A stretch of DNA of 64,000 nt from Chloroflexota bacterium (lineage in GTDB: Bacteria; Chloroflexota; Dehalococcoidia; Lucifugimonadales; Lucifugimonadaceae): positions 1 through 64,000 of the forward strand of contig JAQBUH010000003.1 of the NCBI GenBank assembly GCA_027624075.1. The letters are read 5' to 3'. Shown piece by piece: positions 1-64,000 of the stretch. Under the pieces are notes generated by a model. The model worked only from the letters and a program-made list of their open reading frames with translations. It made no database searches and was not told the origin of the DNA. A program made the position numbers and the translations under genes. Position 1 is the first letter of the stretch. Each line of letters starts with the position of its first letter.

Positions 1-534
1 CCTGACCCTATTTACACACTTATTGACGGAACCTCGGTTTTTGGAACGGAGGCAGAGTGCGGGGAAGAATGCGTGATCTGTCATTCTGAGCTTGACTCAG
101 AATCTCTCGGCTAACCGTGGCCGGGATGACAAAACCCGGAGGCCTCTCTAACCCGCTCCCCTTTCCCCAAATGGTCGGCGAAAGAATGATGTCAAAAGAG
201 CCAACTCGACTCAGCATCTCTCAGTAAACCAGCAAGCCGGCAGATTCTGAGTCAAGCTCAGAATGACAGTCAACTCATCCTGCCAGCTTTACCTCCATCG
301 CAGGGCGGGAGGGGAAACCATCACCCGCTCAACCATTCCAACCTCCACATACTCGCCATCCGCCCTCTCGCATCTCGCGCAAACCTGGGGCCGTATACTG
401 TTCGCGCTGGATGTCACGTCAAGAGAGTCGGCAGGAATGCCAGGTGACGACCAATCCTGCTAACGCCGGCGGAGTTGGGCCAGGACCTCGCCAGACCAGC
501 CAGCAGGGCGCGCCCGGTCCCGCTCACCCACAAC
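1..534. repeat. Intergenic region with two copies of the dispersed GTCATTCTGAG repeat
   Basis: No convincing gene precedes the dehydrogenase. The stretch holds two copies of the dispersed repeat found throughout this window. Copy one (about 79-149) begins TGTCATTCTGAGCTTGACTC and runs into CTCTCGGCTAACCG. Copy two (about 187-269) reads AGAGCCAACTCGACTCAGC and ends in a hairpin-forming AGATTCTGAGTCAAGCTC followed by AGAATGACAG. The two copies are in opposite orientation. Positions 270-534 show nothing recognisable beyond a possible promoter and leader for the next gene. Confidence 0.7.
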
Positions 535-3363
535 ATGAAGCCTCTTAACCTGCCCCTCAACCTCCAGGTCAACGGCATCGGCGTCGCAGTCCCATCAGAC
601 GCCCGCGTCCTCGACGCGCTTCGCAAGACCGGCTTCGACGTCCCAACGCTCTGCTATGACGAGCGGGTCGGCCCCAAAGGCACCTGCCGCATGTGCCTTG
701 TCGAGGTCACCGTGGGCGGCAAGACGCAGACCGTCGCATCCTGCACATCGTTCGCCGCAGAGGGCTCGAAGGTCGAGACGCACACCGAGGCGCTCAAGGA
801 CTACCGCCGCACGCTACTCGAGATGCTCCTCTCCGAGACCTCTGCGCCGAAGAGGTTCCCGGACGATGACCCAACGGCGCACTCAGAGTTCTACCGGGCC
901 GTCCGCGAGTACGACGCAAAGCCGGACGCGCTCCCGCTGCTCGAACGGCGCAAGCCAGCGCCAGACCCCAACCCGTTCATCCAGCGTGACTACGACCTCT
1001 GCATCGCCTGCTATCGCTGCACCAACATCTGCAACGAGTGGGAGGAGGCGGGCGCAATCACTGTCAGCGGCCGCGGGCAGGACTCGCAGATCTTCTCCTT
1101 CTTCGGCAACAACCTGCTCGACAGCCCGTGTACTTTCTGCGGCCAGTGCATCAACACCTGTCCGACCGGAGCGCTAACAGACCGCAAGCTCGCCGGCGTC
1201 GATCCGTTCAAGACAGAGCGCACCAGGACCATCTGCCCTTACTGCGGCGTCGGCTGTGGGATCAACCTCATCACGCAGGATGGCGAGTTGGCCGGCACGC
1301 AGCCTGACTTCGACGCCCCGTCCCGCGGCTCGCTCTGTGTCAAGGGCCAGTTTGCTTCGTGGGAGTTCGTGAAGAGCGAAGAGCGGCTCAAGTATCCGCT
1401 CATCCGCAAAGACGGCGTTTTGCAGCGCGCCAGTTGGGACGAGGCGCTCGACCTTGTCGCCGGCAAGTTCAAGCAGATCATCGAAGAGGACGGCCCTGAC
1501 AGCATCGTCTGCTGGGCCTCAGCGCGAGTCGTCACAGAGGCGAACTACCTGCTCCAGAAGTTCGCCCGCGCCGCCATCGGCACCAACAACATCGACAACT
1601 GCTCACGCACCTGACACGCTCCCACGGTCGCCGGTCTGGCGGTCATGGTGGGACGAGGAGCGATGACCAACTCGATAGAGGAGCTGGCCGACTCCAACCT
1701 GATCATAGTCACAGGCTCGAACACCACTGAGGCGCACCCCGTCATAGCCCTTCGCATGAAGCGCGCCGTCCGCAAAGGCGCAAAACTCATCGTCATCGAT
1801 CCGCGCAAGATCGAGCTCACGAAGTGGGCAGACCGCTTCGTGCAGATCAAGATCGGCACGGACATACCGTTCTACAACGCCGTCGCAAACGTCATCATCA
1901 ACGAGAAGCTCTACGACGAGCAGTATGTGAACAGCCGGACCGAAGGCTTCGCGGAGTTCGCCCGGCACGTTCAGCACTATCCGCCCGAGTACGCGGCGGA
2001 GGTCTGCGGCGTTCCTGTTGAAGACGTCTACTACGTCGCCCGAGAGTACGCAAAGGCGTCTCCCGGCGCCGCCATCTGCTACACGCTCGGCATTACCGAG
2101 CACTCGTGCGGCTCCCACAACGTGCAGAGCCTCGGCAACCTGGGCATGCTCGGCGGCAACTTCGGGGCGTACGCAGGCGGGGTTAATCCGCTGCGAGGCC
2201 AGAACAACGTGCAGGGCGCGGGCGACTCAGGCGCGATACCGACCGACCTGCCCGGCTACCAGAAGCTGGAGAGGCCGGGGGTCCGGGAGAAGTTTGAGGC
2301 CGCGTGGGGCGTGCCGCTTCCGAAGCGCCGCGGGATTACCAAGATCACGGCGATGGACCAGATGATAAAGGGCAACGTGCGCGGCGTGTTCATCATGGGC
2401 GAGAACACTGTGATTTCGGACCCGCACGCCAACCACGCCGAGCACGCTTTGAAGTCGACCGAGTTCATGGTGGTGCAGGATATTTTTCTCACCGATACGG
2501 CTCGCCTTGCCGATGTCGTCCTGCCAGCGGCCGCGTTCGCAGAGTCGGATGGCACGTTCGCGAACAGTGAGCGCAGGGTGCAGAGAGTCCGCGCCGCGGT
2601 GAAGCCGCCGGGCGAGGCGAGGCAGGACGTGGATATCCTGCTCGACCTGTTCGGCCGAATGGGCTTGCCACAGAGCGCGACGACTGCGGCCGAGGTCTGG
2701 GACGAGTTCCGCCAGCTTGCCCCGATACTCGCAGGCATCACTTACAAGCGGCTCGATGAGGGGCAAGGGATCCAGTGGCCCTGCCCTGATGAAGACCATC
2801 CCGGAACGCCGTACCTGCACAGGGACGACATGGACTCAGGGATGCCCGGCTTCTTCGCTCCGGTGGACCACATCCCGCCTGCCGAGGAGGCGGATGACGA
2901 GTATCCGATTGTGCTGACGACGGGACGCCGCAGGTCGACCTATCACACGGGCACGCAGACTGGCAGGGCGTCCGGTTTCGAGCTGCTGATGCCGCACGAG
3001 ATGTGCGAGATCAACCCGATCGATGCCGCTGAGATGGGCTTCGAGGACGGCGACACGCTGGTCGTGAGTTCCCGGCGCGGGTCGGTGACGGTGGCCGCAA
3101 AGGTGACGGACCGCTCACCGAGGGGCGCCGTTTTCATGTCGTTCGCGTTCCCTGAGTTGACTCGCACAAACGATGTGACCTCGGACGCATACGACTTCAT
3201 CACAGAGACGCCGGAGTTCAAGGCGTGCGCCGTGAAGATCGAGAAAGCGGCGGAGCAGAACCTGCATTGGAAGAGCGCGCAGGCAAGGGTGCGGCTGGCA
3301 GGCGAGGTGGTGATGCCGACAAAGCTGAAGCGCGACGCCGCAGTGGCCCCGGCGGGCGACTGA
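535..3363 (+). CDS. fdhA: Formate dehydrogenase alpha subunit, selenocysteine-containing
   Basis: Molybdenum/tungsten bis-pterin formate dehydrogenase, about 942 aa, oxidising formate to CO2. The TGA at 1612-1614 is read here as selenocysteine (residue 360). The reading frame is the same on both sides, and the flanks CSRT-U-HAPTVAGL match the active-site CARV-U-HGPSVAGL of E. coli FdhF. Domains in order: NuoG-like [2Fe-2S] ferredoxin (about 1-85, Cys in GTCRMCLVEV); two [4Fe-4S] motifs (CIACYRCTNIC, CTFCGQCINTC); the CPYCGVGC [4Fe-4S] motif opening the catalytic domain; molybdopterin domain; C-terminal dinucleotide-binding domain (about 770-900). ATG 535 starts the ferredoxin fold correctly; an upstream TTG at 475 adds nothing conserved. 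No beta/gamma subunit or fdhD lies beside it. A naive reading gives two ORFs (up to 1614, and from 1645). Confidence 0.93.
1612..1653 (+). promoter_or_regulatory. Bacterial SECIS element directing Sec insertion at UGA 1612
   Basis: Immediately 3' of the TGA lies a two-part hairpin. The lower stem is TCCCAC (1620-1625) with GTGGGA (1648-1653), a perfect 6-bp pairing. The upper stem is CGCC (1629-1632) with GGCG (1638-1641), and the apical loop is GGTCT (1633-1637). GGUCU is the SelB-binding loop of the E. coli fdhF SECIS, and the loop lies at the usual distance (about 18-22 nt) from the UGA. Its presence predicts selA, selB, selC and selD elsewhere in this genome. Confidence 0.9.
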
Positions 3364-3460
3364 CCGCCTGGGGTTTCTCCCTCCAGTACCCGTTCCAGGC
3401 CAGCCGTGGCTCTGCTGAGGTCATGCTCCCTGCCAGGAGAGGTCTCAAGGAGGGAGAATT

Positions 3461-3678
3461 TGTCATTCTGAGTCAAGCTCAGAATGACAGAAATCAATCC
3501 ACCTTGCACCCGCTTGCGGGTCGAGAGATCTTGCCGCTCAGTCACGGTTAGCCGAGAGGTTCTGAGCCAAGCTCAGAATGACAAAAATCAATCCACCTTG
3601 CACCCGCTTGCGGGTCGAGCGATCTTGCCGCTCAGTCACGGTTAGCCGAGAGATTCTGAGCCAAGCTCAGAATGACAG
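3461..3678. repeat. 94-bp tandem duplication of the dispersed repeat
   Basis: The 450-bp gap between the dehydrogenase and the DedA gene (3364-3813) is largely repeat. A hairpin copy (3461-3490) is followed by two head-to-tail units of 94 bp, 3491-3584 and 3585-3678. They differ at only a few positions (for example GAGAGATC versus GAGCGATC). Each unit ends GGTTAGCCGAGAG followed by TTCTGAGCCAAGCTCAGAA, so three potential hairpins are present. 3679-3813 shows no gene. Confidence 0.85.
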
Positions 3679-3813
3679 ATCACGCCTCCCTCCGCTCAGC
3701 TCGCGCCCTTGGCCCTCAGGCGGGTACCCGGCTCAGAACGACAGAACGGGCATCCTGTAACTCTCTGCCCCGGCAAGGATGCGCAGCGGGGTCAAGCGAT
3801 GCGCGCTGCCCCC

Positions 3814-4503
3814 TCAGTGACCGTCGCCCTCGCCAGCCCCTTCACTCGCGCGCAGCTCCGCGCTCTCTGCCCGCAGCTCTCGCACGCGCTTCCATATGAA
3901 CCACGACACAACGATCATCACTGACCCTATGATCGGCACATCGAACGGCTTCGTGACCTCGCGGATGCTGTCGTAGTTCTCGCCGAGCGCCCAGCCGCCC
4001 CACGCCAGCCCCAGCGTCCACGGGAACGCGCCCAGGAAGGTGAAGGCGCTGAACCTGACCACATTCATGCGGGCGACTCCGGCGGGAATCGAGATGAAGC
4101 CGCGCACGCCGGGGATCATGCGGGCGATGAAGATGGTGATCTCGCCGCGGGTCTCGAACCACCTGTCCGCCCGCTCGAGGTCCCTACGAGTTATGAGGAA
4201 GTATTTGCCGTACTTCTCGATCAAGGGCCGGCCGCCTGCCCGAGCCAGGTAGTACTCGGCCAGCGAGCCGAGGAGCGAGCCTACCGCGCCGTAGAAACCT
4301 GCGAGCAGCACGAACTCGAAGCCCAGGTCCTTGTCCGCAACCAGCCGCCAGCCGGCAAGCGGCATGATGACCTCTGACGGCAGAGGAATCGCCGTGCTCT
4401 CTATCGACATGAGCACGATCAGCCCCCACCAGCCGAAGAACTCGTACATGTCGGTTGAGAACGTGAGCACAAACTTTTCGATTGCGTCGATCAGCTCTCG
4501 CAT
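3814..4503 (-). CDS. DedA family (SNARE-associated/VTT) membrane protein
   Basis: Polytopic inner-membrane protein of 229 aa, a normal DedA length. DedA proteins are undecaprenyl-phosphate or phospholipid transporters/scramblases linked to envelope homeostasis. Conserved features: an N-terminal re-entrant segment with E-S-T-A-I-P-L-P-S-E (about 34-43), matching the family E-x-x-x-P-x-P-x-E pattern, and RMIPGVRGFISIPAGVARM (about 128-146), the family arginine/PG signature, with hydrophobic segments around 20-50, 65-85, 150-175 and 190-210. The C-terminus is a short charged tail. Monocistronic; its 3' end faces the repeat-rich gap. The exact substrate is not deducible. Confidence 0.9.
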   Translation of the reverse strand: MRELIDAIEKFVLTFSTDMYEFFGWWGLIVLMSIESTAIPLPSEVIMPLAGWRLVADKDLGFEFVLLAGFYGAVGSLLGSLAEYYLARAGGRPLIEKYGKYFLITRRDLERADRWFETRGEITIFIARMIPGVRGFISIPAGVARMNVVRFSAFTFLGAFPWTLGLAWGGWALGENYDSIREVTKPFDVPIIGSVMIVVSWFIWKRVRELRAESAELRASEGAGEGDGH

Positions 4504-4901
4504 AAGAAGCCGTTTCCAGGCACTGGCGGCCAGTCTTCGCCGCAGCTATGGCTCAGGCCGTAATGGCCGGAGCATTTTTGGGGTTGTGATTTGATGTGCA
4601 GAGTCTGGCAGCCGCTCACGGGCCGCTCACAGCGCCGCTGCGAGCACGATCTGTTACGAGCGAACGCTTTCCGCAGTCTTCAGCAAAAATTCTACCCTGT
4701 CACCCACGAGCCGTCTGCGTGTTGCCCGCCCACGGGCGCGTGCCGGGAGATGTTAAAACCGTCTTCAAGCAGTTGCAGTCTGGATCGCTATGGCCGCTCT
4801 GCCGGCCGGCACGCCTTTCTCTAACTCTGTTCCCAAACTGGGGAGAGAAGGCGGCGTCAACAGGGCCAAGGAAGTTCTGCGTGACGAGCCGTGGTCTTGT
4901 G
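4504..4901. other. Intergenic region, no recognisable gene
   Basis: About 400 bp between the start of the DedA gene and the end of the TfoX-like gene, both minus strand. Short open frames exist on both strands, but none has a recognisable fold, start context or codon pattern. No tRNA cloverleaf and no copy of the dispersed repeat was seen. It presumably holds the DedA promoter. Confidence 0.5.
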
Positions 4902-5273
4902 TTACCTCTTCTTCGTTGCGTGGGCTACCTGCGCCGCCTCGGAGGCCCACTCGATGAGGCTGGCTTCGTCCTCTACTACGTCTGCCGGCACTTCGAAGTA
5001 CGGCATCGGCCTGTGCTGCTTGCTGCCTGCCGCCTCATACCGGGCTTTTGTTGAGCCGTCTGCCTTGAAGTAGAGCTGAGCCTCGGAGTCCACAATGGCG
5101 AACATGTCGCCACTCTCGAAGATACCGAAGCCGCCGAACATCGATCTTGACGTTACATCGCCAAGCGGCCGCAGTGCCTCCACGACCTGGTCGCGGAACG
5201 CCGATGCCGCCCCGGTCTGCTTTGCGCCTTTTCTGCCCATATCTGCAGCCGTCCTTTTGCTCATCGCTGGCAT
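4902..5273 (-). CDS. TfoX N-terminal domain family protein
   Basis: A 123-aa protein made only of a TfoX_N domain. Signature stretches are SRSMFGGFGIFESGDMFAIV (about 42-61), Y-F-K-A-D (about 68-72) and Y-F-E-V-P (about 91-95). Full-length TfoX/Sxy of gamma-proteobacteria also has a C-terminal domain and controls competence genes. Stand-alone N-domain proteins are common in other phyla and have no settled function, so no competence role is claimed. ATG 5273 is taken; ATG at 5264 is an equally good start. The Lys-rich C-terminus (ATKKR) is unremarkable. Confidence 0.82.
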   Translation of the reverse strand: MPAMSKRTAADMGRKGAKQTGAASAFRDQVVEALRPLGDVTSRSMFGGFGIFESGDMFAIVDSEAQLYFKADGSTKARYEAAGSKQHRPMPYFEVPADVVEDEASLIEWASEAAQVAHATKKR

Positions 5274-5403
5274 GCCGCTGAGAAGCGCCGCTCATGGAGA
5301 AGACACTCTGGGCGACGCTCTGGCAGCGGAAGATTCGGCATTGCCGGCCGAGGTCGTCGCAGGCGCCAGCGCCGCCGCCAGGCCAAGGCCCGTCCCGCCC
5401 GCC

Positions 5404-6441
5404 TCATCCAACCCGCGGCGACATCTTTGACGACCAGAATGCGGGGTCGCCTGCGCGCGGGAAGTCGATGATCTCGATTACACCTGCTGGTGTGCCGCTT
5501 ACCTGTGTCATGCCGGAGAGAACGGCCTCGATGTTGTCCACTGCGAACCCCGCAACCGCCTCGTCCGCCTCAGCGCTCCGTGCTGCCACATATGGCGTGA
5601 GCGCCGTGTTTGGCGCATCTGCGAACAGCGCCAGTGAAGGCTCTTCGATGTCTAGGCCGGCGCCGCCGACGCGCCCGCTGCGCAGGAGCTCTGCCAGCGT
5701 GCGGTTATCCACAAGCCGTGCGTCTGCGGTGTTCACCAGCACGCTCTCCGGCCCAAGCAGGCGCAGTTCACGTTCACTGATCAGCGGGTCCGATGTTGGG
5801 CCCCACTGCACATGCAACGACACGATATCGCTCCTGGCCAGCAGCAGGTCGAGGGTGGACCTGCGGGCGCCTGACGCGGCGGCGGCTCCGCGGGCGGCGG
5901 TCCTGACATCTGCGTAGATGACCGTTGCGCCGAGGAGCGCGCACAGGTCGGCCATCGCAGTGCCGATACGGCCGAAGCCGACAATGCCAACGGTGACACC
6001 GGCCATAGACGGTTCGGTGTCACGGAAGATGCTCTCTACCTTTTCACGGGTCAGGAGACCTGAAAGGCCCGAGAGCCCCGAGAGGCCGGGAAGGCCGTTA
6101 CCGGGGCGAACGGCGAGGGCGAGTGCGAGTGCGTGCCGTGCGACGTGTGGCGCGAGCACTGGCGACGCCCCGGCAACGGTTACGCCAGTTGCGGCGAGAG
6201 CTGCGGCGTCGATGTCGAGGTGGTGGCCGCGTGTGAGTTGCACGAGCTTCGGGCCGTTACGTCCTGGCGCTGGCAGCGGGGAGTTCAGCCTGCCGTCGCC
6301 CACCAGCACGGCATCGAAGCCTTCGAGCGAGTCTGGCACTTTGCCGCTAACGACCGTCACGTCGAAGCGGGACGCGGCTGCGTCCAGCACTCTTTCAGCC
6401 AGCGGGTCGGTGGCCGCGGTTATGTAGATGACTCTGTGCAT
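5404..6441 (-). CDS. D-isomer-specific 2-hydroxyacid dehydrogenase-like protein, catalytic His replaced by Tyr
   Basis: NAD(P)-dependent 2-hydroxyacid dehydrogenase family, 345 aa. The cofactor-binding motif GIVGFGRIG (about 153-161) is followed by an acidic residue at the end of strand 2 (YADV), favouring NAD. The substrate-binding Arg is present in LVNTADARLVD, and the catalytic Glu in LDIEEP. The catalytic His of the family, normally within LTPH, is missing: the sequence reads LTPYVAARSAEA, a single C-to-T change from CAT to TAT. Activity is therefore doubtful or altered. A Gly-Leu-Ser repeat (GLSGLSGLSGL, about 120-130) expands the linker before the NAD domain. Substrate unknown. Confidence 0.82.
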   Translation of the reverse strand: MHRVIYITAATDPLAERVLDAAASRFDVTVVSGKVPDSLEGFDAVLVGDGRLNSPLPAPGRNGPKLVQLTRGHHLDIDAAALAATGVTVAGASPVLAPHVARHALALALAVRPGNGLPGLSGLSGLSGLLTREKVESIFRDTEPSMAGVTVGIVGFGRIGTAMADLCALLGATVIYADVRTAARGAAAASGARRSTLDLLLARSDIVSLHVQWGPTSDPLISERELRLLGPESVLVNTADARLVDNRTLAELLRSGRVGGAGLDIEEPSLALFADAPNTALTPYVAARSAEADEAVAGFAVDNIEAVLSGMTQVSGTPAGVIEIIDFPRAGDPAFWSSKMSPRVG

Positions 6442-7344
6442 GGTGTTGCGAAGAAGGGCATGGTGAGGCAGGTGGCAGGCCGCCGGACGGGCGTAGGTCA
6501 GTTGAGTGTGGCTATATTATGCCCGCAGGCACGCTTACACTCGCCAACTCCGCCCGATGGTCTCGAAGATAAGTTCGCTCAGCGCACCGCACAGCGCTGG
6601 CCGCGGCCGGACTTCACGCTGAAGAATGGCTCTGCTGACATCATCGTTTCTTCGCGAAGAGAGAGTGACAGCGGGCGCGCTTTTTTGTCATTCTGAGCTT
6701 GACTCAGCTCTGTTGACATCATCCTCCCTCACTCGGGTGCCAGCTTGCCAACGTGGGCGCGAGGGAGATAGAGGGTGGGTTGTTTTTGTCATTCTGAACT
6801 CGATTCAGAACCTCTCGGCTAACCGTGTCGAATGGTAAGATCCCTCCGAGAAGATCGGGATGACAAACAAACTACCCATACTCGGCCAGAGTGTGGGTGG
6901 TCGGACAAAGATGTCAACAGAGCCAACTCGATTTCGCATCTCTCAGGAAGCCGGTTAGCCGAGAGACTCTGAGTCGAGCTCAGAGTGACAGATCGGGTTG
7001 TTTTCAGCGCCAGCATTAGCCTGCCGAAGGGTGCGCGGTTGGGAGGCCTCTCACGCTGAGCTCGATTCAGCATCTCTCAGGCAACGGGCCAGCGAGAGAC
7101 TCTGAGTCGAGCTCAGAGTGACAGACCCAGGCGTCATGCCTCATCTCACGGCCAAATCTCCTGCTGGTGAATCTGGGCCGGCGGTTCCCTGAGCATTATC
7201 ACGTCACACGCGTACGATCGCGCTACAACTTTTGACTCTTTAGCGACACAATGGAGTTGCGACGGTCTTCCGGGCATGACGACCGCCTGACTCCAGCCTT
7301 ATGTTGGAGCTGAACAAAGCCCGGGTCCTCTGAGGTCTCGAGCT
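6442..7344. repeat. Long intergenic region packed with dispersed-repeat copies
   Basis: Roughly 900 bp with no credible gene. At least four copies of the dispersed repeat are visible: 6685-6720, 6787-6830, 6909-6990 and 7021-7123. They alternate in orientation. The last two pair a CAGCATCTCTCAGG-type or CGCATCTCTCAGG-type arm with a GAGAGACTCTGAGTCGAGCT arm. The 7021-7080 portion (GGGTGCGCGGTTGGGAGGCC) recurs near 38278. 7124-7344 precedes the MFS gene and probably holds its promoter; 6442-6684 shows nothing recognisable. Confidence 0.75.
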
Positions 7345-8712
7345 GTGAATTTGCGCGCCGTTATCCCGGCCACGCGTAACGCCGTCCCCGTACGAAAGTT
7401 CATCACATCGCCGGCATGGCAGGGCGGTTTCAGTTCCGGCCCGTTCCGGCTCTTCGCGCTCATCCAGTTCGCCAGCTTCACCGCGCTCGTCGGTCAGCTC
7501 ATCGTCCGCGGGTGGATGGTCCAGGAGATGACCGGCTCCCCGTTCCTCGTATCCCTCGTCCCATCGCTGCACCTGCTCCCTGCCCTGCTGATCGGCCCCG
7601 CCGGCGGCTACCTGGCAGACCGCTTCGACCGCCGCAAGGTCGTCTTCTGGGGCGAGGCGTTGATGCTGCTGGCATACGGGTCGCTTGCGGCGCTCTCCGC
7701 AATGGGCGAGGCGCAGGCGTGGCATGTCCTCGCCACGACAGCCATCGTCGGCGTCTCGTACGCCCTCTCCAGCCCGGCGCGGCAGGCGCTGATAGTCGAC
7801 ACAGTCCCGGCGCGCATCGAGCGCAGGGCGGTCGGCTCGTACATGCTGGTGATGCACCTGACGCTCCTTGCGGCCCCGGCAATCGCAGGCACGTTGCTGG
7901 ACGGGCCGGGAATAACCGCGGCGCTGATTGCCACGACCGCGCTGTGCGCCGCGGCGGCGCCGTTCTATCTGCTCGTCCGCAACATCGGCCCGACGGCCGA
8001 GCGTGCGCGGCAGAACGTGTTCAAGTCCCTGGCCGGGGGCGTGCGTGAGATCCACTCCAACCGCGACCTGCGCTGGATGTTTGCCGCGCTGGCTGTGATG
8101 GTGATCTTCGTCAATACCTGGGGTGCAATGTTCCCGACGTTTGCGGAGGATGTCCTGCACAGGGGCGCAGGCGGACTTGGCGGCATAACGGTGGCCGTTG
8201 GAGTCGGGGCGATAGCAGGCGCGGTGCTTGCGCTTGTGCTTGAGGGCCGCATGGGAGACGCGAGGCAACAGTTCGTGGCGGCGTTCCTGTTCGCAGCGTT
8301 CGTCGTTGGCATGGCGCTTTCGACCTCATATCCGCTGACTCTGCTCCTCACGGTTGCCGCTGCGGCGGCCGGCGCGCCTTTCTTCATCAACAACATGGCG
8401 GCGTCGCAGGCTGCGACCCCGGGCGAGATGAAGGCCAGGGTTGTGAGCGTGCGGTACATTGTGCTGGCGACGCAGCCGATAGGGATGATGCTGCTTGGCG
8501 GGGCTGCAGAGGCGATGGGACCGCAGCTGGCGCTGGCGGGCTCCGGCGCGATCGGAATTGTGCTGTTGGCGGTGGTAGCAGCAGGACGGTCAGGGCATTT
8601 AGCGCGACTTTCCGGGCATCGGCGCGGTGCGGCCGGCGCAGCGGGCGTGACCGGAACGGACACAGCGCATGCGGCGGCAGTCGCTGCGGCGGAGCCTCAA
8701 CGAGCCGCCTGA
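7345..8712 (+). CDS. MFS transporter (MFS_3/enterobactin-exporter type)
   Basis: Major facilitator superfamily permease, 455 aa with about 12 hydrophobic segments from residue about 35 to 415. The inter-helix 2-3 signature G-G-Y-L-A-D-R-F-D-R-R-K (about 86-97) is the clearest family mark. The architecture resembles MFS_3 exporters of siderophores and drugs; the substrate cannot be predicted. A GTG at 7345 is used because the frame has no well-placed ATG; a weak GAGG lies just upstream. The C-terminus (about 415-455) is an Ala/Gly-rich cytoplasmic tail ending in EPQRAA. Monocistronic between repeat-rich gaps. Confidence 0.87.
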   Translation: MNLRAVIPATRNAVPVRKFITSPAWQGGFSSGPFRLFALIQFASFTALVGQLIVRGWMVQEMTGSPFLVSLVPSLHLLPALLIGPAGGYLADRFDRRKVVFWGEALMLLAYGSLAALSAMGEAQAWHVLATTAIVGVSYALSSPARQALIVDTVPARIERRAVGSYMLVMHLTLLAAPAIAGTLLDGPGITAALIATTALCAAAAPFYLLVRNIGPTAERARQNVFKSLAGGVREIHSNRDLRWMFAALAVMVIFVNTWGAMFPTFAEDVLHRGAGGLGGITVAVGVGAIAGAVLALVLEGRMGDARQQFVAAFLFAAFVVGMALSTSYPLTLLLTVAAAAAGAPFFINNMAASQAATPGEMKARVVSVRYIVLATQPIGMMLLGGAAEAMGPQLALAGSGAIGIVLLAVVAAGRSGHLARLSGHRRGAAGAAGVTGTDTAHAAAVAAAEPQRAA

Positions 8713-9197
8713 GAGCGGGCCGAGCAGGCCGCTGTCGCTGTCAGGCGGGAGTTCACCAGATTCGAGAGCAGATAGACCACCCTGTAACTTCGCTCTTACA
8801 AGGGCGGAGGATTTTTGCGACTCTGAGCTTGATTGGCTCTGTTCACATCATTGGCCGAATCTCCGCTCCCGCAAACGGGGGCCCGTTTGCGGGAGCGGGT
8901 TAGGGGATTGGGCGGATGGTTTGTCATTCTGAGCTTGACTCAGAATCTCTCGTTGGCCAGTCTCGTGAGAGATGCTGAGTCAAGTACGGCATGACAAGCC
9001 TCCCGGCCGCGGAACCTCCGACAGGCCCTTGACCAGCGACCGGGATGACAAGGATGAGGCCGTCGGTAAAAATGCAGCCGCCGGGATGACAGATCCCGGG
9101 AGGTCCTCTCTCCCGCTCTTCTCGAATGGGAGAAGAAAGAGGAACTCCACAACGCCAACAACGCTCAGGCGGCACGAGTCATTCCAGGGGGAAAAGC
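8713..9197. repeat. Intergenic region with dispersed-repeat copies
   Basis: No gene is supported. A degenerate copy lies at about 8820-8855 (ACTCTGAGCTTGATTGGCTC followed by TGTTCACATC). A fuller copy occupies about 8920-8997, in which TTGTCATTCTGAGCTTGACT and CTCGTGAGAGATGCTGAGTC face each other. Two GGGATGACA-type fragments follow at about 9043-9095. The last bases (9185-9190, CAGGGG) supply a ribosome-binding site for the MaoC gene. Confidence 0.7.
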
Positions 9198-9680
9198 ATG
9201 TACGGAAGGTTCTTCGAGGACTTCGTCGTTGGCGAGAGGATGAGGCACTGGCCCGGCCGGACGATCTCTGAGGCGGACGACACCTGGTTTTCGCTCATCT
9301 GCCAGAACGACAACCCTCTCCACATCGACGCCCACTACAGCGAGACCTACACCCAGCACGGGCAGCGGCTGACGAACGGCACTCTCGTGTTCGCCATCGC
9401 GGTCGGCCAGACGGTGAAGGACATCTCCGGGCGGGCCATCGCCAACCTGGAGTACGAGCGGATCACGCACCACGCGCCTGTTTTTCACGGCGACACGATC
9501 TACACAGAGACCGAGGTGCTTGAGACGCGTGTGACGTCGAAGGGCGACCGCGGGACTGTGCTGACGGAGACGACGGTGCGGAAACAGGACGGGACGCAGG
9601 TGATGACGTTCAGGAAGCGCACGCTGGTCCCGATGCGGAGCCACGAGACGATGGGCGAGGGCAAACTGCCATGCGATTAG
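9198..9680 (+). CDS. MaoC-like (R)-hydratase/dehydratase
   Basis: Single hot-dog domain protein of 160 aa of the MaoC dehydratase family, which hydrates enoyl-CoA or acts on mesaconyl/C4 thioesters. The catalytic hydratase signature N-D-N-P-L-H-I-D (about 38-45) supplies the Asp and His, and the central helix region RLTNGTLVFAIAVG (about 57-70) is typical. ATG 9198 is preceded at a good distance by an AGGGGG ribosome-binding site; an upstream in-frame start falls in non-coding repeat. No fatty-acid genes adjoin, so the substrate is open. Confidence 0.88.
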   Translation: MYGRFFEDFVVGERMRHWPGRTISEADDTWFSLICQNDNPLHIDAHYSETYTQHGQRLTNGTLVFAIAVGQTVKDISGRAIANLEYERITHHAPVFHGDTIYTETEVLETRVTSKGDRGTVLTETTVRKQDGTQVMTFRKRTLVPMRSHETMGEGKLPCD

Positions 9681-9689
9681 CGGTTGCGG

Positions 9690-9703
9690 CTAGCAGGCTG
9701 CTG
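9690..9703. repeat. Solo copy of the downstream IS terminal sequence
   Basis: CTAGCAGGCTGCTG here matches the first 14 bases of the left terminus of the IS at 10046-10064, in the same orientation, and then diverges. It may be the scar of an earlier insertion or excision of a related element, or a pre-existing target-like sequence. Confidence 0.45.
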
Positions 9704-9768
9704 CCTCGGTGACGTGCCAGGGCGAGCCACCAAGCGCTCCGCGGTGGTTGCGATGGAGAACTATCGGC

Positions 9769-10074
9769 ATGAATAAACTGACTGAAAATATATTCAAACC
9801 ACCGAGTGATGGGAGCATCGACTGGAAACCCTTACTAAAGGCGTTTTCGATACTGTTGATCTCCGGTACGGCGGGTGCGTATCTAGTTGCTTTGCCATCG
9901 TACTGGGCAGACCATTGGTCGGAATTATGGTTTTTAACAGAAGGTGATTTTGATCGTGTTTACACGCTCGACCAGATCACCAGGCATCTGTTCCTGATCT
10001 GGTTTCTGGCTTATTTCTTGCTTCAGTCATCCTACTTTGACAACCCTAGCAGGCTGCTGAAAAAGGTATCTTGA
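9769..10074 (+). pseudogene. Small membrane protein truncated by the IS insertion
   Basis: ATG 9769 opens a frame of about 101 codons with two hydrophobic segments (about 24-44, LLKAFSILLISGTAGAYLVA, and about 79-92, LFLIWFLAYFLLQ). At residue 93-95 (N-P-S) the frame enters the left inverted repeat of the IS (from 10046), and the last residues RLLKKVS are IS-derived. The native C-terminus is lost, and its continuation beyond 11412 is short or unclear. No family recognised. Codon use is less GC-rich than the neighbours, suggesting acquired DNA. Confidence 0.55.
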
Positions 10075-11408
10075 CCTCTTTCATAAGGCGGTCTGGTGAG
10101 GGAATAGGCTACCTGGGTGCTGGCCAGCCGCCTGAATCAGGGGATGGCGCCGTGCCACGGGCCACGGTTGGCCCCCTTCCGTGGCGTCCGGGGTCACAGG
10201 ATGGCCGTCTCAGGCGGTCTTTGGGCCAGCTTCGCGGCGATCTTCGCCATCCTGACCAGGTTGTAGGCGGTTGCGAGCACCTCGAACCAGAGCCCGTTGC
10301 GTGCCGTGCCCCTGTACCTCAACTTCCTCGATCCTCCCACCGTCTTCATCCAGCCGAAGATCTCCTCGACTCGTTTGCGCACCCGCTGGCTCTGCCTGTA
10401 GCTGGCATGCCGGGTCGTCCGCCCATCGATGGCTGAATGCAGCCGCTTTCTGGCCACGTGTGCCGTTGTGTTCATCACCCAGCACGTGTCTACAAAGTTG
10501 CCGGTGTCGTACCCCTTGTCAGCTCCTACCGTGATGCGCCTTTTCCCTGGTATCCGTTTGAGCATCCTGATCGCAGCCCTCTCCTCTGCCGTACCGGTTG
10601 CCTCTGTGAGCTCGGTATCCACCACAAGGCCATTGCGGTTTTCCATCAGGACGTGGCCAGCGAATGACAGACGGGCTTCCTTTCCCGGGCCCTTGCGGGC
10701 AAGCCTTGCTTCCGGGTCTGTAGTAGAGCGGTGAGTGCTGTTCAAACGGCGCTCTCCCTTGAAGTCCACCTCCCTGTTCCTGCCGCCGGAGCCGGAAGAA
10801 CCGGGTGGTGGATCATCTTCCCCTACAGGGCGGAAGCTCTTCAAAGAAGCCCATGCATCCAGCAATGTCCCGTCTACAGTGAAGTGGTCATCAGAGAGGA
10901 GATTCCGCCGCCTGGCCTCCGACACTACGGCGTCGAAGAATCTACGGGACACCTCGTGCTCAAGCAGGCGCTCACGGTTCTTGGAGAAGGTGGTCGGGTT
11001 GAATGCAGGGTCAGAGATGTTCAGGTCCAGGAACCACTTGAACAGGAGGTCGTACTGGAGGCGCTCACAGAACTGCCTCTCACTGCGTACTGAATAGAGG
11101 GCGATGAGCAAAGACGACTTCAGGAGCTGCTCAGGCGGGATCGAGGGCCGCCCGATGCGGGAGTACATCTGGTTGAAGACAGGCGAGAGTCCTGTGAGCG
11201 CGTGCTCCACGATCGACTTGATCTCCCGAACCGGATGGTCCTGCGGGACCATTTGGTCCGGGGTGATGGCAAGGAGCATATTGGCCTGCTGGTCCCTGTC
11301 GCCGCGCATCTCAGCCTCCTGACTACGCTCTGCTCTCATTCAAACTTCCTACAGCGTAGCCAATCCCATCACAAATCGCGAATCCAGCCAGAGTTTTTCA
11401 GCAGCCTG
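10050..11408 (-). mobile_element. IS5/IS1182-like insertion sequence
   Basis: An element of about 1.36 kb with one transposase. A 19-bp perfect inverted repeat bounds it: CTAGCAGGCTGCTGAAAAA at 10046-10064 and its exact complement at 11394-11412. The outer CTAG is palindromic and is probably the duplicated 4-bp target, leaving ends CAGGCTGCTGAAAAA. It interrupts the small membrane gene at 9769. The intact transposase and perfect ends suggest a recent arrival. Confidence 0.85.
10194..11339 (-). CDS. DDE transposase of the IS5/IS1182 type
   Basis: Transposase of 381 aa with an N-terminal DUF772-like region (RPSIPPEQLLKSSLLIALYS, about 65-84) and a DDE (RNase H-like) catalytic domain. Visible catalytic stretches are FTVDGTLLDAW (first Asp, about 153-163), GADKGYDTGNFVD (second Asp, about 270-282) and R-K-R-V-E-E-I-F-G-W-M-K (Glu, about 330-341). 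This is full family length, with no frameshift or stop. It lies centrally between the 19-bp inverted repeats. Assignment to IS5 versus IS1182 is not settled by eye. Confidence 0.9.
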   Translation of the reverse strand: MRAERSQEAEMRGDRDQQANMLLAITPDQMVPQDHPVREIKSIVEHALTGLSPVFNQMYSRIGRPSIPPEQLLKSSLLIALYSVRSERQFCERLQYDLLFKWFLDLNISDPAFNPTTFSKNRERLLEHEVSRRFFDAVVSEARRRNLLSDDHFTVDGTLLDAWASLKSFRPVGEDDPPPGSSGSGGRNREVDFKGERRLNSTHRSTTDPEARLARKGPGKEARLSFAGHVLMENRNGLVVDTELTEATGTAEERAAIRMLKRIPGKRRITVGADKGYDTGNFVDTCWVMNTTAHVARKRLHSAIDGRTTRHASYRQSQRVRKRVEEIFGWMKTVGGSRKLRYRGTARNGLWFEVLATAYNLVRMAKIAAKLAQRPPETAIL

Positions 11409-11521
11409 CTAGAGCGAGTACGCCTGCTCGAATTCCCTGTACCTCAAGTGGATGACCGTCATGTGCACTGAAGTCTGCGCCAACAGCATTTGCAATTACA
11501 TCCGCGACGCCTCGACTTGCT

Positions 11522-12796
11522 CTAGCCGCGCCCGCCGGCCAGCCGCCTCGCCTCAGGCAATCGCTTCAGCCTCAGCATCGCGATCGTGCCGATCACCGGA
11601 CCTGCGGCAAGCGCCGCAAACGCCACTCCCCAGCCCGTCGCCTCCTGCAGCACCGGAACGAGCCAGATGGAGCCTGCGGTCAGCAGGAAGCCGAGCCCGG
11701 TCTGGAACGTGAGTATCGTGCCGCGGTACTCGGGGGGAGCGAGCTCTGTCACGGCGGTCGAGAACTGCGCCGAGTCCGCCACTACGGTTGCGCCCCAGAT
11801 CATCGCCACGACCACGATCAGCGGCGCAAGCTCGTCCGGCAGGAAGCCGATCATGAGGGCCATGCCGCCGGAAAGCACCATCGCAAGGCTCGTCACAGCA
11901 GTCCTGCCGATTCGCTCTGCCAGGATTCCGGCAAGTGGACTGGCGACAGCGCCGGCGAAGAAGACGCCAAACGTGAGAGTGCTCGCAAGGTCCAGCGAGT
12001 CGCCGATGATCGGCCGCGTCCCGACAAGGTAGACCATGAAGGCGCCAATCCACGCCCACATGGCATAGAGCTCCCACATGTGGCCGAGGTAGCCGATCAG
12101 CGTCAGCCGCAGGCCGCGCTCGGTGAACAGGGTGAGCATTGACGCGGGCCGGAACTTTGCCGCCGGCGCCTCGAATGGACCGTCCCTGACCAGCGCGCGC
12201 ATCGCCGTTCCGCCTGCGAACGCGAGAAATGAGCTACCGATGATTACCGCCTCCCAGTTGTCGACGAAGATCGACCTGAGCAGGTGTGGAGAGCCGGAGC
12301 CGAGCGTTAGCGCGCCGATCATCATGCCGAGCGCGAAGCCGCGGCCGCGGTTGAACCATCCTGAAAGCACCTTCATGGCAGGCGGATAGACGCCGCCGAG
12401 AAATGCGCCAGTGCCGAAGCGGACGAGGATGAGCAGCGGCAGGTTGTCGGCCGGGATGACGAGCAGGTTGAGCAGGCCTGCGCCGATAGCAGAGATGAAG
12501 AACAGCGTGCGGGCGTTCAGCAGGTCGGCGATATTGGTGAGCGCAATAACGACGGTGCCGAACACGAACCCGAGCTGCACGGCGATCGTTAGCCACGCGA
12601 CGTCCTGCTCACCGAGGCCTTTTTCGGCCTCCAGCGCGGCGGAGATGGCGTTTGTCGAGAACCAGACGGAGAGGCCGAATAGCGATGCGACGGAGACGAT
12701 GATGAGCGTGCGGTAGCGGGCACGGGCATCGGCGCTGCCAGGGTTGTCCCCTGCGTTCTCGCCTGATGATAATAGTGTCCCTGTGGTCTGACTCAT
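11522..12796 (-). CDS. MFS transporter
   Basis: Major facilitator permease of 424 aa with about 12 hydrophobic segments beginning at about 30 (SVASLFGLSVWFS) and ending at about 405. The loop after the first helices is less canonical than in sugar or drug porters, but VRFGTGAFLGGVYPPAMKVL (about 126-145) is typical of anion/organophosphate-like MFS proteins. ATG 12796 sits 75 bp from the divergent thioesterase start at 12871, so the short spacer should carry both promoters. The substrate is unknown. Confidence 0.86.
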   Translation of the reverse strand: MSQTTGTLLSSGENAGDNPGSADARARYRTLIIVSVASLFGLSVWFSTNAISAALEAEKGLGEQDVAWLTIAVQLGFVFGTVVIALTNIADLLNARTLFFISAIGAGLLNLLVIPADNLPLLILVRFGTGAFLGGVYPPAMKVLSGWFNRGRGFALGMMIGALTLGSGSPHLLRSIFVDNWEAVIIGSSFLAFAGGTAMRALVRDGPFEAPAAKFRPASMLTLFTERGLRLTLIGYLGHMWELYAMWAWIGAFMVYLVGTRPIIGDSLDLASTLTFGVFFAGAVASPLAGILAERIGRTAVTSLAMVLSGGMALMIGFLPDELAPLIVVVAMIWGATVVADSAQFSTAVTELAPPEYRGTILTFQTGLGFLLTAGSIWLVPVLQEATGWGVAFAALAAGPVIGTIAMLRLKRLPEARRLAGGRG

Positions 12797-12870
12797 GCGT
12801 CATTCGATGTTAGCTTGTTCGGCGCAGGTTCCCTGGCGGGCGAATCCAGTGCGTATACGGAGTTTACGAG

Positions 12871-13371
12871 TTGGTTTCTGCGGACAGAACATACTTCCAG
12901 GATGGGTTGCACGGCAATCACTGCTTCGGTTGCGGGGCGTGGAACGAGCGCGGCCTCCGCATCAAGAGCTTCTGGGACGGCGATGAGTCGGTCTGCGTGT
13001 TCGAGCCGCAGCCGCACCACGCCGCCATGCCGCCGGATGTGATGAACGGTGGGATCATCGCAGCGGTGATCGACTGCCACAGTGTGTGCACGGCGATCGC
13101 GGACGCGTACCGGCGAGAGGGGCGTGACGTGGGAGAGGGCCAGACTATCTGGTATGCGACCGGCTCGCTGCAGGTGAATTACCGGCTGCCGACGCCGGTT
13201 GCTGGGCCGATCACGGTGCGGTCACGGATCACAGAGTCGAGCGGCAAGAAGACGGCGCTGTCTGTCGAGCTGTTCTCGTTCGAGGGTGAGATGACGTGCG
13301 ACGGATCGGTGCTGGCGATCAGGGTGCCGGACGAGTGGGCGGACCCTGAGGGGTTGCTGAGGCACCGGTGA
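12871..13371 (+). CDS. PaaI-type hot-dog thioesterase
   Basis: Acyl-CoA thioesterase-like protein of 166 aa. The N-terminal region carries a C-F-G-C-G pair of cysteines (about 18-22), frequent in this subgroup. The hot-dog active-site pattern is seen in MPPDVMNGGIIAAVIDCHSV (about 53-72), where N-G-G and the following D fit the PaaI H-N-G-G-x(4)-D motif with the His replaced. The start codon is TTG at 12871; no better start is available before the conserved region. Divergent from the MFS gene. Substrate unknown. Confidence 0.83.
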   Translation: MVSADRTYFQDGLHGNHCFGCGAWNERGLRIKSFWDGDESVCVFEPQPHHAAMPPDVMNGGIIAAVIDCHSVCTAIADAYRREGRDVGEGQTIWYATGSLQVNYRLPTPVAGPITVRSRITESSGKKTALSVELFSFEGEMTCDGSVLAIRVPDEWADPEGLLRHR

Positions 13372-13389
13372 ACGCTTCGACCCTCTGCG

Positions 13390-13580
13390 TCAACCTGCAC
13401 CGCCTTTCTCTTGAGTAGTCCGATGCTGGTTGAGATGTTCCATTAATGCTGAAGTCGGGCTAGCTCCCAGTTTTTGCCGTAATATCTCACTCACGATGTC
13501 GCTCAGAATCTGGGGCAAGTCTCGGTTATTCGGGTCAGATTGCAATGGCCAGGGTACTGGCCTGTAACCTTGATGAACAA
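13390..13580 (-). pseudogene. C-terminal fragment of a HEPN-domain gene split by IS1595-type element
   Basis: Reading the minus strand leftwards from the 8-bp target duplication gives an open frame of about 61 codons, beginning QGYRPVPWPLQSD and ending in a TGA at 13390-13392. If the element at 13581-15383 is removed with one target copy, this frame joins exactly in phase with RLRNRIVH of the upstream fragment (15384 on), restoring RNRIVHQG, the C-terminal motif of Apea-type HEPN domains. The fragment has no start of its own. Confidence 0.8.
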
Positions 13581-13649
13581 CTTGCTTATCCGGTTGCTTA
13601 CAGTAGGCACTAGATATAGTGGTCTTGTTGTGAACTCCACTTCAAAACA

Positions 13650-13955
13650 TTAACTCGGCTGTACACTCCAGATTTCGTATTCAACTTCAACCTCTGTTTG
13701 ATTTTTGTTCTGAAGAACTAAGAATGCTTCGGTCTGTCCGGTTGAAATAAGCCCTGTACTAAGAAATCCTGTATTAAGTTCCCCCGCTATGGGTTTGACT
13801 TTTCTATCAAATGCTATGTCGGCCATGCCTTCCGAATCAACTACGAGCATGTCCACTTCATGATCTGAATGGACAATCAAATGCACAGTACCAGTACCAC
13901 GTAGTTTGATTGGTACGGTGGCTGATTCATTTGGTTTTAGATTGACAGATGACAT
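13650..13955 (-). CDS. Passenger protein of the IS1595-type element, unknown function
   Basis: A 101-aa product starting MSSVNLKPNESATVPIKLRG. It is rich in beta-branched residues and predicted all-beta, with no signal peptide, Cys or membrane segment (V-H-L-I-V-H-S-D, L-V-V-D-S-E-G, F-L-V-L-Q-N-K, V-E-V-E-Y-E-I-W as likely strands). The pattern resembles small Ig-like or jelly-roll folds, but no family is recognised. It begins 14 bp after the stop of the membrane-protein gene and so is probably cotranscribed with it and the transposase. A longer frame in the same phase (to 14339) is a shadow of the membrane gene. Confidence 0.6.
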   Translation of the reverse strand: MSSVNLKPNESATVPIKLRGTGTVHLIVHSDHEVDMLVVDSEGMADIAFDRKVKPIAGELNTGFLSTGLISTGQTEAFLVLQNKNQTEVEVEYEIWSVQPS

Positions 13956-13969
13956 GTTATTACTACTAC

Positions 13970-14299
13970 TTAAGCGATACTTATAGTCTTGGCAGGAGAC
14001 TTTTCTACGTCCCCGAAATCCACAGACACACCGCCCCCTGAAATTTTCTGAACTCGCTGTAGCACGAATCTCAGTGTGACTGAAAATACCGGTAGCAGTA
14101 GAATTATTGATGCTCGCCAATTTGAATCTAGTGACACTAGAATAGATTTGATGCGCTCGAATTCTGAATTCGCACCAAAAGCCATATAGAACAGACCTAT
14201 ACATACCATTATGGTGATATAAATGATCGCCAATGTCTCGGCAACCGCTGCCACTAGAAGAAGAATGTTCGTGGCACTGGTGTTGTGTTTGTCTTGCAT
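13970..14299 (-). CDS. Passenger two-helix membrane protein of the IS1595-type element
   Basis: A 109-aa protein with two strong hydrophobic segments, about 11-42 (NILLLVAAVAETLAIIYITI and onward) and about 64-84 (SIILLLPVFSVTLRFVL). A short charged loop lies between them, and a C-terminal cytoplasmic tail contains VSVDFGDVEK. No family recognised. It lies 40 bp after the transposase stop on the same strand and just before the beta-rich passenger. Membrane and soluble small partner pairs are often seen in toxin or immunity cargo, but nothing here proves such a role. Confidence 0.6.
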   Translation of the reverse strand: MQDKHNTSATNILLLVAAVAETLAIIYITIMVCIGLFYMAFGANSEFERIKSILVSLDSNWRASIILLLPVFSVTLRFVLQRVQKISGGGVSVDFGDVEKSPAKTISIA

Positions 14300-14339
14300 T
14301 GTTTAAAAAAGCATACTGCTCAGGACTAGAGGTAGCCAT

Positions 14340-15323
14340 CTACTCGACACCCCCGCCTAGAGACTGGACTTTAGCACGCGAAGGTGGTTGTGGGTTCTTA
14401 TGCTGATAGGTTCCCCTGTACAGCCCTTTGTATGTCGGCCCCTCTGACTTCGCAGTCAGTCCCAGAATCGTCTGGAATGCCGCTTGCAAGTTCCCTCGCC
14501 GGTTGTACCGGAAGGCGAACTCGTTCAAATATGCTTGCAAGTGCTTCTGGCTAACCCTGCCGTGGTGAGTGCCGAGTAGCCATGTCTTCATGTTTGAGAC
14601 GGCTCTATGGAAGTGCGGCAACACAGCGTCCGGGTCATCGCCCAGCATCCCTGTGGACTGGACACGGTGGACGTAACCGGCTTCGTACAGACCGTTGTAG
14701 GACGGTGAGCCATCGGTGATGACCTCGGAACCACGTTCCACGGTGTCGGTGACGAACTTGAGTACGGCACTAGCTCCCACGGACGAAATCTTCTGGAACC
14801 TCACCCGCGTGGGTCTGCCGTCCCGTAGCTCTACAGCACCAATCACGATTGCCTTAGTGGTACTTCGACCACGTGCACCGGCTACAGGCCCACCGACATA
14901 CGTCTCGTCAACCTCGACTGTTCCACGCAACAGGTCGCGGTCCGGGTTGACCATCGCTGCTCTGAGCTTGTGGAGCATGTTGAAAGCCGTCTCATATCGC
15001 TTAATCCCCAGTTGCTTCTGTAGCTGAACAGCGGAGATTCCGCGCTTGTCCGTGACCATCAGATAAGCCGCCCAGAGCCACAGGCAAAGAGGCTGTTTGG
15101 AGCGATGCATCACGGTTCCGGCTGTAGCTGAGTAGACCTTGTTGCAAACAGTGCATTGGAGTGCATGTCTATCGGTGCGCCCCCATGCCTCTGTATTCGT
15201 GCAGTTATCACATACGAATCCGTCCGGACAACGTGAGTCAATGATGTAGCGGAAGCAGTCATCTTCAGACTGAAACCGGTGAGTGAACTCAGGAAGGGAC
15301 TTGGGAAAGGTGGGTCTAGTCAT
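14340..15323 (-). CDS. IS1595 family (ISXO2-like) transposase
   Basis: A 327-aa transposase. The N-terminal zinc ribbon has Cys pairs CDNC (about 39-42) and CTVC (about 57-60), the family hallmark. The DDE-type domain shows V-E-V-D-E-T-Y-V-G-G (first Asp), V-I-T-D-G-S (second Asp) and the late N-E-F-A-F-R-Y-N segment, in the expected order. Full length, with the start 60 bp inside the right inverted repeat. The element carries its own transposase, so mobility is plausible. Confidence 0.95.
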   Translation of the reverse strand: MTRPTFPKSLPEFTHRFQSEDDCFRYIIDSRCPDGFVCDNCTNTEAWGRTDRHALQCTVCNKVYSATAGTVMHRSKQPLCLWLWAAYLMVTDKRGISAVQLQKQLGIKRYETAFNMLHKLRAAMVNPDRDLLRGTVEVDETYVGGPVAGARGRSTTKAIVIGAVELRDGRPTRVRFQKISSVGASAVLKFVTDTVERGSEVITDGSPSYNGLYEAGYVHRVQSTGMLGDDPDAVLPHFHRAVSNMKTWLLGTHHGRVSQKHLQAYLNEFAFRYNRRGNLQAAFQTILGLTAKSEGPTYKGLYRGTYQHKNPQPPSRAKVQSLGGGVE

Positions 15324-15383
15324 TATGCTGTGAGTCTATCTACACCAGATGTTGTACCCACTGTAAGCAACCGGATAAGCAAG

Positions 15384-16049
15384 ATGAACAATGCGGTTTC
15401 GCAGCCTGCGCATCTCACCCAACCCCAGAGCCTCGTGGATCCGATCGGTCTTAATACCGAGGGAAAAAGCCTCGGACGACAGGAACCGCGCTGCCTTAGT
15501 ATCAAGTTTGCCGCGACTGCGCTCGATGGACATCAGGGCCTCTAGTGCGATCCACAGGGCGACAAGCCTGTCTGCGCCGGTTTCGGCCCGTTTCGACTGG
15601 TCATACCAGTTCAATGCGACATAAACCTGTGGTGCGAGATGCTGATTCGCCACCGCTTCGACCGCACGCCGAATGTCCTCCTGCGCAGCCGTCGTTACAG
15701 CAGCCTCTGCACCGGCGTAACCCTGGAACCTGAAGGACTTGCCGTATGAAGTGTCCGGTTTGATGAGGCGAACGTACTCGCCGACCTTCACCGGAGCTAT
15801 ACGTTGGCTCAAACACAGGCTTACCGACGCGGCGAACTGTTCGGCCAGTGATGTCCGGTTATCCCACCATTCAGCCCAATCCGGAGCGCAGTCGTGTTGA
15901 TCTGGTAGTTGGAGCGTCCATGCCGGAGAGGCTGCAACGGAAAGGGCGAAATAGTCAAGAGGCCGATGTCGCTGCGGACTCGCATCATTCGCCGCCCTTC
16001 CGGCACATGTAGATGCTGTTGGTCGGGTTCGATGAGTCGAGCACTTCAA
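15384..16049 (-). pseudogene. N-terminal part of an Apea-like HEPN gene, interrupted by the IS1595-type element
   Basis: The frame encodes a HEPN-like helical domain: LVALWIALEALMSIERSRGK (helix with conserved acidic residue) followed by RLRNRIVH, matching the HEPN R-x(4-6)-H RNase motif. After RIVH the frame runs into the right inverted repeat and stops at 15336-15338. Joining to the fragment at 13390-13572 restores RNRIVHQG and a natural C-terminus. The 5' end is also unclear: the first about 20 codons overlap the methyltransferase gene, so the true N-terminus may be missing. Stand-alone HEPN proteins of this kind occur in defence and toxin contexts. Confidence 0.78.
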
Positions 16050-17052
16050 CCTCTCTCAGCCCCGCTTTGGCCAGCATCTCGAGCGCAAGCTCCCTGCCCC
16101 AGACCGTGCCAAGCCCCGCGCCGTCTGCCGCAAGCGATACGGTCATGCAGTGCATTGTGCTGACTGCGTAAAGATAAGGCGCAAGCGGGTTACCGATGTT
16201 GTTCGCCAGATCGCTGGAAGCTTTTATGTCGATCATCAGGTAAACGCCGCCGGGCGCAAGGCAGCGGTTGATCTCATTCAGCGCAGCCTGTGGGTTGGCC
16301 TGGTCGTGGATGGCGTCGAAGGTAGTCACCAGGTCGAAAGCCAGGTCTGCCGGGAGAGCGGTCGCGTCCTGCACCTCGAAGCGGACGTTGGAGAGACCCA
16401 TCGAAGCGGCCTCGGCGCGGGCGAGCTCGATGGCGTCTGACGCGATGTCGAAGCCCAGGAAGGTTGATGACGGGTATGCGGCGGCCATCAGGTTCATGTT
16501 GTGCCCGGTGCCGCAGCCGATGTCGCAGGCGCTTATTCCTGAGACCAACCGTTGCTCCAGTCCTGGCACGACGCGGATGTAGCCGTTGAACAGCCACTCG
16601 TTGTACTCTCGCCGGAACCGCTGGTCCATGAGAGCGGTGAACTCCGGACGATAGGCGGCATACGGCACGCCGCCGCCGTTTCTGAACGCTGCCGCGACAG
16701 AGTCGACGTGCTTGCCGAGGTATGTGAGCAGGGGCGCTGAGACGGCGCGGTTTGAGCCGCCGTCGCCGGTGAGGGTGCGGGCATGTTCGGGCGGCAGTGT
16801 GTATGTTCGGCTGACCGGGTCAAAGTCGACTATGCCGCCGGTTGTGACCGCGCCGAGCCATTCACGGACGTAGCGCTCTTCAAGCCCGGCGCGTTCGGCG
16901 AGCAGCGCGCTGGTCGCGGGGCCGTTTGCGGCAGCCTCCCAGAGCCCGGTGCGGAAGCCGATGTCTATCATGAGCGTGAGCGCCGCTCCTGTGTAGATAT
17001 CGCCGACTCGGGCAAGGAACCGCTTCGCCTTTTCGTCGTCCAAGTAGAACAT
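15985..17052 (-). CDS. SAM-dependent methyltransferase with N-terminal winged-helix domain
   Basis: Class I methyltransferase of 355 aa. Residues about 15-95 form a winged-helix/dimerisation region (LLAERAGLEERYVREWLGAV). The Rossmann SAM-binding motif I is ACDIGCGTGHNMNLM (about 174-188), with an acidic motif at G-F-D-I-A-S (about 199-204) and D-A-T-A-L-P (about 229-234). This architecture is shared with O- and S-methyltransferases such as the mycobacterial Rv2258c group. The substrate is unknown. Its 3' end overlaps the decayed HEPN frame; the next gene on the strand upstream is the deazaflavin-type reductase, 35 bp away. Confidence 0.88.
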   Translation of the reverse strand: MFYLDDEKAKRFLARVGDIYTGAALTLMIDIGFRTGLWEAAANGPATSALLAERAGLEERYVREWLGAVTTGGIVDFDPVSRTYTLPPEHARTLTGDGGSNRAVSAPLLTYLGKHVDSVAAAFRNGGGVPYAAYRPEFTALMDQRFRREYNEWLFNGYIRVVPGLEQRLVSGISACDIGCGTGHNMNLMAAAYPSSTFLGFDIASDAIELARAEAASMGLSNVRFEVQDATALPADLAFDLVTTFDAIHDQANPQAALNEINRCLAPGGVYLMIDIKASSDLANNIGNPLAPYLYAVSTMHCMTVSLAADGAGLGTVWGRELALEMLAKAGLREVEVLDSSNPTNSIYMCRKGGE

Positions 17053-17087
17053 CCTCTCGTGTGGCGTTGTGTCGCCAATCTCGGGGG

Positions 17088-17543
17088 CTATCCGGTCCCG
17101 TCTCCGGTTTCAGGCCGGCTTACCGGCGCAGGCGGCTTGTCCTTGCCGGAGAGCCGCAACCTGATCAGGACGGCCTCCCCGTCTCCGGCAGGCGCGATCG
17201 ACTTTCGCACCCAGCCCCGGTCGATCAACCCCTGCGCAATGGCGACGGGATCGTCGAGGACAACTTCTGGCGCCATTACCAGCTTACGGCCCTTGAGGTA
17301 TACCGGCAGGGCGTCCGCCTGTCGCAGGTTCCGCCACCACTGCCTCCGCCTGTACGTCATCACCGAAATGCCGTCTTGTGCGGCCCGGTAGTTCACGGGC
17401 ACGAGGTATTTTCGTCCGCTCTTGCGGCCTGTTATCTCAAGCAGGACGACTTTCCCGCTGAGCAGCCGGTGAAAGCGGCTTCGGAGCAGCCATTTTACGA
17501 TGGCGTTGCCGATTGCCAGAAACGGTTTGAGTAGTTTGCTCAT
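17088..17543 (-). CDS. Nitroreductase/deazaflavin-dependent (F420) oxidoreductase family protein
   Basis: A 151-aa split-beta-barrel protein of the DDN family (nitroreductase/cis-F420H2-dependent). Diagnostic stretches are VVLLEITGRKSGRKYLVPV (about 32-50), in which T-G-R-K-S-G binds the deazaflavin phosphate, and W-W-R-N-L (about 69-73). The N-terminus is amphipathic and may touch the membrane, as in Ddn. An F420-like cofactor would be required; no F420 biosynthesis gene lies in the window. Same strand as the methyltransferase and likely cotranscribed. Confidence 0.85.
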   Translation of the reverse strand: MSKLLKPFLAIGNAIVKWLLRSRFHRLLSGKVVLLEITGRKSGRKYLVPVNYRAAQDGISVMTYRRRQWWRNLRQADALPVYLKGRKLVMAPEVVLDDPVAIAQGLIDRGWVRKSIAPAGDGEAVLIRLRLSGKDKPPAPVSRPETGDGTG

Positions 17544-17667
17544 CTTACTGTTCAGCCCTTAACAAAACCGTGCGTGACCTCAAAGTGTATTAGCTAAGGT
17601 CAGCACACCAGGAACCGCTCGCCGCGCCTTGCCAGAGCCAAGGTCCCGGCGATTACAAAGGACATCG

Positions 17668-18222
17668 ATGTCGTTCACAGAGATTCTCAACTCATACTCG
17701 TTGGTCATTGCGTTCCCGGTGCTGCTGCTCTCGATGTTTGTTCTGCTGCCGATCAGGCGTTGGCGCGTGCGTATCCCGTTGTACACCACTGTGCTTGTGG
17801 CAGCCGTGATCGGCTTTTCGCTGTTGCGGCCGGGAGACAGCACAGTGGCCTCGACAGAGGAGGCGAACCAGGTGCTGGCCTCCGGTCAGCCGGTTTTTGT
17901 TGAGTTCTTCTCGAACACATGCACTCTGTGTCTTGCGAGCGAGCCAAATGTGAAGAGTCTCACATCTGAGATAGGCGACAGGGCGCAGGTGCTGAGATTG
18001 AACGTGCAGGACGGGCTGGCCGTGCCTCTGATGCGTGAGTTCAACGCCTTTTCGACGCCCACGTTCATTGTGTTCAACGACCTTGGACAGGAGGTCTGGC
18101 GGCAGACCGGCGCCGTCCTCGATAAGGGTGATGCGTTGGCGGCGTTGGGGCTTGACCGGAGCGCCCAGACCGGCCAGACGGGGCAGGCGCCAGAGAGTGA
18201 GCGGGTCAGTTCCGGGCGGTGA
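17668..18222 (+). CDS. Membrane-anchored thioredoxin-like protein
   Basis: A 184-aa protein. Hydrophobic segments at about 9-28 and 38-55 anchor it, followed by a thioredoxin fold. The active-site motif is F-F-S-N-T-C-T-L-C (CTLC, about 85-88), with the cis-Pro in F-S-T-P-T-F-I-V-F (about 124-132). The fold probably faces outside the cytoplasm for disulfide exchange or cytochrome/thiol maturation. ATG 17668 has CAAAGGAC upstream; a preceding in-frame ATG (17629) lacks one. Its 3' end overlaps the convergent PfkB gene by 17 bp. The low-complexity tail (QTGQTGQ) is unremarkable. Confidence 0.85.
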   Translation: MSFTEILNSYSLVIAFPVLLLSMFVLLPIRRWRVRIPLYTTVLVAAVIGFSLLRPGDSTVASTEEANQVLASGQPVFVEFFSNTCTLCLASEPNVKSLTSEIGDRAQVLRLNVQDGLAVPLMREFNAFSTPTFIVFNDLGQEVWRQTGAVLDKGDALAALGLDRSAQTGQTGQAPESERVSSGR

Positions 18223-19120
18223 GCAGCCTTTCGATCTCCTTGCGAGAGGCGGGAACGCCGCGCAGACCCTTCCTGCTGACGCAGATAGCGCCCGCGGCTG
18301 CGGCGAACCTGCCTGCCTCAGTGATGCTGCGAGTCTCGTTGAAGCGGATGGCGAACGCGGCGCTCCAGACATCGCCTGCGCCGGTGGTGTCGACAACCTC
18401 GGCGGGCTGTATGGCGGCGATGTGCTGTTCGCCGCCGTCGCTGTAGACCGTCGCACCCTCGCTGCCATGCGTCACTGTGAGTATCTGCGCGATTCGTTTC
18501 CAGTCGCTGAGGTCGCCGGTCGCGTCGGCCTCTTCGTGAGACAGGACAACGAGGTCCCACGGCCCTGTGACCCGTGAAATGTCAGGAGCGCTCAGTGTGA
18601 TGACGCCGTCTGCGCCGATGACCCGGAACCAGCCCTGTGGAATGAGGCAGGCGAACTCCGCCCAGAACCAGCTCCGGCAGTCCAGAGGCAACTCGTCCAG
18701 CAGCGGGCCTGCGAAGACGGTGGACGCGTTCAGCCCGCGATGCCCGAGCGGCTCAAGCGAGGAGTCGATAGCGGGCGCGCGGCTGAGGAGCCGCTGCCGC
18801 CGTGAGTCGCCGTCAAGCCAGTCCTCGAAGACGGTCTGCTCGCCCGCGGGGTCGGCGTATGTCTCGAGTCCGCTGGTGTCCGTGTCACCGGCGGCTTTTT
18901 GGCCCGTTCCATGCTCCGGGTCGCAACCGGCGCCAGTGGCTGAGACCACTGCGACTCGCTCTCCGGTGAGCAGCCATGCGGTGAGCGCTGTGTAGAGGGA
19001 TGCGCCGCCGTGTTCGGGAGCGGACCTCTTGCCGTCTGCCGCGATGTGGATGTCCTGTGACTGGTGGCCGACGCACAGGTATTTGACCGGCGGTAGGTTT
19101 TCTTGCGTCCTTGTGCTCAA
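18206..19120 (-). CDS. PfkB family carbohydrate kinase
   Basis: Ribokinase-fold kinase of 304 aa, ATP-dependent phosphorylation of a sugar or nucleoside. The catalytic/anion-hole motif VVDTTGAGDVWSAAFAIRF (about 239-257) contains the base Asp of D-T-T-G-A-G-D. The N-terminal GGASLYTAL (about 38-46) fits the substrate-binding G-G segment. The central part (about 65-115) is shorter than in ribokinase. The substrate is not predictable: close relatives include inositol, fructose and adenosine kinases. Convergent with the thioredoxin gene and downstream of jag, with a 104-bp gap. Confidence 0.85.
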   Translation of the reverse strand: MSTRTQENLPPVKYLCVGHQSQDIHIAADGKRSAPEHGGASLYTALTAWLLTGERVAVVSATGAGCDPEHGTGQKAAGDTDTSGLETYADPAGEQTVFEDWLDGDSRRQRLLSRAPAIDSSLEPLGHRGLNASTVFAGPLLDELPLDCRSWFWAEFACLIPQGWFRVIGADGVITLSAPDISRVTGPWDLVVLSHEEADATGDLSDWKRIAQILTVTHGSEGATVYSDGGEQHIAAIQPAEVVDTTGAGDVWSAAFAIRFNETRSITEAGRFAAAAGAICVSRKGLRGVPASRKEIERLLTARN

Positions 19121-19224
19121 TGGCAGGCATGCAGACGCCCGGAGTCCGCCGGGACGAGGATAGCCCTGCCTGCGGATGCCGGGCGAACTCCGGGCGTCCT
19201 GTGTTCAATTTGCCGACTTCGGGG

Positions 19225-20352
19225 TCAGTCGCGCGGCAGTATGACGACCCTTCGCTGGTTGCCCTCGCCTTCACTCTCCGTCATGACACGCGGGTGCGAT
19301 GCGAGAGACATGTGGACTATTCGCCGCTCGCCAGGTGACATCGGGTCGAGAGCGCTGGCGCGACCGCTGCTGGCAACGGTCCCCGCCGTGCGGCGGGCGA
19401 GCCGTCTGAGCATGTCCGCCCTTCGCTGCCTGTAGTCCTCGATGTCGATCAGCACGAACGCCTTGCGGCCTAGCTGACGGCTTACGACCATGCGCACCAG
19501 GAACTGGAGTGCCTGCAGGGTCTCGCCGCGTCTTCCGATGAGCAGGCCGGCGTCTTCGCCCTCGATCTCGAACACCAGCGAGCCGTCTTCGGTGTCGTCA
19601 CGCACATAGGTCTCAGCGACGACGCCCATCGTGGCCAGGAAGTAGTCGAGCACCTCTCCGACGAGCTGTTCCGCCTCAGCGTCCCGCTCCGCCGGCGGAA
19701 GTTCCCGCTCGCGGTCCGGCCCACGCTCGGCGTCACGGTCACGGCCGTTGCCTGATCCCCGGCTCTGAGGTCCCGTGTCCCGGCTTTGCCGGACCCCGCG
19801 CTCTGGCTCTTCCTCGCGGCGGCTGGCCCTTGCAGGCGCGCCGGCAGGCGCTCCGCCAGGTGCGGCAGCGGAAGGCGCTTCGCCGCGCTCTGCCACCGGA
19901 GTCTCTGAGCGAAGGGATTCGGCGCGATCGCGTGGCCCGCCTCTGCCCCTGCCGCCACGGGGACGGCGTTCGCCTGTGCGGGCGCTCCGGCCTCGGCCAG
20001 TTTGCGGCGCTCGATCTTCGTCAGACCGGTCCCCGGCGCCGGGCTCTACGGTCCTGGGCGCAGGTACTGAGACCCCGGCCGGCGAAGTAGTTGGCTCCGG
20101 CTCGTCCTGGTCATCCTCATCGTCGTCAGTGTCATCGTCATCGTCGTCATAAATCGTGCTTGCGGCGTTGCCAACAAGCGTTATCTCGATCCGCGCAGGC
20201 TCTCCGCCGAAGCCCAGGATTCCCGACCGTCCCGGGCTAATGACCCTGATCTCAACGTCTTCGAGATCTACGCCGAGCGTTTCCAGAGCGTTTTCGGTTG
20301 CCTCGTCTACGGTCTTGCCGGTGAACGTTCTCGGACTGTCCATCTTCATCAT
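19225..20352 (-). CDS. jag: Jag/KhpB-type RNA-binding protein (Jag-N, KH, R3H)
   Basis: A 375-aa RNA-binding protein of the SpoIIIJ-associated family. Jag-N domain: TFTGKTVDEATENALETLGV (about 9-28) to GILGFGGEPARIEI. Then about 165 residues of acidic (DDDDDTDDDEDD) and Arg/Gly/Glu-rich low complexity. KH domain at about 240-300 with GLLIGRRGETLQALQFLVR, and R3H domain at about 310-370 with R-R-I-V-H-M-S-L. It sits at the 3' end of the rpmH-yidC cluster, as in most bacteria. The first 101 bp overlap the end of yidC in another frame. Confidence 0.93.
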   Translation of the reverse strand: MMKMDSPRTFTGKTVDEATENALETLGVDLEDVEIRVISPGRSGILGFGGEPARIEITLVGNAASTIYDDDDDDTDDDEDDQDEPEPTTSPAGVSVPAPRTVEPGAGDRSDEDRAPQTGRGRSARTGERRPRGGRGRGGPRDRAESLRSETPVAERGEAPSAAAPGGAPAGAPARASRREEEPERGVRQSRDTGPQSRGSGNGRDRDAERGPDRERELPPAERDAEAEQLVGEVLDYFLATMGVVAETYVRDDTEDGSLVFEIEGEDAGLLIGRRGETLQALQFLVRMVVSRQLGRKAFVLIDIEDYRQRRADMLRRLARRTAGTVASSGRASALDPMSPGERRIVHMSLASHPRVMTESEGEGNQRRVVILPRD

Positions 20353-21223
20353 TCTCCTCGAGCTCGGATTCCTCGACTAGCGCTGCGGCCGGCGCAGCGG
20401 AGGCGGACGCCCCCGCAAGCGATTTCTCTCTGGCCTCCGCGCTGCCCAGGAAGGCCCTCCCGAACAGGACAACGGGTTGCTTGCCGCCGACGTAGTACTG
20501 AATGATCACGCCGACGATGTTTGAGAACAAAATGTAGACCGCCAGACCTGCCGGGAACTGGAATGTGAAGAACCCGAACATTATCGGGAGCATCCACAGC
20601 ATGATCTGGTTGGTCTGGGCCTGCTGCGGGCTGGTTGCGACCTGGTTGCCCATGGTCATCTTCTGCTGCAGGAACATGGTCACGCCAACCAGCACTGGCA
20701 GCGCGTAGTTCCACGGGAGCGGCGCGCCCTGAACGAAGTCGACCAGGTCTATGCCAAGGAACTTGCTGTTGATCGGCACGTTTGAGATTGCCGGGTTCCA
20801 TGAGTAGAACGAGGCCGAAAGGTTTGCCAGGCCTTCTGGCGTGGGCGGCATGGTGCGCAGAATGGACCTGTACAGGCCGAACCAGATGGGCATCTGGATC
20901 ACGAGCGGCCCAAGGCAGCCGATGGGGTTGACGCCCGCCTCTTTGTACAGCTTCATCGTCTCGGACGACAGCTTGCGCTTTTCAGCCGGACCCTTGTCCT
21001 TGTACCTCTCCTGAAGACTCTTGAGCCTGGGCTGCAGCTCCTGCATCTTCTTCATGCTGCGCGTCTGCCGTACGGTGAGCGGTATGAGTACGATGCGGAT
21101 GAGGATGGTGAAGACGATGATGCTCAGGCCGAAGTTGTCGAACAACACGTCTGCCAGCAGCGCAAGGCTGTTGATCATCGGCCGCATCAGCAGCTCGTTC
21201 CACAGGACGCCAATAAACTCCAT
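20252..21223 (-). CDS. yidC: YidC/Oxa1 membrane protein insertase
   Basis: A 323-aa Oxa1-type insertase without the large periplasmic domain of proteobacterial YidC. Five hydrophobic segments; the functional Arg of the first core helix is in T-I-L-I-R-I-V-L-I-P-L-T (about 39-50). The cytoplasmic coiled region KKMQELQPRLKSLQERYKDK (about 57-76) follows, and PIMFGFFTFQFPAGLAVYIL (about 212-231) is the C-terminal signature. The tail is acidic, then very basic (RRRGNRKRSG onward), overlapping the jag start. Such basic tails bind ribosomes in other Oxa1 proteins. Downstream of the beta-propeller lipoprotein, 43 bp away. Confidence 0.95.
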   Translation of the reverse strand: MEFIGVLWNELLMRPMINSLALLADVLFDNFGLSIIVFTILIRIVLIPLTVRQTRSMKKMQELQPRLKSLQERYKDKGPAEKRKLSSETMKLYKEAGVNPIGCLGPLVIQMPIWFGLYRSILRTMPPTPEGLANLSASFYSWNPAISNVPINSKFLGIDLVDFVQGAPLPWNYALPVLVGVTMFLQQKMTMGNQVATSPQQAQTNQIMLWMLPIMFGFFTFQFPAGLAVYILFSNIVGVIIQYYVGGKQPVVLFGRAFLGSAEAREKSLAGASASAAPAAALVEESELEENDEDGQSENVHRQDRRRGNRKRSGNARRRSRRR

Positions 21224-21266
21224 CAGGCGTTACCCCCCGCAGACAGCGCACGCAGGTGAGTGGGAG

Positions 21267-22520
21267 CTAGTCGCATGACTTGCCACTCCCTTTTGCCTCG
21301 ATGCATTTGAGCAGGCTCAGCGTGCCTGCCTGGTACTGGCGAAACTGGCCGCTGTCCGTGTGGACGAAGATCACGTCGCCGATGACCAGCGGGGCCGACT
21401 TGATGCCGTGGTCGCGCGTGTTCAGCTCACCGCTCACCTGACCGCTGGACAAGACCACCACAGCGACATCCTTCTCCCCCGAAGCCACCGCCAGCGCAGG
21501 CCCGCGGTTACTCTCGAAGATAGCCGGCTGGCCGACGATCTCCTTGCCAACCTCTGCCGGCGTCTGCCATTGAGGCTGGCCTGTGTCTGCGCTCAGCGCG
21601 TAGACCTGGCCGGGCAGGTTCGCAACATAGACGACGCCCTCTACCAGCAGCGGCTCCGCCCAGATCCACTCACCGGTGTCGAACGACCACTCGAGCGAGG
21701 GGTCGAGCGTCTTTCCGGTGGGGTTCTGCTCGCGGTACGCAAGGTTTAGCTTTAGCAACTCATTGCTGAAGCTGCCGACATAGACGTTGGTACCGGTGAC
21801 GTGCGGGGTGCCGGAGATGGCGCCTCCAACGTCATATGTCCAGAGCACACGGCCGGCGGGACTGCCCGTGTATGAGTCCGAGTCGGCCAGGTCAACGGCA
21901 TAGAGCGTGCCCCCGAGCGTGCCGAAGTATGCGACGTCACCTGCCACGGCAACTCCGCCCCACACTGCGCCGTCGAGCGGGATCCGCCACTTCTCACGCC
22001 GGCTGACCTGTGCCGAAAGATCACGGCCCGCGTCCGCAGTCGGGTCCAGTCCGAGGAGATAGCCGCCGGGAGTGTCCTTGCCGTCTATTGCAGATGTGCC
22101 GACAACGAGCGTGCTCGCGCCGACTCCCACTGCGCCGACCAGGCGTGACTTGACCGCAACCGGCCCGGCCGCCCATGCAGAACGGCCGGTCTCAATATGC
22201 GCCGCAAACACCTCGCCTTCGCAGTCGTTGCCATTGCAGCGGAAGGCCGATCCGTAGATGACTCCGTTAGAGATCGCCGGAGTGCCGTAGATCTCGCCCA
22301 GGTCGTCATCCTCTCCGGCGGGGTACGTCCATGTCTGGTCAAGTGCGCCGGTGGAGCGAGCCACGCGGACCATCCTGCCGTCTTTGGAGCCGATGTAAAG
22401 GAACTCGCCGTCTTCGACAGGGCCTGACCATCCGCCCTCCGGGTTGAGGTCGGTGACACATGCCGCCAGCGCAAAGAGCGCGGCCGCGAGGGCCAGCGCA
22501 AGGCGCAGGTTGAGGCCCAT
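21267..22520 (-). CDS. PQQ-repeat beta-propeller lipoprotein (BamB-like fold)
   Basis: About 417 aa. ATG 22520 starts a lipoprotein signal peptide (MGLNLRLALALAAALFALAA) ending in the lipobox L-A-A-C with Cys at about 21; a longer frame reaches 22628 but adds only a basic non-signal extension. The mature protein is a repeated-blade propeller: G-T-P-A-I-S-N-G-V-I-Y-G, WGGVAVAGDVAYFGTLGGTL, LYAVDLADS, G-T-P-H-V-T-G-T-N-V-Y-V-G and Q-V-Y-A-L-S-A-D-T-G are blade motifs. No quinone-binding catalytic residues are evident. It lies between yidD and yidC, suggesting a scaffold in membrane/extracytoplasmic protein assembly. Confidence 0.85.
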   Translation of the reverse strand: MGLNLRLALALAAALFALAACVTDLNPEGGWSGPVEDGEFLYIGSKDGRMVRVARSTGALDQTWTYPAGEDDDLGEIYGTPAISNGVIYGSAFRCNGNDCEGEVFAAHIETGRSAWAAGPVAVKSRLVGAVGVGASTLVVGTSAIDGKDTPGGYLLGLDPTADAGRDLSAQVSRREKWRIPLDGAVWGGVAVAGDVAYFGTLGGTLYAVDLADSDSYTGSPAGRVLWTYDVGGAISGTPHVTGTNVYVGSFSNELLKLNLAYREQNPTGKTLDPSLEWSFDTGEWIWAEPLLVEGVVYVANLPGQVYALSADTGQPQWQTPAEVGKEIVGQPAIFESNRGPALAVASGEKDVAVVVLSSGQVSGELNTRDHGIKSAPLVIGDVIFVHTDSGQFRQYQAGTLSLLKCIEAKGSGKSCD

Positions 22521-22683
22521 GGACCAACGAGGGCGACGCGTGACGGTTTCTTGTCTGCCACGCTCGCTGTCATATTTGCCGCCAGGCGGGCTGGCGGTCT
22601 GGCCGGTTCGGCCTGTTCTGGATGTCAACGTGGAGGAGCTGATCGTTATCTCTATTGGATGAGTGTTGATATGTGGAACCGGT

Positions 22684-22968
22684 CTAGTTAAGGCGGGCGT
22701 CCGGAGCGGCTATCCGCTGGAGTTCCTGGGCCGTTGGGTCTTCTGGCGACGTTGGGTCAGGAACCGCAGGGTCGTAGCCACCCTCGACGCCGGGCCTGCA
22801 GCGCACGAGGCGGCTCGCCGTCTTCGCCGATCCGCGAAGCACACCGTACGCAGTTATCGCTTCGGCCGCGTAGTCCGAACATGAGGGAGAGAAGCGGCAC
22901 TGGCCCGGCATATACGGCGAGATTGCAACCTTGTACACCTTGATAAGCCCTAATGCTATCGGTTTCAT
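22684..22968 (-). CDS. yidD: Membrane protein insertion efficiency factor YidD
   Basis: A 94-aa small membrane-associated protein that assists YidC-dependent insertion. The family core is present: VYKVAISPYMPGQCRFSPSC (about 11-30), followed by S-D-Y-A-A-E-A-I, with its conserved Cys pair. The C-terminal extension from about 60 (Asp/Pro-rich) is variable in this family. It lies 55 bp downstream of rnpA and before the beta-propeller lipoprotein, the expected rpmH-rnpA-yidD order. Confidence 0.95.
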   Translation of the reverse strand: MKPIALGLIKVYKVAISPYMPGQCRFSPSCSDYAAEAITAYGVLRGSAKTASRLVRCRPGVEGGYDPAVPDPTSPEDPTAQELQRIAAPDARLN

Positions 22969-23023
22969 CCCAACCGTTCCTGTCGTCCCATTGCCATCGC
23001 CATATTTGCGCCGCCGGTCCGCG

Positions 23024-23416
23024 TCAGCGCCTGGACTTCACTTTCACCATCAGTCTTGCCACGGATGCCCGTAGCTCTTCAGACGAGGCCTCTGCCGCAG
23101 CCGGGCGCGCCGTCGCAACGATGTCCCAACCCGCTCCGCCCTGGTCTGCACCTTCTACTATCGCCGCCGCAGACGCAGGCGCAACTTCGATCTCTCTGAA
23201 GATCTCTCTCAGCCGTCTCTTCACCCGGTTCCTGACGACGGCGCCGCCAACGCGTTTGCCAACCGAAAGGCCGATCCTCGGCCCTGGCCTGCCGTTTGGC
23301 GTGGCGGAGATCAACAGAAGCCGGTCTTCAGCCCTTGTGCCGGTCCTACGGCCCCTGGTCAGGACGTGCCTGAAGTCGGCGGGCCGGCGAATTCGGTTGT
23401 CTGCCGGAAGCCCCAT
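23024..23416 (-). CDS. rnpA: Ribonuclease P protein component
   Basis: A 130-aa basic protein that binds the RNase P RNA for tRNA 5' maturation. Visible features are N-R-I-R-R-P-A-D-F (about 7-15) and the invariant RNR motif in GGAVVRNRVKRRLREIFRE (about 62-80). It starts 17 bp after the rpmH stop. The C-terminal about 40 residues are Ala-rich and variable. Confidence 0.95.
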   Translation of the reverse strand: MGLPADNRIRRPADFRHVLTRGRRTGTRAEDRLLLISATPNGRPGPRIGLSVGKRVGGAVVRNRVKRRLREIFREIEVAPASAAAIVEGADQGGAGWDIVATARPAAAEASSEELRASVARLMVKVKSRR

Positions 23417-23433
23417 TGTGCGGAGGCTCCGAA

Positions 23434-23571
23434 CTAGACTGTGAGCCGCTTACGGCCCTGTGCGCGACGCCGGGCCAGAACGGCACGTCCCGCTCTTGTA
23501 CTCATTCGAGAGCGAAACCCGTGAACGCGCGCCCTGCGGCGTTTCTTGGGTTGGTACGTGCGCTTGGGCAT
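23434..23571 (-). CDS. rpmH: Ribosomal protein L34
   Basis: Short gene of 45 codons. The product begins [20 protein letters not shown] and ends GRKRLTV, a full-length match to bacterial L34 (44-47 aa), including the R-x-R-M-S-T-R-A-G-R core. It heads the rpmH-rnpA-yidD-yidC-jag cluster; the spacer 23572-23820 upstream should carry its promoter and that of the divergent GreA-type gene. No dnaA or recognisable origin lies upstream, unlike many bacteria. Confidence 0.97.
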
Positions 23572-23820
23572 TGGAACGGCGGCCTTTCGAGGTCAGGAAG
23601 TCTGGTAAGCGTCAGAAATCGGTGTCAGTTTTAGGTGGCTGTAGTCGAACGGCAGAGTGACGCGTGCCCTCACCGCCAAGCACAACCCGCTTAGGATACC
23701 AGCGCTTGAACTTTTCCACACTGGCAACCCTGGCGGCCAACCGCGATTGAACTTAAGGTTCGAGATGCTATTTGCGGGTTGATCGTCAGGTTCCTATCAT
23801 TAGAGGAGGTAATCTGCGTC

Positions 23821-24756
23821 ATGCGCTCCAATAGGGTGCCCCATTTGCGAGCCCTTTTGACTGGCGCCGACGCAGCCGCCTCACTAGCCAGGAGAATGCA
23901 ATACGTGGCAACTCAAGCCGGCGATCTCGTTTCGGAAACACAAGTCGAGCCAGAAATCGGCGCACTGTCGCTAAGCGATGCGTTCCAGGTCTACGTCCAG
24001 CAGATGCCGGAAGATGCCAAGCTGGCCGCGCAGCCGGAGATTGCCAAGTTCGCTCGCTGGCTCGGCCCTGACCGCACGATTGGCTCGATATCCGCATCCG
24101 AGATCGGTGAATACTCCGAGATGCAGACCTCCCGCTCCACGTCTACAGACGCACAGGAGCGGCTGGCCACGGTAAAGCTTTTCCTGACGTTCCTCAAAAA
24201 GAGCGGGGCAATCGATACCAACCTTGCCCAGCACCTGCGGGTCCGGAAGAGCAGGATAGCCACGACCAGGACGCGGTCTGCACGCATCGCCCAGCAACAG
24301 GTCAGGCTGACCAAGGCTGGATATGACCAGATGAACCGCCAGCTGGCGCAGTTGCAAGAGCAGAAACTCTCGCTCACACACGACATCCAGCTGGCTGCCG
24401 CTGACGGAGATGTCAGAGAGAATGCGCCGCTTGAGGCCGCCCGTGAAAACCAGGGCATGGTCATGGCGAAGATCCGTGACATCGAGGGCACACTGAAGAT
24501 GGCCGTTGTGATCGACGGGCGCCGCACCGACGGTGAGAACGTCCACATCGGCTCCAGAGTTGAGATCACTGAGATAAAAACTTCCAAGCGTTTCCAGTAC
24601 CAGCTGGTTGAGCCGAATGAGTCGAGCCCGCTCGCTGGCAAGATCTCGATAGTCTCACCCGTTGGCTCTGCCATTCTCGGCCAGGCGGTCGGCGCCGAGG
24701 TCTCGGTCGTGACGCCCAGGGGCGAGCAGATATACCGCATCGATAAGTCACACTAG
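23821..24756 (+). CDS. GreA/GreB-type transcription factor with N-terminal recombinase-like helical domain
   Basis: A 311-aa protein, about twice GreA length. Residues about 155-311 form GreA: coiled coil with RLTKAGYDQMNRQLAQLQEQ, then D-V-R-E-N-A-P-L-E-A-A (the acidic D/E tip of Gre factors), then the FKBP-like domain ending V-V-T-P-R-G-E-Q-I-Y-R-I. Residues about 45-135 (LSLSDAFQVYVQQM...ERLATVKLFLTFLKKSG) look like a SAM-like core-binding domain of tyrosine recombinases, but no catalytic recombinase domain follows. ATG 23821 follows AGAGGAGGT at 10 bp, a very strong site. The fusion may give a second RNA polymerase or DNA contact; the role is inferred only. Confidence 0.85.
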   Translation: MRSNRVPHLRALLTGADAAASLARRMQYVATQAGDLVSETQVEPEIGALSLSDAFQVYVQQMPEDAKLAAQPEIAKFARWLGPDRTIGSISASEIGEYSEMQTSRSTSTDAQERLATVKLFLTFLKKSGAIDTNLAQHLRVRKSRIATTRTRSARIAQQQVRLTKAGYDQMNRQLAQLQEQKLSLTHDIQLAAADGDVRENAPLEAARENQGMVMAKIRDIEGTLKMAVVIDGRRTDGENVHIGSRVEITEIKTSKRFQYQLVEPNESSPLAGKISIVSPVGSAILGQAVGAEVSVVTPRGEQIYRIDKSH

Positions 24757-24899
24757 CGAGCCGTAAGTGGTTCCGCGGAGGCTGCTGGCTGTGATCACCG
24801 GTTCCGATACAATCGGCTGGCTCCGCACGTCCGGCTGTGACTCTGCCGGAGACGGTATGTGTCCTCAGATAGTCCACTAATCTCCCCATCGGATCCGCG

Positions 24900-25955
24900 T
24901 TGCTAGATGGAATCGGCGTCTGGATAGGGTTCAACCTTGTGCTGGTCGGGCTTCTTGTGCTCGACCTGTTCGTCTTATCCCGGAAAGAGCACATTGTCCG
25001 CCTCAAAGAGGCCGGATGGCTGACGCTGTTCTGGACCCTTGTGGCAGTAGCCGTCGGCGCCTGGATATTCATCGCAGGCGGTAGCACGCAGGGTGTTGAG
25101 TACACGACGGCGTACGTTGCCGAGCGCGCCCTCAGCATTGACAACCTCTTTGTCTTCCTGGTCATCTTCGGATACTTCAAGCTGCCCCGTGAGTACCAGG
25201 CGAGAGCGTTACTGTTCGGAATCGTAGGAGCGTTGATTGCGAGAGCGGTCTTCATCGCCGTCGGTGTCGCCGTCATATCGGCGTTCGCCTGGTTCCTGGT
25301 CATTCTTGGCGCGTTCTTGATCTACACCGCGTACAAGCTGGCGTTCGCGGGAGACCAGGAGGTGGACCCAGGCAGGAACATCGCAGTGAGACTGTTCCGG
25401 AGGGTGATGCCGGTCTCGGACGAATTCAACCACACGCACTTCTTCACAAGGCTTCCAGGCGGAGCGCGAGCCGCCACACCGTTCCTGCTCGTGGTAGTCG
25501 TCCTTGGCACGACAGACGTTGTGTTCGCCGTTGACTCGATACCGACGGTGTTCGGAATCACGGATGACCCGTTCATCGTCTGGGCATCGAACGCCATGGC
25601 GGTGCTCGGCATGCGGCCGCTCTTTTTCCTGCTGGAGGGAATGGTCAGACTGTTCAGGTTCCTGCAGTACGGTCTTGCGTTAATCCTTGCCTTCGTTGGC
25701 GCCAAGATGATTGTCGAGACGGTTTTCGAGGACCAGTTGCATGACTTCGAGGAGGCAGCGCACCTTGGTGACCAGGGGCTGATCTTCATCTCCCTGGCAA
25801 TCATCCTGACCGTGCTTATCGGAAGCGTCGTCGTCTCGGCGATATTCCGTGAGCCGGCAGATGGCGGTGAGGACGGTCCCGGCGGAGCAGAAGCGCTGGA
25901 CGCACATGAGACAGAGACCGATCCCGCAGCGGCAGAACGGAGTTCTGGGACCTGA
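24900..25955 (+). CDS. TerC family integral membrane protein
   Basis: A 351-aa TerC-type protein, linked to tellurite resistance and, in several bacteria, to Mn2+ export at the translocon. Diagnostic stretches are AERALSIDNLFVFLVIFGYF (about 77-96) and VVLGTTDVVFAVDSIPTVFG (about 199-218), with paired acidic residues in membrane segments that bind metal. About eight to nine hydrophobic helices. The start is TTG 24900; the overlapping ATG is out of frame. The C-terminal about 30 residues are acidic. The following dehydrogenase begins 2 bp later and is probably cotranscribed. Confidence 0.9.
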   Translation: MLDGIGVWIGFNLVLVGLLVLDLFVLSRKEHIVRLKEAGWLTLFWTLVAVAVGAWIFIAGGSTQGVEYTTAYVAERALSIDNLFVFLVIFGYFKLPREYQARALLFGIVGALIARAVFIAVGVAVISAFAWFLVILGAFLIYTAYKLAFAGDQEVDPGRNIAVRLFRRVMPVSDEFNHTHFFTRLPGGARAATPFLLVVVVLGTTDVVFAVDSIPTVFGITDDPFIVWASNAMAVLGMRPLFFLLEGMVRLFRFLQYGLALILAFVGAKMIVETVFEDQLHDFEEAAHLGDQGLIFISLAIILTVLIGSVVVSAIFREPADGGEDGPGGAEALDAHETETDPAAAERSSGT

Positions 25956-25957
25956 CC

Positions 25958-28894
25958 ATGACGATTTCACACGCTGGCAAAACCGGTCCCGGCGGCCACG
26001 GCTCTTCCGCATCGCAGGACCTTGAGCAAGAGCTGCGCAGCGCTCTGAGTGGCGAGGTGCGCTTCGACTCGTATTCGAAGGCGATGTACTCCACGGATGC
26101 CTCGATCTACCGCATGGAGCCGGTCGGCGTCGTTGTGCCGCGGGACGCAGACGACGTTTCCGCTGTGCTTGAGATCGCAACGCGCAGCGGCGTCAAGGTG
26201 CTGCCGAGGGGCGGAGGGACAAGCCTCTCCGGCCAGACGGTGAACCACGCCGTCGTGATGGACTTCTCCAAGTACATGCACAACGTTCTTGAGGTGAACC
26301 CGGAAGAGCGCTGGGTGAGAACGCAGCCGGGCGTGACGATAGACGACCTGAACCGGCAACTCCGCTCACACCGGCTCTTCTTCACCCCGGACCCGTCGAC
26401 ATCGAGTCGCGCAAACGTTGGTGGAGCGATGGGCAACAACTCCTGCGGGTCGCATTCGATAATTTACGGCAAGACGGTCGACCATGTGATCGAGATGGAC
26501 GTTGTGCTGAGCGATGGCACTCCGGCGCACCTTGGACAGATCAGCGCCGGGATACTGGCCCAGAAGCGTGCTGGGACGGGGCTTGAGGCTGAGATATACA
26601 GGCGGGTCCCGGAGATCGCCGCCGCGGCTGCCGGCGAGGTTGACCGCCGCTTCCCGAAGATCCTGCGCAGGGTAGGCGGCTACAACCTCGACCTGGTGCA
26701 GGACCCGTCTGCGTTGAACCTCGTGAAGATGGCGGTCGGCTCAGAGGGCACGCTGCTCGCCGTCACCTCCGCAAAGCTGAACCTTGAGCCGATTCCACCG
26801 TACTCGGGCATCGCTGTCATCCACTTCAAGGACATCATCGAGTCGATGGAGGCGACCGTTGCGACTCTTGAGGAGGAGCCGGCGGCGGTCGAGCACATCG
26901 GCGAGATGATAATCCGCGAGGCGCGCAACTCCATCGGGTTCTCCCGCAACCTCGGCTTCCTGCACGGCGAGCCGTCAGACATCCTCGTCGTCGAGATGAA
27001 TGGCGAGACTCCGGGCGAGGTCGAGGCGAAGCTGGACAGGCTGGAGCAGAAGATGCGGCGGCTAGAGCTTGGCTACGCCACGACGCGGCTGGTTGAGCCG
27101 GCGCAGATGGCGCAGGTGTGGAACATGCGCAAGGCGGGGCTCGGCCTGATGATGAACATCGAAGGTGACGCCAAGCCGCTACCGTTCGTCGAGGACACGG
27201 CCGTCTCGCCGGAGCGGCTTCCGGAGTATGTGAGGCGCTTCGACGAGATTGTGCGCAGCCACGGCACGGAGGCCGGTTACTACGGCCACGCATCGGTCGG
27301 CTGCCTCCACATCAGGCCCGTTGTGAACCTGAAGACGGCCGAAGGCGCCATCCAGATGGAGCGTATCGCAGACGAGATCTCGGACCTCGTGCTTGAGTTC
27401 GGCGGGGCATTGTCAGCCGAGCATGGCGACGGGATCGTGCGCGGCGCGTGGGCAGAGAAGATGTTCGGGCGGGAGCTGGTGCAGAACTTCCGCGATGTGA
27501 AGCAGGCGTTCGACCCGAAGGGGACGATGAACCCCGGCAAGGTGTTCGACACGCCGCCAATGACTGCGAACCTGCGTTACGGCGTGCAGTACAAGACTGT
27601 CCCGGTCAAGACACGGCTCGACTTCTCACGGGAGGGCGGTTTTGCAGGGGCGATCGAGAAGTGCAACGGCGTTGGCGACTGCCGGAAGGTGAACGCCGGT
27701 GCGATGTGCCCGTCTTACCAGGCGACGCGTGAAGAGGAGCATTCGACTCGTGGCAGGGCAAACGCTCTGCGGGCCGCGATCTCAGGCGCTCTGCCGGTTG
27801 AGCAGCTCAACTCGAAGCGGATGTTCAACGTGCTTGATCTGTGCCTTGAGTGCAAGTCCTGCAAGTCCGAGTGTCCTTCCAACGTCGACATGGCAAAGAT
27901 CAAATATGAGTTCCTGAATACGTACTACAAGACGCACCGCGTGCCGCTCCGCTCGCGAGTCGTCGCAAATATCCACAGGCTGAACGCGCTTGCGGCGGGA
28001 CCGCAGGCACGGATGGCAAACGCGCTCAACCGCTCATTCATTGGCCGAATGCTCTCGGACAGGCTACTGAAGATGGACAAGCGCAGGAAGCTGCCCGCGA
28101 TCGCCTCGCAGACCTTCGAGAGCTGGTTCAAGAGGCGCACTCCGAACACGACAGGCTCACGTGGCAAGATCGTGTTTTTCCACGACACGTTCATCAACTT
28201 CAACCACCCTGAGGCTGGTATCGGCGCAACCCGTCTGCTTGAGGCGCTTGGCTACGAGGTCGTGCTGGCGGACCGCAAGTGCTGCGGCAGACCGATGGTG
28301 TCAAAGGGTCTGCTCGACATGGCGACGGCGAACGCGCGTTACAACGTCGACTCGCTCTACGAGCATGTGGCGCAGGGAGCGAAGATCGCCGGCTGCGAGT
28401 CGAGCTGCATGATGGCGATCAAGGACGAGTACCCTGACCTGTTACCGGGCGACGAGAAGGCGAAGGCGGTTGCGGAGGCGGTTGTGATGGTCGAGGAGCT
28501 AATCGCCGAGACTGCCGGTGACGGGATGCAGCAGATCGAGTGGGGCGGTCGGGGCCGGCCAGAGCGTAATGTGCGGCTGTTCGTCCACTGCCACGAGCGG
28601 GCGCTTGTTGGGACGCAGTCTGCGTTACGGGCGTTGAGCCTCCCGCCGAACTTCAAGGCGTCGATGATCGAGGCAGGGTGCTGCGGCATGGCGGGGTCGT
28701 TCGGCTTCGAAAAAGAGCACTACGATGTTTCGATGAAGGTCGGCGAGGAGCGGCTGTTCCCGGCCATCAGGTCGGCGCCGCGGGACGCCGAGATTGCGGT
28801 GACAGGCGTTTCGTGCAGGCAGCAGATAGAAGACGGCACGGGCCGCTCCGCGCGATACTTGACCGAGGTGCTGGCGGAGGCGCTGCCAGACTGA
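25958..28894 (+). CDS. FAD/FMN-containing dehydrogenase fused to Fe-S oxidoreductase (GlcD-GlcF/YdiJ-like)
   Basis: A 978-aa fusion oxidising a 2-hydroxyacid (glycolate, D-lactate or D-2-hydroxyglutarate are the usual substrates). N-terminal FAD_binding_4 domain: PRGGGTSLSGQTVN (about 83-96) and GNNSCGSHSIIYGKTVDHV (about 158-176). C-terminal FAD oxidase domain at about 270-530, with EHGDGIVRG. Then the ferredoxin region: DLCLECKSCKSECPSNVDMA gives a C-x2-C-x2-C-x3-C cluster, with a second set around GDCRKV and AMCPSY. Two CCG domains end the protein: D-R-K-C-C-G-R-P (about 770) and E-A-G-C-C-G-M-A-G-S (about 905). Translationally close to TerC (2 bp). Confidence 0.93.
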   Translation: MTISHAGKTGPGGHGSSASQDLEQELRSALSGEVRFDSYSKAMYSTDASIYRMEPVGVVVPRDADDVSAVLEIATRSGVKVLPRGGGTSLSGQTVNHAVVMDFSKYMHNVLEVNPEERWVRTQPGVTIDDLNRQLRSHRLFFTPDPSTSSRANVGGAMGNNSCGSHSIIYGKTVDHVIEMDVVLSDGTPAHLGQISAGILAQKRAGTGLEAEIYRRVPEIAAAAAGEVDRRFPKILRRVGGYNLDLVQDPSALNLVKMAVGSEGTLLAVTSAKLNLEPIPPYSGIAVIHFKDIIESMEATVATLEEEPAAVEHIGEMIIREARNSIGFSRNLGFLHGEPSDILVVEMNGETPGEVEAKLDRLEQKMRRLELGYATTRLVEPAQMAQVWNMRKAGLGLMMNIEGDAKPLPFVEDTAVSPERLPEYVRRFDEIVRSHGTEAGYYGHASVGCLHIRPVVNLKTAEGAIQMERIADEISDLVLEFGGALSAEHGDGIVRGAWAEKMFGRELVQNFRDVKQAFDPKGTMNPGKVFDTPPMTANLRYGVQYKTVPVKTRLDFSREGGFAGAIEKCNGVGDCRKVNAGAMCPSYQATREEEHSTRGRANALRAAISGALPVEQLNSKRMFNVLDLCLECKSCKSECPSNVDMAKIKYEFLNTYYKTHRVPLRSRVVANIHRLNALAAGPQARMANALNRSFIGRMLSDRLLKMDKRRKLPAIASQTFESWFKRRTPNTTGSRGKIVFFHDTFINFNHPEAGIGATRLLEALGYEVVLADRKCCGRPMVSKGLLDMATANARYNVDSLYEHVAQGAKIAGCESSCMMAIKDEYPDLLPGDEKAKAVAEAVVMVEELIAETAGDGMQQIEWGGRGRPERNVRLFVHCHERALVGTQSALRALSLPPNFKASMIEAGCCGMAGSFGFEKEHYDVSMKVGEERLFPAIRSAPRDAEIAVTGVSCRQQIEDGTGRSARYLTEVLAEALPD

Positions 28895-29043
28895 GCGCCG
28901 GGCAGGGCCCAGATCGGGCGCGAGGCTCACGTCGCTCTCATCGCAATGTGCCGCGCTGACGCCGGGTATGGGCTATGCTTTTTCGAGGAACCGGTCCCGG
29001 GTTCCGGCCACAGATCGAGGTTCGAGCGATCAGGAGTCAATCA

Positions 29044-29874
29044 TTGGCTACGCCGGCCATCAAGCGAATACTGGTCCCCCTCGACGGCTCCCCGATTTCG
29101 GAGTCGATAGTCCCGTACGCCGCAGGTCTGGCGAAGGCCATTGGCAGCGGACTCGTGCTGTTCCAGGCGATCGCAGATGGAGCTGACGCTGAGTCGTCAA
29201 AGGCTGCTGAGGCGCACCTCTAGGACATTGCGGCAGGACTGCGCGAGACCGGCATGGGTGTTGCGACAGACTCCGAAAAAGGCGAGACGGCACGGGAGAT
29301 CGTTGAGGCGGCACGGCGCTACGAGGCAGGTCTGATCGTGATGACCGGCCACGCCAGCGCACACGGCCGCAAGGACCTGCTTGGCAGCACGGCGCATGCG
29401 GTGCTGAGGCGCTGCACGGTGCCTGTGTTGGTGGTGCCGCTCAGTTCGACGCGGTGGACGCCGCCGGCGGCGGTGGTGTTCGGCCACGACGGCTCTGAGA
29501 AATCCAATTCCGCGCTCCAGCCAGCGGTCCAGCTTGCCAGTGCGCTGGGTTGCGAGCTTGCGTTGGTGAGGGCGTTGGACGCTGTGTCTGGACTTAGCGG
29601 CGCCGCACGCTACTACGGCGCGGTAGATGACTTCGCGCAGAACGACCTGAACGAGATTCGCGATGGGTTGTCAGACAGCGGGCTGAAGGTGACGACTTTC
29701 GTCGGGAAGCGTCCGCCTGAGCAGGAGTTGTTGGGAGTTGCGGACTCCCGTCCCGGCTCAGTGATTGCTGTCTCGACCTCCAGCATGAGCGCGGCGCCCA
29801 ACGTGCTGGGCTCAACCACGGACAGGCTCGTGCGCTCACAGACGCACCCGGTGCTGGCCGTGCCGTCGAGGTAA
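29044..29874 (+). pseudogene. Universal stress protein (tandem UspA), interrupted by an amber codon
   Basis: Two UspA domains in one reading frame. The first opens ATPAIKRILVPLDGSPISES; the second contains V-V-F-G-H-D-G-S. Domain one continues past the TAG at 29221-29223 without frame change, giving AHL-amber-DIAAGLRETG and the ATP-binding V-M-T-G-H-A-S motif, so the stop replaces one sense codon (probably Glu, GAG to TAG). If the stop is real, the upstream piece is a short non-functional peptide, and a downstream ATG at 29254 could still express the rest. TTG 29044 is the likely start. Confidence 0.8.
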
Positions 29875-30011
29875 CAGCCGTTGGCCTGAGGCCTGGGGAA
29901 GTCCAGCGTCTACCTGTCAGCCTCGGCCACTGTTCTGGCCAACACACCGGCCGTCAGGTCGGCTGATGACCTCCACAAACCGCTACGCCGGCGGCCCCAG
30001 GAACTCTTTGA

Positions 30012-30803
30012 CTAAAGACACGAACCGTTCCGGGAACTGTGGTGCATGTTGTGGCCGCTGTCGTCCCACTTGATGTGAACGGCATTGGGGAGCAGGCTGA
30101 TCGCCCTGTCGGCTTCATCATCAGAGAGCGCTCCTCCCGCGTCTGGATTGGCCTGGAGCAGCAGGCTGCGCGGAGTCGCCGCTTTCAAGATGGAGTCGAC
30201 GTCCCATCCTTTTGTCGACGATCTGTTGATGCTCATTTCGAGAGTATTCGGATCGCATCTCATCCAGCGCTCGGTCCTTGTGATGGCGTCCTGCTCCGAC
30301 TCGCCGGGACTCCTCATGCGTGCGGCGATTTCGGCGGTCGCAAGACCCGATTTCATCATATCGAGCCGCTCGCCAAACCTGGCCTTTGCCGTCTCTTCAG
30401 CACGGAGGTGAACGAAAAGCGCGGGGTCTTCGTAAACCGCCGCCTGGATAGAGTCAGGTATTGCCGCCGCGACTCCCAGCGCCGTCGCCCCGCCAAGCGA
30501 ATGGCCGACGATGTACGTTGGCTCGCGGATGTGGTCGCGAACAAACGCAACAACGTCTTCCGAGTACTTCGCCCGGTTGTATGTGTTCTTCAGATGCCCC
30601 GATCTCCCGTGGCCGCGGAGGTCAATCGCGTAGCAGTGCCAGTCGTCCACAAACTCAGCGGCTATCTCTTTCCAGACAGTCCAGTCGCTGGTGATGCCGT
30701 GGACGAACAGGAGCGGCGGCCCGCTGCCGTCAAACTCGGCAAAGTTGAGTTGGACTTCGCCTGCGTCGAACGTCTGCTCGGAAAACCCGGGTGCTGTTGT
30801 CAT
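30012..30803 (-). CDS. Alpha/beta hydrolase, frameshifted near its 3' end
   Basis: A 263-aa alpha/beta-hydrolase. The oxyanion/HG region is PLLFVHGITSDW (about 30-41), the nucleophile elbow is VGHSLGGATALG (Ser, about 99), and the C-terminal histidine is in D-D-S-G-H-N-M-H. After that His the frame ends HSSRNGSCL, which is atypical. Shifting phase by one base gives PQFPERFVSLVKEFLGPPA and a TAG at 29983-29985, a textbook hydrolase C-terminus. A one-base deletion near 30040 (true or a sequencing error) is therefore likely. The active site is still encoded. Confidence 0.85.
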   Translation of the reverse strand: MTTAPGFSEQTFDAGEVQLNFAEFDGSGPPLLFVHGITSDWTVWKEIAAEFVDDWHCYAIDLRGHGRSGHLKNTYNRAKYSEDVVAFVRDHIREPTYIVGHSLGGATALGVAAAIPDSIQAAVYEDPALFVHLRAEETAKARFGERLDMMKSGLATAEIAARMRSPGESEQDAITRTERWMRCDPNTLEMSINRSSTKGWDVDSILKAATPRSLLLQANPDAGGALSDDEADRAISLLPNAVHIKWDDSGHNMHHSSRNGSCL

Positions 30804-31010
30804 GTGAGTTGCTCCGCCGGGACGCTGTTTTGGACCACTCTAGTACGACCGGGCCTGATACACCACGCCCCGAGAAAAACCGTAGTGAGAAGAATCGAAA
30901 CCGTGGCCGCCGGCGTGACCCGCGGGTCCGGGCTTCCCACATAGCTGTACACTCCCGCCAACTACACCAGTCCAGAATGCGCAACCGGCACATCACAGGG
31001 GGACATCATC

Positions 31011-31940
31011 ATGAAAAACGGTTTAACAACGACGACTCTCGGCAGGACGGGCCTGGAAGTCACCCGGCTGGCGTTCGGCGCAATGGAGATCAGGGGCGCG
31101 CCGCGTGGGAGGGAAGTCACGCCCGGCCAGGCGGACAAGATCCTGAACGCCGTGCTCGACTCCGGCATCAACTACATCGACACGTCGGTCGACTACGGCC
31201 AGAGTGAAGAGTTCATAGGTAAATTCATCTCGCACCGGCGCGCTGAGTTCTTCCTTGCGTCCAAGTGCGGCTGCCATGTCGGCGCTCCGGCGGCCCCTCC
31301 CGGCGCCCGCAGCCCGCACATCTTCACGCCTGAGAACATCGTCGCAGGTGTTGAGCAGAGCCTGAAGCGAATGAAGACGGACTATCTCGACGTAGTGCAG
31401 TTCCATTCGAGTCCTTCGCAGAAAGTCCTCGAAGAGAACGGCTCGGTCGGCACGCTGGTCAAGCTCAAAGAGCAGGGCAAGATACGGCACATCGGCATGT
31501 CGAACACTCTGCCGGAGCTGCGCGAACATATAAAGATGGGCGTGTTCGAGGTGATGCAGATCCCGTATTCGGCGCTCGAGCGCCGGCATGAAGACTGGAT
31601 CTCGGCCGCGGCGAATGCGGGGGTTGGCACGGTGATCCGGGGAGGCGTGGCCAAGGGAGAGCCGGGACAGTCCGGCGTGCCGCGGCCCGATGTCTGGTCT
31701 CGTTTCGAATCCGCCGGCCTTGACGAGCTGGTGGAGGATGGCGAAAACAGGACGTCCTTCATGTTGAGGTTCACTTTGAGCCACCCAAAAATGCACACCA
31801 CGATTGTCGGCACGCTCAACCCCACTCACCTGGCAAGTAACGTCAGTGCGGCGAGCAAGGGTCCGCTGCCGGATGACGTGTATGCAGAAGCCAAACGCCG
31901 CCTGACGTCCGCCGGAGAAGTCCCCGCCAATGCGGGATAG
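31011..31940 (+). CDS. Aldo/keto reductase
   Basis: A 309-aa NADPH-type aldo/keto reductase. The catalytic tetrad is visible: Asp and Tyr in YIDTSVDYGQSEEFIGKFI (about 51-69), Lys in L-A-S-K-C-G (about 81-86) and His in V-V-Q-F-H-S-S (about 127-133). The N-terminus LGRTGLEVTRLAFG is the usual AKR start. ATG 31011 has AGGGGG 9 bp upstream. Substrate unknown. It precedes the IorA-like gene by 78 bp on the same strand, so cotranscription is possible. Confidence 0.92.
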   Translation: MKNGLTTTTLGRTGLEVTRLAFGAMEIRGAPRGREVTPGQADKILNAVLDSGINYIDTSVDYGQSEEFIGKFISHRRAEFFLASKCGCHVGAPAAPPGARSPHIFTPENIVAGVEQSLKRMKTDYLDVVQFHSSPSQKVLEENGSVGTLVKLKEQGKIRHIGMSNTLPELREHIKMGVFEVMQIPYSALERRHEDWISAAANAGVGTVIRGGVAKGEPGQSGVPRPDVWSRFESAGLDELVEDGENRTSFMLRFTLSHPKMHTTIVGTLNPTHLASNVSAASKGPLPDDVYAEAKRRLTSAGEVPANAG

Positions 31941-32018
31941 CGTTTTCGGGCACAGGCATCCGGTTCCACGGCAATCAGCCGATACCCGGCGCCGCCCGAT
32001 GAAGACAGAGCTTGCACC

Positions 32019-32504
32019 ATGGACCTGACCGTCAACGGTGATCTGCACAGCCTGCAGGTTGATCGCGAGAGAAGCCTGCTCAGCGTGCTGCGGAGCGAGC
32101 TCGACCTGACTGGCACGAAGTACGGCTGTGGCGAGGGGAACTGTGGCGCGTGCACCGTCCTGATCGACGGCGAGCCCGCCCAGTCGTGCATCACTCCGGT
32201 GTCAGCCGCCGCCGGGCGCTCTGTCACGACAGTGGAGGGCCTGGCGGCTGGCGATGAGTTGAACCCTGTGCAGCAGGCGTTCATCGCGCACAGCGCCTTC
32301 CAGTGTGGCTACTGCACGCCGGGATTCATCATCAGCGCCACTGCGCTGCTCGCCCGGAACTCGCACCCTTCGGAGGCGGAGGTCCGCTCCGGCCTGAACG
32401 GGAACATCTGCCGCTGTGGCGCGTACGTGCGCATCATCCGTGCAGTTAGGTCGGCTGCCACTGCGATGGCCAGTCCTGCCAGCGCACGAGAGCCCGCCGA
32501 ATGA
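32019..32504 (+). CDS. (2Fe-2S) small subunit of molybdenum hydroxylase (IorA/CoxS type)
   Basis: A 161-aa iron-sulfur subunit carrying two [2Fe-2S] clusters. The plant-ferredoxin cluster is in KYGCGEGNCGACTVLIDG (about 45-62), and the second is formed by FQCGYCTPGF (about 94-103) and GNICRCGAYVRI (about 127-138). Its stop overlaps the start of the large subunit by 4 bp (ATGA), so they are coupled. No FAD-binding medium subunit (CoxM) follows, consistent with a two-subunit isoquinoline 1-oxidoreductase-type enzyme that passes electrons to a cytochrome or similar acceptor. Confidence 0.93.
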   Translation: MDLTVNGDLHSLQVDRERSLLSVLRSELDLTGTKYGCGEGNCGACTVLIDGEPAQSCITPVSAAAGRSVTTVEGLAAGDELNPVQQAFIAHSAFQCGYCTPGFIISATALLARNSHPSEAEVRSGLNGNICRCGAYVRIIRAVRSAATAMASPASAREPAE

Positions 32505-34543
32505 GCGCCACAACTTCGGCTCAAAAGTACACGCTCACGGTCACCGGCCCGCCGCGGTGGACCTTGCCGGGTGAGCCGCCTGAGGTGGGCGGAGACCCAG
32601 CCGTGCTATTGACGATAGACCGGTCCGGTCAGGTCTCGGTCTATTCCGGGAAGGTCGAATATGGGCAGGGGATACGTCACGGGTTCGCGCTGACGGTTGC
32701 GGACGAGCTTTCGATATCGCCTGCAGACGTGGACGTTGTGCTTGCAGACACAGCGCGTGTGCCGTGGGACCGCGGCACCACAGGCAGCGCTTCAATGCGG
32801 ACCGTTGGAGTGCAGCTGAGACGGGCTGCGGCGACTGCACGGCGCGTGCTGATCGACCTGGCGGCAGACCGCTGGGGCGTTAAGGCAGCCGATGTGGAGC
32901 TGGTTGACGGAGCGGCGCGAGCGGGGAGTCCGGCCCTGACGCTTGATTTCGCGGCGTTGCTTGATGGACTGAGCCTCCAACGTGATATCCCCGACGACAT
33001 CGGGCCAGGGACGGAACTGGCTCCGGCCGAAGACGCAACTCGTGCCAGGCGCGTGGACGCGCTGGAAAAGGTCACGGGCCGCGCCAGGTACTCTCAGGAT
33101 TTTGTCGTCCCAGGAATGTTGCACGGCAAAGTCATCAGGCCGCCCACATACGGCGCAAAGCTCGTTGATATCGACACCGCCAGGGCCGAGCGCGTCCCGG
33201 GGTTCGTGGCACTTGTGCGCGACGGAGACTTTGCCGGAGTTGTGGCGGAGACCGAGCACGCCGCCACCTATTCGCTCGAGTCGGTCAGGGTCAGGTGGGA
33301 GGAGAGCCGCGACGACGCGTCCGACTGGAGCCTGCCGTCATTGCTTCAGGAGCATGCGGGTGAGGCGGTTGTGCTGCAGGAGTCAGGATCGCTGGACGAG
33401 GGCATGGGCGAAGCCGATGGAGTGCTCGACGGAACCTACTTCGCGCCTTATATCTCGAATGCCCAGATGGAGCCGAGCGCGGCTGTGGCAAGCTGGGAGG
33501 ACGGAAAGCTGAGCGTGTGGTGTGGCAACCGAGGCCCGTTTTCAGAGCGTGCGCAGCTTGCCGGCGCGCTCGGCATAAGCGAGGGCGACGTCCACGTCAT
33601 GACGCTGGCGGTCGGTGGGTCGTTCGGGACGAAAACGCCCACCGTCAGTCTCGAGGCGGCCCGTCTGGCGAGGCACGCGGGCAGGCCGGTGAAGGTGGCG
33701 TACACGCGTTCCGAGGAGTTCATATGGAGCACCGTCCGCCCAGCGGCCCTGATTGAAATCAAGTCAGGGTTCACCTCGGGTGGCAAGATCACCGCCTGGG
33801 ACTACAGGGCGTTTCACGCTGGTGAGAACGCCTTCCGCGGCCGCCGGGGCGCAATGACCCCATATGACGTGCCACACACGCGGGTCGCCGTCGCGGGCTC
33901 TGTCTCACCGCTTCAGCACGGCTCCTACCGTTCCCTGGGAGGAGCCGTCAACCACTTTGCGCGTGAGACTCACATGGACCGCATGGCCCGCCGCCTGGAG
34001 ATGGACCCGGCGGAGTTCCGGCTTCGGAACCTCTCGCATCCCCGCTACCGGCGTGTGCTTGAGGCGGCGATGGACCGGTTTGGTTGGAGCACACGCAAGC
34101 GAAGGGACGGCGTCGGCTTCGGGTTGGCGGTCGGCTTCGACGCCGGGAGCTACGTTGCCGAGTGCGTGGAGGTCGAAGTCAGGGACCAGCAGGTCCAGGT
34201 GCGCCGGGTGACCGCCGCGTTCGACTGTGGCGCGATTGTCAACCCGGACGGTGTACGGAACCAGGTCGAGGGCTCGATCGTGATGGGTATCGGCTCCGCA
34301 CTCTGGGAGGCCGTCGAGTTCGACGGCGGCCGTGTCCTGACAACCGGTTTCAACAGGTACCGGGTCCCGCGTGTGATGGACACTCCTGAAATCGAGGTCG
34401 TGTTGATCGAGGACGACTCGAACCCGGCCACCGGCGCAGGCGAGCCCGGAATCGTGCCGATCGCCGCGGCGGTGGCGAACGCCGTTGCAGACGCAACGGG
34501 CCTGGTGATTGAGCAGTTGCCAATAGAGCCGCAACTTCGCTGA
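32501..34543 (+). CDS. Molybdopterin large subunit, IorB-like, permuted domain order
   Basis: A 680-aa xanthine oxidase family catalytic subunit that would bind Mo-cytosine dinucleotide. The segment order is permuted. Residues about 45-130 contain V-E-Y-G-Q-G and the A-D-T-x-x-V-P-W-D-R-G piece, normally late. The a/b hammerhead (LEKVTGRARYSQDFVVPGML, about 188-207) follows, then the MoCo segments G-G-S-F-G-T-K, F-D-C-G-A-I-V-N-P and the catalytic Glu in TGAGEPGIVPIAAAVANAV (about 648-666). This order matches isoquinoline 1-oxidoreductase beta subunits. No twin-arginine signal is seen. The substrate is probably an N-heterocycle or aldehyde, by family only. Confidence 0.87.
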   Translation: MSATTSAQKYTLTVTGPPRWTLPGEPPEVGGDPAVLLTIDRSGQVSVYSGKVEYGQGIRHGFALTVADELSISPADVDVVLADTARVPWDRGTTGSASMRTVGVQLRRAAATARRVLIDLAADRWGVKAADVELVDGAARAGSPALTLDFAALLDGLSLQRDIPDDIGPGTELAPAEDATRARRVDALEKVTGRARYSQDFVVPGMLHGKVIRPPTYGAKLVDIDTARAERVPGFVALVRDGDFAGVVAETEHAATYSLESVRVRWEESRDDASDWSLPSLLQEHAGEAVVLQESGSLDEGMGEADGVLDGTYFAPYISNAQMEPSAAVASWEDGKLSVWCGNRGPFSERAQLAGALGISEGDVHVMTLAVGGSFGTKTPTVSLEAARLARHAGRPVKVAYTRSEEFIWSTVRPAALIEIKSGFTSGGKITAWDYRAFHAGENAFRGRRGAMTPYDVPHTRVAVAGSVSPLQHGSYRSLGGAVNHFARETHMDRMARRLEMDPAEFRLRNLSHPRYRRVLEAAMDRFGWSTRKRRDGVGFGLAVGFDAGSYVAECVEVEVRDQQVQVRRVTAAFDCGAIVNPDGVRNQVEGSIVMGIGSALWEAVEFDGGRVLTTGFNRYRVPRVMDTPEIEVVLIEDDSNPATGAGEPGIVPIAAAVANAVADATGLVIEQLPIEPQLR

Positions 34544-34594
34544 GCGCAGGCTCCTTTGCAGTCGTCGGGCCCGTATCGGCGACGTGCCCGCGTG

Positions 34595-36256
34595 TCAGCC
34601 TGTGTGTACCAGGCCATCGTCGCCAGACACTGTGACCGGTTGACCGTCGACGACCAGTGACGTGGCACGCTGCACCCCGATGACGGCGGGAAGATTGAAC
34701 TCACGGGCGACGACAGCGGGATGCGAGAGAATCCCGCCTGACTCGGAGACAAGCGCAGAGATGACTCTGAACAGAGGCGTCCACATTGGCGCTGTGCTGC
34801 GGCACACGAGCACGTCTCCCTTTCGCACCTTGTGAAAGTCGTCAGGCGACAGGACGACCCGCGCTATTCCGGTTGCCTGGCCCTTCGATGCCGCAGTGCC
34901 GCGCAGGGTCTCTCCGCTTTCGGTGGCACTTCCCTGGTTGCCTGCCATATCGTGGTCTGGTGGGAATGTGCCCATGTGCTTGGGCGGGGTGAGTTTTGAG
35001 AGCCGCTCTCTATCCGCCCTGCGTATGGCTATCAGTTCCTTAATGCCATGCGGCGTGTCAGCGATAAGCGCAGCCTTCGCCTCGTCGAGGTCGAGGTACC
35101 AGACATCGTCCGCATGCGCGATGGCCCCGCTGGCTTCGAGTCTGCGTCCCACCTCAGCGATGGCTATGCGGACAACCGCAGTGCTCGCCTGGTCGATGTA
35201 GTGGGAGTGGTCTTCCTTGAGCGGCCATAGCTGCTGCCCGAGCTCGTATGCCCGGTTGAACTCTTCCAGCAGCTCAGGTCTGCCGGCGCCTGCCTCACGG
35301 ACCTTCTCCAGCAGCGCGTCCCTCTCATGGTCCAGGGCCTTCGACCTGGCCGCGTTTGCCGGTGAGCCGGACTCAACATCGGCCAGCATGCTCCGTATGA
35401 CCTGGAATACGAACGACTGGTCCTCGACCCATGTCGGGAAGCTGAGGTCGAAGCCGGTGCAGCGGTAGCCGAAGTCGTGAAGGTATCTGTCCAGCGCGTG
35501 GAGCCAGATCCTGCCCTGTTCGGACGTCTCAAGCGCCTTCCGCGTGTCACAGGATGGGATGTCACGCTCCAGCGCTCGCCTCACCTCTGGCTCGTTGCGC
35601 GCGGCATCGGCGAGGCGGTCCAGCTCGTTTATTGACAGCACCGTCAGGGTCTCGGCGCCATGCAGCAGGATGTGGGCCGGAACCTTCTCTGAAGAGCCGG
35701 ATGAGTCAAGGAGCCTGGAGCAGATCTTCTCGAGCCGGTTTGACTGTCCGATCACCGGCGTCACGACCATGTTGTGGATGTACCAGTGCCGCGAATGCCG
35801 GTTTAGCACGCGCTCCACGTTAGCCCAGAGCTCGGCGGCGCTCAGACTGGAATAGTCGACCGCTTTCATCTCATCGAGGAAGGCCTTTAACTCGGGCAGC
35901 CACTGGTCGTCCCAGTTTGCCCTGACGCTCTCGATGAGACGGTCCAGCGAACGCTCACGCGCCGATTTTTCATCGTCAGTCATCGGCGGCGCAGTGGAGG
36001 CGCTGTACGGATAGCCGTTGATCACTTTCGACAGGCTGCCGGGACGGTAATTGCCATTGTCCTTATTTGCCTGGGTCCGGCCAGCGCGCGTGAACTCGCC
36101 GACCGAAACGGTCATGGGCGTTGGCGGCAACGGGGCGTGGAAGTCGTCCCATGACCAGAGGAGAGCCGGCTCGGCATCGTCGTCCCAGTGCACAGGAAAA
36201 TCAGGCGGAACCGGGATGGGCGTGCCGATCCGATGTTCGGATTCTGTTGCTGCCAT
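34595..36256 (-). CDS. PEP-utilising enzyme mobile-domain protein
   Basis: A 553-aa protein. The C-terminal about 95 residues are the PEP-utilising phosphohistidine domain: G-V-A-R-V-V-L-S-P, V-C-R-S-T-A-P-M-W-T-P-L-F, and SESGGILSHPAVVAREFNLP with the phospho-acceptor His in S-H-P-A. The long N-terminal part has no ATP-grasp (PPDK_N) domain, so the partner kinase must be separate or absent. Similar stand-alone proteins are linked to phenylphosphate synthase or rifampin-phosphotransferase-type chemistry. ATG 36256 is preferred over 36355, whose extension is non-conserved. Convergent with the IorB-like gene (51 bp). Confidence 0.8.
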   Translation of the reverse strand: MAATESEHRIGTPIPVPPDFPVHWDDDAEPALLWSWDDFHAPLPPTPMTVSVGEFTRAGRTQANKDNGNYRPGSLSKVINGYPYSASTAPPMTDDEKSARERSLDRLIESVRANWDDQWLPELKAFLDEMKAVDYSSLSAAELWANVERVLNRHSRHWYIHNMVVTPVIGQSNRLEKICSRLLDSSGSSEKVPAHILLHGAETLTVLSINELDRLADAARNEPEVRRALERDIPSCDTRKALETSEQGRIWLHALDRYLHDFGYRCTGFDLSFPTWVEDQSFVFQVIRSMLADVESGSPANAARSKALDHERDALLEKVREAGAGRPELLEEFNRAYELGQQLWPLKEDHSHYIDQASTAVVRIAIAEVGRRLEASGAIAHADDVWYLDLDEAKAALIADTPHGIKELIAIRRADRERLSKLTPPKHMGTFPPDHDMAGNQGSATESGETLRGTAASKGQATGIARVVLSPDDFHKVRKGDVLVCRSTAPMWTPLFRVISALVSESGGILSHPAVVAREFNLPAVIGVQRATSLVVDGQPVTVSGDDGLVHTG

Positions 36257-36805
36257 AGATGCCGATACCACTCCCTGGCTGTGGCCAGTCTCAGGATTTA
36301 ACGCAATCAAGCATCTTAGAGCACGAGCCGAGTGAGCGCTGGCGAGCCGGGCCAACGAGAGGCCGGGTCGCTGGTGTTTGACCTGTCATTCTGAGCTTGA
36401 ATAAGTAACTATCCGGCTGTGTTTGCATCCTCGAACACTGGTCTTGATTTTAGCTTTGAGCCGGACAGTGGGATGGCTCGCGTTGTGGCCAGGACTGAGG
36501 ATGTTCCCGGCCATGGCAGAAGTTGGACTTGTAAGGATGTAAACAGAGCCGGATAGCGTGGAGCCGGGGAGACGGTAGGCCGCAAAGATGTCAGTAGAGC
36601 CGGTCACGTTCAGAATGACGAATCATTCGCCGTTCCCCATCCGCGTCCGCATGACTAATCGCCCGCCGCTCCCCCATCCCACGGCTGCCCGCAGCGGCGC
36701 CGCCTTTGACCTGCGGTTGCCTCTGTGACGGCGTTGGCACAGAATGTCGCCATGCTGCGACGCACCCGTCGCCGTTAACACCGCCGGAGGGCATCTCTTA
36801 CCGCC
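36257..36805. repeat. Intergenic region with degenerate dispersed-repeat copies
   Basis: About 550 bp between the divergent PEP-utilising and enolase-family genes. A short copy CCTGTCATTCTGAGCTTGAA lies at 36382-36401, and a degenerate reverse copy at about 36587-36617 (AGATGTCAGTAGAGCCGG, then TTCAGAATGACGAA). The remaining sequence shows no recognisable gene; minus-strand open frames here lack family features. Promoters for both flanking genes must lie inside. Confidence 0.6.
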
Positions 36806-38068
36806 ATGAAGATATCGAAACTAAAGGTCACTCAGGCCGCAACGCACGACCAGCCGCTGCTCAACAGCACCGGCGTCCATGAGTCGTTCCGCGTCCGTAC
36901 AATCGTGCAGATCGAGACCGATGACGGCTTCACAGGCGCCGGCGAGACGTACCAGGACCAGTCTGCGGTGATCGAGCCGAACCGTGAGTGGCTCATCGGC
37001 TGGGACCCGCGCCAGATCACAGGCGCCCGGATGCGGTTTCACGGGAGCACGGCCAGCGGGACCAAAGGAGACACGTCTGCGGCGTGGGCGGCGGTCGAGA
37101 CGGCGCTCCTCGACGCCGCGGCAAAGCAGGCCGGCCTGCCGCTCTGCGACTACATCGGCGGGCGCGCGAGGGACCGCGTCGAGTGGGCGGCTTACCTCTT
37201 TTACAAGTTCGCAGACGAGAACGGACAGGGCGAGGTGGCGACTGGCGCTGCGCTCGACCCCGCAGGCTTCGTGAGGCAGGCTGAGGAGTTCGTTGCGAAG
37301 TACGGCTTCAAGGCGCTGAAGATCAAGGGCGGCTTTTTCCACCCGGATGTGGACATCGAGACGTTCCGGCTCCTCAGGAAGCGCTTCCCGAAGTCCGAAG
37401 GCTACGAGATACGCATCGACCCAAACGCCGTGTGGACGGTGGAGACGTCCATCCGGGTTGCGAAGGCGATCGAGCAGTACGAGCCGCAGTACCTGGAGGA
37501 CCCGACGGACACGATCGAGATGCACGCCGAGGTGAAGAGGCACACGGACATCCCGATGGCGTCGAACATGTGCGTATCAGCCTTTGCACACGTCAGGCCG
37601 AACGTGCTGCAAGGCGGCATAGACGTGATCCTTGGCGATCACCACCACTGGGGCGGAATCCTGGCGTTCAAGGAGACCGGCGTGCTCTGCCGCGTCATGG
37701 GCTGGGGGCTGTCAGGCCACTCGAACAACTCGCTCGGCGTCTCGCAGGCGGCGATGCTGCACGCGTGCGCCGCAACGCCGGAGCTTAACTTCCCTGCGGA
37801 TACGCACTATCCGTGGACCGACACGGACGGCGACATCATCAAGGGCGGGAAACTCCAGTTCAAGGACGGTTACATGGAGGTGCCGGACGCTCCGGGCCTT
37901 GGCGTTGAGGTTGACGAAGACGCCCTGGCCGAGCGGCACGATCGGTTCTTGCGGGATACGCCTTCCAACCGGTCAGAGATGATCCTGGCGCTCGATCCTG
38001 GCGCGAAGCCGCGTGACGGCTCATGGACGGGCTTCAACTTCCCGAACTATTCCAAGCCACGGTGGTGA
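36806..38068 (+). CDS. Enolase-superfamily dehydratase, glucarate dehydratase-like
   Basis: A 420-aa enolase-superfamily enzyme. Catalytic elements match the glucarate dehydratase subgroup: K-x-K base in F-K-A-L-K-I-K-G-G (about 168-176), metal ligands Asp in R-I-D-P-N (about 205-209), Glu in YLEDPTDT and Asn in M-A-S-N-M, and the Asp/His pair in ILGDHHHWGG and GLSGHSNNSLGVS. The reaction abstracts the proton alpha to a sugar-acid carboxylate and eliminates water. ATG 36806 opens the usual MKISKLKV capping strand. A second, divergent paralogue lies at 38395; expansion of this superfamily is reported in SAR202 bacteria. Confidence 0.9.
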   Translation: MKISKLKVTQAATHDQPLLNSTGVHESFRVRTIVQIETDDGFTGAGETYQDQSAVIEPNREWLIGWDPRQITGARMRFHGSTASGTKGDTSAAWAAVETALLDAAAKQAGLPLCDYIGGRARDRVEWAAYLFYKFADENGQGEVATGAALDPAGFVRQAEEFVAKYGFKALKIKGGFFHPDVDIETFRLLRKRFPKSEGYEIRIDPNAVWTVETSIRVAKAIEQYEPQYLEDPTDTIEMHAEVKRHTDIPMASNMCVSAFAHVRPNVLQGGIDVILGDHHHWGGILAFKETGVLCRVMGWGLSGHSNNSLGVSQAAMLHACAATPELNFPADTHYPWTDTDGDIIKGGKLQFKDGYMEVPDAPGLGVEVDEDALAERHDRFLRDTPSNRSEMILALDPGAKPRDGSWTGFNFPNYSKPRW

Positions 38069-38394
38069 TCGGGGCGCGGCGCCTAATTACCAGAACTGTC
38101 AAAGGTCTGCTCAAATCTGTCGCTCTCTTTCAAACGGGTGGAGAGAGGATTTGCACAGAGCCAACCCACTTGAGACGAGCCGCGGTTGCCCCGTTGCAAT
38201 CCTCTCTCCCCAATTAGGAACAAGGGAGAGAGTCAGAGAGAAGGGCCTCCGGGATTTGTCATCCCGCGCCTGCCGAAGGGTGCGCGGCTGGGAGGCCTGT
38301 CATGCAGAGTTCGGCTCAGCATCTCTCAGGAGTCCGGTTAGCCGAGAGATTCTGAGTCAAGCTCAGAATGACAGAACCCGCGCCCCTGACTCAC
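38069..38394. repeat. Intergenic region with a composite dispersed-repeat copy
   Basis: About 325 bp between convergent enolase-family genes. Positions 38252-38372 hold a full composite copy: CTGCCGAAGGGTGCGCGGCT, then G-G-C-T-C-A-G-C-A-T-C-T-C-T-C-A-G, then GGTTAGCCGAGAGATTCTGA and AGTCAAGCTCAGAATGACAG. It closely matches 7021-7123. A separate inverted element around 38172-38230 pairs CCTCTCTCCC with GGGAGAGAG and could act as a terminator. No gene seen. Confidence 0.7.
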
Positions 38395-39567
38395 TCACAC
38401 CGAGTAGCCGACCGAGCCGTCATCTCGCATCGGGATGTTCCGCAGCTCCTTCGACACGAACGGCGAAGACGCGATCTTGCTCTCGTCCAACTCAACGCCA
38501 ATCCCCGGCGCCTCCGGCACCCGGATGTATCCGCCTTCCCGCCTGAGCGAGTTGCGGTACACGGCGTGAACGTCGTCCTCGTCCCTCTTCGTGTACTCCT
38601 GCGTGATGAAGTTCGGTATCGATGTGTCGATCTGCACAGCGGCCGCCGTAAGCACCGGCCCGAGGTAGTTGTGCGTTGCGACGGCCGAGTGGTACGACTC
38701 CGCGATTGCGGCGATCTTCTTGACGTGCGTTATGCCGCCTGCGAGGCCGAGGTCTGGCCGCACGTACTGCGGCCCGCCGTGCTCCAGCAGCTCCCTGAAC
38801 TCCCAGATGGAGTGCATACGCTCGCCGTTTGCGACCGGCATGCTGGTGCGCTTTGCGATCTCGCCCTGAGTGATGATGCTGTCGATCTGTATCGGATCCT
38901 CGTAGAAGAGCACCGAGAACTCGAGCAGGGACTCGGCCAGCGCGATGGCGATCATCGGGGTCAGCTTGCGGTGGATCTCAAGGATCAGGTCGACGTCCTC
39001 GCCGGCGCCCTCACGCATCGCCGCGACGTTGTCCCGCGTCTCCCGGACCAGGCGGGCCTGCGTCATGGACTGGAAGCTGTCAGGGAGCGGGTCGGTCTTG
39101 ATGGCTGTGAAACCCTCTTCCGCGGCGGTGCGGGCGTTGACGCGCAGACCTTCAGCCGTCGTGTCCTGGTCTGAGGCGTCTGGGAGCCGTGAGCCCATCA
39201 GCAGGTGGAGCCGGATCTTGTCGCGCACCTTGCCGCCGAGGAGCTGCCAGACCGGGGCTTCGAAGTGCTTGCCCTTGATGTCCCAGAGCGCGATGTCCAC
39301 AGCGCTTATGGCGCCCGAGAGAGCGGAGCCGCGGAACGGGCCCATTCGGTACAGGTACTGCCAGTGGTGCTCGATGCGCAGCGGGTCCTGCCCGACGAGA
39401 TACCCGGCGAACTTCTTGACGATCTGGTCTACCGCCTCCGGGTAGCCCCAGCAGGCGGACTGGCCGATCCCGCTCAGGCCGGTGTCTGTCCAGATACGGA
39501 CGATGTGGTTGCCAGGGGCTGACTCGTCGCCGCCGATCAGCATAGATTCAACACGTTCGATCTTCAT
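38395..39567 (-). CDS. Enolase-superfamily (mandelate racemase/muconate lactonizing) protein, D-galactonate/mannonate dehydratase-like
   Basis: A 390-aa protein from ATG 39567 (MKIERVESMLIGG); upstream codons to 39687 are not conserved. Family elements: F-T-A-I-K-T-D (about 153-159) in place of the K-x-K motif, metal ligands in D-L-I-L-E-I-H-R-K-L-T (about 199-209), F-Y-E-D-P (about 225-229) and VANGERMHSIWEFREL (about 246-261), and the late catalytic His in A-T-H-N-Y-L-G-P. The E-I-H and H-N-x-x-G-P patterns point to the mannonate/galactonate dehydratase branch. Exact substrate uncertain. Convergent with its paralogue. Confidence 0.87.
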   Translation of the reverse strand: MKIERVESMLIGGDESAPGNHIVRIWTDTGLSGIGQSACWGYPEAVDQIVKKFAGYLVGQDPLRIEHHWQYLYRMGPFRGSALSGAISAVDIALWDIKGKHFEAPVWQLLGGKVRDKIRLHLLMGSRLPDASDQDTTAEGLRVNARTAAEEGFTAIKTDPLPDSFQSMTQARLVRETRDNVAAMREGAGEDVDLILEIHRKLTPMIAIALAESLLEFSVLFYEDPIQIDSIITQGEIAKRTSMPVANGERMHSIWEFRELLEHGGPQYVRPDLGLAGGITHVKKIAAIAESYHSAVATHNYLGPVLTAAAVQIDTSIPNFITQEYTKRDEDDVHAVYRNSLRREGGYIRVPEAPGIGVELDESKIASSPFVSKELRNIPMRDDGSVGYSV

Positions 39568-39741
39568 ATTTTGTCTCTTGGTTTTTTGTCTCTCGACAGG
39601 GTCACCGGATGATGGAGTGTTGGCTATAGCTGGTGGCTTGTTGTTTCTCGCCGAGCGCGCTGACCGATGGAGCGGCCGCACACGCATGCGGAAACCGGCA
39701 GCGGTGAGTTTACCGATTCGTGGACGGCCAGGGTTGACCTG

Positions 39742-40455
39742 CTAATCCCCCAACAACTCCGCCACGCCATAAACGTCTTTCACACGCGGATGTTCATCGT
39801 GCTCGGGGTGATTGTTGTAGCGGTCCATCAGCACTGCGCTCATTCCGACAGCCTCGGCCGCTCTCAGGTCGGAGGTGATGCTGTCGCCCACCATGAGCGC
39901 CTTTGACGCGGCAACTCCGGCCCGCTCAAGGGCTGTGCGGAACATCCGCGGGTCCGGTTTTTCCACCCCGGCGTCACCGGACGTCACGGCAAACTCGACG
40001 TGCCCGCTGAGCCCAAGGGTCTCGCACATCTCCTGCTCGCCGTAAGGCATGTTGGAGATCGCGGCGACCCGGAACCCATTCGACCGCAGCCGCTCGAACC
40101 CCGGCACAACGTCTTCGAATAGCGCCCAGCCGTACTCCTGCGACCGCACTCGGTTCCAAATCTTGCCCGCAAGCTCCAGGTCAACATCGTGGCCGGCGCC
40201 GGACAGAACAATCTGTTCGTAGCGTGCGAAGAACAGGGCGCGGTCTGCCGGAGACATCAGCCGGACCGGCGCGGACGCGTTCTGCTGTGCCATGAAGTGG
40301 TCTGCGTCGCGGTATCCGCGGTCAAGCCCTTCGCGGTCCAGCTCCATGTCGAAAGCCGTCGCCGCCCGTTGCTGAATCTGCTCGCGCGGCGGGTCGAAAC
40401 CGGCCAGCGTGCCGTACACGTCAAAGAAGATGATCTCCGGTACCTGGTCGGCCAT
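39742..40455 (-). CDS. HAD-superfamily hydrolase (haloacid dehalogenase-like)
   Basis: A 237-aa HAD hydrolase. Motif I is F-F-D-V-Y-G-T-L (nucleophile Asp, about 9-16), motif II the Ser/Thr in I-S-N-M-P (about 133-137), the motif III Lys is in G-V-E-K-P-D-P-R-M-F (about 158-167) and motif IV is VGDSITSDLRAAEAVGM (about 188-204). The helical cap inserts after motif I. Probably a small-molecule phosphatase or dehalogenase. Its start is 3 bp from the ComF stop on the same strand, so the two are likely cotranscribed. Confidence 0.9.
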   Translation of the reverse strand: MADQVPEIIFFDVYGTLAGFDPPREQIQQRAATAFDMELDREGLDRGYRDADHFMAQQNASAPVRLMSPADRALFFARYEQIVLSGAGHDVDLELAGKIWNRVRSQEYGWALFEDVVPGFERLRSNGFRVAAISNMPYGEQEMCETLGLSGHVEFAVTSGDAGVEKPDPRMFRTALERAGVAASKALMVGDSITSDLRAAEAVGMSAVLMDRYNNHPEHDEHPRVKDVYGVAELLGD

Positions 40456-40458
40456 CTG

Positions 40459-41199
40459 CTAAAGCTCCCTCGCCAGCGTCAGCGCGCCGACCCATTCAGC
40501 TCCCGACTCCTTCAGCGCCCGCGCACAGGCGTTCAGAGTTGCGCCAGTCGTCATCACATCGTCGATCAACAGGACCCGCCGGCCAGAGACCCCGCCAGGG
40601 GCGCCGCCCGCGACCTCGAACGCCCCCGCCATGTTGGCGGCCCGCTCCGAGTGGCTCTGCGCGTTGGCCTGGGGGCCGCTGTCTCTTCGCCTTACCAGCA
40701 GCCCGGTCTCAAGCGGCAAAGACGCAATGTGCGACACCTGCCTGGCGAGCAGCTCGGACTGGTTGTAGCCGCGGACCCGAAGCCGCGACCGGGACATTGG
40801 CACGGGGACGAGCACGTCTACTGAGCCGCGCGCCGGGTCCGGCAGCGCTTCTGCCAGCAGCCGTCCCAGCCGCGTCGCAAGGGCGCGGATGTCGTTGTAC
40901 TTGAACGCGGTGATAGCGTCGTGAACCGCATGGTCGAACGCATACGCTGCGATTGCGCGGTCAAGCGCAGGAGGATCGAGAAAGCACGCCTCGCAGGTGC
41001 CCTGGGCCGCCCGCGCCGCCTGGCCCGCCTGCCCAAATGGCAGAGCGCACCTGCGGCAGACCTCTCCCGGACGCAGCCTTGTCGACTCCGACTCGCACGC
41101 CTGGCAGAACAGGTTTCCGTCCGAGCCGCAGTGGACGCAGCGAGGCGGGAAGAGGAGGTCTGCTGTCAGACGAATAGCGGAACGCAGAGCTAACTTCAC
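40459..41199 (-). CDS. comF: ComF family phosphoribosyltransferase-like protein
   Basis: A 246-aa ComF/GntX protein. Two N-terminal Cys pairs form a zinc ribbon (C-V-H-C-G-S-D-G-N-L-F-C-Q-A-C, about 21-35, and C-R-R-C...C-E-A-C, about 48-75). The C-terminal type I PRTase domain has the PRPP-binding loop VLLIDDVMTTGATLNACARAL (about 209-228). ComF helps bring single-stranded DNA inside during transformation in several bacteria; here only family membership is visible. Divergent from the ribosome-hibernation gene and followed by the HAD gene. Confidence 0.88.
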   Translation of the reverse strand: MKLALRSAIRLTADLLFPPRCVHCGSDGNLFCQACESESTRLRPGEVCRRCALPFGQAGQAARAAQGTCEACFLDPPALDRAIAAYAFDHAVHDAITAFKYNDIRALATRLGRLLAEALPDPARGSVDVLVPVPMSRSRLRVRGYNQSELLARQVSHIASLPLETGLLVRRRDSGPQANAQSHSERAANMAGAFEVAGGAPGGVSGRRVLLIDDVMTTGATLNACARALKESGAEWVGALTLAREL

Positions 41200-41340
41200 A
41201 AGAATCCCATTCGGTCACCTGTTCCGAGGTTGAATGTGATCATAGAATAGGTCACAAGCGAAGCGGTCCGCCATTTCATGGGACCGCTGCCCTGTGATAT
41301 CGCACGCCAACCGAAGAGTGCCAGAGGAGTGGAGGGCGAG

Positions 41341-41928
41341 ATGGACCTTACGATCAGCAGTCAGCACACGACGCTCACCGAACCCATCAAGGAGTACGCG
41401 GAAAAGAAACTGGGGAAGCTTGACGACCGGTTCAGCTTTCCGGTGAAAGTGACCTTGCGAATCCGAAAAGAGGGGACGAAACGCGAAGAGGACCGCTACA
41501 TCGCTGAGGTGACCATTCCGCTCAAACGAGGCTTTATCCGCTCAGAGGAGCGTGCCAACTCTCCGTATGCCGCGATAGACCTTGTCCAGACCAATGTCGA
41601 ACGGCGCATCAGGCGCTATAAGACTCGGTTCAACAAGCGCCGTCGCGAGGGCAACGGGCTCGAGGAAGAGATTGCTGACCAGATCGTGGCGGCGGTCGTC
41701 GGTGAGGAAGACCAGGAAGACGTGATGGAGCTGGAGTTCGGCCGGCTGGTGCGGACGAAGAGGCACACCATGGCTCCGCTCTCTGTGCAGGAGGCGACGG
41801 CGCAGATGGACCTGCTTGGCCACACCTTCTTCATGTTCAAGAACCGCGACAACGGCATGATCAATGTGGTCTACCGAAGGCACGATGACGACTACGGTCT
41901 GATCATCCCGGCTGAGGAGAGCGTCTGA
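41341..41928 (+). CDS. hpf: Long-form ribosome hibernation promoting factor
   Basis: A 195-aa HPF (long form). N-terminal S30AE domain: MDLTISSQHTTLTEPIKEYA (1-20), with the second helix KKLGKLDDRF. C-terminal S30AE_C dimerisation domain: RTKRHTMAPLSVQEATAQMD (about 139-158) to D-G-L-I-I-P. It dimerises 70S ribosomes into inactive 100S particles in stationary phase. ATG 41341 follows GGAGGG at a normal distance; an upstream in-frame start (41278) has no conserved sequence. Convergent with the large YYY gene. Confidence 0.95.
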   Translation: MDLTISSQHTTLTEPIKEYAEKKLGKLDDRFSFPVKVTLRIRKEGTKREEDRYIAEVTIPLKRGFIRSEERANSPYAAIDLVQTNVERRIRRYKTRFNKRRREGNGLEEEIADQIVAAVVGEEDQEDVMELEFGRLVRTKRHTMAPLSVQEATAQMDLLGHTFFMFKNRDNGMINVVYRRHDDDYGLIIPAEESV

Positions 41929-41954
41929 TCTGCCAGGCTCCGGGCGTTTGCCGG

Positions 41955-44900
41955 CTACCGGCTGGCGGTCTGCGTCGATATGTACTCGTAGATCGTCACC
42001 GGGCCGGCGGCGTAGACGGGCGTTAGGCCGAAGGCCGCCATGCGGCCGAACTTCTCTATGCCGCTCGCGGGATACGTGATCCGTTCGAGTTCGCCAACGT
42101 AAACGTAGCGGACATCGTAGCGGTCGAGCAGTTCCACCGCCTCCGTAAGCGAAGTCGTGCGGTAGAAACTATCCACCTGCCGCCGCCGGTCTGTGACAGC
42201 CCAGGCATAGTTGACTCTCTGCTGCCGCTGGTGCCAGTCCCAGCCGATCACCGCCGGCAGACCCGTGTAGATCGAGACTCGTCCGCCCCAGCGGTAGAGG
42301 TCCGTTATCCCCTCGACTATCAAAGGCGACCCATCGACGTTGCGCTGCAGCCACTCGATCGCCGCAAGGTCGTCGGACAGGTTGAGCGGCGTCACCACGC
42401 CGTCCTGCCCGCGCTCGAACTGCACCGCCGTCTCCATGTAGGCGATTCCGTCGAGACCCGTTTCGGTGGTGTTGAAGCGGTCCCTGATGCGGACGTTTGT
42501 GCCGAGCACAGGATAGATCAGCACCCCGATGGCCAGCGCCGCGACTCCGGTCATCCAGGCGCTCCGGCGGACGCCTAGCCCCCGCAATGAGAATCGGCCG
42601 GCGGACCACATCAGCCACAGGAAATAGCCGGACGCAAGCGCCAGCAGCCACCATGCCTGCAGGTAGAACTTGAACACCGTGTTCATGCGGCCGATGTCGT
42701 CTTTTACTGTGAAGATGTCGACTCCGGCGCCGAGAGCCATCGCCATGACGACGATCCCTGACGCGGCCAGCACGTAGCGTCCGCCTGGTTGACCGGACCT
42801 GTAGACGGATAACGCCGCGACCATGACCGCAAGCGCTAGCACAGCTGTGAATGCGACTGTGCCCCACTGCGTGAAGGCGAACGTGAGAACGGCGGCAGAG
42901 AGTGCGACCAGCACGAACGGCGCCACCCAGGCCGGAGCGTTGTTCTCTTCCGAGTAGCGTCCGGCCCATGCCCGGACCGCAGGCACGCGGTCCCGTATCT
43001 CGAAGAAGACCCAGCTCAGGATCACCAGCAAGAAGATGGAGTGAATGGCGAAGAAGCGCCACAGTGGGGTCTGGAAGTCGCTCCGCAAGACGCCGTTATT
43101 AAACAGCTCGAAGTTGGTGTGGAACGGCAGGTATACGACGTAGCCGGCAGCCGCCACGAAGATCCACTTGAGGAGTCCGCCTGCAAGCCTGGCGCTCAGC
43201 GGCTTTCGCTGAATGAACAGCTCGCCAACCAGCACAGCGCCACCGGCGAGCAGCAGCTGCGTCGGGAAGTCCCACGCGTTGATGATCCTGAGCGCGCCGA
43301 CGACTATGCCGAGCGCCGCGAGCCTGCCCCAGCGCTGCCACAACGCCTCGTGCTCAGACGCCCGCAGGAAGACCGCAAGCGTGAGTGCAAGGGCGAGGAT
43401 TGCGAACGGAATGGCGATCATGTGCGCGTGCAGGTCTGCGAACAGGAACGAGAAGAAAGGGAACTCAGTTATCTCGTTGCCCTGCGACCCGCTCTCGAAC
43501 ATGCGCGAGCTTCGCCAGTAGTCGAACGTGCCTGCGGGAACGTTGTCTGCGACCGCGCGCCGCACTCCCTCCCACACCTGCACAAGGCCGTCGATGTTGC
43601 CTGCCACGGCCACAAGCACACCGCCTGCGACTCCTGCGATCAATGGCGAGCGGGCACGTGACGCGGCCGCGGCGCCGACGCGGGAGACCAGCGTCAGGGA
43701 TGTGAGGTTGTAGACGACGGAGAACGCCGCGCCGAATGTGAATGCGAAGAGCAGCGGCACTGCGAGGTTGTACGCGATCGAAGGCACGATTCCGGTGATT
43801 CGGATCATGTCAGCGACCAGGAACTGGCCGAAGTAGTAGTAGTTGAGGTATCCGCCTGCGAACCACGGGTCGAACGGAGGCATGACGCTGGAGCGGGCGA
43901 CGGCGTTGAGATAGGCGAAGTCCATTGGCTTCTCGCCGCCGCGGAACGGGTGCCACAGGTCGGGGTTGGCGAAGCGGATCGCCAGGAACGACATGAACGC
44001 CAGCAGGAACAGCACTTCTGAGAAGAGGATGAGCCGCTTGCGAGTGCGGAAGAACTCGGCCATCTCTGGGCCGCGGCGCCAGACTGCGAACCCGGACAGT
44101 GCGCCGAGTGCGAGCAGGCCGGCGAGCGCGCCGCCGAACCCGAACTCGAGGATTCCTGCGCTCGCCAGCAGCCACGTGACGGTTGCGGCGATCAGCAGTC
44201 CGAGCGGCTTTGCGAGCAGGTAGCCGCGGTCAGGGAACGGCCTGAACAGCACGAACGACAGCGGCAGGGCGAACAGGGCGAACATTTCGACCGCGATGAG
44301 CCACACCAGCCAGCTTGCGCCCTCCGGAAGGTTCCGCAGAAAGGCGAGGTCTGTCCACGTCCCGCCAGATCGCTGCCGCGCCAGGTCGTCCTCGTCGAGA
44401 AGCAGGCCGACCTGTCTGCCGAGCTGGTCAGGCTGCAGCACAGGCGTGCCGAGCCCGATCTCCTGCAGCATGGCCGTCGAATTGAGCCTGCCGGCGTTGG
44501 CGAAGATCAGCACCTGTGGATGGTCATAGACGGAGAAGCTCTCATCTGCCCAGCCGGGCGCGACTGTCAACAGGCTCCCGGTCGGCTGCTCGAAGTTCGC
44601 AGGCGGGTCGAAGCTGACGCGGGCGAACTGGTCTTCCCTGTATGTGACGCCGAGTGACTGGACGGGCCGGGTGTTTGCGAACACGAGCTCATAGCCGAGC
44701 GAGCCGTCAAACAGCCTCGCGTAGTACTCGCTGCTGATCGGGTAGCGCTCAGGCAGGCGCGGCAGAGTGCCGTAGAGCCGATTGCTGAACAGCACCAGGT
44801 AATCGGAGGTCGCCAGTGAGTCTGTGACGCGGACGAACTTATCGAGGTTGTCCTGGTTGTACAGCTCCAGTTGCTCGTGGACGAATGTCAGGCCGGGCAC

Positions 44901-46298
44901 CCGCGGAATGCCCTCTTCCCAGTGCTCCTGCACAACGCGTGAGCCGGGTGCCGCGTTGTCTTCAAGCCACTCTGACGCCGCCTGTCCTGGGTGAGGGCCG
45001 GAGTAGACCGACATGAAGGAGAGCACGTAGTGGCCGGTGAAGACGAGCATCACGACGGCGGGCGCTGCTACCAGATACCGGCGCCGCGGCCAGACCGCCG
45101 TCAGCACGTCTCCGGCCCAGAGCAGTGTGCGGGCGCCGTACAGCACAAGGAACGGCACGAGCGGCGCCATGTAGCGCATGAACTTCACGTCGAACCAGCC
45201 GGTGATGAGCAGATAGGGAATGACCCAGGCCAGGACCACGAGGTCAACTTTGCGGCGTCCGAACCATGCGAACGCGATACCGGCTAACAGCCCTGCCCAG
45301 ACGACGATGCCCATCGCCGGTCCCAGCCCCCAGAAGCCAAGCTGGAAGACCTGGTACCAGTAGCGCGGCGTGTCTGCGTACTGCCGGGTGAACGGCCAGT
45401 CGTTGATGCGCCGCACCATCTCGCTCTGGTCGCGGATGTTTCCGAGGAATGTGTCGAAGTCCAGGAACATGTACGGCTGCGTGATCAGCACTGTCACCAG
45501 TGCGACCGCGCTGGCGAGCAGCAACCCTCTGAATGCCTGCCATTGCCGGATTGCGGCTGCGGACGACCGCCAGCCCTGGGAGTCGAACGCGTCGCCCGGT
45601 TTCGAGAAGGCGTAGATGGCGAAGCTGGCAAGCACGGCCACTCCCAGCGGCGCAACTGAGAACTTGGTCGCAAACCCGAGACCGGCCATCAGGCCGACGA
45701 GCACAGCGTCAGCCGCCCGGCCCTGGTAGGCGAACCGGACTGCGAAGAAGACGGTTGCGACGATGAACGTCGCCATCAGCGCGTCGACTGCGAAGAAGTG
45801 GGAGAGCTGGATGTTTATCACCGCCAGCGAGATCATTCCTGCGGCAAGGAACCCTGTCCTGCGGGAGAACCACCGTGAGCCGATCAGGTATACGAGCGCG
45901 ACCGTCACGGTGTCTGCGAGCGCGGATAGGACGCGGCCGGGGAAGCGCAGGTCGAACAGGTTGAGGTCGTCTTTGAGGAAAAGCTGCGCGCCGTACTGCA
46001 CCGACTTCAGCATGTAGTGCGGCAGGCTGCCCCAGTTGAACGATCCGGGGTTGAGCGGACTCTCCTTCGTGAACAGCGTGTCAAGCTCGCCGGACTCAGG
46101 GAACTCGATCTGCTCGACCTGGAACAGGAAGGCGCGCTCGTCCGGGTGGAACAGTCCGCCCTGGTCCCAGTTGATCCCGTACAGGCGCAGCGCCAGCGCG
46201 AGCGAGAGTAGCGCGAAGAGGCCGACCGCGACTCTGTTGCGATTGAGCCACGAGTCCGGCGACGCTGGGTTGTGTTTTGGGCTGACTTGGACGGTCAT
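41955..46298 (-). CDS. Fused glycosyltransferase 39-like / DUF2298 (Chlor_Arch_YYY) membrane protein
   Basis: A 1447-aa polytopic membrane protein. Residues about 15-480 resemble a GT39/ArnT dolichyl-phosphate-mannose-type transferase: W-D-Q-G-G-L-F-H-P-D-E-R (about 49-60) carries the acidic active-site loop of GT-C enzymes. After a beta-rich region (about 480-650), residues about 655-1447 form a second membrane domain, DUF2298, with the defining Y-L-N-Y-Y-Y-F-G-Q-F (about 812-821) and G-S-Q-G-N-E-I-T-E-F-P (about 940-950). DUF2298 is known mainly from Chloroflexi and archaea. It probably transfers a lipid-linked sugar to extracytoplasmic targets. Confidence 0.88.
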   Translation of the reverse strand: MTVQVSPKHNPASPDSWLNRNRVAVGLFALLSLALALRLYGINWDQGGLFHPDERAFLFQVEQIEFPESGELDTLFTKESPLNPGSFNWGSLPHYMLKSVQYGAQLFLKDDLNLFDLRFPGRVLSALADTVTVALVYLIGSRWFSRRTGFLAAGMISLAVINIQLSHFFAVDALMATFIVATVFFAVRFAYQGRAADAVLVGLMAGLGFATKFSVAPLGVAVLASFAIYAFSKPGDAFDSQGWRSSAAAIRQWQAFRGLLLASAVALVTVLITQPYMFLDFDTFLGNIRDQSEMVRRINDWPFTRQYADTPRYWYQVFQLGFWGLGPAMGIVVWAGLLAGIAFAWFGRRKVDLVVLAWVIPYLLITGWFDVKFMRYMAPLVPFLVLYGARTLLWAGDVLTAVWPRRRYLVAAPAVVMLVFTGHYVLSFMSVYSGPHPGQAASEWLEDNAAPGSRVVQEHWEEGIPRVPGLTFVHEQLELYNQDNLDKFVRVTDSLATSDYLVLFSNRLYGTLPRLPERYPISSEYYARLFDGSLGYELVFANTRPVQSLGVTYREDQFARVSFDPPANFEQPTGSLLTVAPGWADESFSVYDHPQVLIFANAGRLNSTAMLQEIGLGTPVLQPDQLGRQVGLLLDEDDLARQRSGGTWTDLAFLRNLPEGASWLVWLIAVEMFALFALPLSFVLFRPFPDRGYLLAKPLGLLIAATVTWLLASAGILEFGFGGALAGLLALGALSGFAVWRRGPEMAEFFRTRKRLILFSEVLFLLAFMSFLAIRFANPDLWHPFRGGEKPMDFAYLNAVARSSVMPPFDPWFAGGYLNYYYFGQFLVADMIRITGIVPSIAYNLAVPLLFAFTFGAAFSVVYNLTSLTLVSRVGAAAASRARSPLIAGVAGGVLVAVAGNIDGLVQVWEGVRRAVADNVPAGTFDYWRSSRMFESGSQGNEITEFPFFSFLFADLHAHMIAIPFAILALALTLAVFLRASEHEALWQRWGRLAALGIVVGALRIINAWDFPTQLLLAGGAVLVGELFIQRKPLSARLAGGLLKWIFVAAAGYVVYLPFHTNFELFNNGVLRSDFQTPLWRFFAIHSIFLLVILSWVFFEIRDRVPAVRAWAGRYSEENNAPAWVAPFVLVALSAAVLTFAFTQWGTVAFTAVLALAVMVAALSVYRSGQPGGRYVLAASGIVVMAMALGAGVDIFTVKDDIGRMNTVFKFYLQAWWLLALASGYFLWLMWSAGRFSLRGLGVRRSAWMTGVAALAIGVLIYPVLGTNVRIRDRFNTTETGLDGIAYMETAVQFERGQDGVVTPLNLSDDLAAIEWLQRNVDGSPLIVEGITDLYRWGGRVSIYTGLPAVIGWDWHQRQQRVNYAWAVTDRRRQVDSFYRTTSLTEAVELLDRYDVRYVYVGELERITYPASGIEKFGRMAAFGLTPVYAAGPVTIYEYISTQTASR

Positions 46299-46687
46299 CT
46301 GGGCCGATTTGGAGTAGGCGAGTGCGTTCGGATCATCGATATTAACCGTCGTGAGCCATGTGCCGCCGCTGTGCCAACTCAGCTTATTCGGGTCGCATTG
46401 TCTCGTGACAGTGCAAAATGCGCCCGGTTCGGCCCGTCCAAGCGTGCGGGAGCCAATCGCCCCGGCCTCGTCCCCAACTGGTCCGCACCTGGGTGTATAC
46501 GCCAGAACAGACCTGCCCAGACGTGCCTGTGTCCGGTTGAGTCATCCCCGGCTCATGGGGTAATCACGAAAAGCGTGAGTCCGAATTGACCCTTGCTAAT
46601 AGCGCCATTAGTCTGGATCGTCCGGCTCGGCCCGCGCCCCCGGAAACTTCATGCGGCGGACACTTCAAACACAGTCAGCGAGACCAT
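46299..46687. other. Divergent promoter region, no gene recognised
   Basis: About 390 bp between the divergent YYY and M16 genes. No copy of the dispersed repeat, no tRNA and no recognisable protein. A weak sigma70-like pair TTGACC (46586-46591) and TAGTCT (46609-46614), 17 bp apart and facing M16, is compatible with a promoter but unproven. Confidence 0.4.
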
Positions 46688-47983
46688 ATGGCAGATCAAG
46701 GTTCGAACAGCAGTCTTATGCCTTTTGAGCGCACGGTACTGAAAAACGGACTGCGTGTTCTAACCAGTACGCTCCCGTACACGAATGCGGTAAGCATTAA
46801 CTTCCTGTTCGGCGCCGGGTCCCGGTACGAGGTCGACGGCATCATCGGCGCATCCCACCTGTTTGAGCACATGCTGTTCAAAGGCACGAAGAGCAGGCCC
46901 ACTCCGCGGGACATCTCCGAGGTTGTGGAAGGTGTTGGCGGCGCGCTGAACGCCTTCACAGACCGGGAGTTGACCGGCTACTGGTGCCGTCTCGCCAAGC
47001 CGAACTACCGCGAGGGCATCGACCTGCTGGCCGATATGGTCCGCAACTCGCTGATGCGGCAGGCTGATATCGACCGCGAGAAGCAGGTTGTCTACGAGGA
47101 GATCCGTGCGACGAATGACTCTCACGCAGGGCGAGCCGGGATGGTGCTTGAGGAAGCTCTCTGGCCGGACCAGCCGCTTGGCCGTGACGTCGCGGGGACC
47201 ATCGAGACGGTCGGCGCGATCACCCGCGAGGCGATGCTCGAATACCTGCACACGCAGTATGTGGCGTCGAACACGGTGATCGCGATCGCCGGGAATATCC
47301 TGCACCTGGACATCGTCCACCAGCTGGAAGACCTTCTTGGTAGTCTGCCGGACGGCACGCCGCTGCCTATGAGCCGCTTCGAAGACAAGCTGGACGGTCC
47401 TGTGGCGCGCGTGGAAAACAGGCCGACTGAGCAGGCGCACCTTGCCATAGGCCTGCACGGGCTCTCGATGAAGGATGACGACCGTCACGCGCTTGGACTG
47501 CTTTCTGTGATCTTGGGCGAGTCTATGAGCAGCAGGCTCTTCGAGGAGGTCCGCGAGAAGCGCGGCCTGGCGTACGACATCCACAGCTCTATCCACGCGC
47601 TGACCGACACCGGAGTCGTGGTGATCGAGTCCGGGATCGACCCGGCGCGCGTCAGTGAGGCGGTCCCCGTGATCATCCAGGAAATCGCACGAACGCGTGA
47701 GGGCGTGACGGAGAAGGAGTTCTCGCAGGCCAAGGAGCTGAGCAAGGGGCGCATGCTGCTCCGGATGGAGGAGAGCCGCGTGGTTGCAGGCTTCCTGGGC
47801 GGTCAGGAGCTGTTGAAAGGCGAGGTGCGGACCGTGGAACAGGTGATCGAGGATATCGACGCGGTCCAGATAGAGGACATCGCACGGGTGGCACAGCGCG
47901 TGATCATGCCGGGGAAGATGGCGCTTTCGATGGTCGGCCCGTTCGAAGACCCTGAGCCGTTCCAGAAGGCGATGACATTCTGA
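46688..47983 (+). CDS. M16 family zinc metallopeptidase (insulinase/PqqL-like)
   Basis: A 431-aa single-chain M16 peptidase. The inverted zinc motif is H-L-F-E-H (HxxEH, about 56-60) in GASHLFEHMLFKGTKSRP, with the downstream Glu in E-E-I-R-A-T-N-D-S-H. The C-terminal half holds the second M16 domain with R-E-K-R-G-L-A-Y-D (about 294-302). ATG 46688 (MADQGSNSS) is chosen; an in-frame GTG/ATG to 46586 adds a non-conserved stretch. Probably cytoplasmic or periplasmic peptide degradation. Faces the repeat at 47996. Confidence 0.92.
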   Translation: MADQGSNSSLMPFERTVLKNGLRVLTSTLPYTNAVSINFLFGAGSRYEVDGIIGASHLFEHMLFKGTKSRPTPRDISEVVEGVGGALNAFTDRELTGYWCRLAKPNYREGIDLLADMVRNSLMRQADIDREKQVVYEEIRATNDSHAGRAGMVLEEALWPDQPLGRDVAGTIETVGAITREAMLEYLHTQYVASNTVIAIAGNILHLDIVHQLEDLLGSLPDGTPLPMSRFEDKLDGPVARVENRPTEQAHLAIGLHGLSMKDDDRHALGLLSVILGESMSSRLFEEVREKRGLAYDIHSSIHALTDTGVVVIESGIDPARVSEAVPVIIQEIARTREGVTEKEFSQAKELSKGRMLLRMEESRVVAGFLGGQELLKGEVRTVEQVIEDIDAVQIEDIARVAQRVIMPGKMALSMVGPFEDPEPFQKAMTF

Positions 47984-47995
47984 GCGCGGCTCCTT

Positions 47996-48073
47996 TTGTC
48001 ATTCTGAGCTTGACTCAGAATCTCTCGGCTAACCGGCTTCCTGAGAGATGCTGCATCATGTTCAGCATGACAG
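47996..48073. repeat. Dispersed repeat copy, two-armed
   Basis: TTGTCATTCTGAGCTTGACT followed by CAGAATCTCTCGGCTAACCG and an opposing arm CCTGAGAGATGCTGCATCAT with TTCAGCATGACAGG. It begins 12 bp after the M16 stop, so the hairpin may also serve as its transcription terminator. Confidence 0.75.
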
Positions 48074-48167
48074 GCTCCCCTCCGAGAAGTCCGGGGTGAC
48101 ACACTTCGACCAGCTCAACTTGGCGGTAGCAATCAGGTGACTTCCAGGTGACAGACAGGTAACAACT

Positions 48168-50171
48168 GTGAACGACGGAAACATCCAGAATGTCACCGTT
48201 ATCGGCGCCGGCCTCATGGGCCACGGCATTGCGCTCGAGTTCGCCGCGCACGGCCTCAATGTGCGGCTTGTCGACCAGACAGACGGTGCGCTGGACGCCG
48301 CCAGGCTACGGATCGACCTCGGACTGGACCTGCTCACCGAAGCCGGGTTGCTGGCCGCAGACGCCCACGACGCGGCGCGCTCCCGGATCGCATACTCGAC
48401 CAATCTCGCCGCCGCGTCCGCCAACGCAGACCTCATTCTCGAAGCGGTGTTCGAGGACCTGGACCTGAAGCGCATGCTGCTCTCTGAAGCCGCGTCTGCC
48501 GCGCCCAAGCACGCCATCTTCAGCAGCAACACATCGTCATTCATGCCGTCGCAACTTGCGGACGCGACAGGCCGCCCGGACCGCTTCGCCATCGCCCACT
48601 ACTTCAACCCGCCATACCTTCTGCCGCTTGTCGAGATCGTCCCCGCGCAAGAGGCAGGCTCGCATGTGATCGAGACGCTCCGCGCGCTCTACCTGCGCCT
48701 CGGCAAACGGCCGGTCGTTATCCGCAAGGCGCTCCCCGGCTTTATCGCGAACCGTTTGCAGGCCGCTCTCAGCAGGGAGGCCGGGGCGCTTGTGCAACGA
48801 GGCATTGCGACCCCGCAGGATATCGACTCCGTGATCAAGCACGGCTTTGGCCGCAGGCTTGCGGTGGCCGGGCCGTTCGAGGTCTGGGAACAGATCGGCT
48901 GGGACCTGGTCTCGACGATTGCCGGTGAGCTTTTCGCCGAGATCGACAACAGCGAAGGGCCTTCGCAACTGATGATCGACGCCGTGGCGCGTGGCGACCT
49001 GGGGGTTAAGACCGGCCGCGGGATGTATGAGTGGACGCCTGAGAGCGCTGAGGCGTTGAGGCTGCGGATCGGACGGGCGCTGATCCGCCTTGCGCAGCTT
49101 GAGGCTGGCGCAGCCGGGTCTTCTGCGGAAGTCTTCGCCCCATCCGAGACGGGCCGACGATCTGACCAACAAGAGTCAGGCACGCCTTCTGAGACACAGT
49201 CCGGAGATAACCTCCCGTCGCGAGCCAGCCAGCGCTCTGATCCGTCAAGAAAAATAACGATCGTCGGCGCAGGGCTCATGGGCCACGGCATTGCGCTCGA
49301 GTTCGCCGCGCACGGTCACACCGTCACCATCAACGACGTGAGCGAGCAGCTGCTAGAGACGGCGTTTGAGCGGTGCGAGCAAGGCCTCAGGCTTTTAGCG
49401 AGCGCAGGCCGAATCTCGCCTGCGGAGATCGCTCCGGCGCTGTCCCGCATCAGCGCGTCCGCCGACCTTGCCACCGCGGTCGCAGACGCCGATCTCGTGA
49501 TCGAGGCCACGTCCGAAGACTTCGCTCTCAAGCGGCGCATCTTTGCTGAGTTGGACAGGCTCTGCCCTCCCCACACCATCCTGCTCAGCAACACGTCCAC
49601 CTTCTTGCCGAGCGCCATCGGCGAGGACACTGACCGCGCAGACCAAATCGCGGGCGGCCACTACTTCAATCCGGGGTATCTGCTTCCCGGCGTCGAGGTC
49701 ATCCGTGGGCCGCAGACCTCACAGGAGACGATCGACACCGTTGTCACCCTGCTCGAATCCATTGGCAAACGGCCTGTTGTTGTGCGGCAGGAGATACAGG
49801 GGTTCATCGTCAACCGGCTGCAGGCGGCGATGTTCAGGGAGGCGCTGCACATAGTCGGGGCCGGCGTCGCGACCGCTCCAGAGATTGACGAGGTGGTCCG
49901 CTCAAGCTTTGGCAGACGGCTCTCGGTCGCAGGGACGTTCGAGCTGCGGGAGCTTATTGGCCTCGACCTGGCGCTCGACATCAGCCGCCAGATCATCCCG
50001 TCGCTCGACAACTCAAGGACAATCCCTGCGGTGCTTTCAGACATGGTCCGCGCGCGAGACCTTGGCACAAAGACGGGCCGCGGCTTTTACGACTGGACAC
50101 CCGAAACCGCCGAGGCCCTGCGCCTGCGTATCGCCACCGCCCTGGCAGACATGGCAGGCTGGCCGGGGTAA
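48168..50171 (+). CDS. Tandem-duplicated 3-hydroxyacyl-CoA dehydrogenase
   Basis: A 667-aa protein with two complete 3HCDH units, each a NAD-binding Rossmann domain and a helical C-domain, but no enoyl-CoA hydratase. Unit 1 (about 1-300) opens VTVIGAGLMGHGIALEFAAH; unit 2 (about 362-665) opens ITIVGAGLMGHGIALEFAAH. Both have the catalytic H-Y-F-N-P motif and the K-T-G-R-G-x-Y-x-W-T-P end. A linker of about 60 residues (PSETGRRSDQQESG) joins them. It oxidises (S)-3-hydroxyacyl-CoA. Start GTG 48168. Bases 48213-48253 and 49275-49315 are identical. Confidence 0.92.
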   Translation: MNDGNIQNVTVIGAGLMGHGIALEFAAHGLNVRLVDQTDGALDAARLRIDLGLDLLTEAGLLAADAHDAARSRIAYSTNLAAASANADLILEAVFEDLDLKRMLLSEAASAAPKHAIFSSNTSSFMPSQLADATGRPDRFAIAHYFNPPYLLPLVEIVPAQEAGSHVIETLRALYLRLGKRPVVIRKALPGFIANRLQAALSREAGALVQRGIATPQDIDSVIKHGFGRRLAVAGPFEVWEQIGWDLVSTIAGELFAEIDNSEGPSQLMIDAVARGDLGVKTGRGMYEWTPESAEALRLRIGRALIRLAQLEAGAAGSSAEVFAPSETGRRSDQQESGTPSETQSGDNLPSRASQRSDPSRKITIVGAGLMGHGIALEFAAHGHTVTINDVSEQLLETAFERCEQGLRLLASAGRISPAEIAPALSRISASADLATAVADADLVIEATSEDFALKRRIFAELDRLCPPHTILLSNTSTFLPSAIGEDTDRADQIAGGHYFNPGYLLPGVEVIRGPQTSQETIDTVVTLLESIGKRPVVVRQEIQGFIVNRLQAAMFREALHIVGAGVATAPEIDEVVRSSFGRRLSVAGTFELRELIGLDLALDISRQIIPSLDNSRTIPAVLSDMVRARDLGTKTGRGFYDWTPETAEALRLRIATALADMAGWPG

Positions 50172-50272
50172 CGCCGGGCAGTCCTCATCGCCGGGCAGTG
50201 GTAATCTCAGTCGCGCCCTTATCGCTTCTCGCACCCTCACTCGCCATCGCCATCTAAGGACCATCCAAACCA

Positions 50273-52834
50273 GTGACCACTCCAGAATCGCCCTATCGCC
50301 TGCCACGCCCGGTAATCCCCTCACGCTACGAGATCACGCTCGAACCCGACCTCGAAAACGCCAGTTTCACCGGCACGGTCGCCATTGAGGTCGATATCAA
50401 CGAAACGGTCTCCGAGATCTGGCTCAACGCCGCCGAGCTGGAGATCCACAACACATCGATTGAGCCGGCCGGCGGCGTTGCCGTTGACGCAACCGAGATA
50501 AAACTCCACGAAAAAGAGGAGCGTGCGCAGATCACGCTGGCCAGCGCCGTCTCTCCCGGGAGCTACATCCTCCGTGCGTCGTTCACAGGCATCCTCAACG
50601 ACAAGCTGCGCGGCTTCTACCGATCGAAGTTCACAGACGCCTCGGGCAAAGAGCGTCTAATAGCCACGACGCAGTTCGAGAGCACAGACGCCCGTCGCGC
50701 CTTCCCGTGCTTCGACGAGCCTGACTTCAAGGCCGTCTACGGCGTAACGCTCATCGTCCCCGAAGACCTGTTCGCCGTCTCGAACGGCCCGCTCATCAGC
50801 GAAACCCCGGCCGGCAACGGCAAGAAGACCGCCGTCTTTGGCGACACGATGAAGATGTCGACATACCTCGTGGCGTTCATCGTCGGCCCGTTTGAGGCGA
50901 CCGACCCTGTTGACGTAGACGGCGTGCCGCTGCGCATCGTCCACCCGATTGGCAAAGGTCACCTCACCGCGTACGCGCTCAAGGCCGGGGCGCACTCGCT
51001 CCGTTACTTCACCGACTACTACGGGATCGCCTATCCCGGTCAGAAGCTCGACATGATCGCCGTCCCGGACTTCGCATTTGGCGCCATGGAGAACCTGGGC
51101 TGCATCACGTATAGGGAGGTCCTGCTGCTCGTAGATGAGACACGCTCAACGCAGCCCGAGATGATGCGCATCGCAGACGTCGTCGCGCACGAGATCGCTC
51201 ACATGTGGTTCGGCGACCTTGTCACAATGCGCTGGTGGAACGGCATCTGGCTCAACGAGGCTTTCGCAACCTTCATGGCGACCGCCGCCACAGACGCCTT
51301 CAACCCGGAGTGGCACCGCTGGGACCAGTTCTCGCTCGACCGCTCTGCGGCGTTCGACGTCGACTCACTGGACAAGACGCGCCCGATCGAGGTCGAGGTC
51401 AACTCGCCGCAGGACGCAGACGCCATGTTCGACCTCCTCACGTACGAGAAGGGCGGCTCTGTGCTGCGGATGCTGGAACAGTACCTTGGCGAGGACCGGT
51501 ACAGGGACGGCATCCGGCACTACCTCGACAAGCACCAGTACGCCAACACCGAGACGTCCGACCTGTGGGACGCCATCGAGCATGTGACGGGCGGGCCTGC
51601 CCGCAGTGTGATGGACTCGTGGATCTTCCAGCGCGGCTACCCGCTCGTGAGCGTCGAGGCGTCCGGAGCAGTCCTCACGCTCACACAGCAGCGCTTCCGC
51701 TACACGGCGGTCGAAGGCGGCGACGAAACGCTCTGGCAGGCGCCGGTTGTGCTTCGCTACTCGACCGGCGGGTCCGTCCACGAAGACCGCGTGCTGCTCA
51801 CAGAGCGGACTACGCAGGTGACCCTGAAGGGTGAGCCGGACTGGCTTGTCACAAACGCGGGTGGCAGCGGCTTCTACAGGGTTCGCTACTCGCCGGACCT
51901 CTTGCAGGCACTCGCCCCGCAGATGCAGACGGAGCTCAAGCCGATAGAGCGTTACGGCCTCGTTGACGACACGCGCGCCGCCATGATCTCCGGAGCAACG
52001 TCCGCTGCTGATTTCCTGGAGTTCGCAAAGGGCTTCGAAGACGAGACCGACCTCGATGTCTGGTCTGTGCTGATGGCGGGACTCGGGCTGATCGACGCGC
52101 TGGTCGACGGAGCGCCTCGTGACAACCTGCGTGAGACGCTGGCAGGGCTTTACGGCGCGGCGCTGAACAGGCTCGGCTGGGAGCCGCGTCCAGGCGACTC
52201 CGCTCGCGAGACTGAGCTGCGCGGCGCACTGATCGGGGCGATGGGCGCTGGCGCCAGAGACGCAGACGCCATCCGGCGAAGCAGGGACCTGCACGCGAAG
52301 TACCTGGAAGACCCTTCGAGCATCGAGCCCAACATCGCCGCAGCGGTCGCCAGGGTCGTTGCGTCGAATGGCACTGCCGACGACTACGCGGTGTTCACGC
52401 AACGTTTCAAGAACGCGACTACGCCGCAGGAGGAGCGCCGTTACCAGACACAGCTCGGCGCATTCCCGGGCGAGGCAGAGATCGCCAGCACGCTGAAGAT
52501 GACGTTGAGCGGCGAGGTCCGCACGCAGGACGCTCCGTACCTGCTGGGCTTTGCGCTGGCGAACCGCTATCAGGGGACGCAGGCCTGGGAGTTCGTTAAA
52601 GAGAACTGGGACGAGTTGGTGAAGGCGTTCCCGGACAACTCGATCGTGCGCATGGCAGGCGGCATCCGGGCGTTCAACAAGCCGGAGATTGCCGCAGACG
52701 TTGCGGCGTTCTTCGAGACGCACAAGGTGCCGACGGGTGAGCTGACGATGCAGCAGCACCTCGAAAGGCTGAGAGTGAACGTGGCGCTGCGAGCACGCGA
52801 GTCAGCGAGCCTGGAGAAGCTGCTGGGCGGATAG
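50273..52834 (+). CDS. pepN: M1 family aminopeptidase N
   Basis: An 853-aa M1 metallopeptidase. The N-terminal beta domain is followed by the exopeptidase motif F-G-A-M-E-N (about 267-272). The zinc site is H-E-I-A-H-M-W-F-G-D (HEXXH, about 305-314), with the third ligand Glu in W-L-N-E-A-F-A (about 325-331). The C-terminal ERAP1-like helical domain occupies about 520-840. Start GTG 50273. Cytoplasmic removal of N-terminal residues from peptides. Monocistronic, with a weak GC-rich inverted structure before it. Confidence 0.95.
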   Translation: MTTPESPYRLPRPVIPSRYEITLEPDLENASFTGTVAIEVDINETVSEIWLNAAELEIHNTSIEPAGGVAVDATEIKLHEKEERAQITLASAVSPGSYILRASFTGILNDKLRGFYRSKFTDASGKERLIATTQFESTDARRAFPCFDEPDFKAVYGVTLIVPEDLFAVSNGPLISETPAGNGKKTAVFGDTMKMSTYLVAFIVGPFEATDPVDVDGVPLRIVHPIGKGHLTAYALKAGAHSLRYFTDYYGIAYPGQKLDMIAVPDFAFGAMENLGCITYREVLLLVDETRSTQPEMMRIADVVAHEIAHMWFGDLVTMRWWNGIWLNEAFATFMATAATDAFNPEWHRWDQFSLDRSAAFDVDSLDKTRPIEVEVNSPQDADAMFDLLTYEKGGSVLRMLEQYLGEDRYRDGIRHYLDKHQYANTETSDLWDAIEHVTGGPARSVMDSWIFQRGYPLVSVEASGAVLTLTQQRFRYTAVEGGDETLWQAPVVLRYSTGGSVHEDRVLLTERTTQVTLKGEPDWLVTNAGGSGFYRVRYSPDLLQALAPQMQTELKPIERYGLVDDTRAAMISGATSAADFLEFAKGFEDETDLDVWSVLMAGLGLIDALVDGAPRDNLRETLAGLYGAALNRLGWEPRPGDSARETELRGALIGAMGAGARDADAIRRSRDLHAKYLEDPSSIEPNIAAAVARVVASNGTADDYAVFTQRFKNATTPQEERRYQTQLGAFPGEAEIASTLKMTLSGEVRTQDAPYLLGFALANRYQGTQAWEFVKENWDELVKAFPDNSIVRMAGGIRAFNKPEIAADVAAFFETHKVPTGELTMQQHLERLRVNVALRARESASLEKLLGG

Positions 52835-52857
52835 ACGGGCACAACCGTGAGTCTGAA

Positions 52858-53418
52858 ATGCCAGAGTCGTTATCGTTGTTGAACCCTGGCCGCATACAGC
52901 GCCTTGATGTGATCTCGACACGCCGTCGCTGGCCCGCGCCCCTTCACCTGTTGCTCGCGGCCTTGCTCCCGGTGCTCTCAGTAATGACCGGGCTCGTCGC
53001 CTGCACATCCTCGACCGCGTTGCCAACCGCAACGCCTGAGCCTACCGTCGGCTCACAGTTGCCTACGCTCATCATCGGCGGGGTACTTTTTCCGGAAAGG
53101 CTGTCAGCCGGTGAACTGTTCAGCGTTACGTCCGACTCCGGCGGCGCCGGTCTACCGCAGTTCACACCGACTATTGGCGACCATCTGCGGTCAATCGTCA
53201 GGTATGACACCCAACTGGTGTCAGAATCCTCGGACGGCGTGTTCACCGTGAGCGCCTGGAACGCGAATACAACCGGGGCGTCGTGGGATGTAAGGGCAAA
53301 TGTGCCTTGACAGTACGCCGTTGAAGTGTTCGTCACCGGCGAGAACGGCATCATCACGCAGGCCGGTCCACATTTCTTCACAGGCGGGACGTTATCGTAC
53401 ATTTTGGACGTCGAATAG
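52858..53418 (+). pseudogene. Putative lipoprotein gene interrupted by an in-frame TGA
   Basis: ATG 52858 encodes a signal segment (LLLAALLPVLSVMTGLVAC, about 31-49) ending in a lipobox Cys. A beta-rich domain follows (L-I-I-G-G-V-L-F-P-E-R, then F-T-V-S-A-W-N-A-N-T). After R-A-N-V-P a TGA (53308-53310) interrupts the frame, which then continues Q-Y-A-V-E-V-F-V-T-G-E-N-G to a TAG at 53416-53418, with no frame change. The break most simply reflects a Trp (TGG) or Arg (CGA) codon mutated to a stop. No SECIS-like hairpin follows, so Sec is unlikely. Family unknown. Confidence 0.6.
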
Positions 53419-53560
53419 TCGGGTGAATCGCTCTCAGAAGACCTGACGAACATCGACTACCGCGGCTCTGCGCCGCACCGCCTCTGGCAAAATAGGTTTA
53501 TCCCAGGCGATAACGTGTGCCACACCGCAAAACGCGGCGAGCCGCAGTCAGGAGCCGACA

Positions 53561-54910
53561 GTGCCCGCTATCGAATACTCGAAATCCGTCCCGGTTATCG
53601 CACAACCGGACGTGCTCGTCTGCGGCACAGGCGTCGCAGGCATTGGCGCTGCCGTAGCGGCGGCACGCCAGGGCGCCAGCGTCCTCGCAATCGACCGCGC
53701 AGGCTTTGCGGGCGGCTTCTTCACCAACATCATCGGGTCGGCGTTCGACGGTTTTGTCTACGAAGAGACCGGACGGCCAGTAGTCGGCGGCCTCGTCTTC
53801 GAGATGCTGGAGCGAATGGGCGTCATCGCGCCCGGCTCCGGCCCCGGCCTCTCATTCAACGTAAACGGCGACTTCACCGAGGTCGAAAAGCACCCTGAGC
53901 GGCTCATCCCGCGCACCGACCCGGAACGCTTCAAGCTGGCCGCAGACCGCATCCTCACAGAGGCGGGAGTCAGGCTCCTCTACCACTCGCAGGTCGCAGA
54001 TGTGACCACGCGCTCCGGCCGCGTCGACTCGGTCATCGTCTCGAACAAGTCAGGCCTCGTCGCCATAAAGCCGAAGGTGGCCATCGACTGCACCGGCGAC
54101 GGCGATGTGGCGGCCTGGGCCGGTTGCCCTTACGAGAAGGCGGAAGGCGTGCAGCCGATGTCGATCCACTTCCGGGTCTCGAACGTCGAGCTGACCTTCG
54201 ACCTCCGCCGCAAGTGCTCGGAAGTGCTCACGAGAGCCCGCGCCGCAGGCAAGATCAGGCCGTACGGCGGACCGTGGCCCGCCACATTCTCCGGCACAGA
54301 CATCTACTTCAACGCGGTGCGCACGCCGGGCGACTCGACGGACCCGGATGACTGGACGCGGGCGGAGGTCGACGGCCGGGAGGATGCTTGGCGCATGTTC
54401 GAGCTATGGAAGACGGAACTGCCCGAGTTCGAAAAGGCGCACTTCTTCACCAGCGGCCCGACTGCCGGGTCTCGTGAGTCACGCCGCATCACAGGCGACT
54501 ACACGCTGACCGCGGACGACATCCGCACGGCGCGGCGGCAGGACGATGTTGTCGTGCTCGGCGCTTGGCGCATCGACCGTCACCCGCGGGAGTCGTCGGG
54601 CTACCACGACCAGCCCGAGGTCCCGCCGTATGACATCGCATACCGCACTCTGCTGCCGCAGGGCGTCGAGAACCTGCTGGTCGCAGGCCGCTGCCACTCC
54701 GCAACCTCTGAGGCTCTTGCCTCAAGCAGGGTGACTGCGAACGCAATGGGCATGGGCCAGGCGGCGGGAACGGCTGCAGCAATGACGGCGCACGGCAAAC
54801 TGGATTCAGTGCGGGCCGTGAATATGCCCGGTCTTCAGTCGAGTCTGCTTGAGCAAGGCTGTATCCTCGACCCGGCTAATGCGATGCAGCCAACAGGTCC
54901 CCGCAAATGA
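53561..54910 (+). CDS. FAD-dependent oxidoreductase (FAD_oxidored family)
   Basis: A 449-aa flavoprotein. The N-terminal ADP-binding motif is LVCGTGVAGIGAAVAAARQG (about 19-38), followed by A-I-D-R-A-G-F-A-G-G-F-F (about 43-54). C-terminal FAD contacts occur in LLVAGRCHSATSEALASSRV (about 369-388) and G-Q-A-A-G-T-A-A-A-M. The start is GTG 53561. The type is often fused to a C-terminal DUF domain; here it is not. Substrate unknown. The next gene overlaps by 4 bp (ATGA). Confidence 0.88.
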   Translation: MPAIEYSKSVPVIAQPDVLVCGTGVAGIGAAVAAARQGASVLAIDRAGFAGGFFTNIIGSAFDGFVYEETGRPVVGGLVFEMLERMGVIAPGSGPGLSFNVNGDFTEVEKHPERLIPRTDPERFKLAADRILTEAGVRLLYHSQVADVTTRSGRVDSVIVSNKSGLVAIKPKVAIDCTGDGDVAAWAGCPYEKAEGVQPMSIHFRVSNVELTFDLRRKCSEVLTRARAAGKIRPYGGPWPATFSGTDIYFNAVRTPGDSTDPDDWTRAEVDGREDAWRMFELWKTELPEFEKAHFFTSGPTAGSRESRRITGDYTLTADDIRTARRQDDVVVLGAWRIDRHPRESSGYHDQPEVPPYDIAYRTLLPQGVENLLVAGRCHSATSEALASSRVTANAMGMGQAAGTAAAMTAHGKLDSVRAVNMPGLQSSLLEQGCILDPANAMQPTGPRK

Positions 54911-55407
54911 GTCCCGAAATGCCTGACACAACACGCAAACCCGAAGACGAGCCGCCGACGCTCAACTTCCCAACATACCCGTTCGTGCTGTTTGGCACGC
55001 CGGTGCTGATCGGGCTCGCCATCCACTTCTTCTGGGACTCGCCGTTCCTGCCAACAGGGCTGGCGATTGGGCTCGGCGCGCCGCTGCTGGCCGCCGGCGT
55101 CCTGCTTGGCCTGTGGTCGATATGGACGATGGTTAGCCAGGGCGAGCACCCGGAGCCGGGGCGTGGCACGAAAACGATCATCTCGAACGGGCCGTTCCGC
55201 TTCAGCCGCAACCCCAGCTACGTGGCGCTTGTGCTGTCTGCGACCGGCCTGGGCCTCGTGCTCAACTCCGTGCCTGTCCTCGCCGGTGTGCCGCTGGGGT
55301 TCATAGTGCTCGCTTACTGGATTGTGCCCGCCGAGGAGCGATACCTGGCCGCGGTCTTGAAGGATCACTACATGGCGTACCTGGCCCGCGTCCGGCGCTG
55401 GCTCTAG
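54907..55407 (+). CDS. Isoprenylcysteine carboxylmethyltransferase-like (PEMT/ICMT) membrane protein
   Basis: A 166-aa membrane protein with about four hydrophobic helices. The C-terminal signature GPFRFSRNPSYVALVLSATG (about 97-116) and A-E-E-R-Y-L (about 142-147) fit the ICMT/phospholipid methyltransferase fold, in which R-N-P-x-Y and E-E-R-x-L form the SAM site. Small-molecule or lipid methylation is likely. Coupled by the ATGA overlap to the preceding flavoprotein, so they may act on the same compound. Confidence 0.86.
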   Translation: MSPEMPDTTRKPEDEPPTLNFPTYPFVLFGTPVLIGLAIHFFWDSPFLPTGLAIGLGAPLLAAGVLLGLWSIWTMVSQGEHPEPGRGTKTIISNGPFRFSRNPSYVALVLSATGLGLVLNSVPVLAGVPLGFIVLAYWIVPAEERYLAAVLKDHYMAYLARVRRWL

Positions 55408-55534
55408 GCGGAGACGAACGAGACTCTGGCGGAGCGAGCGTGGCGCGCACGGTCTCCGGCGTTTCGCCCCGTGTAACGCGAGTGATCGGCACACTCTACT
55501 CCAGTGGTCCTCGGCGGGCCCCGGCGACGGCAAC

Positions 55535-55567
55535 AAAAAGCGGCGCAGGTGCTCATCCCTGCGCCGC
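55535..55567 (-). terminator. Rho-independent terminator of glnA
   Basis: Perfect 10-bp stem GCGGCGCAGG (55540-55549) with CCTGCGCCGC (55558-55567), 8-nt loop. On the minus strand it is followed by five T (AAAAA at 55535-55539 on plus), and it lies 33 bp past the glutamine synthetase stop. Confidence 0.92.
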
Positions 55568-55599
55568 CTTCACTCACTATCCCAGCCGCTCGCCGCAGA

Positions 55600-56625
55600 C
55601 TACTTCCTGGCGGTCGCCGCGGCTCCCACCGTCTCGACGATCAGTCGCGTCACCGTGTACGGGTCGCAGTTCGCGTTCGGCCTACGGTCCTCAATGTAAC
55701 CTTTGCGGTCTCGCTCGACCTGCCACGGAATCCGCACGGAGGCGCCACGGTTGGAGACGCCGTACGAGAACTGGTCGAAACGGGCCGTCTCGTGAGCGCC
55801 GGTCAACCGGCCCTCAATCCCTGCGCCGTAGTTGGCGATGTGAAGGTCGTGCTTCTTGCCAAGCGCCTCAGCGGCCGCAATGTTCGGCTCGTAAGACTCC
55901 CGCATCTGGTTCGTCGAGAAGTTGGTGTGGCAGCCGGCGCCGTTCCAGTCGCCGCGGACCGGCTTAGGGTCGAGCCTCACCGAAACCGAAATCTCTGAGT
56001 CGCCTTTGTAGTCCTCTGCAATCCTGTAGAGCAGCCAGCGAGCGAGCCACAGCTCGTCTGCGACCCTCGGCGTGCCGATCGGACCGATCTGAAACTCCCA
56101 CTGTCCCGGCATAACCTCGGCGTTGATGCCGGCGATGTGGAGCCCGGCGTCGATGCACGCCTGCAGGTGATCGTTAACTATTGGCCGGCCGAAGATCTCG
56201 TCTGCGCCAACCCCGCAGTAGTAACCGCCCTGGGGAGCGGGGAAGCCGTTGTCCGGCCAGCCGAGAGGCTTGATTCCCTCGAAGAAGGTGTACTCCTGCT
56301 CGAGGCCGAACCATGTGTCCAGCTTCTTGTACTTCTCCGAGGCAGCCAGGCATCCTGCCCTGGTGTTGGAGGGGTGCGGCGTCATGTCCGGCAGCAGGGT
56401 CTCGGTCATCACCAGCTTGTTATCTCCGCCTCGGACAGGGTCAGGGATGACAAGCACGGGACTCAGCACCACGTCCGAGGCATTGCCTGGGGCCTGGTTC
56501 GTGCTGGAGCCGTCGAAGCCCCAGATGCCCGGCTCATCACCGTCCGCCACGACCTTTGCCTTGGAGCGAAGTTTCGCTGTTGGCTTCGTTCCGTCTACCC
56601 AGATGTACTCAGCGATGTAGCTCAT
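55600..56625 (-). CDS. glnII: Glutamine synthetase, type II (eukaryotic-like)
   Basis: A 341-aa type II glutamine synthetase, the short eukaryotic/Rhizobium/actinobacterial form, condensing glutamate and ammonia with ATP. Family marks: IWGFDGSSTNQAPGNASD (about 33-50), LEQEYTFFEG (metal-binding Glu, about 108-117), VMPGQWEFQIGP (about 176-187), G-D-W-N-G-A-G-C-H-T-N-F (about 222-233), and the late R-I-P-x-x-V and E-D-R-R-P-N-A-N-C-D-P-Y. Adenylylation control is absent from type II enzymes. Monocistronic, ending in a strong hairpin. Confidence 0.96.
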   Translation of the reverse strand: MSYIAEYIWVDGTKPTAKLRSKAKVVADGDEPGIWGFDGSSTNQAPGNASDVVLSPVLVIPDPVRGGDNKLVMTETLLPDMTPHPSNTRAGCLAASEKYKKLDTWFGLEQEYTFFEGIKPLGWPDNGFPAPQGGYYCGVGADEIFGRPIVNDHLQACIDAGLHIAGINAEVMPGQWEFQIGPIGTPRVADELWLARWLLYRIAEDYKGDSEISVSVRLDPKPVRGDWNGAGCHTNFSTNQMRESYEPNIAAAEALGKKHDLHIANYGAGIEGRLTGAHETARFDQFSYGVSNRGASVRIPWQVERDRKGYIEDRRPNANCDPYTVTRLIVETVGAAATARK

Positions 56626-56707
56626 TTTTCACTCCGTGCCACTTGCAACGTGGTCTCAGTAGGCCAAAACAGGTCGATATGCCCCGGACAAAACTACCGC
56701 CAGATTG

Positions 56708-56726
56708 TTTCAAACGTGTTTCGAAA
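56708..56726. promoter_or_regulatory. Possible palindromic operator upstream of glnII
   Basis: TTTCAAACGTGTTTCGAAA, an imperfect palindrome with an A-A-A-C-G-T-G-T-T-T core, lies about 83 bp upstream of the glutamine synthetase start. It could bind a dimeric repressor; no regulator is identified. Confidence 0.3.
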
Positions 56727-56835
56727 TTACAGAACCGGCCGGCACGCAAGCGCGACAGTCCTGTGGGCGGCGCATACTGTATCACTCCGCTGAGAGGCGC
56801 TCTCCACTGTCCGGGCTGGCCCGCAGGCATTCCGC

Positions 56836-57279
56836 ATGAACCCTGAACACCTCGAAATCTTCCGCCGCGGGGCCAACGCTATCGACGAATGGCGTAAGGA
56901 GAACGGCGCTGAGCGGCTGGATCTTTCAGGAGCCGATCTCGCAGGAGCTCAACTTGCCGGGTGGAACCTGGGGCGAGCGATTCTCGATGGCGCAAACCTC
57001 TCAGGCGCCGACCTTTCGGGCACTCACTTCACTGAGGCGTCGCTCAAGAAGGCGGACCTGCGCAACGCCAACCTGTTCAAGGCCATGCTTCACCGCACGA
57101 ATCTCGCAGGCGCCGATCTTTCAGGCGCCGATGTGCGCCAGGCAAACATGTACAGAGCCGTGCTGCGTGACTGCGTCATCACGGGAGCGAACTTCAAGGG
57201 AGCGCTCACGTACAAGGCGGTCTGGCCTGAAAACGCAGGGACGGTCGAAGGGTTCAGGTCGGCGAGGGAGCGAGATTAA
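56836..57279 (+). CDS. Pentapeptide repeat protein
   Basis: A 147-aa protein. After about 30 residues, a run of A-[D/N]-L-x-x repeats follows (LSGADLAGAQLAGWNLGRAI, NLSGADLSGTHF, LKKADLRNANLFKAMLHRTN, LAGADLSGADVRQANMYRAV). They predict a right-handed quadrilateral beta helix; some such proteins mimic DNA and bind gyrase, but function is not inferable here. ATG 56836. About 25 bp before the interrupted nuclease-like gene. Confidence 0.9.
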   Translation: MNPEHLEIFRRGANAIDEWRKENGAERLDLSGADLAGAQLAGWNLGRAILDGANLSGADLSGTHFTEASLKKADLRNANLFKAMLHRTNLAGADLSGADVRQANMYRAVLRDCVITGANFKGALTYKAVWPENAGTVEGFRSARERD

Positions 57280-57303
57280 TCCCAATGCTTTGGACATGGT
57301 GCC

Positions 57304-57968
57304 ATGTCTAGCCGAAAATTGAAACTCACGGGATTTGTGAACCTTCAAGCACAATACCGTGAGGACAGGCGATGGTTTTTGCGAGAACTAGATAAGCTGC
57401 TTGGGCCAATAAGCTCTAGTTGGGCAGCGAACCAGTCCGACGTGATTCCTAGATTCGCTGAAGCACTGACGTGCCATATCGTCAACGGTCAGCTAGCGGA
57501 TGCTCGGAACCAAAAAGGATGGGATCTTAGAGACTATCTCAAAACTCCCTCTTCCAGCGGGAGAGGGCTGAGGTGAGGGAGAAGTTTCGAACTGACAAAG
57601 ACCGGCCGATTTGAGTTTTGAGATAGTCACTTAAACGCCGAAACGGCTCACGGATTCAAGTTAAAATACTCAGGAATCCAAGTCCAGATCGGCCAATCAA
57701 CCGTCTGGAACTCAAGTATGGTCTCGATGCTGAAGACGTAGCTGTATTATTCCTTGTAGCCTACGTTCCTCTCTTACTCGTTATTATTCCTTGCGATCAG
57801 CTAGCTAAGCTTCCCGAACACCTCGGTAAAAGCAGGTTTAACGATAGAATGTCAATTATTTTGACGGATACCGACAGGAAACGGTTCCAGAACCCTGCCC
57901 GTTTGCACGAATGGAAAGATTTAGGAATAGAAGTATTTCCTCTCCCTCCGGGAAGCCCAAGAAATAAA
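57304..57968 (+). pseudogene. Nuclease-like gene (GWDL...IQVK) split by a 100-bp MITE-like insertion
   Basis: The two halves flank the element at 57530-57629. Removing it and one copy of CTTA joins GAT CTT to AAA in frame, giving a protein of about 186 aa: MSSRKLKLTGFVNLQ to G-W-D-L-K-R-R-N-G-S-R-I-Q-V-K, ending G-S-P-K-K at the TAA 57966-57968. The restored G-W-D...I-Q-V-K (D at about 74, Q-V-K at about 84-86) fits the PD-(D/E)xK nuclease core; hydrophobic strand VAVLFLVAYVPLLLVIIP (about 115-132) follows. Nearest likely kin are restriction endonuclease-like proteins. As sequenced, the frame runs into the element and stops at 57574-57576. Confidence 0.75.
57530..57629. mobile_element. MITE-like element with 16-bp terminal inverted repeats
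   Basis: A 100-bp element with no coding capacity. GACTATCTCAAAACTC (57532-57547) is the exact inverse of GAGTTTTGAGATAGTC (57613-57628). CTTA is directly repeated outside (57526-57529 and 57630-57633). It interrupts a gene whose frame is restored by its removal. Confidence 0.8.
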
Positions 57969-58013
57969 AGAGGATGAAATATCATTCGGTGTGACAACGA
58001 CAAGAACTAGCCC

Positions 58014-59030
58014 CTAACCCGCCAGTCCGCCTGTCGCCCGCATCAGCGTCTCCTGCACCAGCAGCTCATGGTCGAGAGACCGCTCGGGCTCGCTCTCGCC
58101 TTTCAGGCTCCGCACAAACGCCGCAAAGCTGGCCACGTAACGCGGCCGCGCCTCCAGCTTGATCTCGGAAACTCCCGCCGGATACCCGCCCTTCGCCTCG
58201 CTCAGCGTCAGCCGGAGCGTGTCCGCAGGCTCCATCGGCTCCATGATCGCCGAGCCTTCGGTCCCGTAAACCTCGAACCGCCGCGCCATCGGCCTCGCCT
58301 CCATGGCGGCGATGTCAACGGTTGCGATGGCCCGCGGGTACTCCAGCACGGCCAGCGTGTTGTCCATGAAGTCCCGCGCCTCGCTGGCCGCGTTCTGCAT
58401 GAACGGCGTCACACGGTTTGGACGCCCGAGTATCCACACGACCTGGTCAAGCACATGCCCTCCAAGGTCGTAGAGGATTCCGCCGCGGTGGTGGGCGAGC
58501 CCTTCCCTGCCGAGGACCGGGTTGGCAGGGTTCGACTCCGGAAGCCAGGTGGACATGTGCGCCCTGACCTGGAAGACGTGGCCCAGGAACCCTGAGCGCG
58601 CCCAGTTTGCGATGCGCTCGAAGCCGTCGTGGTTGCGGAACATGTAGCCCATCTGGATGCGCAGGCCCTTGCTGCGAGCGTCCTCGACCAACCGCTCGAA
58701 CCGCTGGTAGTCGTCGCCTGCTGGCTTGTCGTAGAAGGCGTGCTTGCCCGCCGCGATGATCTGCTCGGTGTGGCCGAGGCTCTCCCGGTTCGCGCCTTCC
58801 GATGAGACGGCGACCACAGACGGGTCGTCGAGGAGCTCCGACGGATCGTTGAGCCAGTTGGCGCCGGTCCATGTCGGGTCGCCCGTTGCGATGAGTTGTC
58901 GCCGGCGAGCGTGGTCCGGCTCGTAGACACCGGCCATCTCGACCTCAGGGTGTGCGCTCATCACCTCGAACACGCCCTGCGCGTGGCCGTGCTTGGTCCC
59001 GTACTGCGCCATCTTCAACATTTCCGGCAT
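58014..59030 (-). CDS. Gfo/Idh/MocA family NAD(P)-dependent oxidoreductase
   Basis: A 338-aa Gfo/Idh/MocA-type dehydrogenase. The N-terminal Rossmann fold begins MAQYGTKHGHAQGVFEVMSA with a variant glycine motif. The catalytic E-K-P segment is replaced by HAFYDKPAGDDY (about 93-104), with the Lys retained as D-K-P. The C-terminal domain includes G-G-I-L-Y-D-L-G-G-H-V-L-D (about 183-195), the substrate-binding H and D. It probably oxidises a sugar or inositol derivative. Flanked by genes of unrelated function. Confidence 0.88.
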   Translation of the reverse strand: MPEMLKMAQYGTKHGHAQGVFEVMSAHPEVEMAGVYEPDHARRRQLIATGDPTWTGANWLNDPSELLDDPSVVAVSSEGANRESLGHTEQIIAAGKHAFYDKPAGDDYQRFERLVEDARSKGLRIQMGYMFRNHDGFERIANWARSGFLGHVFQVRAHMSTWLPESNPANPVLGREGLAHHRGGILYDLGGHVLDQVVWILGRPNRVTPFMQNAASEARDFMDNTLAVLEYPRAIATVDIAAMEARPMARRFEVYGTEGSAIMEPMEPADTLRLTLSEAKGGYPAGVSEIKLEARPRYVASFAAFVRSLKGESEPERSLDHELLVQETLMRATGGLAG

Positions 59031-59196
59031 CTTCTATTCCCGCCAGCCACAAGGAGGCGCTTACAAATTTTTGTGAAAGTGGAGCATGGTTATCTCAGGT
59101 CTGAACTCAATTCATCTTGTGATCTGGCGAGCATTCTCATGTTGTTATCCAGCGTGACCCCGGCATTGCTCGCGGAGCGATCCTAACAGGCTGGAG

Positions 59197-59868
59197 TTAA
59201 TCCGCCGCCCGCACGGCTTCGATAAACGCGCTGATCTTATCGTGGTCCTTCACGCCGTCTGTCTCGACGCCTGATGAGACATCGACGCCCCACGGCTTCA
59301 GCTGCCTGATAGCGTCGCCAACATTCTCCGGCGTCAGCCCGCCTGCCAGCAGCACGCCTTCGCGGCTCGCGACGCCTTCTGCCACAGACCAGTCGAAGCT
59401 CACGCCGCCGCCGCCCGGCACCTTCTCGTCGTAGCGGTCAAGCACCACGGTCCTGCCCGCGTCGAGCTGCGTTTGCACCGTCGCTGAAAGCCCGGCGTGT
59501 GTCGTCTCCGGACTGATCCGCACCTGCCTGAAAACCGGACGGTGGATGCTGCGAGCGTAGGACTCATCCTCGTCGCCCGTAAGCTGCACGCAGTCGATAT
59601 CCATCTGCCGCACAACGTGGTTCACCCACTCGGCATCCTGGTTCCGGAACAGGCCGACAACCTGCGGCCCGCGGCCGCGACGCCTGTCCCTGCGGTCGCC
59701 GCGAGTCCGGTAGCTGCGGATAACGGCCTGTCCCTCGAACGCCTTCAGCTGCCTCCGCACTCCCTCGACAAACACGAAGCCGAGAAAATCCGCGCCTGCG
59801 CCGGCGGCGACCCAGGCGGCCTCGGCAGTCCGCAGCCCGCAGATCTTCACCCTGGTGTTGGCGCTCAT
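59197..59868 (-). CDS. trpF: Phosphoribosylanthranilate isomerase
   Basis: A 223-aa TIM-barrel enzyme converting PRA to CdRP. Catalytic Cys in V-K-I-C-G-L-R (about 7-13), D-C-V-Q-L-T-G-D (about 93-100) and the phosphate-binding GGLTPENV (about 176-183), then G-V-D-V-S-S-G-V-E (about 193-201). An Arg-rich insert (GDRRDRRRGRG, about 56-66) precedes V-V-G-L-F. Last gene of the trp operon; its ATG overlaps the trpC stop by 4 bp (ATGA). Confidence 0.95.
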   Translation of the reverse strand: MSANTRVKICGLRTAEAAWVAAGAGADFLGFVFVEGVRRQLKAFEGQAVIRSYRTRGDRRDRRRGRGPQVVGLFRNQDAEWVNHVVRQMDIDCVQLTGDEDESYARSIHRPVFRQVRISPETTHAGLSATVQTQLDAGRTVVLDRYDEKVPGGGGVSFDWSVAEGVASREGVLLAGGLTPENVGDAIRQLKPWGVDVSSGVETDGVKDHDKISAFIEAVRAAD

Positions 59869-60710
59869 CCTGCGGCCCTGTTGACACTGACGCGCGACAT
59901 CGCCTTCACAAGCCCGGCAGCGTCGTCGCCCGCCCGCATCAGCGACTCGCCGACCAGCACGGCCTTCGCTCCCGCCTGCCCCATCCGAGCAACGTCAGCC
60001 GCGTTCTTCATCCCGCTCTCAGCCACTTTCAGCGAGCCAGCAGGTATCGACGGCGCAATGCGCTCGAAAACGCTGAGCGACGTCTCGAGCGTCTTCAGGT
60101 TGCGGTTGTTGACGCCGACGATCCCCGGCCTCTCCGCCAGCGCGATCTCTAGCTCCTGCTCATCGAACACCTCGACCAGCGCGTCCATGCCGAGTCCGGC
60201 TGCCAGTGACAGCAGGCTCCCGTACATCTCTGGCGTGAGGATGGCGATGATGAGCAGGATTGCATCAGCGCCGTACGCCCGCGCCTCGTAGACCTGGTAC
60301 TCGTCTATCACGAAGTCTTTCTGGAGCACCGCGACGCCGTGCTGGCCCGCAACTCTTTTCACCTTGCGCAGGTCGGTGTTCGAGCCGCCGAAGAAGTCCG
60401 GCTCTGTCAGCACAGATATCGCGGCGGCGCCTGCGGAGCAGTACATTCCGGCCCGCATCACGGGGTCAAGCTCACTGTCGAGCGCGCCTGCGGACGGCGA
60501 TGAGCGCTTCATTTCGGCGATAACGGAGATGCCGGGCCGTGACTCAAGCGCCTCTCGAAACGGGGTGACGGGAGCGGCGTCTGCAAGCGCGGCCCTGACC
60601 TCGGACAGCGGGCGGTCTTGCTTTGTCTGAGCTATCCGCTCAAGGCGCGCCGCGACTATCCGATCGAGGATCCCTGTTTCTGAGCGGTCGCCTGTTTTGT
60701 GCTTCGACAT
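59865..60710 (-). CDS. trpC: Indole-3-glycerol phosphate synthase
   Basis: A 281-aa TIM-barrel synthase. Catalytic Lys and Glu in I-S-V-I-A-E-M-K-R-S-S-P-S (about 59-71) and L-Q-K-D-F-V-I-D (about 124-131), with phosphate-binding G-V-N-N-R-N-L. ATG 60710 (MSKHKTGDRS) is used; the open frame upstream overlaps trpD and is not conserved. 25 bp downstream of trpD. Confidence 0.96.
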   Translation of the reverse strand: MSKHKTGDRSETGILDRIVAARLERIAQTKQDRPLSEVRAALADAAPVTPFREALESRPGISVIAEMKRSSPSAGALDSELDPVMRAGMYCSAGAAAISVLTEPDFFGGSNTDLRKVKRVAGQHGVAVLQKDFVIDEYQVYEARAYGADAILLIIAILTPEMYGSLLSLAAGLGMDALVEVFDEQELEIALAERPGIVGVNNRNLKTLETSLSVFERIAPSIPAGSLKVAESGMKNAADVARMGQAGAKAVLVGESLMRAGDDAAGLVKAMSRVSVNRAAG

Positions 60711-60735
60711 CACCTGTTCCAGCCCTGTTCGAGTG

Positions 60736-61782
60736 CTAGTTGAGCCGGGACGACAGCTCCGCAAGCTGCTCCACCTTGTGCTTCGCCGCACCCGACTTGA
60801 TTGAGTCCTGCGCCATGGCGGACGCGTCCTGGAAGCTGACGGCTTTCCCGGCCGCAAGCAGCGCGGCCGCAGCGTTGATCACAACCGCGGTGTAAGAGGA
60901 GCGCTCGACAGACGGCGGCGCGTTGTGGCCGCCGCCCTTGCCCTCGAAAACGCCTCTTATACGCCGTACGCTCTCTTCCGTGCTGCCAACGGCTAGGTGA
61001 TCGCGGGTGCATTCTGGGAGGCCGAAGTCGGCAGGCCGAGTCCGCCGCCGCTTCATCGCATCCGGCGTGACCTGGAAGATGAGCGTGTGGCCTTCTATGT
61101 CCACCTCGTCTGCGCCGGACTCGGCGTGCACGACCAGCGAGTAGTCTGTGCCAAGCAGGGCAACAGCCTTCGCTATCTTCTCCGCCGTCGCAGGATCGGA
61201 GACCCCGATCACCTGCCTGGAGGCGCCTGCCGGGTTCGTCAAAGGGCCGAGCAGGTTGAAGACGGTGCGAATGCCGATCTGCGGCCTGAGCGGGCCTGCG
61301 AACTTCATTGCGGGATGGAACGCCTGGGCGAACATGAACCCGATGCCGGCCTCTTCGATGCACCGCTTGACGCCTTCCGGCGAAAGGCCGATCTTCACAC
61401 CGAGCGCCTCAAGCGCGTCTGCGCTTCCGCTTGAGCCAGACATTGCGCGGTTGCCGTGTTTGGCGACGGGCACGCCTGCGCCTGCGACCACGAATGCGGC
61501 GGCTGTCGAGATGTTGAACCAGCCCTTGTTGTCGCCGCCGGTGCCGCATGTGTCGATCACAGGCAGGTCGGTTTCGACGTGCAGCGAGACCTCTCGCATG
61601 GCGCGGGCCATGCCTGCGATCTCCTCCGGCGTCTCGCCCTTCATGCGGAGCGCTGTGACAAACGAGCCGAACTGAGCGGGCGTCGCCTCGCCCGACATGA
61701 TCTGCCGCATCACGTCTGCCGCGTCGTCCTGCGAGAGGTCAGCGCCGTCGACAACAGCCTGTATGCCCTGCTTGATGTCCAT
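60736..61782 (-). CDS. trpD: Anthranilate phosphoribosyltransferase
   Basis: A 348-aa transferase joining anthranilate and PRPP. Signatures are VIDTCGTGGDNKGWFNISTA (about 75-94), the PRPP-binding loop, K-H-G-N-R-A-M-S-G-S-S-G-S-A-D (about 109-123) and the C-terminal helix region with A-F-H-P-A-M-K. 25 bp before trpC and 57 bp after the 319-aa unknown gene. Confidence 0.97.
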   Translation of the reverse strand: MDIKQGIQAVVDGADLSQDDAADVMRQIMSGEATPAQFGSFVTALRMKGETPEEIAGMARAMREVSLHVETDLPVIDTCGTGGDNKGWFNISTAAAFVVAGAGVPVAKHGNRAMSGSSGSADALEALGVKIGLSPEGVKRCIEEAGIGFMFAQAFHPAMKFAGPLRPQIGIRTVFNLLGPLTNPAGASRQVIGVSDPATAEKIAKAVALLGTDYSLVVHAESGADEVDIEGHTLIFQVTPDAMKRRRTRPADFGLPECTRDHLAVGSTEESVRRIRGVFEGKGGGHNAPPSVERSSYTAVVINAAAALLAAGKAVSFQDASAMAQDSIKSGAAKHKVEQLAELSSRLN

Positions 61783-61839
61783 ATATTTCTCGTCTGCTAT
61801 GCCCCGCCTATGCCCACGAGGGCTGTCCGATTCCGGTTT

Positions 61840-62799
61840 TCAGGTAGCTGACCGTGCCTGCGCCAGCATCCTGACTTTCTCGATATCGAAATCGACCTGC
61901 TGGCTTAAACCGCTGAACGCCCCGTGCCTGGCAAATGCCAGCCGCGTGAGCATCGTGGCTGGGAGCGAAAACACTCCGCCGCCGGCCATCGCCACAAGGC
62001 CACCGACAGCCATCGCCGTCCCAGACTTCAATGCCCGATCAATCGATCTCGACATGGCCCGATCGAACGTCTGTCGCCCAACCAGCCACATCGTTCCTTC
62101 TGTACCTGCGATCAACAGCACCGGAAGCCCCATGCCAATCGCCTCAACGACATCCTGCAGCGGGGAGTCGACCAGACTGTCCAACGGAGCAGCTATTTCC
62201 GAGTCCAGGTCCGTGTTGGAAATTCCCGATGACAGCACCGGTATATCTGCAATCGATTCCGCTACCTCTTCGGTCGTCAGCACTCCAATATCAGGGTATC
62301 GCTCAATGGCTTCCCTGACATAACTAGCGCTTTCAGTCGCCTTGAGTTGTATCTCGGAAATGGGTAGCCCTGAGTCGTTAACTATCCGCAGGTCCCAACC
62401 GGGCTGGCTCAGGTCCGAAGCCAACACAGCGTTCTGACCTTCTCCCAGCACCATATCCCCGACTTGGCCGCTGGTATTTAGCTCGTCACGGACAAGCACC
62501 TCAAAGTACTTGCCACGCCAGTTGTTCATGAAACCGGTCAATTGCGCAGCGTTGTCCGGGTCCAGTCCGGCGAGTCGTTCCGCCAGATCATCATTTGGAA
62601 ACGCTAGCTCGAAGGCCTCGCGCATTTGCGGAGTGACCGCGTCGAAGTCGATGGCGTCTGCTGTCAAGATTGTGTTCAGCGAAACCACAGCCGCAGCCGC
62701 GTCAAGCAGGCTCTGTTCCCGGCGCTCGCGGTAGCGGTCACGCAGAGCAACTATCTCCGGTGGGACCAGTCCGGAATTACCTGCCTCCTCTACAGTCAT
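61840..62799 (-). CDS. Unknown protein with PD-(D/E)xK-like core and two hydrophobic segments, inside the trp operon
   Basis: A 319-aa protein. Residues about 90-155 contain W-R-G-K-Y-F-E (E at about 100), then Q-P-G-W-D-L-R-I (D at about 136) and I-S-E-I-Q-L-K (Q-L-K, about 151-153), compatible with an E...D...QxK nuclease core, as in the split gene at 57304. Hydrophobic segments lie at about 221-243 and 259-284 (Gly-rich). The N-terminus is helical and acidic. ATG overlaps the stop of the 111-aa gene (ATGA). Function not known; nuclease character is a motif-level inference. Confidence 0.72.
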   Translation of the reverse strand: MTVEEAGNSGLVPPEIVALRDRYRERREQSLLDAAAAVVSLNTILTADAIDFDAVTPQMREAFELAFPNDDLAERLAGLDPDNAAQLTGFMNNWRGKYFEVLVRDELNTSGQVGDMVLGEGQNAVLASDLSQPGWDLRIVNDSGLPISEIQLKATESASYVREAIERYPDIGVLTTEEVAESIADIPVLSSGISNTDLDSEIAAPLDSLVDSPLQDVVEAIGMGLPVLLIAGTEGTMWLVGRQTFDRAMSRSIDRALKSGTAMAVGGLVAMAGGGVFSLPATMLTRLAFARHGAFSGLSQQVDFDIEKVRMLAQARSAT

Positions 62800-63131
62800 A
62801 TCGCCGCCGCCAGTGCGACAGCCACTATTCCTGCGATCACTGCGACTGCGGCCAAGACCTGAGCAATGCGCGTGCTCCGCTCAAGCCGTGCCACATCGCT
62901 CCGCAGTCCGGCACTGGACTGAACCGACTGGCTTTCGCATTGAGCGACTCTGCGGCTCAACAACGCCACGTCATCATGCAACCCGGTCAGCACTTCGGTG
63001 TATGCCTCGGTGAACTCGGCGATATCTTCAGCGGCGGAGTGGCCCGTAACGGCCTGCACAGCATCTGTGACGTTCTCGCCGATGCCGCGGATGCGGCCGA
63101 ACCTTGATCTCGAAGGCTTCTCTTCAGTCAC
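62796..63131 (-). CDS. Small coiled-coil, C-terminally membrane-anchored protein, inside the trp operon
   Basis: A 111-aa product starting at GTG 63131, whose GTGA overlaps the trpG stop, so translation is probably coupled. Residues about 30-85 are helical with heptads (EDIAEFTEAYTEVLTGLHDD, VALLSRRVAQCESQSV). A single hydrophobic segment (QVLAAVAVIAGIVAVALAAAI, about 91-111) ends the protein, a tail-anchor layout. No signal peptide. No family recognised. Its stop overlaps the start of the 319-aa gene (ATGA), so the two form a coupled pair. Confidence 0.72.
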   Translation of the reverse strand: MTEEKPSRSRFGRIRGIGENVTDAVQAVTGHSAAEDIAEFTEAYTEVLTGLHDDVALLSRRVAQCESQSVQSSAGLRSDVARLERSTRIAQVLAAVAVIAGIVAVALAAAI

Positions 63132-63730
63132 GGCGCCACCATCTTTCTGTTTTTCTGAAACCGCTTTGCCAGGTTGAGGAAGTTCTGCAGGATCTGCTTG
63201 CCCGGCTTCGTCATGATCGACTCTGGATGAAACTGCACGCCTTCTATCGGCAGGCTCTTGTGCCGGATGCCCATGATGATCCCGTTCCCGGTCCTCGCCG
63301 TCACCTCGAAGTCGGGCGGCACCGTGTCGCTCTCTATCGCAAGCGAGTGGTACCTGACCGCCTCGAACGGGTTCTCGACGCCTTCGAAGATGCCCTTGCC
63401 GTCGTGGTGGATCAGCGAGGTCTTGCCGTGCCGGATCTCGCCAGCACCGCTCACCGTGGCCCCGAACGCGGCGCCGATGCACTGGTGGCCAAGGCAGACG
63501 CCAAGCACCGGGACCATGCCCGCGAAATGGCGCACGGCGTCTACGGACACGCCTGCGCTGTCCGGGTTGGACGGGCCGGGCGACACGACGACAAGCTCCG
63601 GCCGCATCAGGTCAAGCTCTTCGACCGTCGCTTTGTCGTTCCGCACCACCTCGACGTCTGCGCCCAGCTCCGAGAGGTACTGGAACAGGTTGTAGGTGAA
63701 GCTGTCGTAGTTATCAATCAGCAGCAGCAT
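63128..63730 (-). CDS. trpG: Anthranilate synthase component II (glutamine amidotransferase)
   Basis: A 200-aa class I glutamine amidotransferase. N-terminal L-L-L-I-D-N-Y-D-S-F-T-Y-N, nucleophile Cys in VLGVCLGHQCIGAAFG (about 75-90), and the His/Glu pair in E-G-V-Q-F-H-P-E-S (about 173-181). It supplies ammonia to TrpE. Follows trpE by 139 bp. Its stop overlaps the start of the 111-aa gene. Confidence 0.96.
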   Translation of the reverse strand: MLLLIDNYDSFTYNLFQYLSELGADVEVVRNDKATVEELDLMRPELVVVSPGPSNPDSAGVSVDAVRHFAGMVPVLGVCLGHQCIGAAFGATVSGAGEIRHGKTSLIHHDGKGIFEGVENPFEAVRYHSLAIESDTVPPDFEVTARTGNGIIMGIRHKSLPIEGVQFHPESIMTKPGKQILQNFLNLAKRFQKNRKMVAP

Positions 63731-63869
63731 ATTTCTTGTCTTCTAATCGCCCTGGCTCAAGGTACTCCCGCTCCGGCGCCGCTATCGAACACCGCTCTGC
63801 CTACGACCTGCACGCCCGTCGCATCTGCCGCATACATAGCCGCCAACTTCCGTCACACGTCGTACCACT

Positions 63870-64000
63870 CTACCCGGCGGCAACGAACGACTCCTCGGCG
63901 TGGTCGATTGCACGCATCAGCGCGCCCATCTTGTGCAGCGTCTCCTCGTACTCCGTCTGCGGCACGCTGTCCGCAACGATACCGCCGCCCGCCTGCAGGT
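63870..64000 (-). CDS. trpE: Anthranilate synthase component I, 3' end
   Basis: C-terminal about 43 codons on the minus strand, cut by the window edge. The sequence [20 protein letters not shown] (first 20 residues visible) is the conserved chorismate-binding C-terminus of TrpE (A-G-x-G-I-V-x-D-S), ending E-E-S-F-V-A-A-G at the TAG 63870-63872. 139 bp separates it from trpG. Confidence 0.9.

Follow-up and report, generated by a model that had tools for sequence, protein, structure and literature searches.

The locus raises the question of what broke a nuclease-like reading frame, and whether its two pieces once formed a single gene. In the window (the whole 64-kb stretch of DNA that was analysed), this ORF is broken by a 101-bp element at 57530-57630 with TTA on both sides. 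Excision of 104 bases, i.e., the element and one TTA, gave a single frame. The features of the locus are listed below, each with the evidence used.

57280-58013: islet, probably acquired, in which the nuclease gene lies; flanked by a pentapeptide-repeat gene and a Gfo/Idh-type oxidoreductase gene (absent in four same-genus genomes; GC)
57304-57529, forward strand: 5' half of the broken nuclease gene; encodes residues 1-75, including helix Glu53 and W73-D74 (open frame, joined translation, NhoI match over residues 50-87)
57527-57529: left TTA, target duplication (flank reading; TNA type known from the IS copies of genome G114)
57530-57630: 101-bp non-autonomous IS5-type MITE (terminal inverted repeats, TIRs, and alignment with a second copy)
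57530-57547, forward strand: left TIR GAGACTATCTCAAAACTC (inverted-repeat comparison)
57613-57630, reverse strand: right TIR GTGACTATCTCAAAACTC (inverted-repeat comparison)
57631-57633: right TTA, target duplication (flank reading)
57634-57977, forward strand: 3' half of the broken nuclease gene; encodes residues 76-189, including Q84-V85-K86, and contains the stop codon (open frame after joining; homologues L136/L137)

Borders and ends of the element

On the forward strand the element starts with GAGACTATCTCAAAACTC and ends with GAGTTTTGAGATAGTCAC. Its TIRs were identical at 17 of 18 bp and contained the perfect 16-bp core that an earlier, sequence-only reading had reported; the same reading's claim that the element has no coding capacity was confirmed when the ORFs were read, and no transposase gene was present. 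That reading had also described a 100-bp element with a CTTA duplication. The 104 bases to be removed are identical in both descriptions, but the borders were redrawn as 101 bp plus TTA. TTA was preferred because related elements duplicate TNA, and CTTA had been read because the last base of the element happens to be C.

Two places in the 64-kb window had inverted repeats of 18 bp with at most one mismatch and comparable spacing, and 3 of 40 Markov-shuffled windows had them as well. Such a repeat is therefore common enough to be only suggestive when taken alone, and it was the second copy that was decisive against chance. This copy was found in the same genome on contig C1 (G000:C1, about 4398-4498), as a search proposed in the earlier reading had anticipated. 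It was identical to the window copy at 95 of 101 positions (6 differences) and aligned with it between unrelated flanks, which fixed the borders of the element. The genome yielded no third copy with these ends. The flanks of the C1 copy were unlike (TTA on the left, TAA on the right), as were those of several copies in other genomes. The unlike TTA/TAA flanks suggested a 2-bp duplication, but the nine IS copies of G114 showed a 3-bp TNA duplication; mutation, recombination between copies or assembly therefore accounts better for flanks that differ. The element has the features of the MITE class, being short, lacking a transposase gene, carrying IS-like TIRs and a TNA-type duplication (TTA/TTA), and occurring in more than one copy.

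Probable IS5-family partner elements

The sequence AACTATCTCAAAA occurred at exactly two sites in the same genome, both on contig C56, where they bracket the remnants of an IS5-family transposase. The element so delimited is 979 bp long, with GTAACTATCTCAAAA at both ends and the flanks CTAA/TAAG in the transposase orientation, and it has 12-bp core ends in common with the MITE. The proposed search for a transposase with the same ends thus returned an IS5-family element, although its transposase is broken by several frame breaks. The fragments matched NCBIfam NF033580 (transpos_IS5_3) with E values of 1.7e-12 and 1e-17, below the cut-off and decayed, and they also matched Pfam DDE_Tnp_1, DDE_Tnp_1_2 and DUF4096. 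DDE_Tnp_1 had four matches in this genome, one of them being the partner IS on C56. No intact IS5-type transposase with these ends was found in this genome, a MAG that is 89% complete; it may lie in the missing part of the MAG or may have been lost. A 381-aa open DDE_Tnp_1-type transposase was observed on the minus strand of the window at 10194-11339. Its surroundings had no GACTATCTC ends, and it probably belongs to a different IS.

Relatives carried IS copies with longer reading frames than that on C56. In G114, nine 930-bp copies were present, eight of the nine with an exact TNA duplication, and their flanks gave a CTNAG target. In G013, which belongs to the same family, a 923-bp IS had the ends GAGACTATCTCAATA and the flanks TAA/TAA; its end was identical to the left end of the MITE at 14 of 15 positions. 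Across the ISs of the window's own genome, G052 and G013, 13-14 of 15 end positions were common to the MITE. The ISs of G114 and G013 both have overlapping ORFA and ORFB, the two frames meeting at seven consecutive G, and ORFB of each scored above the NCBIfam IS5_3 cut-off. Overlapping frames in this IS family usually mean programmed frameshifting. IS5 elements of the IS427 and IS1031 groups with two frames have been listed in Amoebophilus (PMC3196728).

The IS427/IS1031-like groups of the IS5 family (NF033580) and their MITEs are among the closest known systems, with the same core end ACTATCTCAAAA and with TNA duplication within CTNAG-like targets. The ISs of these groups are autonomous elements of about 0.9-1.0 kb with overlapping ORFA/ORFB, whereas the 101-bp element lacks a transposase and its interior does not come from any of the ISs compared. 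Beyond the ends, no similarity was found between its interior and those of the ISs compared, indicating that the MITE is no simple internal deletion derivative of them. From the matching ends and the TNA duplications, we infer that the MITE was moved in trans by an IS5-family transposase.

The interrupted gene and its homologues

When joined, the flanks encoded 189 aa and a stop codon (188 plus start-codon uncertainty); the single frame proposed earlier was present, though not at its length of about 186 aa. As it stands, the 5' half reads as an open frame 90 aa long, and no stop interrupts the 114 codons of the 3' half. This preservation of the 3' half suggests that the MITE insertion is not old.

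Two further genomes of the phylum had homologues that crossed the junction and lacked the 101-bp insert. The homologue in G236 (L136, on G236:C39) aligned over residues 43-181 with an E value of 3.6e-16, and that in G493, an intact 294-aa frame, over residues 43-148 with an E value of 5.3e-8. The distance from QKG to QVK was 17 residues in both the restored protein and the G493 homologue. The sequence-only reading had named two observations that would speak against it, a lack of any homologue spanning the junction and the same insert at the same site in all homologues; neither was made. L136, the closest homologue, had a single in-frame TAG, and it may also be decaying or the TAG may be a sequencing error. 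Weaker candidates (L138-L140) fell inside other genes or were too short and were rejected. No homologue of the nuclease was found in 196 sampled relatives, and none in phages, plasmids or viral contigs at the sensitivity used.

Predicted nuclease active site and effect of the insertion

A single-sequence search of the PDB with the restored protein gave one match, NhoI (E 0.01), and a profile search recovered NhoI at 2.9e-5. The top two profile matches, both designed helical repeat proteins, were weak hits that aligned with a single helix repeatedly, and they were set aside. NhoI has WD as its 'PD' motif and QVK as its '(D/E)xK' motif, and its active site also includes Glu50, from the first helix (PMC11347163). 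Residues E53, W73-D74 and Q84-V85-K86 of the restored protein were in register with NhoI and the catalytic order was kept. The PD-(D/E)xK-type core claimed in the sequence-only reading is supported by this match, which allows a strong inference of an active site of the PD-QxK type.

Over 38 residues, the restored protein has the helix Glu, WD and QVK in the order and at the distances found in NhoI of the BisI family of modification-dependent restriction endonucleases (PDB 8q5n; PMC11347163), but the similarity does not extend beyond the catalytic core. The homologue alignment also touched PADLOC mREase_II (methyl-directed restriction enzymes) at E 0.0015, again a similarity of the core only. 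A protein of the BisI type would have to be similar over its full length and to cleave GCNGC that contains 5mC. In the five-sequence homologue alignment, one member each matched DUF6998 (PF22522; best E 6e-4) and PDDEXK_5 (PF11645; best E 0.002). The DUF6998 match was that of the G493 homologue; the restored window protein fell short of both families and reached no family in Pfam. The ancestral protein would have cut DNA, perhaps modified DNA. A more speculative reading, which we regard as unlikely, is that the restored gene represents a group of nucleases yet to be characterised, solitary, BisI-like and modification-dependent, that moves between genomes as a single gene into compact junctions and is then lost, here by an IS5 MITE.

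The insertion point follows L75 and lies between WD and QVK; with 104 bases added, the reading frame is shifted. Since E53 and W73-D74 are parted from Q84-V85-K86 and the frame is shifted, no intact active site is expected from either half; inactivation of the nuclease gene by the MITE is a clear prediction.

Genomic setting

In four genomes of the same genus (G001-G004) the pentapeptide-repeat and oxidoreductase genes nearly abut; here they are about 734 bp apart. The nuclease gene had a GC content of about 47% vs 62% for the window, and it was probably acquired horizontally into the junction of these two genes. A low-GC gene in an otherwise compact junction, with a MITE within it, indicates a nested insertion. 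The simplest history is that a single nuclease gene was acquired and the MITE was inserted afterwards.

Explanations of the locus

In the proposed course of events, a solitary PD-QxK-type nuclease gene would have arrived horizontally between the pentapeptide-repeat and oxidoreductase genes. A gene-less MITE bearing ends recognised by an IS5-family transposase would then have inserted at CTTAA with duplication of TTA, and the nuclease would have been inactivated as its catalytic residues were separated and its frame shifted. We consider this whole account, an acquired solitary nuclease gene followed by inactivation by an IS5-derived 101-bp MITE, very likely.

Its rivals concern the nature of the element, the unity of the gene and the outcome of the insertion. 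The 101-bp unit could be a REP-like palindromic repeat with a structural or regulatory role and another way of spreading, its IS5-like ends being coincidental. Its interior does have a CCCTCTTCC/GGGAGAGGG palindrome, and the element as a whole can fold on itself (DNA fold z -4.3). However, the ends agree with those of IS5-family ISs at 13-14 of 15 positions, the TTA beside it fits the TNA that those ISs duplicate, and the interior motif is confined to the two copies in this genome, besides two weak partial matches, so that a REP-like origin appears very unlikely. Alternatively, the two half-frames may never have belonged to a single gene, or the assembly may have produced a chimera here. In favour of this are the 60 contigs of the MAG and the rarity of the gene, which is absent from the sampled relatives. 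Against this, the homologues of two genomes align in one frame across the junction, and joining restores exactly the 17 residues from QKG to QVK seen in G493; of all the alternatives this one is given the least credence, as extremely unlikely.

The remaining alternative accepts the insertion and takes it as a change of form, with the truncated 90-aa product or the product of the 3' half still functional. The open 5' frame and the stop-free 3' half are in keeping with this. The catalytic residues are nevertheless separated and each half is missing part of the site, which makes a working product highly improbable. Inactivation of an acquired nuclease gene by an IS5-derived MITE is ordinary and of a familiar type, and it leaves existing ideas on MITEs or restriction enzymes unchallenged; the nuclease group is of modest interest. 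The locus documents a nested insertion cleanly in a poorly studied environmental bacterial group. The ends and the target duplication tie the MITE to an IS5-family source, and active-site residues place a little-known nuclease group beside the BisI restriction enzymes.

Similar elements in other genomes

MITEs without a transposase but with the same kind of ends were common in relatives and extended to other phyla. They were present in Chloroflexus and Syntrophobacteraceae, and probably in Planctomycetota MAGs. A 16-mer scan of 84,980 genomes (257 Gb) returned 91 stretches, compared with about 120 expected by chance according to our own arithmetic. Because of this expectation, and because most stretches had no TNA flank, they were used only if TNA-flanked.

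There were 57 AACTATCTCAAAA sites in G110 and 76 in G132, representing the ends of MITEs and possibly of ISs. Both genomes held dozens of MITEs with these ends, and the G110 copies that were read ranged from 87 to about 170 bp. The TNA trinucleotides flanking them often differed from one side to the other, and this suggests that the copies are old, have recombined with one another or were misassembled. In a Syntrophobacteraceae MAG, two 131-bp elements (L075 and L099) had the same ends around CACCCCGGCGGAAGCCGGGGTCCAG-like palindromes resembling widespread bacterial repeats; different dispersed palindromes may therefore travel between IS5-type ends. At 63-284 of the window, a 50-nt inverted repeat (84% complementary) on TGTCATTCTGAGCTTGACTCAGAATCTC-like sequence was observed, and it looks like a dispersed palindromic repeat.
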